This document shows, piece after piece, positions 1-45,801 of a stretch of 45,801 nt of DNA (positions are counted from its first letter, which is position 1; every line of letters begins with the position of its first letter). The notes below the pieces were generated by a model, which did no database searches, had not been told where the DNA came from, and saw only the letters and a program-made list of their open reading frames with translations. Source of the stretch: Allofranklinella schreckenbergeri. GTDB lineage: Bacteria > Pseudomonadota > Gammaproteobacteria > Burkholderiales > Burkholderiaceae_C. A program made the translations under genes and the position numbers. Location: the NCBI RefSeq assembly GCF_003703475.1, contig NZ_RDQM01000016.1, forward strand, positions 1 through 45,801, read 5' to 3'.

Positions 1-217
1 GCTTGCCCATCTGGGCTTTGATACGCAACACCTCTTTCACTACCCACTGGGGCTTGGGTTGGCCGATGCGCACTTGCCCCTGGTTTTGCGCAGCCGCTTC
101 GCTGTCGGTGGGGGTGAGAGGAGCGCGACGATGCCGGAGTGTCTTCCTGCGTCGTTGGATTTGGGCGAACCAAAAACACACGAGCAGGATGAACAGGATC
201 AGGCAAAGCAATAGCAC
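1..217 (-). CDS. DDE integrase-type transposase, N-terminal part, cut by window edge
   Basis: The minus strand is open from a GTG at 217 to the window edge (72 codons). The product starts with a hydrophobic segment of about 18 residues (LLLCLILFILLVCFWFA), then a basic stretch (QRRRKTLRHRR) and the segment QVRIGQPKPQWVVKEVLR. I recognise this N-terminus from a family of DDE (rve-type) transposases common in Burkholderiales, in which an N-terminal membrane-like helix precedes the integrase core. The catalytic domain lies outside the window, so activity cannot be judged. A broken catalytic domain that looks like the same family lies at 4952-5545 in the same orientation. The GTG is the first plausible start after the upstream stops; no clear ribosome binding site is visible. 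Confidence 0.7.
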   Translation of the reverse strand, partial: MLLLCLILFILLVCFWFAQIQRRRKTLRHRRAPLTPTDSEAAAQNQGQVRIGQPKPQWVVKEVLRIKAQMGK

Positions 218-337
218 GGGGCGTCAAGAAATACGGGGGATGAGCGGGGAGTCATTGGAGCCCCCATGCAAATCTGCATGGGAACTGGACCGACTGTGGC
301 GATGAGCGCGAGCAGGTAGCGCCCAGGACGTGCGCAG

Positions 338-1189
338 TCATCGCACGGCGCGGTTCAATGCCGATTCCAAGGCTGTCCTTAGCCGAACCACGATGGCAGC
401 CAGGGGCTCGGAGGCGAATTCATTCTTCTTGACGAACGACTGCCACAGCGCCTGCCGCGACGTATCGTGGGCGAACTCGTCCGTGAGACCGACAGGCAGC
501 TCGGTAGGTACGGCCATGCCGCGACGCTCGAAGGTGGCCTTGATCGCCTGGGCGAGTAGATCGGCGTCGAGAGTTTCGCGCTCCAGCAGCACCGACAGGT
601 CAAAGTAGTCCTTCACGCGGCTGTTCGTCATGCCTAGCAGGGCGATGGCGTGGAGCTTTTCCGCGACCACGGTGTAGGTCGGATAGACCCGCAGACGCGG
701 CGCGGGCAAGTCGTTCAGCAACACAGGGTAGACCGAATCCACCGGCCCAGGCGTAACGGCGTCACCGAAGCCGACGTCGATCTGCGTCTTGCAGCGCGCT
801 TTCGCCAGCTCGCCTGCGATAGTCACCCGCACGCCGCCGTAGCCTGCTTCTTTGCGGATTTCCTCAGCGGCGACTGAGGCCGGATCGAACACGATGCCAT
901 CGTTCACCGAGATGGCAGCGATCTCGCGGAAGACTTGCGCGACGGATTCCAAATCGCTTGCGCCGAAACCCAACAGGTCGGCATCGCGCGTAGCCCGGTG
1001 CGGCATGTCGTACCAAAGCGTGAACAGCAGCGCACCCTTGAGCAAAAAACGACCCGCATGCTCGGATTGGCTCAGGCGATAGAGGATGCGCTCCAGTGCG
1101 AAGCGCACCAGCACCTGATTGAAATCCGATTCCTGTGCCTTGGCGATGCCCAGCAGGCGTGCGCGGACGGATGCGGCCATGTTGCTCAT
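338..1189 (-). CDS. AbiEii/AbiGii-type nucleotidyltransferase toxin
   Basis: A 283-residue protein of the AbiEii/AbiGii family, the toxin half of type IV AbiE toxin-antitoxin and abortive-infection systems. The family has a nucleotidyltransferase fold; characterised members inhibit growth as NTP- or tRNA-modifying enzymes. Visible signatures are the GALLFTLWYDMPHRATRDAD segment near residue 50, with the Gly-rich turn and Asp-x-Asp metal-binding pair, and EKLHAIALLGM..SRVKDYFDL near residue 175, with the conserved Lys, Arg and Asp residues. The start at 1189 is preferred because its ATG overlaps the stop of the upstream gene by ATGA, implying translational coupling. A longer in-frame start at 1252 would lie inside the upstream gene. 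It is the second gene of a two-gene operon. Confidence 0.88.
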   Translation of the reverse strand: MSNMAASVRARLLGIAKAQESDFNQVLVRFALERILYRLSQSEHAGRFLLKGALLFTLWYDMPHRATRDADLLGFGASDLESVAQVFREIAAISVNDGIVFDPASVAAEEIRKEAGYGGVRVTIAGELAKARCKTQIDVGFGDAVTPGPVDSVYPVLLNDLPAPRLRVYPTYTVVAEKLHAIALLGMTNSRVKDYFDLSVLLERETLDADLLAQAIKATFERRGMAVPTELPVGLTDEFAHDTSRQALWQSFVKKNEFASEPLAAIVVRLRTALESALNRAVR

Positions 1190-1791
1190 TCGACAGCCTC
1201 CAGGTAGGGGCGCATCACGTTGGCCACGCGACAAATCTTTGCATAGCGCCACAGGTCATCCGCCGTTGCTTTGGCGCTGCGCCGAGCGTCTTTCAGTGCC
1301 TCCAACGCCACGTCTAGGCCGATCTTGTTGCGGTGCTTGAAGCAGTCCACGACCGTCTTGGCCGCGCCGTATACCCTCAGCTTCACGCCCTCGCGCAGGT
1401 GTTCCTCGACACCCACCGTGTAGACGCTCTCGATCATCTGAACCATCTTGATTGGCGGATAGTCGATCCGTGGCACGTGGCTGCCGCGTGGCATGGCGAT
1501 CCAGATCTGGCGCGGCAGTTGTGTGGTCAGCTCGTGAAATTGCAACGCCGTGAGCAGGCAGAACACGGCCTGCGGCGCCTTGGTGGCGACGGCTGCGAGA
1601 CTTTCGAATTCCGATCCCTGCGCATCTGACAGGCGGTACAGGCCACGCCCCACCCTGTCCAGAACGCCAGTGGCGATCAGGCGCGTCAGGACAACCCTGG
1701 GCGCATTGATGGCGTCTAGATCGCTGGCGCGCAGCAGTCCTTTCTGGCTGGCCAGTTCGAGGACGCGTCGGGTGTGGGTATCAGCGAGCAT
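1186..1791 (-). CDS. AbiEi-type antitoxin / transcriptional regulator
   Basis: A 201-residue protein with the AbiEi layout: an N-terminal winged helix-turn-helix (roughly residues 5-55, including KGLLRASDLDAINAP and GVLDRVGRGLYRL), then a larger C-terminal domain with IWIAMPRGSHVPRI and VYGAAKTVVDCFKHRNKIG. In characterised AbiE systems this protein neutralises the AbiEii toxin without direct protein-protein binding and represses its own operon by binding inverted repeats through the N-terminal domain. An inverted repeat is present in the leader at 1806-1845. The gene is followed directly by the toxin gene with a 4-base overlap, the usual antitoxin-first order. It lies beside a transposase fragment, as expected for a horizontally moving defence module. 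Confidence 0.88.
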   Translation of the reverse strand: MLADTHTRRVLELASQKGLLRASDLDAINAPRVVLTRLIATGVLDRVGRGLYRLSDAQGSEFESLAAVATKAPQAVFCLLTALQFHELTTQLPRQIWIAMPRGSHVPRIDYPPIKMVQMIESVYTVGVEEHLREGVKLRVYGAAKTVVDCFKHRNKIGLDVALEALKDARRSAKATADDLWRYAKICRVANVMRPYLEAVE

Positions 1792-1805
1792 GGTGAGAGT
1801 TTGCT

Positions 1806-1845
1806 CCGTTTATTCGTTTAATACAACATTTTGACGATAAAACGG
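1806..1845 (-). promoter_or_regulatory. inverted repeat in AbiE leader, candidate autorepressor site
   Basis: Arms CCGTTTATTCG (1806-1816) and CGATAAAACGG (1835-1845) are complementary at 9 of 11 positions and separated by 18 bases. The site lies 15-54 bases upstream of the antitoxin start in an AT-rich patch that also holds a possible -10 box (TATTAA on the minus strand). AbiEi proteins are known to bind inverted repeats upstream of their own genes; that this pair is the operator is an inference. Confidence 0.5.
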
Positions 1846-2108
1846 AACTTCTGCCGTCCAGCCATGTGACGACTGACATGCGCCATTGCGACGCCAGTTT
1901 CCGCCCATTCATGGCGCGATGGCACGCCTGTGCGATTCCCCGGGCCGGGATCAAACCACTGATAGTGCGTTGCCTGTGGCAACGAGCAAATGCGCGGTGG
2001 CGTCGCATTTCCCCTCGGGTGCACGATCAACGTAGAACTGCGCCGCCGATGGCAGCGCCCTTGTGACAGAAAGGCCTCCTCTTGTAGAGAACTGCACCAC
2101 CAAATACA
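1846..2108. other. gap without a recognised gene between AbiE leader and terminator
   Basis: No convincing gene is visible. Short overlapping open frames on both strands show no start with a ribosome binding site and no family I recognise. The minus strand has two adjoining segments in different frames (ending ATAHLLVATGNALSVV and beginning WFDPGPGNRTGVPSRHEW) that could be a decayed gene. The content is otherwise unremarkable GC-rich DNA. Confidence 0.3.
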
Positions 2109-2140
2109 AACGCCCAACCATTCTCGGTTGGGCGTTTTTC
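2109..2140. terminator. rho-independent terminator
   Basis: A perfect stem AACGCCCAACC / GGTTGGGCGTT with a 6-base loop (ATTCTC), followed on the plus strand by TTT-rich sequence (TTTTTC). No gene directly upstream on the plus strand is recognisable. It may insulate the AbiE region from the Rhs fragment that follows. Confidence 0.75.
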
Positions 2141-2168
2141 TTTGCGCGCTCCGCACACCGCGTGGTGC

Positions 2169-2288
2169 CCCGTCCGATGTCCGCCGACACTTCTCCACCT
2201 GCTTTCAACCCCGTTTTTTCACAAAACAGGGCTGAAACCCGCAGTTGCGCGCGCCATCACAGCATCCGCACGCGTGATTTCCTCTCTT
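2169..2288 (+). repeat. 120-bp dispersed repeat, copy 1
   Basis: This stretch matches 4734-4853 base for base without gaps, with about eight substitutions over 120 bp. It contains a CCCCGTTTT...AAAACAGGG hairpin. It ends within 8 bases of where recognisable Rhs coding sequence begins (2296), so it marks the left boundary of the Rhs fragment. A diverged third copy is at 6541-6654. Confidence 0.8.
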
Positions 2289-2295
2289 CCGCCAC

Positions 2296-3303
2296 TACCA
2301 ATACGACCCCGCCGGGCGCAGAATCAGCAAAACCACCGGCCAGGGCGCACAACAAACCACCACCTGGTACCTCTACAGCGACGAAGGCCTGGTAGAAGAA
2401 ATCAACGCCGCCGGGCAAACCACCAAAAGCTACGGCTGGCAAGCCGACAGCGGCTGGGGCACAGCCCCGCTGTGGCAAACCGAGCACAACAGCGGTGCGC
2501 AAGGCCAGGCGCAGACCCAAACCCACTGGCTGCACACCGACCACCTGGAGCGCCCGCTGGTGGCCAGCGACAGCAGCGGAGCGGCCACCTGGCAAGCCCT
2601 GGCCGAAAGCTTTGGGCAAACGTGGGTGAACAGCACCAGCCGCACCGAAGTCAACATACGGCTGCCGGGCCAATACTGGGACGCGGAAAGCGGCAGGCAC
2701 TACAACCAGCAAAGGTATTACGACCCGCAAACGGGCCGCTACATGCAAAGCGACCCGCTGGGCCTGTACGATGGCATCAACACCTACGGCTATGCGTACC
2801 AGAACCCGCTGAGCTACAGCGACCCCACGGGAGAGGCCGTTCCGGCCATTGTGTGGAGCTATGCGCGATGCGTGGCAAAGTGCAAAGTGTCGGATGCCCT
2901 CAGGGCTGCCATTCAGAGTGAGTGTGATCCTCGGACGTTGGGTGATTGTGCGCTTGAGTGCTTGAATCCGCTTAAGTGGCTGAAACTTGATAAGTTTGGC
3001 TTTAATAAACTGCCTCGATATCAAGGGCCAAAGCCAAAATATCATGTTAATCAAGCGCATGTTCGACTGCGAAGGGCAAACGATAAAACCCCGCTTCCGG
3101 CAGATGCTGAAGATGTTTACAAGAGGGCAGTTCCGGGGGATCCAAAAAATCCAAAGCATTGGTATGGACTAAACAGCAAAGGGGATGTATATCGATTCAG
3201 CTCTGGAAATGATGGCACTGCGCACTTTTCAGGAAGCAAGAATATACCCCCCGGGTTTGTTACCCCTCCATATGTACGTGATAGATTGAGGTTAAAGAAG
3301 TGA
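2296..3303 (+). pseudogene. Rhs/YD-repeat protein C-terminal fragment with toxin tip
   Basis: The frame reads Rhs core sequence from its first codons (YQYDPAGRRISKTTGQ) through HTDHLERPLVASDSSG, IRLPGQYWDAESGRHYNQQ and RYYDPQTGRYMQSDPLGL to SYSDPTGEA, the usual end of an Rhs cage. About 150 residues of variable tip follow, ending in DPKNPKHWYGLNSKGDVYRF and GNDGTAHFSG. The tip has the size and position of a polymorphic toxin domain. I do not recognise its family; a small nuclease is possible but not shown. No promoter, ribosome binding site or N-terminal Rhs part is present, and the 5' end abuts the 120-bp repeat, so this is a displaced tip and not a complete gene. The core sequence differs from that of the large Rhs gene at 34358. 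The last codons overlap the next gene by GTGA. Confidence 0.85.
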
Positions 3304-4394
3304 ATATCGAAAGAATTATTGGCGCAGGCCCACTGAAAGTTAAGTACAAAATTATTAGCGACGTCGATTTTTTATACGGAAATATTTGCTTTGTTTATGA
3401 TGGAGTGGAAATTGGCGATTACGATGATATCGTCAACTTAAATGACGTGCACGACTGGCTAAATGATTTTTCACAAAAAAAAGAGATGCGAAATATTGGT
3501 TTTTTAAATGGCGAACCAAAAGAATCGCTGCTTAATTTTATATATTTCCAAATAGTGACGTTTATGACTCCAGAATGTGATTTTGACAGCTACGAAAGTC
3601 CGCCATCATTGACCCTTTATCGAATGAATGATATATTTCATTTGGATGATAATTTGTCCTACTCTTTCTTGGATAAATTTTTTGGCATTTTGTTTGATGA
3701 TTTTTCAATAAACAAGCAAAGATTTATATGGGGTTCCTGGAAAGATAGAGTGCCTCACGAAATTTTGCTGAGCACTGGATATTTTGAGGATTTGATATCT
3801 GAATTTTCATCTTCGTTTATGAGTTCTTATCCATACAAGGCCCGCAAGAATAATGATATAAACAAAAAAAACGGAATATTGGAAAACGTGATTGGTTGTG
3901 GATGTTTGAAATTTAAATATAAAGTCTCTGATAAAAGTAAAGCGATTGGAAATTTTTGCATTAAAAATAAAGATATGGAAATTGGCAATTACAGAAGCTC
4001 TGTAAATTTAATGAATCTGAGTGCGAGATTGAATGAATTTTCTGAAAAGAAAAATAAAAGATTTATAGGATTTTTGGATGGAGATTCTTCCGTGGATATA
4101 TTTAATTTTATTTATGCGCAAACAGTTGACTCGAAAAACGGCTTGGAGCAGGATGGCCTTTCATCGCATCTTGCATGCAAAATGAGAGAAATTTTTTATT
4201 TGAGTGATTGTTTTTCTTCGTCTTATTTTCGAAAACATCATTTGATTCTATTTAATGATAGATTGATTAAAAAGCAGAGACTTATATGCTTTAGACAGGA
4301 GGATGAGGTTCTGCACGATTTTTTGCTTGAGCAGGATTATTTTGAAGAACTGGTGATGGATTTTTCTAGATCGCTGCATGAGTCGTTAAAATAG
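3300..4394 (+). CDS. duplicated-domain immunity-like protein of the Rhs tip
   Basis: A 364-residue, AT-rich gene that starts with GTG overlapping the Rhs stop (GTGA), the standard place for the immunity gene of a polymorphic toxin. The protein is two tandem copies of one domain of about 170 residues. IERIIGAGPLKVKYKI..GNICFVYDGVEIGDY near the N-terminus repeats as LENVIGCGCLKFKYKV..GNFCIKNKDMEIGNY from about residue 197. IGFLNGEP/IGFLDGDS, NFIYFQIV/NFIYAQTV and GYFEDLI/DYFEELV also pair. The pattern loosely resembles Imm42-type immunity proteins, which I cannot confirm. Its low GC contrasts sharply with the housekeeping genes and indicates transfer. The role as immunity is inferred from position and composition. 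Confidence 0.75.
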   Translation: MNIERIIGAGPLKVKYKIISDVDFLYGNICFVYDGVEIGDYDDIVNLNDVHDWLNDFSQKKEMRNIGFLNGEPKESLLNFIYFQIVTFMTPECDFDSYESPPSLTLYRMNDIFHLDDNLSYSFLDKFFGILFDDFSINKQRFIWGSWKDRVPHEILLSTGYFEDLISEFSSSFMSSYPYKARKNNDINKKNGILENVIGCGCLKFKYKVSDKSKAIGNFCIKNKDMEIGNYRSSVNLMNLSARLNEFSEKKNKRFIGFLDGDSSVDIFNFIYAQTVDSKNGLEQDGLSSHLACKMREIFYLSDCFSSSYFRKHHLILFNDRLIKKQRLICFRQEDEVLHDFLLEQDYFEELVMDFSRSLHESLK

Positions 4395-4573
4395 TAGGGT
4401 CTTTCCTGTTTTGTGGTTGGATCTTAAATCATTTCGATCAAGGGAAGCTGGATTTGGCGTTGAAGGAATATGCTTCGATTGCAAGGCAAGAATCCGACCT
4501 CTCGGGCCAGGCCAATAGGATGCTTGGGCTCATCAATCAAAAGGCCCGCAAAACAACCCGAACCAGACCGTAA
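4394..4573 (+). pseudogene. possible fragment of a Sel1/TPR-like protein
   Basis: A plus-strand frame without a convincing start reads HFDQGKLDLALKEYASIARQ followed by ESDLSGQANRMLGLINQKAR and stops at 4571-4573. The helix-turn-helix spacing resembles a Sel1 or TPR repeat, and Sel1-type repeats occur in some immunity proteins. It is short, lacks a start and is not clearly coding, so it may be a remnant or chance. Confidence 0.25.
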
Positions 4574-4593
4574 AAATCAATTCTCAAGCAACC

Positions 4594-4800
4594 ATGCGCC
4601 TTATTGTCCTCACCATCATCGCCCTTTTCCTTGTTCTGGGCATCAAGCACTGGCGCCAGAGCCGGGATCCGCTGGCCCATGCCACGGCATCAGCTCAGGG
4701 CTTCGTGTCAGTGCCCATGCCCGATGGCGCTGTCCCGTCCGCTGTCCGCCGACACTTCTCCGACTGCTTTCAACCCCGTTTTTTCACAAAACGGGGCTGA
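4594..4800 (+). pseudogene. small membrane-anchored protein truncated by the 120-bp repeat
   Basis: The ATG at 4594 opens a frame with an N-terminal hydrophobic helix (MRLIVLTIIALFLVLGIKHW) and then SRDPLAHATASAQGFVSVPM, a plausible start of a small envelope protein. At about codon 47 the sequence becomes the 120-bp repeat, and the last 22 codons are simply repeat sequence read through to a stop at 4800. This indicates that the original gene was cut when the repeat arrived or when recombination joined it there. I recall similar N-termini in Comamonadaceae hypothetical proteins but cannot name a function. Confidence 0.45.
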
Positions 4801-4853
4801 AACCCACAGTTGCGCGCGCCATCACGGCATCCGCACGTGTGATTTCTTCTCTT
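4734..4853 (+). repeat. 120-bp dispersed repeat, copy 2
   Basis: About 93% identical to 2169-2288 with no gaps. It includes a perfect hairpin CCCCGTTTT-TTCAC-AAAACGGGG at 4774-4796. It interrupts the small membrane-protein gene on its left and is followed by the broken transposase on its right. Confidence 0.8.
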
Positions 4854-4951
4854 TTCGCGCTATTTCTTGCTCGATCCCGCCCCAACAGGCGCGTTGATCC
4901 CTTGCGCTACGCACAAACCAGCGGACAGTTCTGTGAAGCGGCTTGTACGCT

Positions 4952-5545
4952 TTAACGCCTGATCCAATAACCGCAAAGCACGCCATCCAGGGTTTGCACA
5001 AGCAGCGCGTCCCGTGCGCCCCGATGGAGATCTTCTGGTACCAGCCCAGCCCAAGCTTCTTTGGGCGTCAAGCCCTTGAGGTTTTGGTGCGGAAGCACAT
5101 GGTTGTAAAACCAGGCGGCTTCCTGAAGAACGTTTTGCACATCCGCTGTGCTTTGATGAACCAGCTGCCGCAGCCAAGGCTTGATAGCGCCGAAGAATCG
5201 CTCTATCCGTCCATTGCACCAGGGCGCACAAACAGGCGTGGTTTGTTTGCGAATGCCCACCAGTTTCAGGAATGTGGTGAACACGAAGCTGTTGAAAGAT
5301 GGCTTCGTTGTCCGTGCGCACCGCTCGGGGCTTACCATGCTGACCAATGGCCAGGCATAGGTGACCCAACAGTGTCCAGCTGCGTTTGTTGATCAGCGTG
5401 GTGAGCCGAACGCACAGCCGCGAGCCGTGATCGAGAATGCCCAGGCATGCTTGCGGTTTGCCACATGCGGCAACAAGGTTCAAATCCATGACCCAGACGG
5501 CATGCCTATCCAGCCTTTTGCCATCAATCAGTTCGAGCCCGCGAC
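4952..5545 (-). pseudogene. frameshifted DDE (rve-type) transposase
   Basis: Minus-strand remnant of an integrase-core transposase. The upstream part reads VWVMDLNLVAACGKPQACLG, LDHGSRLCVRLTTLINKRSW and KPRAVRTDNEAIF. After one extra base near 5294 the frame changes and continues NSFVFTTFLKLVGIRKQTTP, CAPWCNGRIERFFGAIKPWL and FYNHVLPHQNLKGLTPKEAW to a stop at 4952. These are the conserved blocks around the catalytic Asp, Asp and Glu of rve transposases, with NGRIERFFG holding the last Glu. The N-terminal DNA-binding part is missing, so the gene is dead in two ways. It probably belongs to the same family as the element at 1-217 and shares its orientation. Confidence 0.85.
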
Positions 5546-5593
5546 AGACAGGAAGTAACCGGGTATGCCGAGCTGATGGACTTGATGTTCCGG

Positions 5594-5818
5594 GTATAGG
5601 AAGGCACTCCATTCAACGGAAACCACGTCAAACAGTTGCGCCAGATCCTGCCGCAATGGCCAGAAGGACGAGTGGCATCGTGGCATTACAAAACCAACTG
5701 GAACAGCGTTGCAGCCATTGATGAGAACGGCGCGCTGATTGGCATCTCCTTCGAAGCGCGTCGCCCCATTCGACACGCCTTGCGGGCCGTTTGCGTGTGC
5801 TTGGGCCTATGCACATAG
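5594..5818 (+). pseudogene. unrecognised coding fragment
   Basis: One plus-strand frame reads EGTPFNGNHVKQLRQILPQW, PEGRVASWHYKTNWNSVAAI and DENGALIGISFEARRPIRHA to a stop at 5818. The composition (Trp, Asn, Asp, Gly in ordered runs) looks like real protein and not an antisense shadow. There is no start codon with a ribosome binding site and the left end runs into the transposase remnant. I do not recognise the family. Its place among toxin/immunity modules makes an immunity remnant possible. Confidence 0.35.
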
Positions 5819-6035
5819 ACTACAGACTGCGCCCATCATGCTTTTCCCTCGCTTCCGGATGCGCGATCTCGATACGAGCAGGATGAAACCTTAGAAACTG
5901 CAAGATGGAAACCTTGGTTAAATAAAAAACACGACTTGGACCCAGGTCGTATCGGGAAAAGAAATATGACGGATGATATGAAGAAAACTTCTTCAGCCAG
6001 TGCAGTTCAACTTTTTCATCTCTTTATGATTAGTT

Positions 6036-6530
6036 ATGCCTAAAGACAAATCACCTGAAGATATTTTTTGGAGTTTCTATGATAACCACGAAAAATGGAG
6101 CAATGACTTTGTCACCGAAATAAACCATCAATATTCGATTCTAAGCAACGAAAACAAAATAAATGTCTCCATAGGCTTTCACAGAGTTGTGCTAAATTTA
6201 CAAAGACAAGAGCTGTACGATCTTTGCAGAATTTTCAACAATGGATACTGTGGAGATGACAGATTCTCTTATTTTGCAAGGTCCATGATTTATCTTGGAA
6301 AATATTATTGTGAAAAATTGATTGAAAGCCCAGATTTATTTTTCTTCTTGGCCCTAGACAGTGGGTGGGGCGATTACGGATTCTGGATTGAAGATTTCGG
6401 AGAGCTTGAAAATAATGATTTTTGCGTAATGCATGACTCTCCAGAATTTGAATTTATAAAAAAATCCGAATCAGAATTAAACAAAGAATACCCCCTAACA
6501 TCCGCCTTCTGTCATTCAAAAAAGTGTTGA
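6036..6530 (+). CDS. DUF4240-like protein, candidate orphan immunity gene
   Basis: A 164-residue AT-rich gene. The central segment NNGYCGDDRFSYFARSMIYL and GKYYCEKLIESPDLF follows the DUF4240 pattern as I remember it (Gly-x-Cys-x-Asp-Asp-x-Phe, Phe-x-x-Trp/Ile-x-x-x-Gly, then Pro-Asp-x-Leu). The N-terminus has the matching FWSFYDNHEKW helix. DUF4240 proteins are often found beside polymorphic toxins. No toxin gene is attached here; the gene stands alone between a dead transposase and the third repeat copy. Low GC relative to the core genes points to acquisition. No strong ribosome binding site precedes the ATG, so expression is uncertain. Confidence 0.55.
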   Translation: MPKDKSPEDIFWSFYDNHEKWSNDFVTEINHQYSILSNENKINVSIGFHRVVLNLQRQELYDLCRIFNNGYCGDDRFSYFARSMIYLGKYYCEKLIESPDLFFFLALDSGWGDYGFWIEDFGELENNDFCVMHDSPEFEFIKKSESELNKEYPLTSAFCHSKKC

Positions 6531-6540
6531 AGTTCTCGAT

Positions 6541-6654
6541 TCCGCTGTCCTTCGACGCTTTCCCTTCTACTGCCAGCCCCGTTTTGCACAAAACCATGGC
6601 GAAGTTTGCAGGAAGGCTCGGCCTCACAGCGTTTGCGCGCGTGATTTTCTCTTA
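6541..6654 (+). repeat. 120-bp dispersed repeat, diverged copy 3
   Basis: Recognisable by TCCGCTGTCC, CCCCGTTTTGCACAAAAC and the end GCGCGTGATTTTCTCTT, which align with the start, hairpin and end of copies 1 and 2. The middle is diverged and the hairpin's right arm is damaged. It begins 10 bases after the stop of the DUF4240-like gene. Confidence 0.55.
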
Positions 6655-6812
6655 ACGGGCAGGACATACAAAGGCAAAATCATCGCTTCAAGAACCAAGC
6701 CTTACTCCTTTTGGAATTGGCCTCGGCTTGGAGAAGCGCTTCAGTATCAACCATGGCAACAATGAGGCAAGTCCCCAAGAAAGGCTAGCATCAGCAGACG
6801 CATTTCCATAGT

Positions 6813-7544
6813 GTGGAAAGAGCGCGTTTAACTTTGCCCCTCAAGGAAACTGACCTCTACAAGACACTGCTTACACTGCTCGAAAATGAAGCTCTTTACA
6901 ACGTTTCATTCCTAATGAACCTGCAAAAAATCAAATCCTATCTTAACAATATCATGCATATTGAAAGTTATAAATTCCCCGGAGTTCATGAGCTAGCTTT
7001 AAGCCGAGGTACAATTAGGCTACATTGCAAATGCGACATAGAAGAAATGAGAGGATGGAGAGAGCGCAGGCACCCCATCAATAAAGATAAATTCCTCAAA
7101 AATTTCTTTGACTTCTCCTTCAAAACCAGTGTTGCATTCCTTATCTCTCCATTTTTAACTCACAACAACCGCCTAAATAGACACACCGGATTACAAAAAA
7201 TATTGGAAAACCATTTTAAAATCGCCAATATAGAGCCAATCGAACAAAAAGCCTTGACAACGAATGGCAAATTGCTATTTATTGCAAGATGCCCCTTCAA
7301 CTCAATAAACTACAGCCACATCCTGGAATTCTTTTTCTTCGGCGGGGAAGGCTTTATTCTTGACGCAACCAACCACTCCCCCGACCTTGAAAGCCTCATA
7401 ACAGAGGCCAGCTTCCCAACCTCATTGGCATGCTCCGCAATAAATAGCTTGATCAGGTCTGATTTTGAATTGTTGATTTTTGACCATTACATAGAAACCG
7501 AAGATTTCTCCGCATTCAAAATCAAAAAATCAATTACCAAATAA
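6813..7544 (+). CDS. hypothetical AT-rich protein, possible orphan immunity protein
   Basis: An open frame of 243 codons starting with GTG at 6813. The protein is Asn-, Lys- and Phe-rich with no signal peptide or clear membrane helix. Segments such as LHCKCDIEEMRGWRERRHPI and YSHILEFFFFGGEGFILDAT look like genuine folded protein, but I recognise no family. Its composition matches the other presumed immunity genes in the window and not the flanking core genes. A strong hairpin directly after the stop suggests a transcription end. No upstream ribosome binding site is obvious, and the true start could be further inside the frame. Confidence 0.5.
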   Translation: MERARLTLPLKETDLYKTLLTLLENEALYNVSFLMNLQKIKSYLNNIMHIESYKFPGVHELALSRGTIRLHCKCDIEEMRGWRERRHPINKDKFLKNFFDFSFKTSVAFLISPFLTHNNRLNRHTGLQKILENHFKIANIEPIEQKALTTNGKLLFIARCPFNSINYSHILEFFFFGGEGFILDATNHSPDLESLITEASFPTSLACSAINSLIRSDFELLIFDHYIETEDFSAFKIKKSITK

Positions 7545-7590
7545 CAAATCCCATCATGTCTTGACTATCAAACCATGATGGGATTTGTTG
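7544..7590. terminator. bidirectional hairpin terminator between accessory region and purD
   Basis: A perfect 15-bp stem, ACAAATCCCATCATG (7544-7558) with CATGATGGGATTTGT (7574-7588), and a 15-base loop. T-rich sequence follows on the plus side (TGTTTGTC). It lies between the stops of two convergent genes, so it could serve both. Confidence 0.7.
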
Positions 7591-7617
7591 TTTGTCTATG
7601 GTGTAGAAACCTGGTTC

Positions 7618-8913
7618 TTAGCCTTTTATTGCCCGATAGCCAATGTCTTTGCGGTACTGCGCGCCGTCGAATTGAATACGGCTGGCGGTTTCATAGGCTT
7701 TTTGCTGGGCCTGGCGCACGTTATCGCCCAAGGCGGTGACGCACAGCACGCGGCCGCCGCTGGTACGCAGCACGCCCGATTCATCCCAGGCCGTGCCGGC
7801 GTGAAAGACCATGACTTCCGGCTCCTCATCGTCTTCCAGCGGGGGCAGGTTGGTGATGGCATCACCTTTGCGGGGGGATTCAGGGTAGCCGTGCGCGGCC
7901 ATGACGACGCCCAGGGCCACGCGGCGATCCCACTGCAATTGCACTTGGTCGAGCTTGCCATCGGCTGCTGCGGCCAGGACTTCATACAGGTCGCTTTTGA
8001 GGCGCATCATGATGGGCTGGGTTTCCGGATCGCCCATGCGGCAGTTGAATTCCAGCGTGCGCGGCTGGCCGTTGGCATCGATCATCAAGCCTGCGTAGAG
8101 AAAGCCGGTGTAGGGGATGCCATCGCGCTCCATGCCGCGGATGGTGGGCAGGATGATTTCGCGCATGGCTTTGGCGTGCACATCGGCGGTGACAACGGGC
8201 GCGGGCGAGTACGCGCCCATGCCGCCCGTGTTGGGGCCTTGGTCGCCATCCAGCAGACGTTTGTGGTCCTGGCTGGTGGCCAGGGCAAGGACGTTTTTGC
8301 CGTCGGAGAGGACGATGAAGCTGGCTTCTTCACCGGTGAGGAATTCCTCAATCACCACGCGGGCTTCGCCCTGGTTGTGGGCGGCGCCGTAGCGGTTGTC
8401 CAGCAGCATGTCGTCCACGGCTTGGTGGGCCTGCTCGATGGTTTCGGCCACGACCACGCCTTTGCCCGCAGCCAGCCCATCGGCTTTGACGACGATGGGC
8501 GCGCCCAAGCGGTCGATGAAGGCTTTGGCGGCCACCGGGTCGGTGAAGGTGTCGAACGCGGCCGTGGGGATGCCGTGGCGTTGCATGAACTGCTTGGAAA
8601 ACGCCTTGGAGCTTTCCAGTTGCGCGGCGGCTTTGCTGGGGCCAAAGATGCGCAGGCCGTGGGCGCGGAATTCGTCCACCACGCCTGCGGCCAGCGGCGC
8701 TTCGGGGCCGACAACAGTGAGGGCGATTTTTTCCTGTTGCGCCCAGGCGCGCAGTGCCTGGATATCCGTGATGGGCAGCAGCTCAAATTTGGGGTTGAGC
8801 GCCATGCCGCCGTTGCCCGGCGCGACAAAGAGCCGCGTCACGCGCGGGGATTGCGACAGTTTCCAGGCCAGCGCGTGTTCGCGGCCGCCACTGCCAATGA
8901 CCAGAACTTTCAT
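7618..8913 (-). CDS. purD: phosphoribosylamine--glycine ligase (GAR synthetase)
   Basis: A 431-residue ATP-grasp ligase that joins glycine to 5-phosphoribosylamine in purine synthesis (cytoplasmic). The start MKVLVIGSGGREHALAWKL is diagnostic. Further blocks are FGPSKAAAQLESSKAFSKQF, PIVVKADGLAAGKGVVVAET, EEFLTGEEASF, the metal/ATP region NTGGMGAYSPAP and LEFNCRMGDPETQPIM. An upstream in-frame extension to 8994 is rejected because the family starts at the Met at 8913. The gene follows yebC by 81 bases on the same strand and is probably cotranscribed with it. Length is normal. Confidence 0.96.
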   Translation of the reverse strand: MKVLVIGSGGREHALAWKLSQSPRVTRLFVAPGNGGMALNPKFELLPITDIQALRAWAQQEKIALTVVGPEAPLAAGVVDEFRAHGLRIFGPSKAAAQLESSKAFSKQFMQRHGIPTAAFDTFTDPVAAKAFIDRLGAPIVVKADGLAAGKGVVVAETIEQAHQAVDDMLLDNRYGAAHNQGEARVVIEEFLTGEEASFIVLSDGKNVLALATSQDHKRLLDGDQGPNTGGMGAYSPAPVVTADVHAKAMREIILPTIRGMERDGIPYTGFLYAGLMIDANGQPRTLEFNCRMGDPETQPIMMRLKSDLYEVLAAAADGKLDQVQLQWDRRVALGVVMAAHGYPESPRKGDAITNLPPLEDDEEPEVMVFHAGTAWDESGVLRTSGGRVLCVTALGDNVRQAQQKAYETASRIQFDGAQYRKDIGYRAIKG

Positions 8914-8994
8914 GATGAATTGAAACGAGGGTTGTTCGAGGGTGCATCTCGCGCAGGAGATGCGTCCAGGGGCCACGGTTTGCGGCTTGGGCAA

Positions 8995-9714
8995 CTACAG
9001 CGCGGCGTTGTGGAAGATGTCTTGTACGTCGTCCAGGTCTTCCAGCACGTCCAGCAGCTTTTGCATGCGCTGGGCGTCTTCGCCTTCCAGGGCGATGGTG
9101 TTGTCTGCGCGCATGGTGACTTCGGCCATTTCGGGCGTCAGGCCCGCGCTTTCCAGCGCATTTTTGACGGCCTCGAAATCGTTGGGATCGCACAGCACTT
9201 CGATGGCGCCTTCGTCGTCGGTCAGCACATCGTTGGCGCCGGCTTCCAGCGCCACTTCCATGACTTTTTCCTCATCCGTGCCGGGGGCGAAAAAGAATTG
9301 CCCCACGCGCTGGAACTGGAAGGCCACCGAGCCTTCCGTGCCCATGTTGCCGCCGTATTTGTTGAAGGCGTGGCGCACTTCGGCCACGGTGCGCTGGCGA
9401 TTGTCGGTCATGGTGTCCACGATGATGGCTGCGCCGCCGATGCCATAGCCTTCGTAGCGGATTTCTTCGTAGCTCACGCCTTCGAGGTTGCCGGTGGCCT
9501 TGTCGATGTTGCGCTTGATGTTGTCCGCGGGCATGTTTGCGGCTTTGGCCTTGTCGATGGCCAGGCGCAGGCGCGGATTGGCTGCCGGATCGCCGCCGCC
9601 AGCGCGTGCGGCTACGATGATTTCGCGGATGATGCGCGTCCAGATACGGCCGCGCTTTTCATCTTGCCGACCTTTGCGGTGCTGGATATTGGCCCATTTG
9701 CTATGCCCTGCCAT
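8995..9714 (-). CDS. yebC: YebC/PmpR family protein
   Basis: A 239-residue member of the YebC/PmpR (TACO1-like) family. Members were described as transcriptional regulators and more recently as translation factors that help ribosomes through proline stretches. The start [20 protein letters not shown] is the family signature, followed by [46 protein letters not shown] and [19 protein letters not shown]. The frame extends upstream to 9837, but the conserved Met at 9714 fixes the start. It is first of the pair with purD. Nothing unusual is seen. Confidence 0.95.
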
Positions 9715-9863
9715 GCTGGAAAAACCTCCGTCGCTGCGCGGACGGACGGGGCCTTCGCGCGCGCGATCAATTGTGAATTGGGGAATACAAAAACGGGCTA
9801 TTCTAGAGCGTGTTATGTCCTTTGCGCCCTGGGCCAAAGCCAGCCCTGGCGCCCTGCTTCTTC

Positions 9864-10184
9864 ATGACGATCAAACACATAGTGATGTGGCAGTTGCACG
9901 AAACCGCTGAAGGCGCCGACCGCGCCACCAACATGCAACGCATGAAAGAAATGCTGATGGGCTGCGCCGCCATCGTGCCCGGCATCGTGCGTTTTGAAGT
10001 CGCCACCGCCGCCGAGGCCCAGCATGCGGGGCTGGAGGCTGCCGCTTGCGATGTGGTGCTCTACAGCGAGTTCACCGATCAGGCTGCCCTGGATGCCTAT
10101 CAGAGCCACCCGCAGCACGAGGCCATCAAGGGGTTTATCGCTGCGGTGCGCCAATCGCGCCAGTGTCTGGACTATGTCGCCTGA
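9864..10184 (+). CDS. Dabb (stress-responsive alpha-beta barrel) domain protein
   Basis: A 106-residue single-domain protein with the Dabb pattern: MTIKHIVMWQL at the N-terminus, a central LMGCAAIVPGIVRFEVA, then CDVVLYSEFTDQAALDAYQS and HPQHEAIKGFI. Dabb proteins are small dimeric ferredoxin-like barrels, often of unknown role. The Met at 9864 matches the family start; the frame opens earlier at 9810 without homology. It diverges from yebC and its last 11 bases overlap the start of the thioesterase gene, so the two are probably cotranscribed. Confidence 0.85.
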   Translation: MTIKHIVMWQLHETAEGADRATNMQRMKEMLMGCAAIVPGIVRFEVATAAEAQHAGLEAAACDVVLYSEFTDQAALDAYQSHPQHEAIKGFIAAVRQSRQCLDYVA

Positions 10185-10611
10185 TCCCGCCCCTGCCCCA
10201 GCTTCGCCTGGCAGCCTGGCCGGGCGCGGCTTTCGCATTCCGTTTATTGAGCATTTGGGCATCGAGATCGTCGCCTATGGCCAAGGCGCTTCGCATCTGC
10301 GCATGACGCCTGCGGCAGAGCACCACAACGCCTACGCCATGGCGCACGGCGGCGTGGTGATGACTTTGCTGGATGTGACCATGGCCTTTGCTGCGCTGGA
10401 GCCTGATGCGCCCGAGATCGGCGCCATCACGGTGGAGATGAAAACGACGTTTCTGCGCCCTTCCACCGGCGCGCTGACGGCCCGCGGCAAAGTACTGCAC
10501 CGCACGCGCACCCTGGTGTTTGCCCAGGCCACGGTTTACAACGCGGCGGGCGAGGCCAGCGCCCAGGCCAGCGGCACGTTCGTGCTCAAGCAACGGCCGG
10601 CCGCGGCCTGA
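10174..10611 (+). CDS. PaaI-type hotdog thioesterase
   Basis: A 145-residue hotdog-fold protein of the PaaI/YigI thioesterase group, which hydrolyses acyl-CoA thioesters in the cytoplasm. Visible marks are IPFIEHLGIEIVAYGQG, the active-site helix region HHNAYAMAHGGVVMTLLDVT, EIGAITVEMKTTFLRP (strand two) and RTLVFAQATVYNAAGE. The substrate cannot be read from sequence. The ATG at 10174 lies inside the end of the Dabb gene (11-base overlap), implying coupling. A longer in-frame start at 9994 is rejected because it would add Dabb antisense-frame sequence. Confidence 0.85.
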   Translation: MSPDPAPAPASPGSLAGRGFRIPFIEHLGIEIVAYGQGASHLRMTPAAEHHNAYAMAHGGVVMTLLDVTMAFAALEPDAPEIGAITVEMKTTFLRPSTGALTARGKVLHRTRTLVFAQATVYNAAGEASAQASGTFVLKQRPAAA

Positions 10612-10663
10612 CACGCTGGCGCCCGTCACGCCAGGGCTTTGCACGGGCCCGAACTCATATACC

Positions 10664-10728
10664 AATCAAAGAAAAACCCACTTCAATACCATCATGCCGA
10701 AATATGGCAAATATTTTTCTTATTGATT
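10664..10728 (+). repeat. 66-bp palindromic intergenic element, copy a
   Basis: Ends AATCAAAGAAAAA and TTTTTCTTATTGATT form inverted arms around an ATCATGCCGAAATATGGCA core hairpin. It lies between the convergent thioesterase and rnhB genes. It matches five other copies in the window (12754, 21121, 22902, 28433, 31000). Confidence 0.8.
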
Positions 10729-10773
10729 AGCAAAAATAGCGCAAGCCAAGCCTGCTCCCGCCCATTCGCAGCA

Positions 10774-11529
10774 TCAACTGGCATTGACCGGGGGCAAAGC
10801 GCCCGATTCCTCAGCCCATCGGGTAACGCTTTCGGCCACGGGCCTGAAGCTGCGGCGGTGCAGCGCGCAAGGGCCGTGCGCTTGCAAGGCGGCCAGGTGG
10901 GCGGCGGTGCCGTAGCCTTTGTGCCGGGCAAAGCCGTATTGCGGGTGCTGCTGATCGGCCTGATCCAGCCAGGCGTCGCGGTGGACTTTGGCGAGGATGG
11001 AGGCCGCCGAAATGGCCTGCACCTTGGCGTCGCCGCCAACGATGGCGACGGCGGGCACTTCCAGCCGGGGCGTGCGGTTGCCGTCCACGCACACCAGCCG
11101 CGGGCGGATGCGCAGCCCGGCCACGGCGCGCTGCATGGCCAGCATGGTCGCTTGCAGGATGTTGAGGCGGTCGATTTCCTCCACGCTGGCTTCGGCAATA
11201 CAAAACGTCAGCGCATGGGCTTTGATGGCATCGCTGAGTTGCTGGCGTTTTTTGGCGCTCAGACGTTTGGAATCGTCCAGCCCGGCGATGGGATGCAAAT
11301 CGTCCAGGATGACGGCGGCAGCCACCACCGGCCCGGCCAGCGGGCCACGGCCCGCCTCATCCACCCCGGCCAGCAGGGGCGGCAGCGCCTCCAGCAGCAA
11401 AGGCAACTCGCCCTGCTGGCGCGCAGTTTTTTGTGCAGCTTTTTGTGCAGCGCTGGAGGCGGCTTTTCGGGAGAGCATTTGGCGCGCGGCGCCTGCGGCG
11501 TCAGCGCGCGCGGAGGGTTTGGATGGCAT
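10774..11529 (-). CDS. rnhB: ribonuclease HII
   Basis: A type 2 RNase H that cuts RNA in RNA-DNA hybrids, including single ribonucleotides in DNA. The catalytic block [20 protein letters not shown] holds the first Asp and Glu; [19 protein letters not shown] and [14 protein letters not shown] supply the other conserved residues. [14 protein letters not shown] is the C-terminal signature. With the start at 11529 the protein has 251 residues and overlaps lpxB by 29 bases. An ATG at 11478 would avoid the overlap and give 234 residues, nearer the family norm; no ribosome binding site decides. It is the last gene of the long minus-strand cluster. The Ala/Lys/Gln-rich N-terminus is not conserved in the family. 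Confidence 0.93.
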
Positions 11530-12670
11530 GGGCGGCAAGGGCGGGGGTATCGGCTTGCAGGGATTGGTGCAGCGCGGTGAATTGGTGTTGCAGGCGTTGC
11601 CAGGCGGCGTCGCGGTCGATGCTGGCGGCAAGCCATTGGGCGACGGCATAGGCCAGCGCGCGGGGGGTGGCCTCGTCTTGCAGCAGCTCAGGCACCACGG
11701 CTTCGCGCAGCAAGATGTTGGGCAGGCCCACCCAGGGCTGCAATTGCTTGCGGCGCATCAGACGGGCGCTCCAGGGGTGCATGGCGTAGCTGATGACCAT
11801 GGGTTTTTTGAACAAAGCGGCCTCCAGCGTGGCGGTGCCGCTGGCGATGAGGGTGACATCACAGGCTTGCAGCGCCAGGTGCGATTGGCCATCGAGCACC
11901 TGCACAGGCGCGCCGGGCACAGCGTGGGCGCGCAGCATGGCATCAATGCGCGCACGCTGGGCCGGCACGGCGGGCAAGACGATGGACAGTTGTGGCCAGT
12001 CGCGGCGCAGCAAGGCGGCGGCGGCCAGAAAGCGCGGGAGCAGGTAATCAATCTCTTTGCCCCGGCTGCCCGGCAGCAGCGCCAGCACAGGCCCCTCGAG
12101 CGGCAATCGCAAAGCCAGGCGGGCGGCTTGGGGATCGGGCTGCAAGGCGATGGAGGCCGCCAAGGGGTGGCCCACAAAGCTGGCCGCGATGCCGTGCTGG
12201 TGCAGCAAGGCTGGCTCGAAAGGGAAAAGGCACAAAACATGGTCGGCCGCCGCGCGGATGGCATGCACGCGCTCAGGCCGCCAAGCCCAGATGGAAGGGC
12301 AAACGAAGTGCACCGTGGGAATGCCCGCGCGGCGCAGGCGCTGCTCCAGCCCCAGGTTGAAATCGGGCGCATCGACGCCGACGAACACCTCGGGCCGCTG
12401 GGCCAGCAATTGGTTGCCCAGTTGGCGGCGCAGGCGCAACAGCCCGGCCACGCGCTTGACGACTTCCCAGCTATAGCCATGCACGGCCAGGCGCTCACTG
12501 GGCCAGCGCGCCTCAAAGCCCTGGGCTTGCATCTGCGGCCCGCCAATGCCCCAGCCGCGCACCGCCCAGCCTTGCCGGGCCAGGCCGCCAAGCAGCAGCG
12601 AAGCCAGCAAATCGCCAGAGGCTTCGCCAGCCACCATCGCCAGGTTCAGAGGAGTTGGAGCGCCATGCAT
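11501..12670 (-). CDS. lpxB: lipid-A-disaccharide synthase
   Basis: A 389-residue GT19 glycosyltransferase that joins 2,3-diacyl-GlcN-1-P and UDP-diacyl-GlcN to the lipid A disaccharide at the inner face of the cytoplasmic membrane. The N-terminal [20 protein letters not shown] is the family signature. [38 protein letters not shown] and [17 protein letters not shown] with [19 protein letters not shown] are further conserved blocks. It follows lpxA in the transcription direction with a gap that holds repeat copy b, and its 3' end overlaps rnhB. Confidence 0.95.
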
Positions 12671-12753
12671 ACAGGTGAAGGGCTAGTGCCCAAAAAGCGG
12701 CAGGCCGCGATGGATGGCGGCCTGCACGGCAAGGGGGCAAATGCAGCAAATAC

Positions 12754-12819
12754 AAATCAAAAGAAAATTCGCTTCAACACCATCATGCCGAAAAAGGCAT
12801 GATTTATTTCCTTTTGAAT
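12754..12819 (+). repeat. 66-bp palindromic intergenic element, copy b
   Basis: AAATCAAAAGAAAAT and ATTTCCTTTTGAAT arms around CATCATGCCGAAAAAGGCATG. It sits in the gap between lpxA and lpxB, two genes normally packed tightly in this operon. Confidence 0.82.
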
Positions 12820-12833
12820 GATAAAAACAGGGA

Positions 12834-13637
12834 TTAACGTGCAATACCGCGTTCAGCCTGCTGAGCAAAGGCCAGGATGTTGAGCACTTCCTCCCAGCCA
12901 TCGCCTTGCACCAGATTGGCCTGCAAGTCTTGCAGTTGCGCGCAAGCGTCGTCCAGCGAAAGGCCTTCGCGGAAAACGATGCGGTAGGCATTTTTCAGCG
13001 CGGCGATCTGATTGGCGTTGAAGTGGCGGCGGCGCAAGCCCTCCACGTTCAGTCCATGCACGGCGAAGGGGTTGCCCCCGGCCAGCACGTAAGGCAGCAC
13101 GTCTTGCGAGACATGGCTGGAAAAACCAATCATGGCGTGCGCACCGATGCGCGTGAACTGGTGCACGCCCGTCAAGCCACCCAAAATGGCCCAATCGCCC
13201 ACATGCACATGCCCGGCCAGCGCCACGCTGTTGGCCATGACGATTTCGCTGCCCACCTGGCAATCGTGCGCGATGTGGGCGTAAGCCATGATCCAGTTGT
13301 TATCGCCCACGCGCGTCACGCCGCCGCCTTGCGCGGTGCCGATGTTGATGGTGACGAATTCCCGGATCGTGTTGCCGTTGCCGATATGCAGCTCGGTGGG
13401 CTCGCCCGCGTATTTCTTGTCCTGCGGCTGGCCGCCAATGCAAGCATGCGGGTAAATGGCGTTGTTTTCGCCCAGCGTGGTGCGCCCATCGATCACGCAG
13501 TGCGCGCCAATGGTGCTGCCCGCGCCGATGCGCACGTGCTCGCCCACAACGGCATAGGGGCCAACTTGCACGCTGGCATGCAACTGGGCGCCTGGATGAA
13601 CGATGGCGCTGGGGTGGATCAAGGCTTGTGCTGACAT
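12834..13637 (-). CDS. lpxA: UDP-N-acetylglucosamine acyltransferase
   Basis: A 267-residue left-handed beta-helix enzyme that transfers 3-hydroxyacyl from ACP to UDP-GlcNAc, the first step of lipid A synthesis. Hexapeptide repeats run through the first two thirds (IHPSAIVHPGAQL, VQVGPYAVVGEHVRIG). The active-site region IMAYAHIAHDCQVG contains the catalytic His, and GLNVEGLRRRHFN is the conserved C-terminal linker. The start MSAQALIHPSAIVHPGA is the expected family start. It lies between fabZ (83-base gap) and lpxB. Confidence 0.96.
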   Translation of the reverse strand: MSAQALIHPSAIVHPGAQLHASVQVGPYAVVGEHVRIGAGSTIGAHCVIDGRTTLGENNAIYPHACIGGQPQDKKYAGEPTELHIGNGNTIREFVTINIGTAQGGGVTRVGDNNWIMAYAHIAHDCQVGSEIVMANSVALAGHVHVGDWAILGGLTGVHQFTRIGAHAMIGFSSHVSQDVLPYVLAGGNPFAVHGLNVEGLRRRHFNANQIAALKNAYRIVFREGLSLDDACAQLQDLQANLVQGDGWEEVLNILAFAQQAERGIAR

Positions 13638-13720
13638 AAAAACGGGCCGTGCGGGCTGAGAGGGTTGGACAGGCTAGGCGGCAAGGCGGCGGGGCAGGCG
13701 CGTCAACGGGCGGCGCGCAT

Positions 13721-14170
13721 TCAGCCCCGGTCCACCGGGCGCATCGTGCACATCAGGTCGGCTTCGGCCACCACCTGACCATCGACTTTGGCCACGCCTT
13801 TGTATTTGTAGATGCCGCCGCGCACCCGATCGATGCTCGCCTCGAGCACGAGCTGGTCGCCCGGCACCACGGGGCGCTTGAAGCGGGCGTTGTCGATGCC
13901 CACGAAATAAAACACCTTGTCTTCCCCCGGGGCTTCACCATAAGTCTCGAACGAGAGCAGACCCGCGGCCTGCGCCAGCGCTTCCAGCACCAGCACGCCA
14001 GGCATGACAGGGTTTTTGGGGAAGTGGCCATTGAAAAACGGCTCATTGACCGTGACGTTTTTGTACGCCACGATGCGCTCGCCCAAATGGATTTCCGTGA
14101 CGCGATCGACCAGCAAAAAGGGATAACGGTGCGGCAGCAGCTCGAAGATTTTGTGAATGTTCATGATCAT
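13721..14170 (-). CDS. fabZ: 3-hydroxyacyl-ACP dehydratase FabZ
   Basis: A 149-residue hotdog-fold dehydratase of fatty-acid synthesis. [17 protein letters not shown] opens the protein. [21 protein letters not shown] carries the catalytic His, and the following Glu of LEALAQ completes the site. [13 protein letters not shown] follows. The ATG at 14170 overlaps the lpxD stop as ATGA, suggesting translational coupling; a second in-frame ATG at 14164 is equally possible. The frame is open further upstream to 14434, but that part is lpxD antisense-frame sequence. It sits between lpxD and lpxA as in most proteobacteria. Confidence 0.95.
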
Positions 14171-15237
14171 GATGCGTGTGGCGGCTTTGTCTCTGGATGG
14201 TTTTGTAATGCGGCCAGTTCTTTTTCCAGGCTGCGAATGCGTTCTCGCATTTTTTTCAGTTGTCGCAGCAGGGCGGCATTTTGCTCCCATTTGGCATGCG
14301 GCTCGAACGGATAAACCCCGGTATAGCGCCCCGGCTCGGTGAGCGAGCGAGAAATCACCGTCGCGCCGGAAACGTGCGTATCGTCGGCCAATTCGATATG
14401 GCCAACCACCCCCACTCCGCCAGCGAGCGTGCAATGCGCGCCAATTTTGGTGCTGCCGGAAATGCCCACGCAGGCCGCCATGGCGGTGTGCTCGCCGACC
14501 TGCACGTTGTGGGCAATTTGAATGAGGTTGTCGAGTTTGACTCCCTTGCCAATCACCGTATCGCCCAGCGCGCCACGGTCAATGCAGGTATTGGCACCCA
14601 CTTCCACATCGTCGCCAATGCGCACGCGGCCCAGTTGCTCGATCTTCACCCAAGGGCGGGCCGGATCGCTGCGATCGGGCGCAAAGCCAAAGCCATCGCC
14701 GCCGATGACCGCGCCCGACTGGATGATGCAACGCGCGCCAATGATGCAATGACGCTCGATGGTCACGCGCGAGCCTACGCGGGTTTCAGGGCCGATCTCC
14801 ACCCCCTCCTCCACCACGCTGAGCGCGCCAATAGAGGCGGTAGGGTGGATACGCGCCGTGGGGTGCACCACTGCGCTGGGGTGAATGCCTGCAGCAGGTA
14901 GCCCTTCACGGCGCTGGCGCCACCATTGCGTCAGACGGGCGAAGTACAAATAGGGATCGGTGGTTTCGATGCAGGCCGCATCCGCGCCGCCCTGGCGGGT
15001 CTGGGCTTGCGCCAGTTGGTTGGGATGCACGATGACGCAAGCCGCCCGGGTATGCCCCAGCGCTGGCGCCAACTTGGGATCGCTGAGAAAGCTGATGGCC
15101 TGCGGGCCTGCCGACTCCAAGGGCGCAATACCCTCAATAACGGTATCGCCCCGGCCATGCAATTGGCCGCCGAGCGCCTGGATGATGTCCTCAAGAGTGA
15201 TGGCCTGCCGCACAGAAGCCTCTCCAAAGCCTTGCAA
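14167..15237 (-). CDS. lpxD: UDP-3-O-acylglucosamine N-acyltransferase
   Basis: A 356-residue acyltransferase of lipid A synthesis that adds the second 3-hydroxyacyl chain at the amino group. The N-terminal uridine-binding domain ([29 protein letters not shown]) is followed by hexapeptide repeats ([40 protein letters not shown]). The catalytic His lies in [13 protein letters not shown]. The C-terminal helix ([18 protein letters not shown]) is typical, with a short extra Glu/Pro-rich end. Two other starts (GTG at about codon 9) are possible. Upstream is a hairpin-rich gap of 170 bases separating it from ompH. Confidence 0.95.
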
Positions 15238-15273
15238 TACCCATCCCCTGGCTCAAGGTTGCCGACATTGCCC

Positions 15274-15309
15274 AGCCAAGGACGCACAGCCAAGGACGCA
15301 CAGCCAAGG
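15274..15309. repeat. short tandem repeat, 14-bp unit
   Basis: The unit AGCCAAGGACGCAC is present twice in full and once partly (AGCCAAGG) in the ompH-lpxD gap. It has no visible coding role. Confidence 0.85.
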
Positions 15310-15351
15310 CCACTACACCAGCGCTTTGTTACAGGGAATGGAATGAAACAG

Positions 15352-15398
15352 TTTTGCCCAGCCACACCCTTGGGTTGCAAGGGCATGGCTGGGCAAAA
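15352..15398. terminator. long perfect hairpin between ompH and lpxD
   Basis: Arms TTTTGCCCAGCCA (15352-15364) and TGGCTGGGCAAAA (15386-15398) pair perfectly, with a second inner stem CCCTT/AAGGG. In the direction of transcription (minus) it lies just after the ompH stop. There is only a weak T run (AAAACTGTTTC), so it may be an attenuator or an mRNA-protecting structure and not a full terminator. Confidence 0.55.
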
Positions 15399-15409
15399 AG
15401 GGAAGGAAC

Positions 15410-15922
15410 TTAACGCTTGCTGGCGTTGAGGGCGTTAATCACCTTGTCGGTAATGTCGAGTTTGGGGTTCACCCAAACCGCTTCCTGCAAGATCACATCG
15501 TAATTTTCGCTTTGCGCCACTTGTTGCACGACGGCGTTGGCGCGCTCAAGCACCTGGGCCAGCTCCTCGGTTTTACGGGCAGCCAAGTCCTCCTGGAATT
15601 CGCGGCGCTTGCGCTGGAATTCACGATCTTGCTCCATCAACTGGCGCTGGCGCTGCATACGCTGGGACTCGGACATGGTGGCCGATTCGCGCTCAAAACG
15701 ATCCGACGCCGCTTGCAAGCTGTTGCCCAGGTTCTGGATTTCCTTCTCGCGGCGCGAGAACTCCTGCTCCAGGCGCTGCTGGGCGGACTTGGCCATGTTG
15801 GAATCGCGCAGGATGCGGTCGGTATTGACAAAGCCGGCCTTGAACGCTTGCGCGTAAGCGGGCGCCCACGCCAAAGTCGCCGCAAGCAAAACAGCCGATG
15901 AAAGTTTGAGTACTGGTTTCAT
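15410..15922 (-). CDS. ompH: OmpH/Skp periplasmic chaperone
   Basis: A 170-residue OmpH (Skp)-family chaperone that holds unfolded outer-membrane proteins in the periplasm. Residues 1-24 are a signal peptide (basic start, LSSAVLLAATLAWAP core, cleavage after AYA). KAGFVNTDRILRDSNMAKSA is the conserved N-terminal strand. Residues 45-125 form a charged coiled coil (Gln/Arg/Glu-rich), the tentacles of the Skp trimer. It directly follows bamA (22 bases between the genes), the usual pairing, so the chaperone is made with its main client assembly machine. Confidence 0.94.
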   Translation of the reverse strand: MKPVLKLSSAVLLAATLAWAPAYAQAFKAGFVNTDRILRDSNMAKSAQQRLEQEFSRREKEIQNLGNSLQAASDRFERESATMSESQRMQRQRQLMEQDREFQRKRREFQEDLAARKTEELAQVLERANAVVQQVAQSENYDVILQEAVWVNPKLDITDKVINALNASKR

Positions 15923-15943
15923 GACGGTAAAAACCCTTTTGTT

Positions 15944-18238
15944 TTAAAACGAAGTTCCGATCTGGAATTGAATTTCCTCGATTCTATCGCCTGCTTTCTT
16001 GCGAATGGGGTGCGCATACGCAATACGCAGCGGGCCAACAGGCGAAATCCAGCTCAAGCCCACGCCCGTGGAAGCACGCAAATCCGAAAAGCGCACCTTC
16101 TCATGCGCGCCAAACACATTGCCGGCATCGACAAAAGCAAAGATGCGCAGCGTGCGGTCATTGCCCGCACCAGGGAACGGCGTAATGAACTCCACATTCA
16201 GGTTCACTTTCTTCAGTCCGCCCAGCGAAGCACCGGTCAAATCACGCGGCCCCAGGGAGCTTTGCTCAAAACCGCGAACCGAACCCAAGCCACCCGAGTA
16301 AAAATTCTTGAATACGGGGAAAGGTCGATCGCCCATGCCCTTGCCCCAGCCTACCTCGCCATTGAAGGCCAGCGTGTAGCGCTTGCTCAGCGGGATGTAT
16401 TGCTGGTATTGGTAGTTGCTCTTGAGATAGCGCGTATCGCCTGCGAAAGACCACTCGCTGTTAAAGCGCTGGTAACGCCCCTCATTGGGCGCCAGCGCAC
16501 TGTCGCGGCTATCGCGCGACCAACCAACGGTGAACGGCACGGAAGTGCTGGTGTAACCAAAGCGGTCTGCGTAGTGCAGATACGCGGCGGGGATCATGGT
16601 GCCAGGCTTGATCTGGTTGCGCTCGGCCCCCAGGCCGAAGTACACGGTATCGATTTCGCTGAACGGCACGCCAAAACGCACCGAAGCGCCATACGTCACC
16701 AGCGAGTAATTGCCGCCCATGTAGTCATAAGGCTTGTCGGTGCGGTAGTAGGCATCCAGCGTGCGCGAAACGCCGGACTGGGTGAAGTAAGGGTCGGTGG
16801 TACTGAACACCAGCGTGCGGTTGTACTTGCTGGTGTTGAGGTCCAGGCCCAGGTAATGCCCCGTACCCATGAAGTTGTCCTGCTTCAGGCCAAAGGAGAA
16901 AGAGAGCTTCTCGGCACTGGAAAAACCCGCACCCAATTGCAGCGAGCCGGTGGGTTTTTCCTTGACGCTCACCTGCAAGTCCACCTGGTCGGGCGAGCCG
17001 ACCACCTCCTGGGTTTCCACATCCACTTCCGTGAAGTAGCCCAGCCGATCCACCCGATCGCGCGAGAGGCGGATTTTCTGCCCGTCGTACCACGAGGCCT
17101 CAAACTGGCGGAACTCGCGGCGGATCACCTCATCGCGCGTGCGCGTATTGCCCGTGACGATGATGCGACGCACGTACACGCGGCTGCGCGGCTCGGCGCG
17201 CAGCACCACTTCCACCGTGTTGTTTTCGCGGTTGACTTCCGGCTGAGCCTCCACCTGGGCAAAAGCGTAGCCGTAATCCGAGAAATGCTGGGAAATGGCC
17301 TCGGTCGTTTGGGTGACCTGCTCCTCGTTGTACGCCTCGCCAGGCTTGATTCGCACCAGCGACTTGAACTCATCGTCGCGGTCCAGAAAGTTGCCTTCCA
17401 GCTTGACGCCCGAGACGCCAAAGCGCTCCCCTTCATGCACATTGATGGTGATGGAGATGCTTTGCTTGTCCGGCGAAATCGCCACCTGGGTCGAATCGAT
17501 GCGGAAATCCAGATAGCCGCGCTGCAAGTAGTGGGAGCGCACCGATTCCAAATCGGCATTGAGCTTGGCGCGCGAGTAGCGGTTGGATTTGGTGTACCAG
17601 CTCAGCCAGCCGCCCGTGTCCTGGTCCATCAAACCTTTGAGGGTGGACTCCGAAAAAGCCTTGTTGCCCGTAAAGCGGATTTCACCGATCTTGGCCACGC
17701 TGCCCTCATCGACCGTGAAAACCAAATTCACGCGGTTGCGATCAATGGGGGTGACGGTCGTCACAACGTTGGCGGCATAAAAACCCCGCGACAGGTATTG
17801 GCGCACCAACTCCTGCTCCGCCCGGTCGGCCATGGAGCGATCGAAGGGGCGGCCTTCCGCCAGACCCACATCGCGCATGGCTTTGCTCAGCACATCGCGA
17901 TCGAACTCCCGCGTGCCGGAAAACTCCACATTGCCGATCACGGGGCGCTCTTGCACAACTACGACCAAAACATTGCCATCTGCCTCAATCCGCACATCGT
18001 TGAACAAACCCAGCGCAAACAGCGCACGGATGGATTCGGCCGCCTTTGCATCGGTGTAGCGATCACCCACCCGAATGGGCAAAGAGGCAAAAATAGTGCC
18101 GGCCTCAACCCGCTGCAAACCTTCCACGCGGATATCCGCCACGGTAAAAGGCTCGACGGCCCAAAGCGTCAGGCTGGTGGCGCAAGTGGCCACAGCCACC
18201 GTCGCACGGGTACAAAAACGTTTGAAAAAGTGGTTCAT
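15944..18238 (-). CDS. bamA: BamA outer-membrane protein assembly factor
   Basis: A 764-residue Omp85-family protein, the core of the BAM complex that folds beta-barrel proteins into the outer membrane. A signal peptide (MNHFFKRFCTRATVAVATCA, cleaved after about LWA) precedes five POTRA domains over roughly residues 28-350 (first: FTVADIRVEGLQRVEAGTIF). A 16-stranded barrel follows, with the lid-loop motif GSVRGFEQ near residue 655 and the typical aromatic end QFQIGTSF. The Met at 18238 is chosen because it begins the signal peptide; the frame extends upstream to 18448 without homology. It lies between rseP and ompH in the operon. Confidence 0.96.
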   Translation of the reverse strand: MNHFFKRFCTRATVAVATCATSLTLWAVEPFTVADIRVEGLQRVEAGTIFASLPIRVGDRYTDAKAAESIRALFALGLFNDVRIEADGNVLVVVVQERPVIGNVEFSGTREFDRDVLSKAMRDVGLAEGRPFDRSMADRAEQELVRQYLSRGFYAANVVTTVTPIDRNRVNLVFTVDEGSVAKIGEIRFTGNKAFSESTLKGLMDQDTGGWLSWYTKSNRYSRAKLNADLESVRSHYLQRGYLDFRIDSTQVAISPDKQSISITINVHEGERFGVSGVKLEGNFLDRDDEFKSLVRIKPGEAYNEEQVTQTTEAISQHFSDYGYAFAQVEAQPEVNRENNTVEVVLRAEPRSRVYVRRIIVTGNTRTRDEVIRREFRQFEASWYDGQKIRLSRDRVDRLGYFTEVDVETQEVVGSPDQVDLQVSVKEKPTGSLQLGAGFSSAEKLSFSFGLKQDNFMGTGHYLGLDLNTSKYNRTLVFSTTDPYFTQSGVSRTLDAYYRTDKPYDYMGGNYSLVTYGASVRFGVPFSEIDTVYFGLGAERNQIKPGTMIPAAYLHYADRFGYTSTSVPFTVGWSRDSRDSALAPNEGRYQRFNSEWSFAGDTRYLKSNYQYQQYIPLSKRYTLAFNGEVGWGKGMGDRPFPVFKNFYSGGLGSVRGFEQSSLGPRDLTGASLGGLKKVNLNVEFITPFPGAGNDRTLRIFAFVDAGNVFGAHEKVRFSDLRASTGVGLSWISPVGPLRIAYAHPIRKKAGDRIEEIQFQIGTSF

Positions 18239-18318
18239 GGATTGGTCAGACACGCGGCAAGAGGCGGGAGGCAAAAGGCGGGAAGATGCAGGCATTGCAG
18301 GCCAGTTCGTCACACGCT

Positions 18319-19812
18319 TTAGCCTATCCACCGGCTCAAATCGTTGAACACAGCCAGGGCCATCAACATCAGCAGCGCTGCGACCCCAAAGGCCTGCCAG
18401 CGCTGCTCCCATAGCTGCGATACGGGTTTGCCCGTCACAGCCTCCCAAAGATAATACATCAGGTGCCCACCATCGAGCAGCGGCACGGGCAGCAGGTTCA
18501 GCACCCCAAGGCTAAGGCTGATGACGGCCAAAAAATGCATAAACGCCATGCCGCCAAGGCTGGCCGATTGCCCCGCATACTGTGCAATGGAAATCGGCCC
18601 ACTGAGATTGTTCAACGAAGCCTGCCCTAACAACATCCGGCCCAACATGCGCAGCGTCAGCCCCGCCATTTCCCAAGCGCGCTCGGCCCCGCGCACCAGG
18701 CCCTGCCATGCGCCATAGCGCACCAGGGTCATGGCGGCCTCACCACTGCTGCCCAGCATGGCGCCAATCGTGGCTTTCGCTGCCGGTGCAGGCGCAACGG
18801 CCGTCGTATTGGGTTCAGGCTGCGCGTTGGCGCTGGGCTGGTGCGCTTGCGCACGCGCTTGGGGGCGCACGGGCAACTGCAAGGTTTGCCAGTTTTCGCC
18901 ATTGGCCGCGGCCTGCTGCACCCCAGCGCCTGCCTGGCGGCGGCGCACGCTCCAAAGCTGTGGGCCTTGCGCGGCGTCGTAGGCGACGATCACCGCGCGC
19001 AATTGCACCGCATCGCGCATCGGCACGCCATTGACGGCCAGCACCACATCGCCTGCACGCAAGCCTGCCTGCTGTGCTGCGCCACCCTCCAGCACCTGCC
19101 CCAGTACGGGCGCGGCCAACGGGGCTACGAGGCCAATGGTGCGTTGCACCTGCCCGTCCCAATCGCTGGCCTGCAACTGCGCCAACGGCAGCCGCACCAC
19201 GCGCTCGGCGCCATGTTCGCTTTGCACGCGCAAGGCGAGGTCTTGGCGCTCCAGCGCAGCGCGGCTGAGCCGCCATTGCAGCTCATCAAAAGAAGGCACG
19301 GCATGGGTTGGTTCAAGCCCCATCGCCTCATCCCATGCCTGGCCAGCGGCCAGGGCGTAAGCCTGGAGCACCCTGTCGCCCTGGCGCAAGCCAGCCGCTT
19401 CGGCCAAGGAGCCAGGCTCGGGCGTCGCCAGAATGGGCTGGGGCGCTTGCACGCCCCACCAGTTGATGGCAGCAAACAGCAGCACGGCCAGCGCCAGGTT
19501 GGCCAGCGGCCCGGCCAGCACTACCGCCACCCGCTTGCGCAGCGGCTGGCGATTGAAGGCGCGGTGCAGTTCATCGGGGGGCACGGCTCCTTCACGCTCG
19601 TCCAGCATCTTGACGTAGCCCCCGACTGGCAAGGCCGCGATGACGAATTCCGCTTCCCGCCCCGGCCAGCGCCAGCGCAGCAGCGGCTTGCCCATGCCGA
19701 TGGAGAACCGCAGCACCTTGATGCCGCAGGCCACGGCCACGCGGTAATGGCCGTATTCGTGCACCGCCACCACCAAACCGATGGTGATGAGAAAAGCCAG
19801 CAGAGTCAGCAT
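18319..19812 (-). CDS. rseP: RseP site-2 metalloprotease
   Basis: A 497-residue intramembrane zinc protease that cuts anti-sigma factors, part of the envelope stress response. The N-terminal helix carries HEYGH (His18, Glu19, His22). The C-terminal membrane helix has the LDG zinc ligand motif (PVPLLDGGHLMYYL). Two PDZ domains lie between (AEAAGLRQGDRVL and AQQAGLRAGDVVL). An Ala/Gln/Pro-rich insert of about 60 residues near residues 290-350 (QARAQAHQPSANAQPEPN) makes it longer than typical 450-residue homologues. It is followed by bamA after 80 bases and is expected to be coexpressed with it. Confidence 0.95.
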   Translation of the reverse strand: MLTLLAFLITIGLVVAVHEYGHYRVAVACGIKVLRFSIGMGKPLLRWRWPGREAEFVIAALPVGGYVKMLDEREGAVPPDELHRAFNRQPLRKRVAVVLAGPLANLALAVLLFAAINWWGVQAPQPILATPEPGSLAEAAGLRQGDRVLQAYALAAGQAWDEAMGLEPTHAVPSFDELQWRLSRAALERQDLALRVQSEHGAERVVRLPLAQLQASDWDGQVQRTIGLVAPLAAPVLGQVLEGGAAQQAGLRAGDVVLAVNGVPMRDAVQLRAVIVAYDAAQGPQLWSVRRRQAGAGVQQAAANGENWQTLQLPVRPQARAQAHQPSANAQPEPNTTAVAPAPAAKATIGAMLGSSGEAAMTLVRYGAWQGLVRGAERAWEMAGLTLRMLGRMLLGQASLNNLSGPISIAQYAGQSASLGGMAFMHFLAVISLSLGVLNLLPVPLLDGGHLMYYLWEAVTGKPVSQLWEQRWQAFGVAALLMLMALAVFNDLSRWIG

Positions 19813-19897
19813 GGGGTGGCACGCGCCCTACGCGTGTTCAAAACGTATTCCAAAACGGGGGAAAAGGCCGTTGACGCAAGCCGCTTGCCACGGCGGC

Positions 19898-21115
19898 TCA
19901 CGCCTGGGCCTGCACACAGGCCTGGGCAACGCGGCGCGCCCGGGCATCCAGCTCCAGCAGCGCCTCCAGGCTGTCGCACGCGCCCGGCTGGCAGGTTTGC
20001 AGCGTGTGGGCGTTGACGGTGTAAATGCGATCAAAGCGCAGCGCGCCATCCAGAAACGCCTGCACCGCCACTTCATTGGCGGCGTTGAGGATGGCCGTGC
20101 TGCCCGCCGGGCCACGCAACGCCTGCCAGGCCAGGGACATGCAGGCAAAGCGTTGCTGGTGGGTAGGGTCGTCAAACGATTCAAACGTCAGCGCCGCCAG
20201 TTGGCGGAAATCCAACCGGGCGCTGCCCGATTCCATGCGCTGGGGCCAGGACAGGCCATAGGCAATGGGCACGCGCATATCCGGCGTGCCCAGTTGGGCG
20301 ACGATGGAGCCATCACGGTACTGCACCATCGAATGCACCACACTTTGCGGGTGGATGACCACCTCCAACTGCTCGGGCGGCAGGTCAAACAGGTAGCGCG
20401 CCTCAATCACCTCCAGCGCCTTGTTCATCATGGTGGCCGAATCGACGGAAATCTTGCGCCCCATGCTCCAGTTCGGGTGCGCGCAAGCCTGCTCGGGCGT
20501 GACCTGGGCCAGCGTGCCCACATCGCGCTGGCGAAACGGCCCGCCCGAAGCGGTGAGGATGATTTTCTCCACCCGCTGCGCCCAGGTCGCCGGGTCTTCG
20601 GGCAGGGATTGGAAGATGGCCGAATGCTCGCTATCGATGGGCAGCAGCGTCGCGCCGTGCGTGCGCACCTGCTGCATGAACCAGGCACCGCCCACCACCA
20701 ACGCCTCCTTGTTGGCCAGCAACAAACGCTTGCCCGCCTGCGCCGCCGCCAGCGCAGGCGGCAGCCCGGCCACACCGACGATGGCGGCCATCACCACATC
20801 CACCGCCTCGTGCGCAGCCAGCGCGGCAATGGCTTGCGGGCCTGATGCCACCTCGGTGCGCAGCCCCTGGGCCTGCAAAGCCGCGCGCAACTGCGCCGCG
20901 CTGGCCTCATCGGCCATGGCCGCCACGGCGGGCCGAAATTGCAGGCACTGCCGCACCATCAAATCCACATTGCGGCCCGCGCTGAGGGCAAAGGCCTCGA
21001 AGCGATCGGCATGGCGGGCCAGCACATCCAGCGTGTTCACGCCAATAGAGCCTGTCGAGCCCAGCACAGCCACCCGCTGCAACGGTGCAGTCGTCACAGT
21101 CATACCCATCCCCAA
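19898..21115 (-). CDS. dxr: 1-deoxy-D-xylulose 5-phosphate reductoisomerase
   Basis: A 405-residue NADPH-dependent enzyme of the MEP isoprenoid pathway. The NADPH-binding loop VAVLGSTGSIGVNTLDVL is near the N-terminus, followed by RLLLANKEALVVGG. LPIDSEHSAIFQSL carries the metal- and substrate-binding Asp/Ser/Glu. Further blocks are ILTASGGPFRQ, HPNWSMGRKISVDSATMMNK and ILNAANEVAV. Two further ATG codons just inside the start are also possible. It lies between cdsA (repeat copy c in the gap) and rseP, supplying precursors for the undecaprenyl carrier made by uppS in the same operon. Confidence 0.96.
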   Translation of the reverse strand: MGMGMTVTTAPLQRVAVLGSTGSIGVNTLDVLARHADRFEAFALSAGRNVDLMVRQCLQFRPAVAAMADEASAAQLRAALQAQGLRTEVASGPQAIAALAAHEAVDVVMAAIVGVAGLPPALAAAQAGKRLLLANKEALVVGGAWFMQQVRTHGATLLPIDSEHSAIFQSLPEDPATWAQRVEKIILTASGGPFRQRDVGTLAQVTPEQACAHPNWSMGRKISVDSATMMNKALEVIEARYLFDLPPEQLEVVIHPQSVVHSMVQYRDGSIVAQLGTPDMRVPIAYGLSWPQRMESGSARLDFRQLAALTFESFDDPTHQQRFACMSLAWQALRGPAGSTAILNAANEVAVQAFLDGALRFDRIYTVNAHTLQTCQPGACDSLEALLELDARARRVAQACVQAQA

Positions 21116-21120
21116 TCAAC

Positions 21121-21186
21121 CATTCAAAAGAAAATCATCTTTATACATACCATGCCAAAATAGGCATTTTTTATTTCTTTTGATTT
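21121..21186 (+). repeat. 66-bp palindromic intergenic element, copy c
   Basis: CATTCAAAAGAAAAT and ATTTCTTTTGATTT arms around CATGCCAAAATAGGCAT. It fills most of the gap between cdsA and dxr. Confidence 0.82.
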
Positions 21187-21195
21187 GCAAAAAAC

Positions 21196-22089
21196 TCACG
21201 ACAAAGCCACCAGCAGCGCCCCCACCGGCAGCACGGGCAGCAGGCCATCGATCCGGTCGAGCACGCCGCCGTGGCCAGGCAGCACCTGGCTGCTGTCCTT
21301 CATGCCCGCAGCCCGCTTGGCCAGGGATTCGAGCAAATCGCCCATCACGCTCATGGCCGCCAGCAGCAGGCACAGCGGCACCAGCGCGGCAACGCCCCAT
21401 TGCTGGGCGGCCACGCCGTAAAAGCTCTTGCCCCAGGCAGCGGGCACATGGCCATCGGCCCACAGGCAGGCCGCCGCCAGCGCCAGCACCGCCAGCATGC
21501 CGCCGAGCACGCCCTCCCAGCTTTTGCCGGGGCTGACGGAAGGGGCCAGCTTGCGTGCAAAAAACTTCTGCCCGCAGCTTTTGCCCGCGATGTAAGCGCC
21601 CGTATCGGCCACCCACACCAGCGCCAGCAGCGTGAGCAAAAAATAAACGCCGTGGGCAAACACCTGCACCGCCGCCGCCCACGCCGCGCCCAGCACCACC
21701 AGCCCTGCCAGCCTGCGCGCCAGGCCCAGCCCGCTATCCGCAGCCACGGCCTGCCAGGCAGGCACCCCGCCGCGCAGGGCCAGCACAGCCAGCAGCAGCC
21801 AAGCCATGAGGTACACAGCCCAAGCCAGCGCCCACCCGTCGCTGTGCGCCTCTGGCGCGCGGGTGGGCCAGCCCAGCAAGGCCGCCGCCGCCGCGCCCAC
21901 CAGGGCGAAGCCCAAGCCCAGGGTGCGCGCCGCCCCTTCAGGCAAGCCGCTCAAACGCCCCCACTCCCACGCACCCAAGCTGATGAAGGCCGTAATCAAC
22001 AAGGCAAAAGGCCAGCGCCCAGGGGCTGCCAAACATACGGCAACAATCAACAGCAACACGGCGGCGGTGATGACGCGCTGCTTCAGCAT
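21196..22089 (-). CDS. cdsA: phosphatidate cytidylyltransferase
   Basis: A 297-residue integral membrane enzyme that makes CDP-diacylglycerol, the branch point of phospholipid synthesis. Several hydrophobic segments are evident from the N-terminus (VITAAVLLLIVAVCLA onward), consistent with about eight membrane helices. The C-terminal signature SLAKRAAGMKDSSQ followed by VLPGHGGVLDRIDGLLP contains the conserved Lys-Arg, Lys-Asp and Asp-Arg-x-Asp. Its start overlaps the uppS end by 7 bases, so the two are coupled. Confidence 0.95.
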   Translation of the reverse strand: MLKQRVITAAVLLLIVAVCLAAPGRWPFALLITAFISLGAWEWGRLSGLPEGAARTLGLGFALVGAAAAALLGWPTRAPEAHSDGWALAWAVYLMAWLLLAVLALRGGVPAWQAVAADSGLGLARRLAGLVVLGAAWAAAVQVFAHGVYFLLTLLALVWVADTGAYIAGKSCGQKFFARKLAPSVSPGKSWEGVLGGMLAVLALAAACLWADGHVPAAWGKSFYGVAAQQWGVAALVPLCLLLAAMSVMGDLLESLAKRAAGMKDSSQVLPGHGGVLDRIDGLLPVLPVGALLVALS

Positions 22090-22865
22090 GGCAACTCTCC
22101 CGGCTCGGCTCCACGGGCGTCCTGCCCCTTATCCTGCCGCTTGACCTGCCCTGTCACTTGCTCGCCCGTCTTGCCAAAGCGGCGCTGGCGCTGGGCGTAA
22201 TCGCGCAGGGCGGCGTCCAAATCGGCGGCGTCGAAATCAGGCCACAGCGTGTCGCTGAAATACAGCTCGGCATAGGCCAGTTGCCAGAGCAAAAAGTTGC
22301 TGATGCGGCGCTCGCCGCCGGTGCGAATGAGCAAATCGGGATCGGGCACATGCGCCAGCGCGGTGTGCGCTGCCAGCGTTTGCTCGGTGATCGGTGCATG
22401 GGGCGATTGCTGGCGCGCGCGCTCGGCGGCCTGGGCGATATCCCAGCGGCCGCCATAGTTGAAGCACACGTTGAGGATGAGGCCGTCATTGCCCGCCGTC
22501 TCGCGCTCGGCCTGCTCCAGACCCTGGCGCACTTTTTCCGCCAGCGGCGCACGCTCGCCCACGCAGTGCAGGCGCACACCGTGGGCCTTGAGGCCCGAGA
22601 CTTCGCGGGCCAGCGCGCTGAGCATCAAGCCCATCAGGCCGGAGACTTCTTCGGGCGGGCGGCGCCAGTTTTCCGACGAAAACGCAAACACGGTGAGCAC
22701 GCGCACCCCGCGCTCACCGCACAGTTGCACGCAACGGCGCAGGGCCTCCACCCCTTTCTTATGCCCGGCCAGCCGGGGCAACAGGCGCTTTTGCGCCCAA
22801 CGGCCATTGCCATCCATGACGATGGCCACATGGTGCGGCAGCGGCGCTAAAGCGTTGGATCCCAT
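22083..22865 (-). CDS. uppS: undecaprenyl diphosphate synthase (cis-prenyltransferase)
   Basis: A 260-residue cis-prenyltransferase that makes the C55 lipid carrier for peptidoglycan and O-antigen synthesis. HVAIVMDGNGRWAQKR carries the catalytic Asp18. GHKKGVEALRR, LTVFAFSSENWRRP, LNVCFNYGGRWDIAQA, DLLIRTGGERRISNFLLWQL and AYAELYFSDTLWPDF are all conserved blocks. The C-terminal tail after RRFGKTGEQ is Gln/Gly-rich and not conserved. It lies between frr (repeat copy d in the gap) and cdsA. Confidence 0.96.
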   Translation of the reverse strand: MGSNALAPLPHHVAIVMDGNGRWAQKRLLPRLAGHKKGVEALRRCVQLCGERGVRVLTVFAFSSENWRRPPEEVSGLMGLMLSALAREVSGLKAHGVRLHCVGERAPLAEKVRQGLEQAERETAGNDGLILNVCFNYGGRWDIAQAAERARQQSPHAPITEQTLAAHTALAHVPDPDLLIRTGGERRISNFLLWQLAYAELYFSDTLWPDFDAADLDAALRDYAQRQRRFGKTGEQVTGQVKRQDKGQDARGAEPGELPC

Positions 22866-22901
22866 CGTCGCAAGACTCGCAAGGTGAAACGACCAAATTA
22901 T

Positions 22902-22967
22902 AAATCAAAAGCAAAGAAACCGCCCTATTTCGGCAATTCTACAATAAAACGCATTTGCTTTTGATTT
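22902..22967 (-). repeat. 66-bp palindromic intergenic element, copy d (inverted)
   Basis: AAATCAAAAGCAAAG and CATTTGCTTTTGATTT arms. The core reads TTGCCGAAATAGGGCG on the minus strand, so this is the only copy in reverse orientation. It lies between frr and uppS. Confidence 0.8.
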
Positions 22968-22997
22968 GGAAAAATAGAGGAATATCGGCGCAACGCC

Positions 22998-23558
22998 TCA
23001 CACCTCCATCACTTCTTTTTCCTTGCTCTCCACCAGCGTGTCGATTTCGGCGATGAATTTGTCGGTCAGTTTCTGGATATCCGCTTCGGAGCGTTTTTGA
23101 TCGTCTTCCGATGCCTCTTTCTCCTTCACCAGCTTCTTGACCGCGTCATTGGCGTCGCGGCGCAGGTTGCGCACGGCGATCTTGGCGCCCTCGCCTTCGC
23201 TGCGCACGAGCTTGGTCATCTCCTTGCGGCGCTCCTCGCTCATGGGCGGCATGGGCACGCGAATCAAATCGCCCATGCTGGCGGGGTTCAGGCCCAGATC
23301 GCTTTCGCGGATGGCCTTTTCCACCTTGGCCGCCATGTCGCGCTCCCAAGGCTGCACGCTGATGGTGCGCGCATCCAGCAGAGAAACGTTGGCCACCTGG
23401 CTAATGGGCACATGCTGGCCGTAGTACTCGACCTGCACGGTATCGAGCAAGCCGGGGTTGGCGCGGCCGGTGCGGATTTTGGCCAACTGGTTTTTGAACG
23501 CGGCGATGGATTGCTCCATCTTGTGCTGGGTGGTTTTGCGAATATCGGCAATGGACAT
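22998..23558 (-). CDS. frr: ribosome recycling factor
   Basis: A 186-residue RRF that splits post-termination ribosomes together with [53 protein letters not shown] and [14 protein letters not shown] are family blocks; the Lys/Glu-rich C-terminal helices complete domain I. The start at 23558 is fixed by AGGAG eight bases upstream; the GTG at 23567 would sit on top of that site. It follows pyrH, the common order pyrH-frr. Confidence 0.96.
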
Positions 23559-23657
23559 TGGGATCACTCCTTATTTGCAGCGCTTGTCGCTTATTTCTTG
23601 ATTCTTGAATCGGCACATGGGCCGGAATAAGGGCTGGAAGATGGCTCAGGCAGGGCT

Positions 23658-24389
23658 TCAGGCGTACACCAGGGTGCCTTCATCCTCGCCATGCACCACG
23701 CGCTCCAGCGCGCCAGGCTTGACGATGGAGAACACCTTGATGGGCAGCTTTTGATCGCGGCACAGCGCAAACGCCGTGGCATCCATGATGCCGAGGTTTT
23801 TCACCATCGCCTCATCGAAACTGATGCGGCTATAGCGCGTGGCCGAAGGGTCTTTCATGGGATCCGCGGTATAGACGCCGTCAACCTTGGTGGCCTTGAG
23901 CACGATTTGCGCGCCAATCTCCGCCCCGCGCAGGGCTGCGGCCGTATCGGTGGTGAAAAACGGGTTTCCCGTCCCGGCGGCGAACACCACCACCTTGCCC
24001 TCCTCCAGATATTGCAGCGCCTTGGGGCGGACATACGGCTCGGCCACCTGGTCGATGGAAATGGCCGACATCACCCGCGCAGGCACGCCCTTGCGGTCGA
24101 TGGCATTGGCCAGGGCCAGCGAGTTCATCACCGTTGCCAACATGCCCATGTAATCGGCCGTGGCGCGATCCATGCCCGCCGCGCCACCCGCAATGCCACG
24201 AAAGATGTTGCCGCCACCAATCACAATCGCCAGCTCCACCCCCGTCTTGGCCACGGCGAGGATTTCGTCCACCATGCGCTCGATGGTGGCGTGGTTGATG
24301 CCGAAGGCATCGTCACCCATCAGGGCTTCGCCCGAGAGCTTGAGCAAAATGCGTTTGTAAACAGGAGCGGGGCGGGTATCAGTCGTCAT
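23658..24389 (-). CDS. pyrH: UMP kinase
   Basis: A 243-residue bacterial UMP kinase of the amino-acid-kinase fold (hexameric in known cases), converting UMP to [73 protein letters not shown] and [16 protein letters not shown] are diagnostic. The Met at 24389 is taken as the start because the preceding residues are not conserved; 24407 is the alternative. It lies between tsf and frr. Confidence 0.95.
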
Positions 24390-24665
24390 AGCGGGAGGGT
24401 TGAGCAAAAGGCTTGACAGAAGCCCAAAAGGCCTTGTGGGCCGACTGGCATTTGCACATCACACGGCAAGCCGCCATGCAATCTGCAAAGACCATGCCCG
24501 AATGCCATGCCCATTGATTGAAAGAAGGCAAAAGCAGGCAAGGCGCGGGAAGCTACAAAAAGCCCGCCGGGCCTTCTGCACCGCACCGCCAGGGCCAAGG
24601 CGGTGCGCATGCCCTACCCTATCAAAGACAGACCAGGGCACACGCAAGGTGCAAGGCAGACGCGA

Positions 24666-25550
24666 TCAAGCGCCTTTGGCAGCGGCCATCTGGGCGGCCA
24701 CTTCGGCGGCGAAATCATCCACCTTCTTCTCGATGCCTTCGCCCACGACATAGAGCGTAAAGCCTTTGACGGAGGTGTTTTTCTCCTTGAGCATCTGGCC
24801 CACGCTTTGCTTGTCGTTTTTCACGAAGGGCTGATCCAGCAGCGAGACTTCCTTGAGGTATTTGGCCACGGCGCCATCGACCATCTTCGCGGCGATGTCG
24901 GCAGGCTTGCCCGATTCGGCCGCCTTGCCCTGGGCCACAGAGCGCTCTTTCTCGATCAGCTCGGCAGGCACATCGGCGCTGGAGAGCGCCACGGGCTTCA
25001 TGGCGGCCACGTGCATGGCCACATCCTTGGCGGCAGCCTCATCGCCATCGAACTCCACCACCACGCCGATGCGCGTGCCGTGCAGGTAGTGGGCCAGCTT
25101 GGTGTCGGCAAAACGCACGAAACGGCGCAGGCTCATGTTCTCGCCGATCTTGCCGATCAGGCCTTTGCGCACTTCTTCCAGCGTGGGGCCAAAGCCGTCT
25201 TGCTCATAAGCGAGCGCGCCCAGCGCCTCGATATCGGCAGGGTTGTGCTTGGCCACCAGATCGGCAGCAGCATTGGCGAAAGCCAGGAAGCTGTCGTTCT
25301 TGCTCACGAAGTCGGTTTCGCAGTTGACTTCCACCATCGCACCCGTTGCGCCTTGCATCGCCACGGCGATCACGCCTTCGGCGGTCACGCGCGAAGCGGC
25401 CTTGCCCGCCTTGGTGCCGAGCTTGATGCGCAGCAATTCTTCAGCCTTGGCCATGTCGCCATTGGCTTCCACCAGGGCTTTCTTGGCCTCCATCATGGGG
25501 GCATCGGTCTTGGCGCGCAGTTCGGCCACCATGCTTGCTGTCACTGTCAT
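24666..25550 (-). CDS. tsf: elongation factor Ts
   Basis: A 294-residue nucleotide-exchange factor for EF-Tu. The N-terminal UBA-like domain holds [20 protein letters not shown], and [17 protein letters not shown] is the second signature. A GGAG twelve bases upstream supports the start at 25550; the frame extends to 25604 without homology. A 276-base gap separates it from pyrH. Upstream, a hairpin in the rpsB-tsf gap probably adjusts expression relative to S2. Confidence 0.96.
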
Positions 25551-25627
25551 TGGGTTTCTCCAGTCGGGGATTTCAAAAATGTCAAAAAAACACAGACCTG
25601 CCACGGTGCCACCGCCAGCGCAGATAC

Positions 25628-25661
25628 AAAAAAAGGGGCCTCTTGCAACGATGCCCCTTTT
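25628..25661 (-). terminator. intercistronic terminator/attenuator between rpsB and tsf
   Basis: On the minus strand AAAAGGGGCATCGTTGCA is followed by the complementary GGCCCCTTTTTTT: a strong GC stem ending in a 7-T run. An attenuating terminator in this gap is known from the rpsB-tsf operon of Escherichia coli; partial read-through would allow tsf expression here. Confidence 0.7.
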
Positions 25662-25718
25662 GGGTTGCGCCCTGCGGCCCTGACGGGCCTGGCAGCGCCA
25701 ACAGGTCTTGCGGGACGC

Positions 25719-26468
25719 TTATTCGGCAGCTTCTTCTTGCACTTCCACGAATTCTTCTTCGCCGGCAGCCAGCTTGGCGACTTCTTCCACGGCGTTGTTG
25801 CGGCCTTCGATGATGGCGTCGGCAATGCCGCGCGCATACAAAGCCACGGCCTTGGCCGAGTCGTCGTTGCCAGGAATCACGTAATCGATGCCTTCGGGGT
25901 TGTGGTTGGTATCGACCACACCGACCAAAGGAATGCCGAGCTTGTGCGCTTCAGACACGGCGATCTTGTGGTAGCCCACATCGATCACGAAAATCGCGTC
26001 GGGCAAAGCGCCCATATCCTGAATGCCGCCAATGTCGCGCTCGAGTTTTTCGATCTCGCGCGTGAACATCAACTGCTCTTTCTTGCTCATGGCCTCCAGG
26101 CCAGCTTCTTGCTGGGCCTTCATGTCCTTGAGGCGCTTGATGGAGGTGCGCACCGTCTTGAAGTTGGTGAGCATGCCGCCCAGCCAGCGCTGATCGACGT
26201 AAGGCATGCCAGCGCGCTTGGCCTCCTGGGCCACGAATTCGCGCGATTGGCGCTTGGTACCGACGAACAAAATGGTGCCGCGATTGGCCGCCAATTGACG
26301 CACAAACTTTTGCGCCTCCTGGAACTTGGGCAGCGTGGCTTCCAGGTTGATGATGTGGATTTTGTTGCGATGACCGAAGATGTAAGGGGCCATCTTGGGG
26401 TTCCAGAAGCGCGTTTGGTGGCCAAAGTGCACACCGGCTTCCAGCATTTCACGCATGGTGACGGACAT
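25719..26468 (-). CDS. rpsB: 30S ribosomal protein S2
   Basis: A 249-residue S2 protein. [20 protein letters not shown] and [19 protein letters not shown] open it. [34 protein letters not shown] and [20 protein letters not shown] follow, ending in a Glu-rich tail. The start at 26468 has GGAGT about seven bases upstream; the frame extends to 26555 without homology. It is first of the long operon. Confidence 0.97.
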
Positions 26469-26518
26469 AAATAACTCCAAAGGTTGATTTCCAAGACGGG
26501 CCGCCACTGCACTCGACT

Positions 26519-26549
26519 CATTTTCGCAACCGAAGCACAGCCGAAAATG
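26519..26549 (-). promoter_or_regulatory. hairpin in rpsB leader, possible S2 autoregulation element
   Basis: Arms CATTTTCG and CGAAAATG enclose a 15-base loop, 50-80 bases before the rpsB start in the leader. S2 represses its own leader in several proteobacteria; whether this hairpin is that site is an inference. Confidence 0.35.
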
Positions 26550-26656
26550 AAGCACAGCACCCAGGGATGAACCCGTCTGCTATTTGTTTTGCGCGGCGAG
26601 CGCCCAAAATCCGGGCTATCGGCGGCAAAACCCGCGGATTCTAGCATACTCGCCCC

Positions 26657-28039
26657 ATGATGCCTGCTCACACCCCCTCCCCGGCGCATGCGGCCGAGGC
26701 CGCCCACGGGCGCTGGCGCCAAGCGCTGGCGGCAGCCCACAGCCCCATTGGCCAGACGGCGTTTCGCAGCGTGGCTGCCGACGCGCCCGTCCCTGCCAGC
26801 CCCGCCCACGTGCCAGCGGCCGCCCAACCGCTGCAAGACTGGCTGGTTTCGGTCAAGGATTTGTTTGACGTACAAGGCCAAGTCACCGCCGCTGGCTCGC
26901 TGGCGCTGGCCGATGCGCCTGTTGCCACGCAGCATGCGGGCGCGGTGCAGCGCTTGCTGGATGCCGGGGCGCACCTCGTTGGGCGCACCCACATGGTGGA
27001 ATTTGCCTTCTCGGGCATGGGCTGCAACCCGCATTTCCCGCCCCTATGGGCCGTTGATGCCTGCCATGCCCCGCGCGGCGCGCTGTTTCGCGCGCTGGAG
27101 GCCGAACATGTCAGCGGCGGATCCTCCTCCGGGGCGGCCCTTTCGGTGGCGATTGGCGCGGCCGATATCGGACTGGGTTCGGATACCGGCGGCTCCATTC
27201 GCATTCCGGCCGCCTTCAATGGCCTGGTGGGCTTTAAAAGCACGCAAGCCTTGGTGCCGCTGGATGGAGCGCTCCCGCTCTCGCCCACGCTGGACACGGC
27301 TTGCGCCATCACGCGCGATGTGCGCAGCGCCATCCGTGCGCATGAGGCGCTGGCGGCGCGCACCGTCACGCGCAGCCCGGCGCCGCTGTCCGCCTGGCGC
27401 CTGGCGGTGGTGCGCAATTACTTTTGCGAAGGGCTGGATGCGACCACGCAAACGGCCTTCACGCGCAGCCTGGACGTTTTGCGTCAAGCCGGTGCGCGCA
27501 TCACCGTGCTGGATTGCCCGCCCCTGGACCGCCTGGCAGAAATGGCGCGCCTGGGCAGTTTTGCCGCAGCGGAAAGCTACGCCTGGCACCAGCCGCTGTT
27601 GGCCCAGAAAGCCCTGATGTACGACCCGCGCGTGCGCCAGCGCATCGAAGCGGGCGCGGCCATGTCTGCGGCCGACTATCTGCGCCTGCACGCTCTGCGG
27701 CGCGCCTGGCAAGCCCAAATGGCGCAGGCGTTGGGCGGATTCGACGCCGTGCTCAGCCCCACCGTGGCCATCACCGCGCCGCTGCATGCCCAGGTTGCGC
27801 CCGGCGCTGCGCGCGACGGGGCTTTCTTCCAGGCCAACGCACAGGTATTGCGCAACACCAGCGCCATCAACATGCTCGATGGCTGCGCCATCAGCATCCC
27901 CTGCCATGCGCCGCAAGAGCTGCCCGTCGGGCTGATGCTGTGGCACGGCGCAGGCCATGACGACGCCATCCTCAACATCGCGCTGCTGGCCGAAGCGGCC
28001 TTGGCGCACCAATGGTCGGGAGAATCCCATGAGCCGTGA
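26657..28039 (+). CDS. amidase-signature family protein
   Basis: A 460-residue amidase-signature hydrolase. The Ser-cisSer-Lys triad is visible: Lys in LVSVKDLFDVQG near residue 67, the Gly/Ser-rich loop HVSGGSSSGAALSVAIG, and the nucleophile region GSDTGGSIRIPAAFNGLVGF. The substrate cannot be assigned; members range from glutamyl-tRNA amidotransferase A-like proteins to indoleacetamide and allophanate hydrolases. The absence of gatB/gatC nearby and the start LQDWLVSVKD argue against gatA. It diverges from rpsB and its end overlaps the haemoglobin gene by 11 bases. Confidence 0.88.
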   Translation: MMPAHTPSPAHAAEAAHGRWRQALAAAHSPIGQTAFRSVAADAPVPASPAHVPAAAQPLQDWLVSVKDLFDVQGQVTAAGSLALADAPVATQHAGAVQRLLDAGAHLVGRTHMVEFAFSGMGCNPHFPPLWAVDACHAPRGALFRALEAEHVSGGSSSGAALSVAIGAADIGLGSDTGGSIRIPAAFNGLVGFKSTQALVPLDGALPLSPTLDTACAITRDVRSAIRAHEALAARTVTRSPAPLSAWRLAVVRNYFCEGLDATTQTAFTRSLDVLRQAGARITVLDCPPLDRLAEMARLGSFAAAESYAWHQPLLAQKALMYDPRVRQRIEAGAAMSAADYLRLHALRRAWQAQMAQALGGFDAVLSPTVAITAPLHAQVAPGAARDGAFFQANAQVLRNTSAINMLDGCAISIPCHAPQELPVGLMLWHGAGHDDAILNIALLAEAALAHQWSGESHEP

Positions 28040-28415
28040 GCACGACACCATCTGCACCGAGGCCGAAGTCAGGCAACTGGTTGTGCAGTTTTACGCGCAT
28101 GTGCGCGCCGACGCGCAACTGGGGCCGGTGTTCGAGGCCCACATCGACGACTGGCCCCAGCATCTGGAAAAGCTGATCGATTTCTGGTCCGGCCTGCTGC
28201 GCGGCACCACACGCTTTGAAGGCTCGCCCATGTCGCGCCACATCGCCTTGCCCGATTTGTCCTCCGCCCTCTTTCGCCACTGGCTGGCCTTGTTCGAGCA
28301 AACCTGCCTGGAAACCGGCAACCCACGCCTGCACGCCAAGGCCACGGAAATCGCCCACCGCGTGGCCAACCGGCTGTGGAGCGGCTACCAGCGCGTGCAT
28401 CCCGAGGCGGTTTGA
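28029..28415 (+). CDS. group III truncated haemoglobin
   Basis: A 128-residue truncated haemoglobin of the Ctb-like group III. VVQFYAHVRADAQLGPVFEA, KLIDFWSGLLRGTTRFEGSP and MSRHIALPDL with His71 as the expected haem-binding proximal His follow the family pattern, as does ALFRHWLALFEQTCLETG. Such proteins bind oxygen or nitric oxide in the cytoplasm and often help in nitrosative stress. The ATG lies within the last codons of the amidase gene, so the two are probably translated from one mRNA. Repeat copy e follows. Confidence 0.88.
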   Translation: MSREHDTICTEAEVRQLVVQFYAHVRADAQLGPVFEAHIDDWPQHLEKLIDFWSGLLRGTTRFEGSPMSRHIALPDLSSALFRHWLALFEQTCLETGNPRLHAKATEIAHRVANRLWSGYQRVHPEAV

Positions 28416-28432
28416 AGCTATCCCAAAAATAT

Positions 28433-28497
28433 CAATCAAAGGAAAAACATCATATTGACTATCATACCGAAATAGCGCAATTTAATTTCCTTTGATT
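28433..28497 (+). repeat. 66-bp palindromic intergenic element, copy e
   Basis: AATCAAAGGAAAAA and TTAATTTCCTTTGATT arms around ATCATACCGAAATAGCG. It lies between the convergent haemoglobin and helicase genes. Confidence 0.8.
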
Positions 28498-28512
28498 GGT
28501 AATTCTCACGAC

Positions 28513-28548
28513 AAAAAGGCCCCGGAATGCGCCTTGCATCCTGGGGCC
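28513..28548 (-). terminator. rho-independent terminator of the helicase gene
   Basis: On the minus strand GGCCCCAGGATGC pairs with GCATTCCGGGGCC and is followed by TTTTTG, about 70 bases after the helicase stop. Confidence 0.75.
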
Positions 28549-28618
28549 ATGACAAATAACGGGGCACGCGGGGGATGCGCGCGCCAATAGACCGCATCAG
28601 GCCCGAATCAGGGCCGCA

Positions 28619-30586
28619 TCAGCCTTTGCGACGGGCCTTGCCCTGGTTTTTACGCGGCGCATCGAAGGCGGCAAAGCGGGCGGCGGCGCGCTCCTGGCTA
28701 CGGCCGTAGCCCTGCTCACGCGGGCGCGCCGCTGCGCGCTCGGGGTGTTCGCGGCGGCGCTGGAGGCGGTGCTCATCGCCCTCCCAACGGCCTGGGCCTC
28801 GCGCCTCGGTGCGGCGTTGGTCAAAACGGCTCTCGGCTCCGCCTTCCCGCCAGTCCTCAAAGCGCCCTGCTGCCCGGCCTTTGCCGGGACGGGCGTCGAA
28901 GCGCTTGTCGGCCTTGTCAAACGCTTGCCCGGCATCGAAACGCTTGCCCCCACGGCCCTGCGGGCGGGCGTCGAAGCGGCTGCTGCTGTCGCCGTAGCCG
29001 CCAAAGCGCTCGCCACTGCGGTCATCGAAACGCGCGCGGCCGTGGCCACCTTCGGCGTTGCGCTCGCGGTACTCGCGGTAGGGGCGGTGGCTGTTGCGGC
29101 CATCGCCTCGGGCCGATGGGCGGCCTTGGCTGCGTCCGCCCCGCCCTTGGCCTGCCGGGGCCGGACGCCAAGGCGCAAAGCGCTGGCGCGGCTCCAGGCC
29201 GGGCAGGCTGTCGATTTCAAACGGCTGGCGGGTGAATTGCTCGATGTCGTAAATGCGGCGGCGGTCGCGGAATTCGGCAAAGCTGATGGCCAGGCCGTGG
29301 CGGCCCGCGCGGCCGGTGCGGCCGATGCGGTGGGTGTAGTCCTCGCTTTTCATCGGCAGGCCGTAGTTGAAGACGTGGCTGATGCTGGGCACGTCGATGC
29401 CGCGCGCGGCCACGTCGGTAGCGACCAGGATGTGCACGCGCCCATCCCGCAGCGCGGCCAGGCGGCGGTTGCGCAGCCCTTGCGGCATGGCCCCGTGCAA
29501 GGCGACGGCACTGAAACCGGCTTGCTGCAAGTCTTCGGCCAAGGCGTCGCATTCGATTTGGGTGCTGGCAAAAACGATGGCTTGCTCGATGCTGGCATCG
29601 CGCAGCCAGGCGTCGAGCAGTTCGCGCTTGTGTTCGCTGCTGTCGGCCCAGAACAGTTTTTGCGTGATGTCGGCGTGTTTTTGCTGGGCGGAGGCGACTT
29701 CGATGCGCTGCACGTGCGCGCCGCCTTCGTGCATCACGCGCATGCCCAGTTGCTGGATGCGCGGCGCAAAGGTGGCGCTGAACATCATGGTCTGGCGGCG
29801 CGCGGCGGTGAGGTGGTGGATGGCTTCGAGGTCTTCGGCAAAGCCCAGATCCAGCATGCGATCGGCCTCATCAACCACCAGGCATTGCACTTGATCAAGC
29901 ACGAGCTGGCCGCTGCGCTGCAAATCCAGCAAGCGCCCAGGCGTGGCGACTACGAGCGCCGCGTTTTGCAACTGGGCGACTTGTTTGGGATAGGGCAAGC
30001 CGCCGATGACGCTGGCCACGCGCACGCCGCGGCAGTGCTGGAGCAAATCGATGGCATCGCGCGCGACCTGGGCGGCCAGCTCACGCGTGGGGCACAGCAC
30101 CAGCGCGCCGGGCGTGGCGGGCTCAAAGCGGCGGTTGAGCGGGTTTTTGCGCTTGGGCTTTTTGGGCGCAGGCTGGCCTTGGGCCAGGGCCTCGGCCACG
30201 CGCTGCTCGAAGGCGGCTTGCTCGGCGGCCTTGCGCGCTTCGTGCGCGGCAATCAGGCTGTGCAGCACGGGCAGCAAAAAGGCTGCCGTTTTGCCGCTGC
30301 CGGTTTGGCTGGAAACCATCAAATCGCAATAGCCCTGCCCTTGGGCATCGGCGTTTGGCCCAGCGCCTTGCATGGCAAAGGGGATGGCTTGGGCTTGCAC
30401 CACGGTGGGCTGGGTGTAGCCCAGCTCGGCCACGGCTTGCACCAACGCAGGGGCCAGGCCCAGGGCGGCGAAGGCCGAAGCATCGGCAACGGGGGTATCG
30501 GCAGAAGCTGGGGTGGCGAAAGCGGCATCCAGCACAGGCGCAACCAGAGCGCCCGCAACGGGGGCTGGGCGAGAAAAATCAGTCAT
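28619..30586 (-). CDS. RhlE-like DEAD-box RNA helicase with Arg/Gly-rich tail
   Basis: A 655-residue DEAD-box helicase. The motifs appear in order: Q motif (ELGYTQPTVVQAQAIPFAM), I (SSQTGSGKTAAFLLP), Ia (PTRELAAQVA), II (CLVVDEADRMLDLGF), III (MMFSATF), V (VATDVAARGIDVPSISHVFN) and VI (YTHRIGRTGRAGRHG). An insert after motif I (AALEQ-rich with KKPKRKNPLNRRFEP) and a C-terminal tail of about 190 residues rich in Arg, Gly, Asp and Phe, with repeated RFDAR/RFD units, set it apart. Such tails bind RNA nonspecifically and may drive condensation. The start at 30586 avoids an unconserved Ala/Pro-rich extension to 30640. RhlE is the closest subgroup I can suggest. Confidence 0.9.
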   Translation of the reverse strand: MTDFSRPAPVAGALVAPVLDAAFATPASADTPVADASAFAALGLAPALVQAVAELGYTQPTVVQAQAIPFAMQGAGPNADAQGQGYCDLMVSSQTGSGKTAAFLLPVLHSLIAAHEARKAAEQAAFEQRVAEALAQGQPAPKKPKRKNPLNRRFEPATPGALVLCPTRELAAQVARDAIDLLQHCRGVRVASVIGGLPYPKQVAQLQNAALVVATPGRLLDLQRSGQLVLDQVQCLVVDEADRMLDLGFAEDLEAIHHLTAARRQTMMFSATFAPRIQQLGMRVMHEGGAHVQRIEVASAQQKHADITQKLFWADSSEHKRELLDAWLRDASIEQAIVFASTQIECDALAEDLQQAGFSAVALHGAMPQGLRNRRLAALRDGRVHILVATDVAARGIDVPSISHVFNYGLPMKSEDYTHRIGRTGRAGRHGLAISFAEFRDRRRIYDIEQFTRQPFEIDSLPGLEPRQRFAPWRPAPAGQGRGGRSQGRPSARGDGRNSHRPYREYRERNAEGGHGRARFDDRSGERFGGYGDSSSRFDARPQGRGGKRFDAGQAFDKADKRFDARPGKGRAAGRFEDWREGGAESRFDQRRTEARGPGRWEGDEHRLQRRREHPERAAARPREQGYGRSQERAAARFAAFDAPRKNQGKARRKG

Positions 30587-30640
30587 GGGTGAGAAAAAGA
30601 AAAGTCCCGCAGCCCGCCGGGCAGGAGCCGGCTGGGCCAA

Positions 30641-30999
30641 ACGTGGATGGAAAGAAAAACATCATCCATCCAACAGAAGCGGGCATGCGCGGCGCGTGAT
30701 TCCCGCCTGCGGCGGGGGCGTGGCATGCCAGGGGGCGGTCCTTGTCCGGGGGCGGCGCGCCGAGCAGCGGTTGCTGCATGGGCTTGCTGCCACCCGCCAT
30801 CACCCAGCGAGATAGAAAGATGTGCATCAGCCCCTGCCAGCCGGCGCCTGCAAGGCAGGCTGTTGTGATGCTGGAGAAAGGGGCGTGGCCTGCCTTGTCT
30901 GCGCAGTCGCACAGGGTAAGGCTTGCTTCAGGCCAAGGGGCGGATTGTCGTGATTTCCGCCCTGTGCGGCAAGCGTTTTTTACGCTGATTTCTATTTAC
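30641..30999. other. gap between helicase and repeat f without a recognised gene
   Basis: About 360 GC-rich bases upstream of the helicase gene. Several overlapping short open frames exist on both strands but none shows a ribosome binding site or a family pattern. The helicase promoter should lie here; no clear -35/-10 pair is visible. Confidence 0.35.
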
Positions 31000-31066
31000 A
31001 AATCAAAGGAAATATCACTTTATACCCATCTTGCCGAAATAGGCATGTTTTATTTCCTTTTGATTT
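31000..31066 (+). repeat. 67-bp palindromic intergenic element, copy f
   Basis: The most regular copy: AAATCAAAGGAAATA and TATTTCCTTTTGATTT arms around a TTGCCGAAATAGGCA hairpin. It ends five bases from the ileS stop. Confidence 0.85.
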
Positions 31067-31071
31067 ACCAA

Positions 31072-33948
31072 TCAGGCAATGCTGCGCACTTCTCCGGCGC
31101 CAAACAGGTTGCTGATGGCGCGCGCGGACAGCTCGGGGTACTCGGGGTGGCTGCCCACGTCCTCGCTGTAGTGCCAAGTCATGGCGCATTTGCGGCCTGG
31201 GGCCAGCGCCACTTGCACGGTCGGCTCCCCTTCGGGGCCGACTTGCAGTTGCGCGGCGGAGGTGATGAACACGTATTTCAAATCCTGCCCCAGGCTGGCG
31301 AGCAGCTCGTAATCCCCTGGCGCGGCGCTGATGGTGATGGCCGCTTGCAGCGATGCGCCGAGCTGGCCGCTGGCGCGCACGGTTTCGATCTCCTTGTTGG
31401 CCACGTCGCGGATGGCGCGGATGCGGCCCCACTTGGCGAGCAACTGGTCGGCGCTGGCGGTGACGGGGATGTCGTAGAAAGTCTCGATGAAGATGCTCTC
31501 GCTCTGGCCGGGGGCGAAGATGGGCCAGGCCTCCTCGGCGGTGAAGGAGAGGAAGGGCGCCATCCAGCGCAGCATGGCGTGGGTGATGTGCCACAGCGCG
31601 GTTTGCGCGCTGCGCCGCGCCAGGCTTTTCTCCTGGGTGACGTAGAGCCGATCCTTGAGCACGTCCAGATAAAACGCGCCCAGCTCCTCGGAGCAATAGA
31701 CCTGCAATTTCGCCACCACGGGGTGAAATTCATAGACGTGGTAATGCGCCAGGATCTCGCGCTGCAAGGCGGCGGCGCGCGCCAAGGCGTATTGGTCGAT
31801 CTCCAGCATTTGCTCCAGCGGCACGGCGTCGCGCGCGGGGTCGAAATCGCTGGTGTTGGCGAGCAAAAAGCGCAGCGTGTTGCGGATGCGGCGGTAGGCA
31901 TCGACGACGCGGGCAAGGATTTTCTCGTCGATGGCCAAATCGCCCGAGTAGTCGGTCGAGGCCACCCACAGGCGGATGATTTCCGCGCCCAGCTTGTTGC
32001 TGACCTGCTGCGGCGCGACGGTGTTGCCCAGGGATTTGCTCATCTTCTTGCCCTGGCCATCGACGGTGAAGCCGTGGGTGAGCAGGCCCTTGTAGGGTGC
32101 GCGGCCATTGAGCGCCGAGGACAGCAACAGCGAGGAGTGGAACCAGCCGCGGTGCTGGTCGTGCCCTTCCAGGTACAGGTCGGCCTCTTGACCGCTGTGG
32201 TGGCCCACGGCGGCGTGCGTGCCGTGCAGCACGTGCGAGAAGGTGGAGCCGGAGTCGAACCACACATCCAGCACGTCGTTGAGCTTGTTGTAATGCGGCG
32301 CGTCCTCAGGGCCGAGGATGTCCTCGGCGCTGGCGCGGCTCCAGGCCTCGATGCCGCCTTGCTCGACGATGGCAATGGCCTGGTCGAAGATTTCCATGGT
32401 GCGCGGGTGCAGCTCCTCGGTCTCCTTGTGCAGGAAGAAGGGCAGCGGCACACCCCAGTTGCGCTGGCGCGAAATGCCCCAATCGGGCCGGTTGGCGATC
32501 ATGTCGTGCAATCGCGCCTTGCCGTTGGCGGGGTAAAAGCTGGTTTGCTCGATGGCAGCCAGCGCCGTCTGGCGCAGCGTCATGGGCGGCTGCTCCTGGG
32601 CAAACAGGCCCTGGCCTTCGTCCATGCGCACAAACCATTGCGCCGTGGCGCGGTAGATCACCGGCGATTTGTGGCGCCAGCAATGCGGGTAGCTGTGCGT
32701 GATGGGCTGCGTGGCCAGCAGGCGCCCGGCGAGCTTGAGCGCATCGAGGATGACGGGCACGGCCTTCCAGATGTGCAGGCCGCCAAAGAGCGGGAAGTCC
32801 TGCGCGTACACGCCGCCCGCTTGCACGGGGGTGAGGATTTCGTTGTGCTTGAGGCCGTAGCCCAGGCAGGAATAAAAGTCGTCCACGCCATAGGCGGGCG
32901 CGGAGTGCACGATGCCGGTGCCGTCCTCGGCAGTGGCGTAATCGGCCAGGATCACGGGCGAGAGGCGGCGGTAGCCCGCATCGGCGTCGTAAAGCGGGTG
33001 CTCGAAGGGCAGATCGGCCAGGGCTTTGCCTTGCGCGGTGGCGATGACTTCGCCCGTCAGGCCAAAGCGCTCCAGGCACTTCTCTACCAGCACGCGCGCC
33101 AGGATCAGATAGCCCCGGGCGGTATCGACCAGCGCGTACTCGATCTCGGGGTGGAGGTTGAGCGCCTGGTTGGCCGGGATCGTCCAGGCCGTGGTGGTCC
33201 AGATCACGGCAAACGCATCCTTGGCCGCATCGGGCAGGGCCGGCAGGCCAAAGGCCGCGGCCAGGCGGGCGCGGTCGTGGGCCTTGAAGGCCACGTCCAG
33301 CGTGTCGGATTTCTTGTCGGCGTATTCGATCTCGAACTCGGCCAGCGAGGATTGGCAATCAAAGCACCAGTACACGGGCTTGAGGCCGCGGTAGAGAAAG
33401 CCGCGCTCCATCACCTTTTTCAGCACGCGCAGCTCGCCCGCCTCGTTGGCGTAGTTCATGGTTTTGTAGGGCTGCTCCCAGTCGCCCAGCACGCCCAGGC
33501 GCTTGAAATCGGCCATTTGCTGGGCGATTTGCTCCTGCGCAAAAGCGCGCGCCTTGGCCTGCATGTCGTCGCGGCTGAGGTTGCGCCCGTGCAGCTTTTC
33601 AATTGCGTTCTCGATCGGCAGGCCGTGGCAATCCCAGCCGGGCACGTAGGCCGCGTCAAAGCCTTCGAGCTGGCGCGATTTGACGATCATGTCCTTGAGG
33701 ATTTTGTTGACCGCGTGGCCGATGTGAATCTGCCCGTTGGCATACGGCGGCCCGTCGTGCAGCACGAACAGCGGCCGCCCCTTGCGCGCCGCGCGCAGCT
33801 TCTGGTAGAGGCCGCCTTCTTCCCACTGCTGCACCCATTGCGGCTCGCGCTTGGGCAAATCGCCGCGCATGGGGAAAGGGGTATCGGGCAGGTTGAGCTT
33901 GCTGCGGTAGTCAACAGGGGTGGAGGCCGGGGTGCTGTGATCGGACAT
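31072..33948 (-). CDS. ileS: isoleucyl-tRNA synthetase
   Basis: A 958-residue class I tRNA synthetase that charges tRNA-Ile. The HIGH motif is in [25 protein letters not shown] in [17 protein letters not shown], and the editing-domain block [14 protein letters not shown] is present. [11 protein letters not shown] is the family start block. The end ([17 protein letters not shown]) lacks the four-cysteine zinc-binding tail of the E. coli enzyme, with only one Cys nearby. The start at 33948 avoids an unconserved extension to 34005. It is transcribed away from the Rhs locus. Confidence 0.96.
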
Positions 33949-34142
33949 GGTCAAAAAAAGCCCGCGCCGCAAGGCAGGCTGGGCAGTGAGGGGCGACAAA
34001 AACAAAAAGGGGGCGATTTTAGAGCGTGTTCAAAGTCTCGGCGCGAGTGGGCAAGAAGCGGTTTGGGATGGACGGCAAGGCGCAGAAATTGCCAACAGGG
34101 TTTTTCCTGATCCCCAAACGACGCAAAAACGGCTTTGCAGCA

Positions 34143-34170
34143 TTTACATCGACATACGAGTTGTTACACT
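34143..34170 (+). promoter_or_regulatory. candidate sigma-70 promoter of the Rhs gene
   Basis: TTTACA (34143-34148) and TACACT (34165-34170) are separated by 16 bases in an AT-richer patch. This would give a leader of about 180 bases before the Rhs ATG, containing the palindrome at 34217-34237. Assigned by consensus only. Confidence 0.45.
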
Positions 34171-34216
34171 CCTCCTCATGAGAGTCGATGCCATGCCATT
34201 CATGAACGCTCCCTTG

Positions 34217-34237
34217 CAGGCGAAAAGTTTTCGCCTG
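34217..34237. promoter_or_regulatory. perfect 21-bp palindrome in the Rhs leader
   Basis: CAGGCGAAAA and TTTTCGCCTG flank a single central G. As DNA it would suit a dimeric regulator; as RNA the arms could fold only with loss of the innermost pairs. It lies about 120 bases upstream of the Rhs start. Confidence 0.5.
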
Positions 34238-34357
34238 TTCTGGCTTCTCTCATCGCTCACCCGGCCCCGCCTGTTCGCGTCGCCGGTTTTTTTGTGCCCG
34301 TTGCCTGCCTGCGCTGATCAGCCCTGAGCGACTCAAAACCAATCAAGGAGGAGCCTC

Positions 34358-37300
34358 ATGCCCATCCCCCCTCCATTACGCCACCGCTCCTTGAGCGCTG
34401 CTGCCCTGAGTCTGGCGCTGGTTCTTGCTGCCCAGGTCGCCAGCACCGCCACCCAACCCGCTGCGCCTGCCGCATCGCCCATCAGCGTCGCCACCTGCGT
34501 CGCCCAGCCCCTGCCCAGCGGCTGGCAGGACATCCAGGCCGTCTACCTCGCCTTCTACCTGCGCCCCGGCGACCCCGCCGGGCTGCGCTACTGGGCAGAA
34601 AAAGCAGGAGGCGACATCACCACCATCCTGGCCGACTTCGGCCACTCCGCAGAAGCCAAGCGCCTCTACGGCGACATCACGCCAGAAACCATCGGCGATG
34701 CCATCGACAAGATTTACCAGGCCCTCTTTGGCAAAGCCCCCGACGCCCCCGGCAAACAACACTACATCGACGGCTACCGTGACGGGCGCTACAGCGCCGC
34801 CGACCTGGCCTACCGCATCCTGCAAGGCGCGCAAAACGACGACAAACGCGCCATCGAGCACAAACTGGCCGCCGCCGACTTCTTCACCCGCACCGTCGAT
34901 ACCGACCTGGACGGCAAAGACCAGCAAGTCACCTATGTGCAAAAAGACGAAGAAACCGTGCGCCAATGGATGCGCAGCATCACCGCCGCCAGCGCACCCA
35001 CGCCCGAGCAAGCACGCCAATTCGTGCGCGACCACGTCGCCGCCGCCAGCGACCCCCTGCGCAGCCAGCCCCAGCCCAAACCTCGCTGGCTCAGCCTCAC
35101 TCCCGGCCAAGCCCCAATCGGCCAAGCCACCCGCTTCACCATCCGGGGCCAACACCTGCCCAGCACCGCACGCCTGAACATCGGCGACGCCCAATGCGAC
35201 GCCCCCGCGCAAGTGCAATGCAACGGCAGCGGCTTCACCCAAAACTGCACCTTGGGCGGCGATGCAGGCAAACGCACCATCACCGTGCAAATCGCAGAAG
35301 GCGGCCAGGCCATCGACCGCAAAACCATTCAAGTCACCAGCCCGGCCCCCAACCCTGAACCGCAGCCGCCCCAACCCACCCCCATCCCCAAACTCGACAG
35401 CATCATGCCCTGGCGCGTCGCGCTCGGGCATGCCACCGTCTTTACCGTCAAAGGCCGCGATCTGCCCGCCACGGCCACCCTGCAAATCCCCGAAACCCGC
35501 TGCACAGCCCCCACCGACGTGCAGCCCGATGGCAGCGGCTTCAAGCAAAGCTGCACCCTGAGCGGCCAGCCAGGCCAACGCCCCGCGCGCGTGCGCACCG
35601 ATGAGCAGGCCAACGGCGGCACACTCATCGACGGCGTCTATACCGTGACCGCCGAATCGCTCACACCGACGCCGCCTGCACCGACGCCGCCCGCGCCGCC
35701 CATCACCCCCACTCCCCCCACCGGCCCTGGTCAACGCGATCTTTCCGTCTTCGAGCAAGCCAGCGCGTTGCCGCGCTTTCTCAGCCATCCGCAACTGGCA
35801 GCGCGCGTCGGCCAGCCTTGGCAGTATCAGGTCAGCGCGGCGGATCGCGAGGGCCAAAGCCTGCCCGTGCACATCGTGGCCGCGCACAGCCCGGCGGGCC
35901 TGCACATCAGCGGCAGCGCGCCCGATCAAACCCTGCACTGGACGCCGCCACAGGCGGGCCTGCACACCATCACCTTGCAAGTGCGGGATGCGCAAGGCCA
36001 GGTGCAGCAGCAAAGCTTTGTACTGGGCGTGAGCGACGAAACCCGCCTGCCCGCCGACCCCAAACAGCGCGCCACGCCCCTGCCAGAGCACGTCTTCACC
36101 CCGTTTGCCGATAGCACGCGCTTTCTCTACACCGGCGCCGACCCCATTCAGCAAGGCGTGAGCGCCCCCATGGATCCGCTGCACGCGGCCGTGCTGCGCG
36201 GCCAGGTCAAGGGCCGCGATGGCGCGCCGCTGGCGGGCGTGCGCGTGCAAGTGCAGGGCCGCCCGGAATTCGGCCACACCCACACCCGCGCCGACGGCTG
36301 GTTCGACCTGGCCGTCAACGGCGGCGGCTGGCTCACGCTGCACTACGAGAAGACCGGCTACCTCAGCGCCCAGCGCAAGGTGCAAACGCCCCGACGCAAC
36401 TGGGCCTATGCCGATGACGTGACGCTCATCGCTCTGGACGGCCAATACAGCCAGATCGACCTGCAACGCAACGAACTGCAAATCTACTGGGGCGGGCTGA
36501 ATCAGGACGAACGCGGGGCGCGGCGCACCGCCGTCGTCTTCCCCGCAGGCGTGCAGGCCAGCGCCGAGCTGCCCGATGGCAGCCTGCGGCCCTTGCAACG
36601 CCTGACGGTGCGCGTGACCGAATACACCTTGGGCGAGCAAGGCCCGCAAACCATGCCCGGCGCGCTGCCGCTGTCGGTGGGCTACACCTGGGCTGCCGAC
36701 TTTTCTGCCGACGAAGCCCGCGCCCTGGGCGCGCGCCACCTGCGCTTTGACCGCCCCGTGTACGCCTACACCAGCAACTTCATCGGCGCGCCCGTGGGCA
36801 CGGCCGTGCCTGCGGGCTGGTACGACTTTGAGCGCACGGCCTGGATTGGCGCGGACAACGGGCGCGTGATCGAAATCCTGGGCATCGAGAACGGCCGCGC
36901 CCAGTTACGCGTCAGCCAGGCCCAGCGCCCGGCCACAGCCGCCGAGCTGGCGCAACTGGGCATTGGCGAGGACGAGCTGCAAGCCCTGGCGCAGATGTAC
37001 CCGGTGGGCGAGCAGCTCTGGCGCACCCCGATGGCGCACTTCACCCCTTGGGATTGCAACTGGCCCTGGGGGCCGCCCAAGGACGCCTCACCGCCGCCCG
37101 ATGACGATCCGCCAGATCCCAATGATCCTTCTGGCCCCGGAAGCTCTCCGCCCGACCCCGGCGACCCGGACAACGAGGAACAGGACGAAGAGCACGAAGA
37201 CGTGGAATGCGGCTGCGACATCTACGTCAAGCAGCGCGCCGTGGGCCAGGGCATCGCCCTGCCCGGCACCCCCTTTGAGCTGTATTACCGTAGCGACCGC

Positions 37301-40300
37301 CCCCTGACCGATCCAACGGCGCCCCATCCCACCGTACCGCTGCGCAAGAGGCTTAAATCACCAGAAGCCTCCCTGCATGCCAATTTTCGCTATGCCGAGG
37401 TGCAGCACCAAATCGCGGGCCATCGCCTGCTGCAAAGCTGGGATCCTGCGCAATGGGTCGCTGCAACGCAATTCGTGGAACAGCAATGGAATGGCACCGA
37501 CATCTATGGTCGACCCGTCCGCACCGCCTTTGCACAGCTGCACAGCAGCGTCGCCTATGGCTATGCCGGGGTGTATTACAGCGTCAGGGCCGACTTCACC
37601 CGCGCTTTCGAATCTATCCAGCTCGCAGCAGGCGGGGAATCCAGGCTCTCTTTTGCAGGTGACAGGAGTGCTGCCAGCCCGACCATTAAGCTTCACCTCG
37701 ACTCAGCGCCACGCTGGATCAAAGTGCCCACAGCCAATCCGGACCTTGCCCAGGCCCACGCCGGCGGCTGGGCCCTGCGCGGCCTGCGCCTGTACGACCC
37801 CGAGGCGCAAATCCTCTACGAATCGGGCAGCCTGCGCAAAGGGCGGCGCCTGCCGCCGAGCACGCAAACCGTGCCCAATGCGCACATCGCCAGCGGCAAT
37901 GCCCGCCTGCTCAGCGATGGCGCGCTGCTGGCCAGCCAGGGCCACCAGTTGCAACGCTACGCCGACACCCAGGGCACGGCTGCGCCCACCGTGTACGCCG
38001 GCCAGGCCGAGGCCGGCTTTGCCGGCGACGGCGGCCCGGCCAGCGCCGCCCGTTTTGACCGCCCCCGCGTGCTGGCGCAAGGGGCGGACGGCAGCATCTA
38101 CGTCATGGATGCGGGCAACCACCGCCTGCGCCGCATCGGCCCCAATGGCCTGGTGCACACCGTGGCTGGCAATGGCCAACCCACCCCGGTCAACTCGCCC
38201 TGGGATCAGCCCGTAGTCGCCACGGCCAGGGGCTTTGACGCCCAGTCGCTGGCGGCCCTGCCCGACATGAACCTGCTGGCCGTGGACAAGCAGGGCCAGC
38301 TGCTGCAACTGACGCCCGGCGGCCTGCTGCACCGCATTGATCTGCCGGAAGGAGCCGGCCTGGCCACGAACGTCGTTGCAGGCCGCCAGGGCCAAGCCTG
38401 GATTGCCACCAACACCGGCCAACTGTACCGGCTTGATGCCGCAAGCCTGCGCCATGTGGGCGATGCACTCCATTTCCCCGGCGCTGTGGCTGGTCCAGGC
38501 GATGAGGTGCTCGTGCCCATGGGCAGCCAAGTCTGGCGAGTCAAAGCCTCCGGCAGACGGCAGTTGCTTGTCCATGCGCAGCAAAATGAACTGCGCCACG
38601 ACACCCTGCTGGGCTACGCCCCCGATGCCGGCCTGCTCAGCCTCTCCAACACCCGACTGCTGCGCACCTCTGCCGGCTTGCCCCAGCTCGGCTCCAGCCA
38701 GGCCGCTTACCGGGTCGGCCGCCCCGACGGACTGAGCTACGACGAATTCTTCGGCAACGGCCTGCCCAGCGCCACCAGACACGCCTTGACCGGCGCCACG
38801 CTGGCCCGCTACAGCTACCAGGGCGGCTACCTCAACAGCGTCAGCGACGCCTTTGGCAACACCGTGCAACTGCAACGCCAAAACGCACGACTGGTGCGCG
38901 TAGTGGGGCGTGATGGCCAGGTCAGCACGCTGGATTACGACGCTCAAGGCCGCCTGGCCCGTGTCACCCTGCCCGGCGGCATCACCCACCGCATGCGGTA
39001 CGACGAGCGCGGCCTGCTCACCGAATACCACGACCCGCGCGGCGGCATAGATCGCTTCAGCTACGACGCGCAAGGCAAGCTGCTGCGCAACACCGCCCCC
39101 GATGGCAGCGGCTGGCAACTCAGCCGCGCCGAGGACAACACCATCACCGCCACCACCGCCATGGGCCGCAGCAAAAGCGTGCGCCAACTGGCGAAAGGCC
39201 CTATCACCGAGCAAATCCGCATCGGCTTTGATGGTCTGCGCTCCAGCACCGTCATCGACACCGTATGGGGCCAATCCACACAAGAGCACCCCGATGGCAC
39301 AAGCATCCAGCGCCAGCGCATTCCGGACCGCGTTTTTGGCAGCATCGCGGCCACAGAGAACATCGACCTTCACAACGACTCCCTTCACCTGTACAGCAAC
39401 ACCAATCGCTCAGGCCACTGGAACGGACAGCACTACACCAGTTGGAACAGCGCCAGCACATCCAACGACGCCACCTGGCGCAGCCAGTTCAGCCATGCCG
39501 ACATGCAACTGCGCCACACCGATGCCGACGGCCACAACACCGACATCGCCGTCAACGCCCAAATGCAACCATTGCACTGGCACACCGCCAGCGGCGCGTA
39601 TGCCACGCTGGGCTACGACAGCCGTGGTCAACTGGAGGACGTCCGCCTCTCCGCCCCAGACGTGCCCGAGCGCCGCAGTCACATCGCCTATCACCCGCCG
39701 GGCCAGCCCGGCGCAGGCCAAATCGCCCGTTTCACCAACGCCCTGGGCCAGTCCACCCATTACCGCTACGACCCGGCCGGCCGACCCGCGCAAACCACCC
39801 TGCCCGATGGCCGCAGCATCCGCTACGACTGGGACGCCGCCAGCAACCTGCGGGGCCTGCACACCCCGGCGGGCAACCACCACCAGTTCCACCACAACAG
39901 CGCCCAGCAAGTGGGCCGCTACGACGCTCCAGGCAGCGCTACCACCACCCACTGGCAATACGATGCCGAGCGCAAGCTCACCAGCGTGCGTCGCCCCGGT
40001 GGGCAGGACATCCGCCTGAGCTACGACAGCGCCGCGCGCCCCAACCGCATCACCACCGATGCCGATACCACCACCCTGAGCTACAACGCCCTGGGCCAGC
40101 TCGCCAGCACCGGCAACGCCACCCAGCGCATCACCTACGAGCGCAGCAATGGCCTGATCACCAGCGAGCACTGGGAAGGCGCCATCCAGGCCCGGCTCGA
40201 CACCCCCACCGACAGCCGCGGCCGCCCCACCGAAATCGGCCTGCTTGCGGGCGCCGAGCACATCCAACTGCCGCTGCACTACAGTCCATCAGGGCGCTTG

Positions 40301-42253
40301 CAGCGCATCGACCAAACCTGGCTGCACTACGGCGCGCACGGCCAGCCCGTAAGCCTGCATGGCCCCTGGGGCAGCATCACCCACCAATACAACGGTCTGG
40401 GCGAGAGCCTGCACACCCGGCACATCGCCAGCGCCAATACCGCCCAGCCCCAGGCCGAAGCCACCCGCCAGGCCCTGCTGGCCGGGCTGGGCGCGCTGCA
40501 AGGCGCGCTGGACGAGCGCATACGGCAGATGAACACCTGCCGCCTGCGCGGCTGGCAGGTTCATGGCCTGCTGCCCGGCAGCTCGGAAATCATCGACTGG
40601 CACTGGCAATACGACCGCAGCGACATGGACGAGGTCGAGCGCCAGGAACTGATCGCCCAATACGGCCCCGCCCAATACCGCGAGCCCGACTACTGCCTGG
40701 ATGTCGTCAAGCGCCACATCGAGCATCTGCACTACCTCGCCCAAGCCCCGCTCTCACCCTACGGCTGGGGCGAACAACTCGCCAGCGAGCTGACCCGCTT
40801 GCAACAAGCCACCGCAGGCGGCGCTGCGGGCGTGGCCAGCCTGAGCTACAGCAACGATGCCGCCGGTCTGCTCACCGACGCCACCAGCTACAACAGCCCC
40901 GCCATTGAGGCCCATTACCAGGCTTTGCAGCAACTGCTCCAGCAGTTGCAGGCCAACCAGTTGCACTGGGGCATCCCTGCCGAATACCAATACCAGCGCG
41001 ACGCCCTGGGCCGCATCAGCAGCTTGCATGAGCGCCTGCTTGACCAGCAGCGCCAGCACCACTACGAATACGACAGCAGCGGTCGCCTGCTGACGCATAC
41101 CGTAGACGGCCAGCGCACGGAGTGGGCCTACGACGCCAATGGCAACCGCACCCATAAAAACGGCCAACCCATAGCCAGCTACGACGCGCAAGACCGGCTG
41201 CTGACCTGGAAAGACCAACACTACAGCTACAGCCCAGCGGGCGACCTGCAAGCCAAAACCAGCGCCGCAGGCCAGACCCGCTACGACTACGACGCCCTGG
41301 GCAACCTGCGCCAAGTGCTGCTGCCCGGCGGCCAGCGCATCGACTACGACATCGACCCCCTGAACCGCCGCATCGGCAAGCGCAAGAACGGGCAGCAGCA
41401 ATACCGCCTGATCTACCTGGACGACCTGCGCCCCCTGGCCGAACTGGACGCCCAAGGCCAGCTGCGCAGCCTGTTCATCTACGCCGGCCAGGGCAACGCC
41501 CCCACCCTGATGCTCAGGGAAGGCAAAACCTGGCGTCTGATCGCCGATCATCTGGGCAGCATCCGCCTGGTCATCGACGCCGAGACGGGCCAGATCGGCC
41601 AGCGCATCGACTACGACGCCTGGGGCCGCGTCACCCACGACAGCCAGCCGGGCTTCCAGCCCTTTGGGTTTGCGGGCGGCCTGTACGACCCAGACACCGG
41701 CCTGACCCGCTTTGGGGCAAGAGACTACGACGCAGAAACGGGCAGATGGACGGCCAAGGATCCCATTCTGTTCGATGGTGGGGATTCCAACCTCTATGGG
41801 TATGTTTTGCAGGATCCGGTGAATTTTGTGGATCCGAGTGGATTGGCGAATAGCGGTTGGAGAGGACCACGCTTAATTCCTTATTCGGAATGGAGAGAGC
41901 CGACTCCTGTGATGATTTGCTTCAGACCTGTGGATATCGATGGTTTAGGATTTATTAGAAAATTTATTCCATATCACGCATGGATAAAAACCCCAAACCT
42001 AGAGGCAGGCATGGGAGGCGAATGTGAAATCCCAGGCCAACAGTGCTCAGACAAACCATACAGTCAGACGGTGGTGAAGGATCACTCTGGACAATCTGAA
42101 TCTGACGATGCCTCGTGCATACCGACGTCACCCACCATCGACATAGATTGCGTAGAGAGAAAAATTTCAACAGGCCAGCCTACAGGTAGGTGGACGCCTC
42201 TCAATCAATGCCAATCTTTCGCCTACAGCGTGATTGATTCGTGCAGGAGGTAG
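34358..42253 (+). CDS. Sec-exported Rhs/YD-repeat polymorphic toxin
   Basis: A 2631-residue protein preceded by AAGGAG seven bases before the ATG. Order, by approximate residue: signal peptide 1-30 (LSAAALSLALVLAAQVAS); DUF4214-like repeats 54-170 (LAFYLRPGDPAGLRYWAE, YQALFGKAPDAPGKQHYIDG); two IPT/TIG-like domains 242-330 and 341-434; Pro-rich linker; Ig-like domain 475-560; carboxypeptidase-regulatory-like domain 608-695; acidic Asp/Pro linker 905-945; NHL-like repeats 1213-1350 (AEAGFAGDGGPASAARFDRP, DAGNHRLRRIG); YD repeats 1480-2380; Rhs core end 2358-2497, closing DPVNFVDPSGLA. The variable tip is 2498-2631. It contains YHAWIKTP (His2540) and NQCQSFAYSVIDSC (Cys2618), a His-then-Asn-x-Cys order like LRAT/permuted NlpC-P60 peptidases, so a cell-wall or lipid-directed amidase is plausible but inferred. 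There is no PAAR domain, so type VI delivery is not indicated. Confidence 0.92.
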   Translation: MPIPPPLRHRSLSAAALSLALVLAAQVASTATQPAAPAASPISVATCVAQPLPSGWQDIQAVYLAFYLRPGDPAGLRYWAEKAGGDITTILADFGHSAEAKRLYGDITPETIGDAIDKIYQALFGKAPDAPGKQHYIDGYRDGRYSAADLAYRILQGAQNDDKRAIEHKLAAADFFTRTVDTDLDGKDQQVTYVQKDEETVRQWMRSITAASAPTPEQARQFVRDHVAAASDPLRSQPQPKPRWLSLTPGQAPIGQATRFTIRGQHLPSTARLNIGDAQCDAPAQVQCNGSGFTQNCTLGGDAGKRTITVQIAEGGQAIDRKTIQVTSPAPNPEPQPPQPTPIPKLDSIMPWRVALGHATVFTVKGRDLPATATLQIPETRCTAPTDVQPDGSGFKQSCTLSGQPGQRPARVRTDEQANGGTLIDGVYTVTAESLTPTPPAPTPPAPPITPTPPTGPGQRDLSVFEQASALPRFLSHPQLAARVGQPWQYQVSAADREGQSLPVHIVAAHSPAGLHISGSAPDQTLHWTPPQAGLHTITLQVRDAQGQVQQQSFVLGVSDETRLPADPKQRATPLPEHVFTPFADSTRFLYTGADPIQQGVSAPMDPLHAAVLRGQVKGRDGAPLAGVRVQVQGRPEFGHTHTRADGWFDLAVNGGGWLTLHYEKTGYLSAQRKVQTPRRNWAYADDVTLIALDGQYSQIDLQRNELQIYWGGLNQDERGARRTAVVFPAGVQASAELPDGSLRPLQRLTVRVTEYTLGEQGPQTMPGALPLSVGYTWAADFSADEARALGARHLRFDRPVYAYTSNFIGAPVGTAVPAGWYDFERTAWIGADNGRVIEILGIENGRAQLRVSQAQRPATAAELAQLGIGEDELQALAQMYPVGEQLWRTPMAHFTPWDCNWPWGPPKDASPPPDDDPPDPNDPSGPGSSPPDPGDPDNEEQDEEHEDVECGCDIYVKQRAVGQGIALPGTPFELYYRSDRPLTDPTAPHPTVPLRKRLKSPEASLHANFRYAEVQHQIAGHRLLQSWDPAQWVAATQFVEQQWNGTDIYGRPVRTAFAQLHSSVAYGYAGVYYSVRADFTRAFESIQLAAGGESRLSFAGDRSAASPTIKLHLDSAPRWIKVPTANPDLAQAHAGGWALRGLRLYDPEAQILYESGSLRKGRRLPPSTQTVPNAHIASGNARLLSDGALLASQGHQLQRYADTQGTAAPTVYAGQAEAGFAGDGGPASAARFDRPRVLAQGADGSIYVMDAGNHRLRRIGPNGLVHTVAGNGQPTPVNSPWDQPVVATARGFDAQSLAALPDMNLLAVDKQGQLLQLTPGGLLHRIDLPEGAGLATNVVAGRQGQAWIATNTGQLYRLDAASLRHVGDALHFPGAVAGPGDEVLVPMGSQVWRVKASGRRQLLVHAQQNELRHDTLLGYAPDAGLLSLSNTRLLRTSAGLPQLGSSQAAYRVGRPDGLSYDEFFGNGLPSATRHALTGATLARYSYQGGYLNSVSDAFGNTVQLQRQNARLVRVVGRDGQVSTLDYDAQGRLARVTLPGGITHRMRYDERGLLTEYHDPRGGIDRFSYDAQGKLLRNTAPDGSGWQLSRAEDNTITATTAMGRSKSVRQLAKGPITEQIRIGFDGLRSSTVIDTVWGQSTQEHPDGTSIQRQRIPDRVFGSIAATENIDLHNDSLHLYSNTNRSGHWNGQHYTSWNSASTSNDATWRSQFSHADMQLRHTDADGHNTDIAVNAQMQPLHWHTASGAYATLGYDSRGQLEDVRLSAPDVPERRSHIAYHPPGQPGAGQIARFTNALGQSTHYRYDPAGRPAQTTLPDGRSIRYDWDAASNLRGLHTPAGNHHQFHHNSAQQVGRYDAPGSATTTHWQYDAERKLTSVRRPGGQDIRLSYDSAARPNRITTDADTTTLSYNALGQLASTGNATQRITYERSNGLITSEHWEGAIQARLDTPTDSRGRPTEIGLLAGAEHIQLPLHYSPSGRLQRIDQTWLHYGAHGQPVSLHGPWGSITHQYNGLGESLHTRHIASANTAQPQAEATRQALLAGLGALQGALDERIRQMNTCRLRGWQVHGLLPGSSEIIDWHWQYDRSDMDEVERQELIAQYGPAQYREPDYCLDVVKRHIEHLHYLAQAPLSPYGWGEQLASELTRLQQATAGGAAGVASLSYSNDAAGLLTDATSYNSPAIEAHYQALQQLLQQLQANQLHWGIPAEYQYQRDALGRISSLHERLLDQQRQHHYEYDSSGRLLTHTVDGQRTEWAYDANGNRTHKNGQPIASYDAQDRLLTWKDQHYSYSPAGDLQAKTSAAGQTRYDYDALGNLRQVLLPGGQRIDYDIDPLNRRIGKRKNGQQQYRLIYLDDLRPLAELDAQGQLRSLFIYAGQGNAPTLMLREGKTWRLIADHLGSIRLVIDAETGQIGQRIDYDAWGRVTHDSQPGFQPFGFAGGLYDPDTGLTRFGARDYDAETGRWTAKDPILFDGGDSNLYGYVLQDPVNFVDPSGLANSGWRGPRLIPYSEWREPTPVMICFRPVDIDGLGFIRKFIPYHAWIKTPNLEAGMGGECEIPGQQCSDKPYSQTVVKDHSGQSESDDASCIPTSPTIDIDCVERKISTGQPTGRWTPLNQCQSFAYSVIDSCRR

Positions 42254-42254
42254 T

Positions 42255-42500
42255 ATGAAAAAGATTTTTACCTCCCTTATTATTATTATTGTTGGATTAT
42301 TTGGTTTTTATATAGCCTACTTTTACGCCTGGCTAATCACCGCCAGCCCCAATATAAATGAAGCCATTAAGACACGTTACGAAACCATTGCCTCCATGCT
42401 TGCTCCATTATCATTATTTATAATAATAATTGGATTTTTTATATTCATTCGATCCGCGCTAAAAATAATCAAAAATAAAAATCCGAATAAAAATCAGTAA
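42255..42500 (+). CDS. two-helix membrane immunity-like protein
   Basis: An 81-residue AT-rich gene whose ATG lies one base after the Rhs stop, with AGGAGG (42245-42250) inside the Rhs end as ribosome binding site. The protein has two hydrophobic helices ([20 protein letters not shown] and about residues 50-68, [18 protein letters not shown]) and a Lys/Asn-rich cytoplasmic tail. Position and composition are those of an immunity gene. A membrane location suits a toxin acting in the periplasm or at the envelope, consistent with the amidase-like tip. I recognise no named family. Confidence 0.75.
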
Positions 42501-42555
42501 AACCTGCCCATTCCCAACCCAGCGCGATGATCCATCATTCGTGTCAGCACCGGTA

Positions 42556-43068
42556 CGAATCGGGCCAGATCGGCCAACGCATCGACTACGACGCCTGGGG
42601 CCGCGTCACCCACGACAGCCAGCCGGGCTTCCAGCCCTTTGGGCTTGCGGGCGGCCTGTACGATCCAGACACCGGCCTGACCCGCTTTGGCGCAAGAGAC
42701 TACGACGCAGAAACGGGCAGATGGACGGCCAAGCACTAGGCCCGGTGGTCGGCGGCGTAGCCGCGTGTGTGCTTGCTGGTGTATGTACTTTCAATGAAAA
42801 GGATGAATCCAATTCATCTGAACCTACTCCCCCAGTTCCTATTCCTGAAGATTGGAAGGGCGATACCTGCCCCGCTCCCGATTGGACTTGGTCTGGACCA
42901 GATGAGCCGGGTGGAGAAAGAGGAGCGTGGATATCTCCCGATAAAAGACATAGCTACCATGCCGATAACGATCACCCACCGCCAATAGGGCCTCATGTAG
43001 ATTGGAACGACAAGTTGGGTAATCGACGTTGGCGGATATTTCCTGACGGAAAAATAGAACCGAAGTGA
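42556..43068 (+). pseudogene. orphan Rhs tip 1 with type 37-like toxin domain, frame-broken
   Basis: Bases 42556-42732 repeat the Rhs core of the complete gene (from 41586) with only a few changes: [20 protein letters not shown] to [12 protein letters not shown]. The rest of the core (DPILF to DPSGLA) is then missing, the core frame stops at 42737-42739, and the toxin tip runs in another frame to 43068. The tip reads GGVAACVLAGVCTFNEKDES, then WKGDTCPAPDWTWSGPDEPG, ADNDHPPPIGPHVDWNDKLG and RIFPDGKIEPK. The HPPPIGPHxDW and FPDGxIEPK pattern matches what I recall of polymorphic toxin type 37, a predicted nuclease. It has no start and is silent unless recombined. Confidence 0.85.
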
Positions 43069-43079
43069 GACTCTAAATC

Positions 43080-43784
43080 ATGACAGAATTTTTTCAAAAA
43101 AAAATGGATACTACAAATCATTTCCCATATGAAATGGTTGAACTCGATTTCCAGAAAACCCATAAATGGGCACTTGATAAATTAATCAACGGCCCTTCTC
43201 TTGGAGTATCAAGAAAATTATCCCGTAAACTAACAAAAAATAATTTTTCATTTATCACATTCTTACCCAATAAAACCCCAATATTATCAATTTATAGCTT
43301 CAAGCATTCATTTGGCGACTTCTCCTATGAATCAGAATGGAGAATGATTAATTTTTTAAAATCAAAAGGAAAGTCAAAAAATATTTTACTTTGCGAAGAT
43401 TGGACTATGCAGCGCAGTGCTCTGAATTTTCAAAATGGAGTATGGCATGATCATAATTTTAAGGAAAAAATTTTATTGCAAGACGAAGATTTCTACTGCT
43501 ACGCCACCATAGACGAATTTCTTGCATGGAAAGTCCCATCTAAGCTAAATGGCTCCGCTTGCTACACATTTCAAGGATTTTTATTAAATAAAGAAATTAT
43601 TATAAAAAACCAAGAAGTAGCAAATGATTTTATATCACATCTTATTGAAAATATAGAAGCAATTTTGTTTTTTGGCGTTTACGATGGAGAGGGTTGTATA
43701 GCAGCAATTAATCACAATAAAATAAATGGCGACAATCGTGAAAATCAGACTCGCCCACGCATAAATGCTGATACAGGGAAATAG
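43080..43784 (+). CDS. immunity-like protein for orphan tip 1
   Basis: An AT-rich frame of 234 residues beginning 12 bases after the orphan tip 1 stop. No signal peptide or membrane helix is seen; segments include [40 protein letters not shown] and [21 protein letters not shown] do not recognise the family. Immunity is inferred from location and base composition. The last seven residues (INADTGK) are encoded by the start of the next Rhs core repeat (43761 onward), so the natural C-terminus was probably different and the gene's 3' end is a recombination scar. Confidence 0.6.
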
Positions 43785-44470
43785 GCCAACACATCAACTA
43801 CAACGCTTGGGGCCAGATCACCCACGACAGCCAGCCGGGCTTCCAGCCCTTTGGGTTTGCCGGTGGCCTGTACGATCCAGACACCGGCCTGACCCGCTTT
43901 GGGGCAAGAGACTACGATGCCGAGACGGGCAGATGGACGGCCAAGGATCCCATTCTGTTCAATGCGGAGACACCAACCTCTATGGCTATGTGTTGCAGGA
44001 TCCGGTGAACCTCAAAGACCCCAATGGCCTCATCGCACCCGCCATTGCGATAGGGATCAGAGTTGTCGGAGGTATTGCCGCAGGGAGCGTCATTAGAGTA
44101 GGTGCCGCTCGGGTGTCAGCTTCCCACATCAGTAGATTTATAGCTTGTGTATTAGTCGGGTCTTGCACTTTTAACGAAGACGCAAATGAAATCCCTGATC
44201 CAAATGATGTTGTTCCCGGGGGGGCCGTGGGAACCTAATCCAACTAATAGAAAGGGGAACTTCCTTGGACCCAAAGAGCCCGGTGGCGGGCGTTCTCAAT
44301 GTCAGTGGGTTCCTCGCTTCGGAGAAGGTGGTCCTCCTGGCAGTGAAGGTTACTGGAAAGTCAATACTCACGGGAAAAAGGGATGGATCCGTTTTAATAG
44401 AGAAGGAAACCCTATAACTCCCGAACAAGCACACCTTGGATTGAATTCCATGAAAGGAATTTTCAGATGA
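43761..44470 (+). pseudogene. orphan Rhs tip 2 with three frame breaks
   Basis: Rhs core sequence starts at 43761 (INADTG for IDAETG). One base is lost near 43784 (before [10 protein letters not shown]) and another near 43962 ([21 protein letters not shown]). After the core end DPNGL comes a tip with ACVLVGSCTFNEDANEIPDP, similar to orphan 1. A run of seven Gs at 44218-44224 then shifts the frame; with six Gs the tip continues GGPWEPNPTNRKGNFLG, SQCQWVPRFGEGGPPGSEGY, WKVNTHGKKGWIRFNREGNP and ITPEQAHLG to 44470. The pattern YWK...GxxGWxRFxxxGNPITPEQAH looks like a known secreted-toxin tip type, which I cannot name. No start codon or promoter is seen. Confidence 0.82.
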
Positions 44471-45003
44471 ATCAAGTCCTTATGTATTACGACTGCGAAG
44501 TCATAGATTTTCTATCTTCTTCGGGCTTTACAATCCTGAAAAACGGAGTAATAAAACCATCAAAACAAAAGCATGATGAAAAATCATCCTCCTACTACCC
44601 GAATCTAAACGCCATCAATCTTTATGCATTATGTCGCGAAATTTCAAAATGGCTTAATCCTCACGATTTTTTTGTATTCTGTATAGACAATTACACTCCA
44701 ATAATAGAGGACGAGGTAGAAATAATTAATTCCATACTTGGAGAGAAATCAAATTTCAAAAAAACAAATGGGGCAATAGTAAGAAAAGATCCGAAAATAG
44801 AAAATCACATAATATCAAGTCTATCCCTGACGGTTTATTTTTCTTTAATTTTCTGCTGGAATTCATATTTATTTTCAGACAAAACAACAAAAAGAAGGAT
44901 TGAATTAAAAGATGGGGTTATTATTTTTTATGAAAATGAAAAATCCAATGAAAGCAGCGCCGCCATAATTAAAAAATTTCAGCCATACGATAATCAAATG
45001 TAG
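44467..45003 (+). CDS. immunity-like protein for orphan tip 2
   Basis: A 178-residue AT-rich gene whose ATG overlaps the orphan tip 2 stop (ATGA), as expected for toxin/immunity coupling. The protein is soluble-looking, with YDCEVIDFLSSSGFTILKNG, NAINLYALCREISKWLNPHD and SSLSLTVYFSLIFCWNSYLF, the last being hydrophobic enough for one membrane segment. The family is not recognised. The overlap keeps it in register with the intact (six-G) reading of the tip, supporting the idea that the toxin decayed while the immunity gene stayed open. Confidence 0.65.
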   Translation: MNQVLMYYDCEVIDFLSSSGFTILKNGVIKPSKQKHDEKSSSYYPNLNAINLYALCREISKWLNPHDFFVFCIDNYTPIIEDEVEIINSILGEKSNFKKTNGAIVRKDPKIENHIISSLSLTVYFSLIFCWNSYLFSDKTTKRRIELKDGVIIFYENEKSNESSAAIIKKFQPYDNQM

Positions 45004-45105
45004 TTTCTAGAGGTTGTTATGGACTTTGTCGACAAGCAGTACTGGATTTGGGTACAAGGCCAACCTGTCTCGTGAGCCTCAAAATTAAAGGGCTTAGAAA
45101 AGAGC

Positions 45106-45665
45106 AGAGTGGGCCTATGACGCAACGGCAACCGCACCCACGAAAACAGCCAGCCCATCGCCAGCTACGACGCGCAAGACCGGCTGCTGGCCTGGAAAGA
45201 CAACCAGTACACCTACACCCCTGCTGGCGATTTGCTGACCAGAACGTCCCCGCAGGGCCAGACCCGCTACCAATACGATGCCCAGGGCAACCTGCGCCAG
45301 GTGTTGTTGCCTGGCGGCCAGCGCATCGATTACGAGATCGATCCTTTGGGTCGCCGTATCGGCAAGCGCAAGGACGGGCAGGTGCAATACCGCCTGATCT
45401 ACCTGGACGACCTGCGCCCCCTGGCCGAACTGGACGCCCAAGGCCAGCTGCGCAGCCTGTTCATCTACGCCGGCCAGGGCAACGCCCCCACCCTGATGCT
45501 CAGGGAAGGCAAAACCTGGCGTCTGATCGCCGATCATCTGGGCAGCATCCGCCTGGTCATCGATGCCGAAACGGGCCAGATCGGCCAGCGCCTCGACTAC
45601 GACGCCTGGGGCCGCGTCACCCACGACAGCCAGCCGGGCTTCCAGCCCTTTGGGTTTGCGGGCGG
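45106..45665 (+). pseudogene. orphan Rhs core 3, cut by an insertion element
   Basis: Reads WAYDA, then after one lost base near 45122 NGNRTHENSQPIASYDAQDR, RYQYDAQGNLRQVLLPGGQR, IDYEIDPLGRRIGKRKDGQV and on to [17 protein letters not shown] at 45665. Bases from about 45388 are almost identical to 41401-41665 of the complete Rhs gene. At 45666 it changes abruptly into the end of an insertion element, so any tip beyond is separated from it. It has no start and is not expressed as a full protein. Confidence 0.85.
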
Positions 45666-45801
45666 TGTATTGACCTAGTGAAAACCTGCTCAGGAGTTAA
45701 CGTTGAAGGAAACGACGATGAGCACCCTGATGGAAGACGACATCAAGCGCTGGACGGCCAAGCGTAAAACGGCCCTGGTCCTGGACATCATCCAAGGCAA
45801 G
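45666..45801 (+). mobile_element. IS3-family-like insertion element, left end
   Basis: The Rhs homology stops at 45665 and the sequence becomes TGTATTGACCTAGTGAAAAC, with TG as the outermost bases as in IS3-family ends. A transposase orfA follows. The element runs off the window, so its right end and target duplication cannot be seen. Confidence 0.65.
45718..45801 (+). CDS. transposase OrfA (DUF1153-type), partial
   Basis: The first 28 codons of an open frame: MSTLMEDDIKRWTAKRKTAL then VLDIIQGK. I recognise this as the start of the DUF1153-containing OrfA of an IS3-type element, whose N-terminal helix-turn-helix binds the element's ends. The start has GAAGGA about eight bases upstream. The rest lies beyond the window. 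Confidence 0.7.
   Translation, partial: MSTLMEDDIKRWTAKRKTALVLDIIQGK

What the first reader, a model, noticed from the sequence alone, without database searches (positions are those of the whole stretch)
41400..45801. Rhs toxin-tip archive: one complete gene and three orphan cores sharing long near-identical blocks
The complete Rhs gene is followed by three displaced pieces of its own core (42556, 43761, 45106). Two carry a different tip plus an AT-rich immunity-like gene. Blocks of roughly 170-270 bp are nearly identical between the complete gene and the orphans, enough for homologous recombination to place another tip behind the intact N-terminus. Orphan tips behind rhs and cdiA genes are known; a three-step array with graded decay closed off by an insertion element is a readable history.
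Basis: partly seen in the sequence, partly recalled or inferred. Interest (0 to 1): 0.8.

Follow-up and report, generated by a model that had tools for sequence, protein, structure and literature searches.

The report
Teneurin-like toxin with stored tips
A bacterium's giant toxin gene, a bacterial cousin of the animal nerve receptors called teneurins, is followed by a row of leftover toxin ends with their own protection genes, a known arrangement seen here behind an unexpected kind of toxin.

Summary
The repeats are real: three displaced pieces of the main gene's core follow it at 90-98% DNA identity. The reading needs three corrections. (1) The insertion element does not close the array. The contig ends inside a multi-copy element that sits within the third orphan core. 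Contig C29 starts with the element's other end, the same 4-bp duplication, the rest of that core, and three more orphan modules before an aminotransferase gene. A sister genome carries the ileS side, this gene's start, its own array and the same aminotransferase on one contig. I count six orphans, not three. (2) Decay is not graded: the three nearest orphans are visibly broken, the three distant ones read in frame from core into tip. (3) The main gene is a bacterial teneurin-like protein (best PDB match 'Teneurin-Like Protein', E about 1e-228), not a T6SS Rhs; the T6SS sheath family was found in 0 of 3 genomes. Mosaic cores record recombination. Orphan tip arrays are known for rhs and cdiA. 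I found none described behind teneurin-like toxins, yet 8 of 33 usable loci have one.

The parts
34358..42253 (+). Main gene, a 2631-codon bacterial teneurin-like protein (signal-like N-terminus, DUF4214, TIG, teneurin TTR-like, NHL, YD-shell, Rhs-associated core, tip 0)
   Evidence: Open frame; Pfam and NCBIfam; PDB teneurin-like proteins 9ifo and 9pt5 at E about 1e-228 with colinear stretches. Signal peptide by eye only.
41101..41838 (+). 3' part of the main gene's core that recurs in the orphans
   Evidence: BLASTN and alignment of 13 core units
41840..42253 (+). Tip 0, the attached C-terminal tip
   Evidence: Lies after the Rhs-associated core; 42% identical to the orphan-5 tip on C29; relatives at the ends of Rhs-type proteins in 2 other of 399 genomes. 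Toxic activity is inferred.
42255..42500 (+). Putative immunity gene 0, 81 aa, 30% GC, membrane-protein-like
   Evidence: Open ORF; only weak hits to membrane families below cut-off
42561..42733 (+). Orphan 1 core fragment, 97.7% to main
42734..43068 (+). Orphan 1 tip, out of frame with its core after an internal deletion; weak Ntox37 match
   Evidence: Core frame ends at 42739, tip frame is 42541-43068; Ntox37 18 bits, cut-off 27.8
43080..43784 (+). Putative immunity gene 1, 234 aa, 32% GC
   Evidence: Open ORF; no family match
43781..44009 (+). Orphan 2 core fragment, 90% to main
44010..44470 (+). Orphan 2 tip, split over two frames
   Evidence: ORFs 43765-44238 and 44186-44470; no family match
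44467..45003 (+). Putative immunity gene 2, 178 aa, 31% GC
   Evidence: Open ORF; no family match
45107..45665 (+). Orphan 3 core, left part: orphan-type sequence, then main-type sequence from about 45384-45397 (main 41398-41411)
45666..45801 (+). First 136 bp of a multi-copy insertion element inserted in orphan 3; the contig ends inside it. Four-base target duplication 45662-45665.
   Evidence: Other copies at the ends of C13 and C3; other end and same four bases on C29

Best explanation
A polymorphic-toxin locus: one full-length bacterial teneurin-like protein with its current tip and immunity gene, followed by six displaced core-tip-immunity modules, three of them (from the second half of orphan 3 on) on contig C29. 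Shown: the core repeats, seven tips of which two are one family, seven open putative immunity ORFs, the insertion element within orphan 3, and mosaic cores that record recombination. Inferred: the main protein leaves by a Sec-type signal and is displayed at the surface; a new tip-immunity cassette enters by homologous recombination in the core and pushes the old tip downstream; the old immunity genes persist and protect against relatives that still use those tips; an orphan tip can now and then be reloaded. I judge the array to be mainly a record of past tips kept for their immunity genes, with reloading as a secondary use.
For: Core repeats at 87-98% over 150-570 bp. C8 and C29 share the only matching 4-bp duplication among 3 left and 4 right element ends read, and their flanks are adjacent parts of the core. 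G008 has the locus on one contig. Main versus orphan 3: 49 of 277 differences left, 3 of 282 right of main 41398, 0 of 2000 shuffles as extreme; at sites where main and orphan 6 differ, orphan 3 has 23 orphan-type, 7 main-type and 1 other on the left and 41 of 41 main-type on the right. 7 of 7 immunity ORFs open while orphans 1-3 are broken in core or tip. Teneurin-like match. Same arrangement in 8 of 33 usable teneurin-like loci.
Against: No transcription, toxicity or immunity was tested. Intact immunity ORFs against broken tips is not significant (chance 0.12 to 0.05 for 5 to 7 events, with approximate tip lengths). No excess of promoter-like sites (7 found, 6.0 expected). Four other main-versus-unit comparisons have their strongest break at 41522, which may be uneven constraint, and 4 of the 12 pairs tested gave no strong break. 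The attached tip and most others match no named toxin family. Short-read drafts can misplace repeated cores.
Confidence: 0.75

Rival explanations
1. Weapon reserve: the orphans are kept mainly so that recombination can place another tip behind the intact N-terminus.
For: Long near-identical blocks; orphan 3 mosaic with main-type sequence; main/orphan recombination over 522 bp at 95% was selected in Salmonella (PMC3967940, passages); orphans 4-6 still read in frame into tips.
Against: Orphans 1-3, the nearest, have broken cores or tips, and the shared tips 4 and 6 each differ in length between the two genomes so that one copy ends early. No orphan tip of this window was seen attached to a main gene in G008 or G009.
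Confidence: 0.15
2. Neutral debris: old tips are leftovers under decay, with no benefit from either tip or immunity gene.
For: Deletion, frame breaks and an insertion element in orphans 1-3; no promoter excess.
Against: 7 of 7 immunity ORFs are open in this genome and 3 of 3 checked in G008; arrays recur in 8 of 33 teneurin-like loci.
Confidence: 0.07
3. The orphans on C29 belong to a second locus and are not linked to this gene.
For: The element has several copies (3 left ends, 4 right ends), so the element alone does not fix the join.
Against: Among the ends read only C8 and C29 share a 4-bp duplication and their flanks are adjacent parts of one core. G008 has ileS-side and aminotransferase-side sequence on one 29,857-bp contig, though it is a MAG.
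Confidence: 0.03

Closest known systems
rhs loci with displaced C-terminal tips (Jackson et al. 2009, PMC2935791; passages seen) and orphan rhs-CT/rhsI and cdiA-CT/cdiI modules (Poole et al. 2011, PMC3150448; passages seen)
   Same: Full gene followed by core-tip-immunity fragments, some frame-broken; arrays up to eleven modules and mobile-element interruption (both in cdi loci) are reported
   Different: Those are enterobacterial rhs and two-partner CdiA systems; here the carrier is a teneurin-like protein in a Comamonadaceae-related genome with no T6SS sheath gene found
Recombination of main and orphan rhs in evolved Salmonella (Koskiniemi et al. 2014, PMC3967940; passages seen)
   Same: Block length and identity are similar (there 522 bp at 95%; here up to about 570 bp at 87-98%)
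   Different: There switching was observed in culture; here only past mosaics are seen
Bacterial teneurin-like proteins (PMC13018210, 2026; abstract, sections 6, 10, 12 and passages read)
   Same: FN-plug, NHL and YD-shell in order, variable C-terminal domain, immunity gene just downstream
   Different: The main text uses 'orphan' and 'recombination' 0 times and the parts read describe one downstream immunity gene; here six further modules follow. Its Gram-negative members are predicted lipoproteins (section 6), which the N-terminus here does not look like (by eye).
Immunity-gene arrays by sequential displacement in Vibrio cholerae T6SS (PMC5361080; abstract and start of the introduction seen)
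   Same: Old immunity genes remain when effectors are replaced
   Different: There the arrays are of immunity genes; here core and tip fragments remain as well

Membership tests
Bacterial teneurin-like protein | FN-plug, NHL and YD-shell adjacent and in order in one frame | tested here: met
   phmmer against 9ifo gives colinear stretches over all three regions in one open frame. The published profiles themselves (E 1e-10 each) were not available; Pfam Teneurin NHL is below its cut-off, 20.2 against 27.1 bits.
Bacterial teneurin-like protein | Variable C-terminal domain with an immunity gene next to it | tested here: met
   Sister G009 has another tip at 88% main-gene identity; an open 81-aa ORF follows tip 0. 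Function not tested.
Bacterial teneurin-like protein | Secretion signal | tested here: inconclusive
   Signal-like N-terminus by eye; no predictor available
Orphan tip/immunity array of Rhs/CDI type | Core fragments identical in kind to the main gene's core, each with its own tip | tested here: met
   tips differ, except tips 0 and 5, 42% identical
Orphan tip/immunity array of Rhs/CDI type | Small ORF after each tip | tested here: met
   7 of 7 open ORFs
Orphan tip/immunity array of Rhs/CDI type | Tips are toxic and neutralised by the adjacent gene | not testable with these tools
T6SS-delivered Rhs effector | PAAR domain at the N-terminus | tested here: not met
   Not among 15 Pfam and 5 NCBIfam families with E up to 1
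T6SS-delivered Rhs effector | T6SS in the genome | tested here: not met
   VipB (PF05943) in 0 of 3 genomes; G000 is 99% complete, G008 80%, G009 77%; control E. coli positive. Other T6SS genes not searched.

The most novel reading that the evidence does not exclude
Bacterial teneurins, relatives of the ancestors of animal teneurins, diversify their toxic C-termini by cassette displacement and keep displaced tips with their immunity genes in arrays; this occurs in several phyla, and new tips enter at the gene-proximal end while older modules sit distally.
Probability: 0.4. Interest if true: 0.6.

Novelty: new variant of a known kind. Interest (0 to 1): 0.45.

Why it matters
Animal teneurins are thought to derive from bacterial toxins with interchangeable C-termini (PMC13018210). 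A locus that shows how a bacterial teneurin changes and archives its tips points to the genetic mechanism of that variability, and its modules are candidate toxin-immunity pairs to test. It also shows that array length read from a draft contig is a lower bound where a repeated element breaks the assembly.

Tried and rejected
Rejected: the insertion element as the end of the array. Rejected: T6SS delivery. Rejected: graded decay; identity to main tends to fall with distance (97.7, 90.0, 91.1, 88.9, 89.0, 87.5% for orphans 1 to 6) but breakage does not follow it.

Led nowhere: family names for most tips and immunity proteins; a PDB sequence match for the tip 0/5 family (one hit, E 0.15); promoter and terminator scan (7 and 4 found against 6.0 and 4.8 expected); scan of genome contigs with tip 0 (no relative); tip 4 in 399 genomes of the family (only this genome; the sister G008 has it, so it was evidently not among those drawn). 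Structure prediction of tip 0 from a single sequence (collected) gave mean pLDDT 30.6 and is useless; no fold search was made.

Weakened: 'distal modules are old and vertical', because tip 4 (first 80 codons) plus immunity 4 have 0 synonymous changes in about 112 sites against 60 of 785 in three flanking genes, which also fits recent exchange. The fourth gene (first 300 codons of the main gene) was compared without gaps and is not used. A G+C-rich DNA search of 399 genomes matched 137, nearly all by short stretches; only 5 besides this genome reached E below 1e-40.
Full report
What is there. The window is the whole of contig C8 of a 2.82-Mb draft genome (30 contigs, 99.34% complete). The main gene is 34358-42253, 2631 codons. 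The end of its core recurs three times downstream in the window: 42561-42733 (97.7%), 43781-44009 (90.0%) and 45107-45665 (91.1%); the last 280 bp of the third are 99% identical. E-values run from 5.9e-86 and 3.7e-82 to 0, so chance is excluded. The same core is found again on contig C29 at 128-275 (95.3%), 1134-1681 (88.9%), 2375-2828 (89.0%) and 3493-4065 (87.5%).

The array does not stop at the insertion element. C8 ends 136 bp inside the element. Contigs C13 and C3 end at that same base of the element, the usual sign of a collapsed multi-copy repeat. C29 begins with the element's last 127 bases, which are also found in C26, C14 and C16. The four bases before the element in C8 equal the four bases after it in C29; none of the other ends read (C13, C3; C26, C14, C16) gives such a match with C8 or C29, or with each other. 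The two flanks match adjacent parts of the core in the main gene. C29 then carries the rest of orphan 3 with its tip and immunity ORF, three more orphans, and an aminotransferase gene at 4746-6143. In the sister genome G008 (MAG JAUMYU010000028.1, Comamonadaceae) one 29,857-bp contig holds the start of ileS, the start of this gene, an array and the same aminotransferase gene; from the last core outward the two genomes are 95.2% identical over 14.9 kb. I therefore count six orphans. Of 10 genomes of the genus, only this one, G008 and G009 have core-sized matches; G002 has a 31-bp match and 6 have none.

What the main gene is. Pfam gives RHS repeats, Teneurin YD-shell (102.2 bits, cut-off 50), Teneurin TTR-like (83.1, cut-off 27), DUF4214 (23.8, cut-off 23.2) and TIG (21.6, cut-off 20.9); the Teneurin NHL model scores 20.2 against a cut-off of 27.1. 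NCBIfam gives the Rhs-associated core. The best solved structures are two entries named Teneurin-like protein (9pt5, 9ifo), E about 1e-228 with the whole protein and 3e-230 with residues 515 onward, where nine stretches cover the FN-plug, NHL and YD-shell regions in order. The best T6SS-labelled Rhs structure scores 1.7e-27. No PAAR domain was listed, and the T6SS sheath family VipB was found in 0 of 3 genomes, two of which are only 77-80% complete. A type II secretion gene is present. The N-terminus looks like a Sec signal peptide by eye; no predictor was available.

Tips and immunity genes. Seven tips are each followed by an open ORF of 81 to 234 aa with 30-44% GC, against 59-73% GC in 300-bp windows over 36000-41549 of the main gene. 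Tip 0 and the orphan-5 tip are one family, 42% identical. It was found in 3 of 399 genomes of the family, this one included; the other two copies follow Rhs-type sequence, and one of them (L127) is followed by a small ORF that looks membrane-spanning by eye, as do immunity ORFs 0 and 5 here. The other copy (L128) lies too near a contig end to tell. The orphan-1 tip has a weak Ntox37 match below cut-off (18 against 27.8 bits); immunity 6 is a DUF4288 protein (62.5 bits, cut-off 27), and so are the immunity ORFs of tips B and 6 in G008. No other tip or immunity protein of this genome reached a curated cut-off in its tip or immunity part. Tips of orphans 1, 2 and 3 share a stretch before the variable end (by eye; 78 bp at 93.6% between orphans 1 and 3).

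State of the orphans. Orphan 1 has an internal deletion that leaves its tip out of frame with its core; orphan 2 is split over frames in core and tip; orphan 3 is interrupted by the element. Orphans 4, 5 and 6 read in frame from core into tip, though tip 4 here ends in another frame than the sister's copy, and the sister's tip 6 ends early against the copy here. So breakage is not graded with distance. All 7 immunity ORFs of this genome are open, as are the 3 checked in G008 with known starts (a fourth stretch tried there used guessed coordinates and was not in frame). The chance that 5 to 7 breaking events all fall outside immunity genes is 0.12 to 0.05, with approximate tip lengths: suggestive at most.

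Signs of recombination. Main versus orphan 3 gives 49 of 277 differences left and 3 of 282 right of main coordinate 41398, with 0 of 2000 shuffles as extreme. At 72 sites where main and orphan 6 differ, orphan 3 is orphan-type at 23, main-type at 7 and neither at 1 up to 41397, and main-type at 41 of 41 beyond. Four other comparisons with main have their strongest break at 41522, which may be uneven constraint; the orphan-3 break lies elsewhere, in front of a stretch where orphans 4-6 do differ from main. Of 12 pairs tested, 8 had at most 1 of 2000 shuffles as extreme; the other four had 18, 68, 415 and 437. Two G008 units also look mosaic.

Sister comparison. G008 has four core units: tips A and B, then the tip-4 and tip-6 modules in the same order as here, without the tip-5 module between them. 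A search of G008 and G009 with 41843-45105 matched only cores, so tips 0 to 2 were not found there (both genomes are incomplete). G008's main gene is collapsed: its first 319 codons run straight into core sequence and a stop; in a MAG this could be a misjoin. G009 (MAG JAUMYI010000168.1) has a main-gene fragment at 88% and another tip before its contig ends. Tip 4 (first 80 codons) and immunity 4 show 0 synonymous changes in about 112 sites, while three flanking genes show 60 in 785, so this module may have been exchanged since the genomes parted. Two genomes cannot establish that new tips always enter at the proximal end.

How general. Of the 78 named loci with a related core, 40 hold an FN-plug-like ORF. 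In 2 of these (L066, L073) that ORF lacks the core, and 5 more (L029, L035, L045, L083, L084) have under 1.5 kb downstream; both groups are set aside. Of the remaining 33, 8 have at least one further core downstream of the ORF: L074, L075, L077, L087, L091, L098, L099 and L100, with 1 to 5 orphans each. In all 8 the main gene and at least one orphan match at DNA level, best match 67-93% (L073 was run there too). The closest relatives outside the genus, L030 (Delftia MAG) and L031 (Comamonas odontotermitis), have none in about 9.5 kb. These loci were picked by core similarity and are not a census; most are MAGs.

What is known. Displaced rhs tips with core repeats and broken fragments were described in 2009 (PMC2935791, passages); orphan rhs and cdiA modules, cdi arrays of up to eleven and mobile-element interruption in 2011 (PMC3150448, passages); main/orphan recombination in culture in 2014 (PMC3967940, passages); cassette replacement leaving strings of immunity genes in 2012 (PMC3482391, passages); immunity arrays by displacement in Vibrio in 2017 (PMC5361080, abstract and start of introduction). 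Bacterial teneurin-like proteins as polymorphic toxins with a downstream immunity gene were described in 2026 (PMC13018210; abstract, sections 6, 10, 12 and passages); its main text uses 'orphan' and 'recombination' 0 times, and an earlier review does not use 'orphan' either (PMC6425310, term search). I saw no paper on orphan arrays behind teneurin-like toxins in the listings, in a library that lacks most subscription journals.

Verdict. The repeats are real. The array is of a known kind; its teneurin-like carrier, and the recurrence of such arrays behind these toxins, are the new part.

Noticed in passing
L025:612-1628 (G008): The sister's main gene is collapsed: 319 codons run straight into core sequence and a stop, a loss of about 5.8 kb, or a MAG misjoin.
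   Followed up: no
window 42734-43068 and 44010-44235; L009:280-470: Tips of orphans 1, 2 and 3 share a stretch before their variable ends, a possible second recombination point.
   Followed up: partly
L091:780-15380: A Bacteroidetes MAG has a teneurin-like ORF followed by five orphan cores, the longest array among the named loci.
   Followed up: partly
L025:3556-3891 and 5733-6092; L009:4233-4592: Two different tips (B and 6) are followed by immunity ORFs of one family, DUF4288.
   Followed up: partly
L032:129-5018: A Curvibacter MAG contig carries four core copies but is cut off before its main gene.
   Followed up: no
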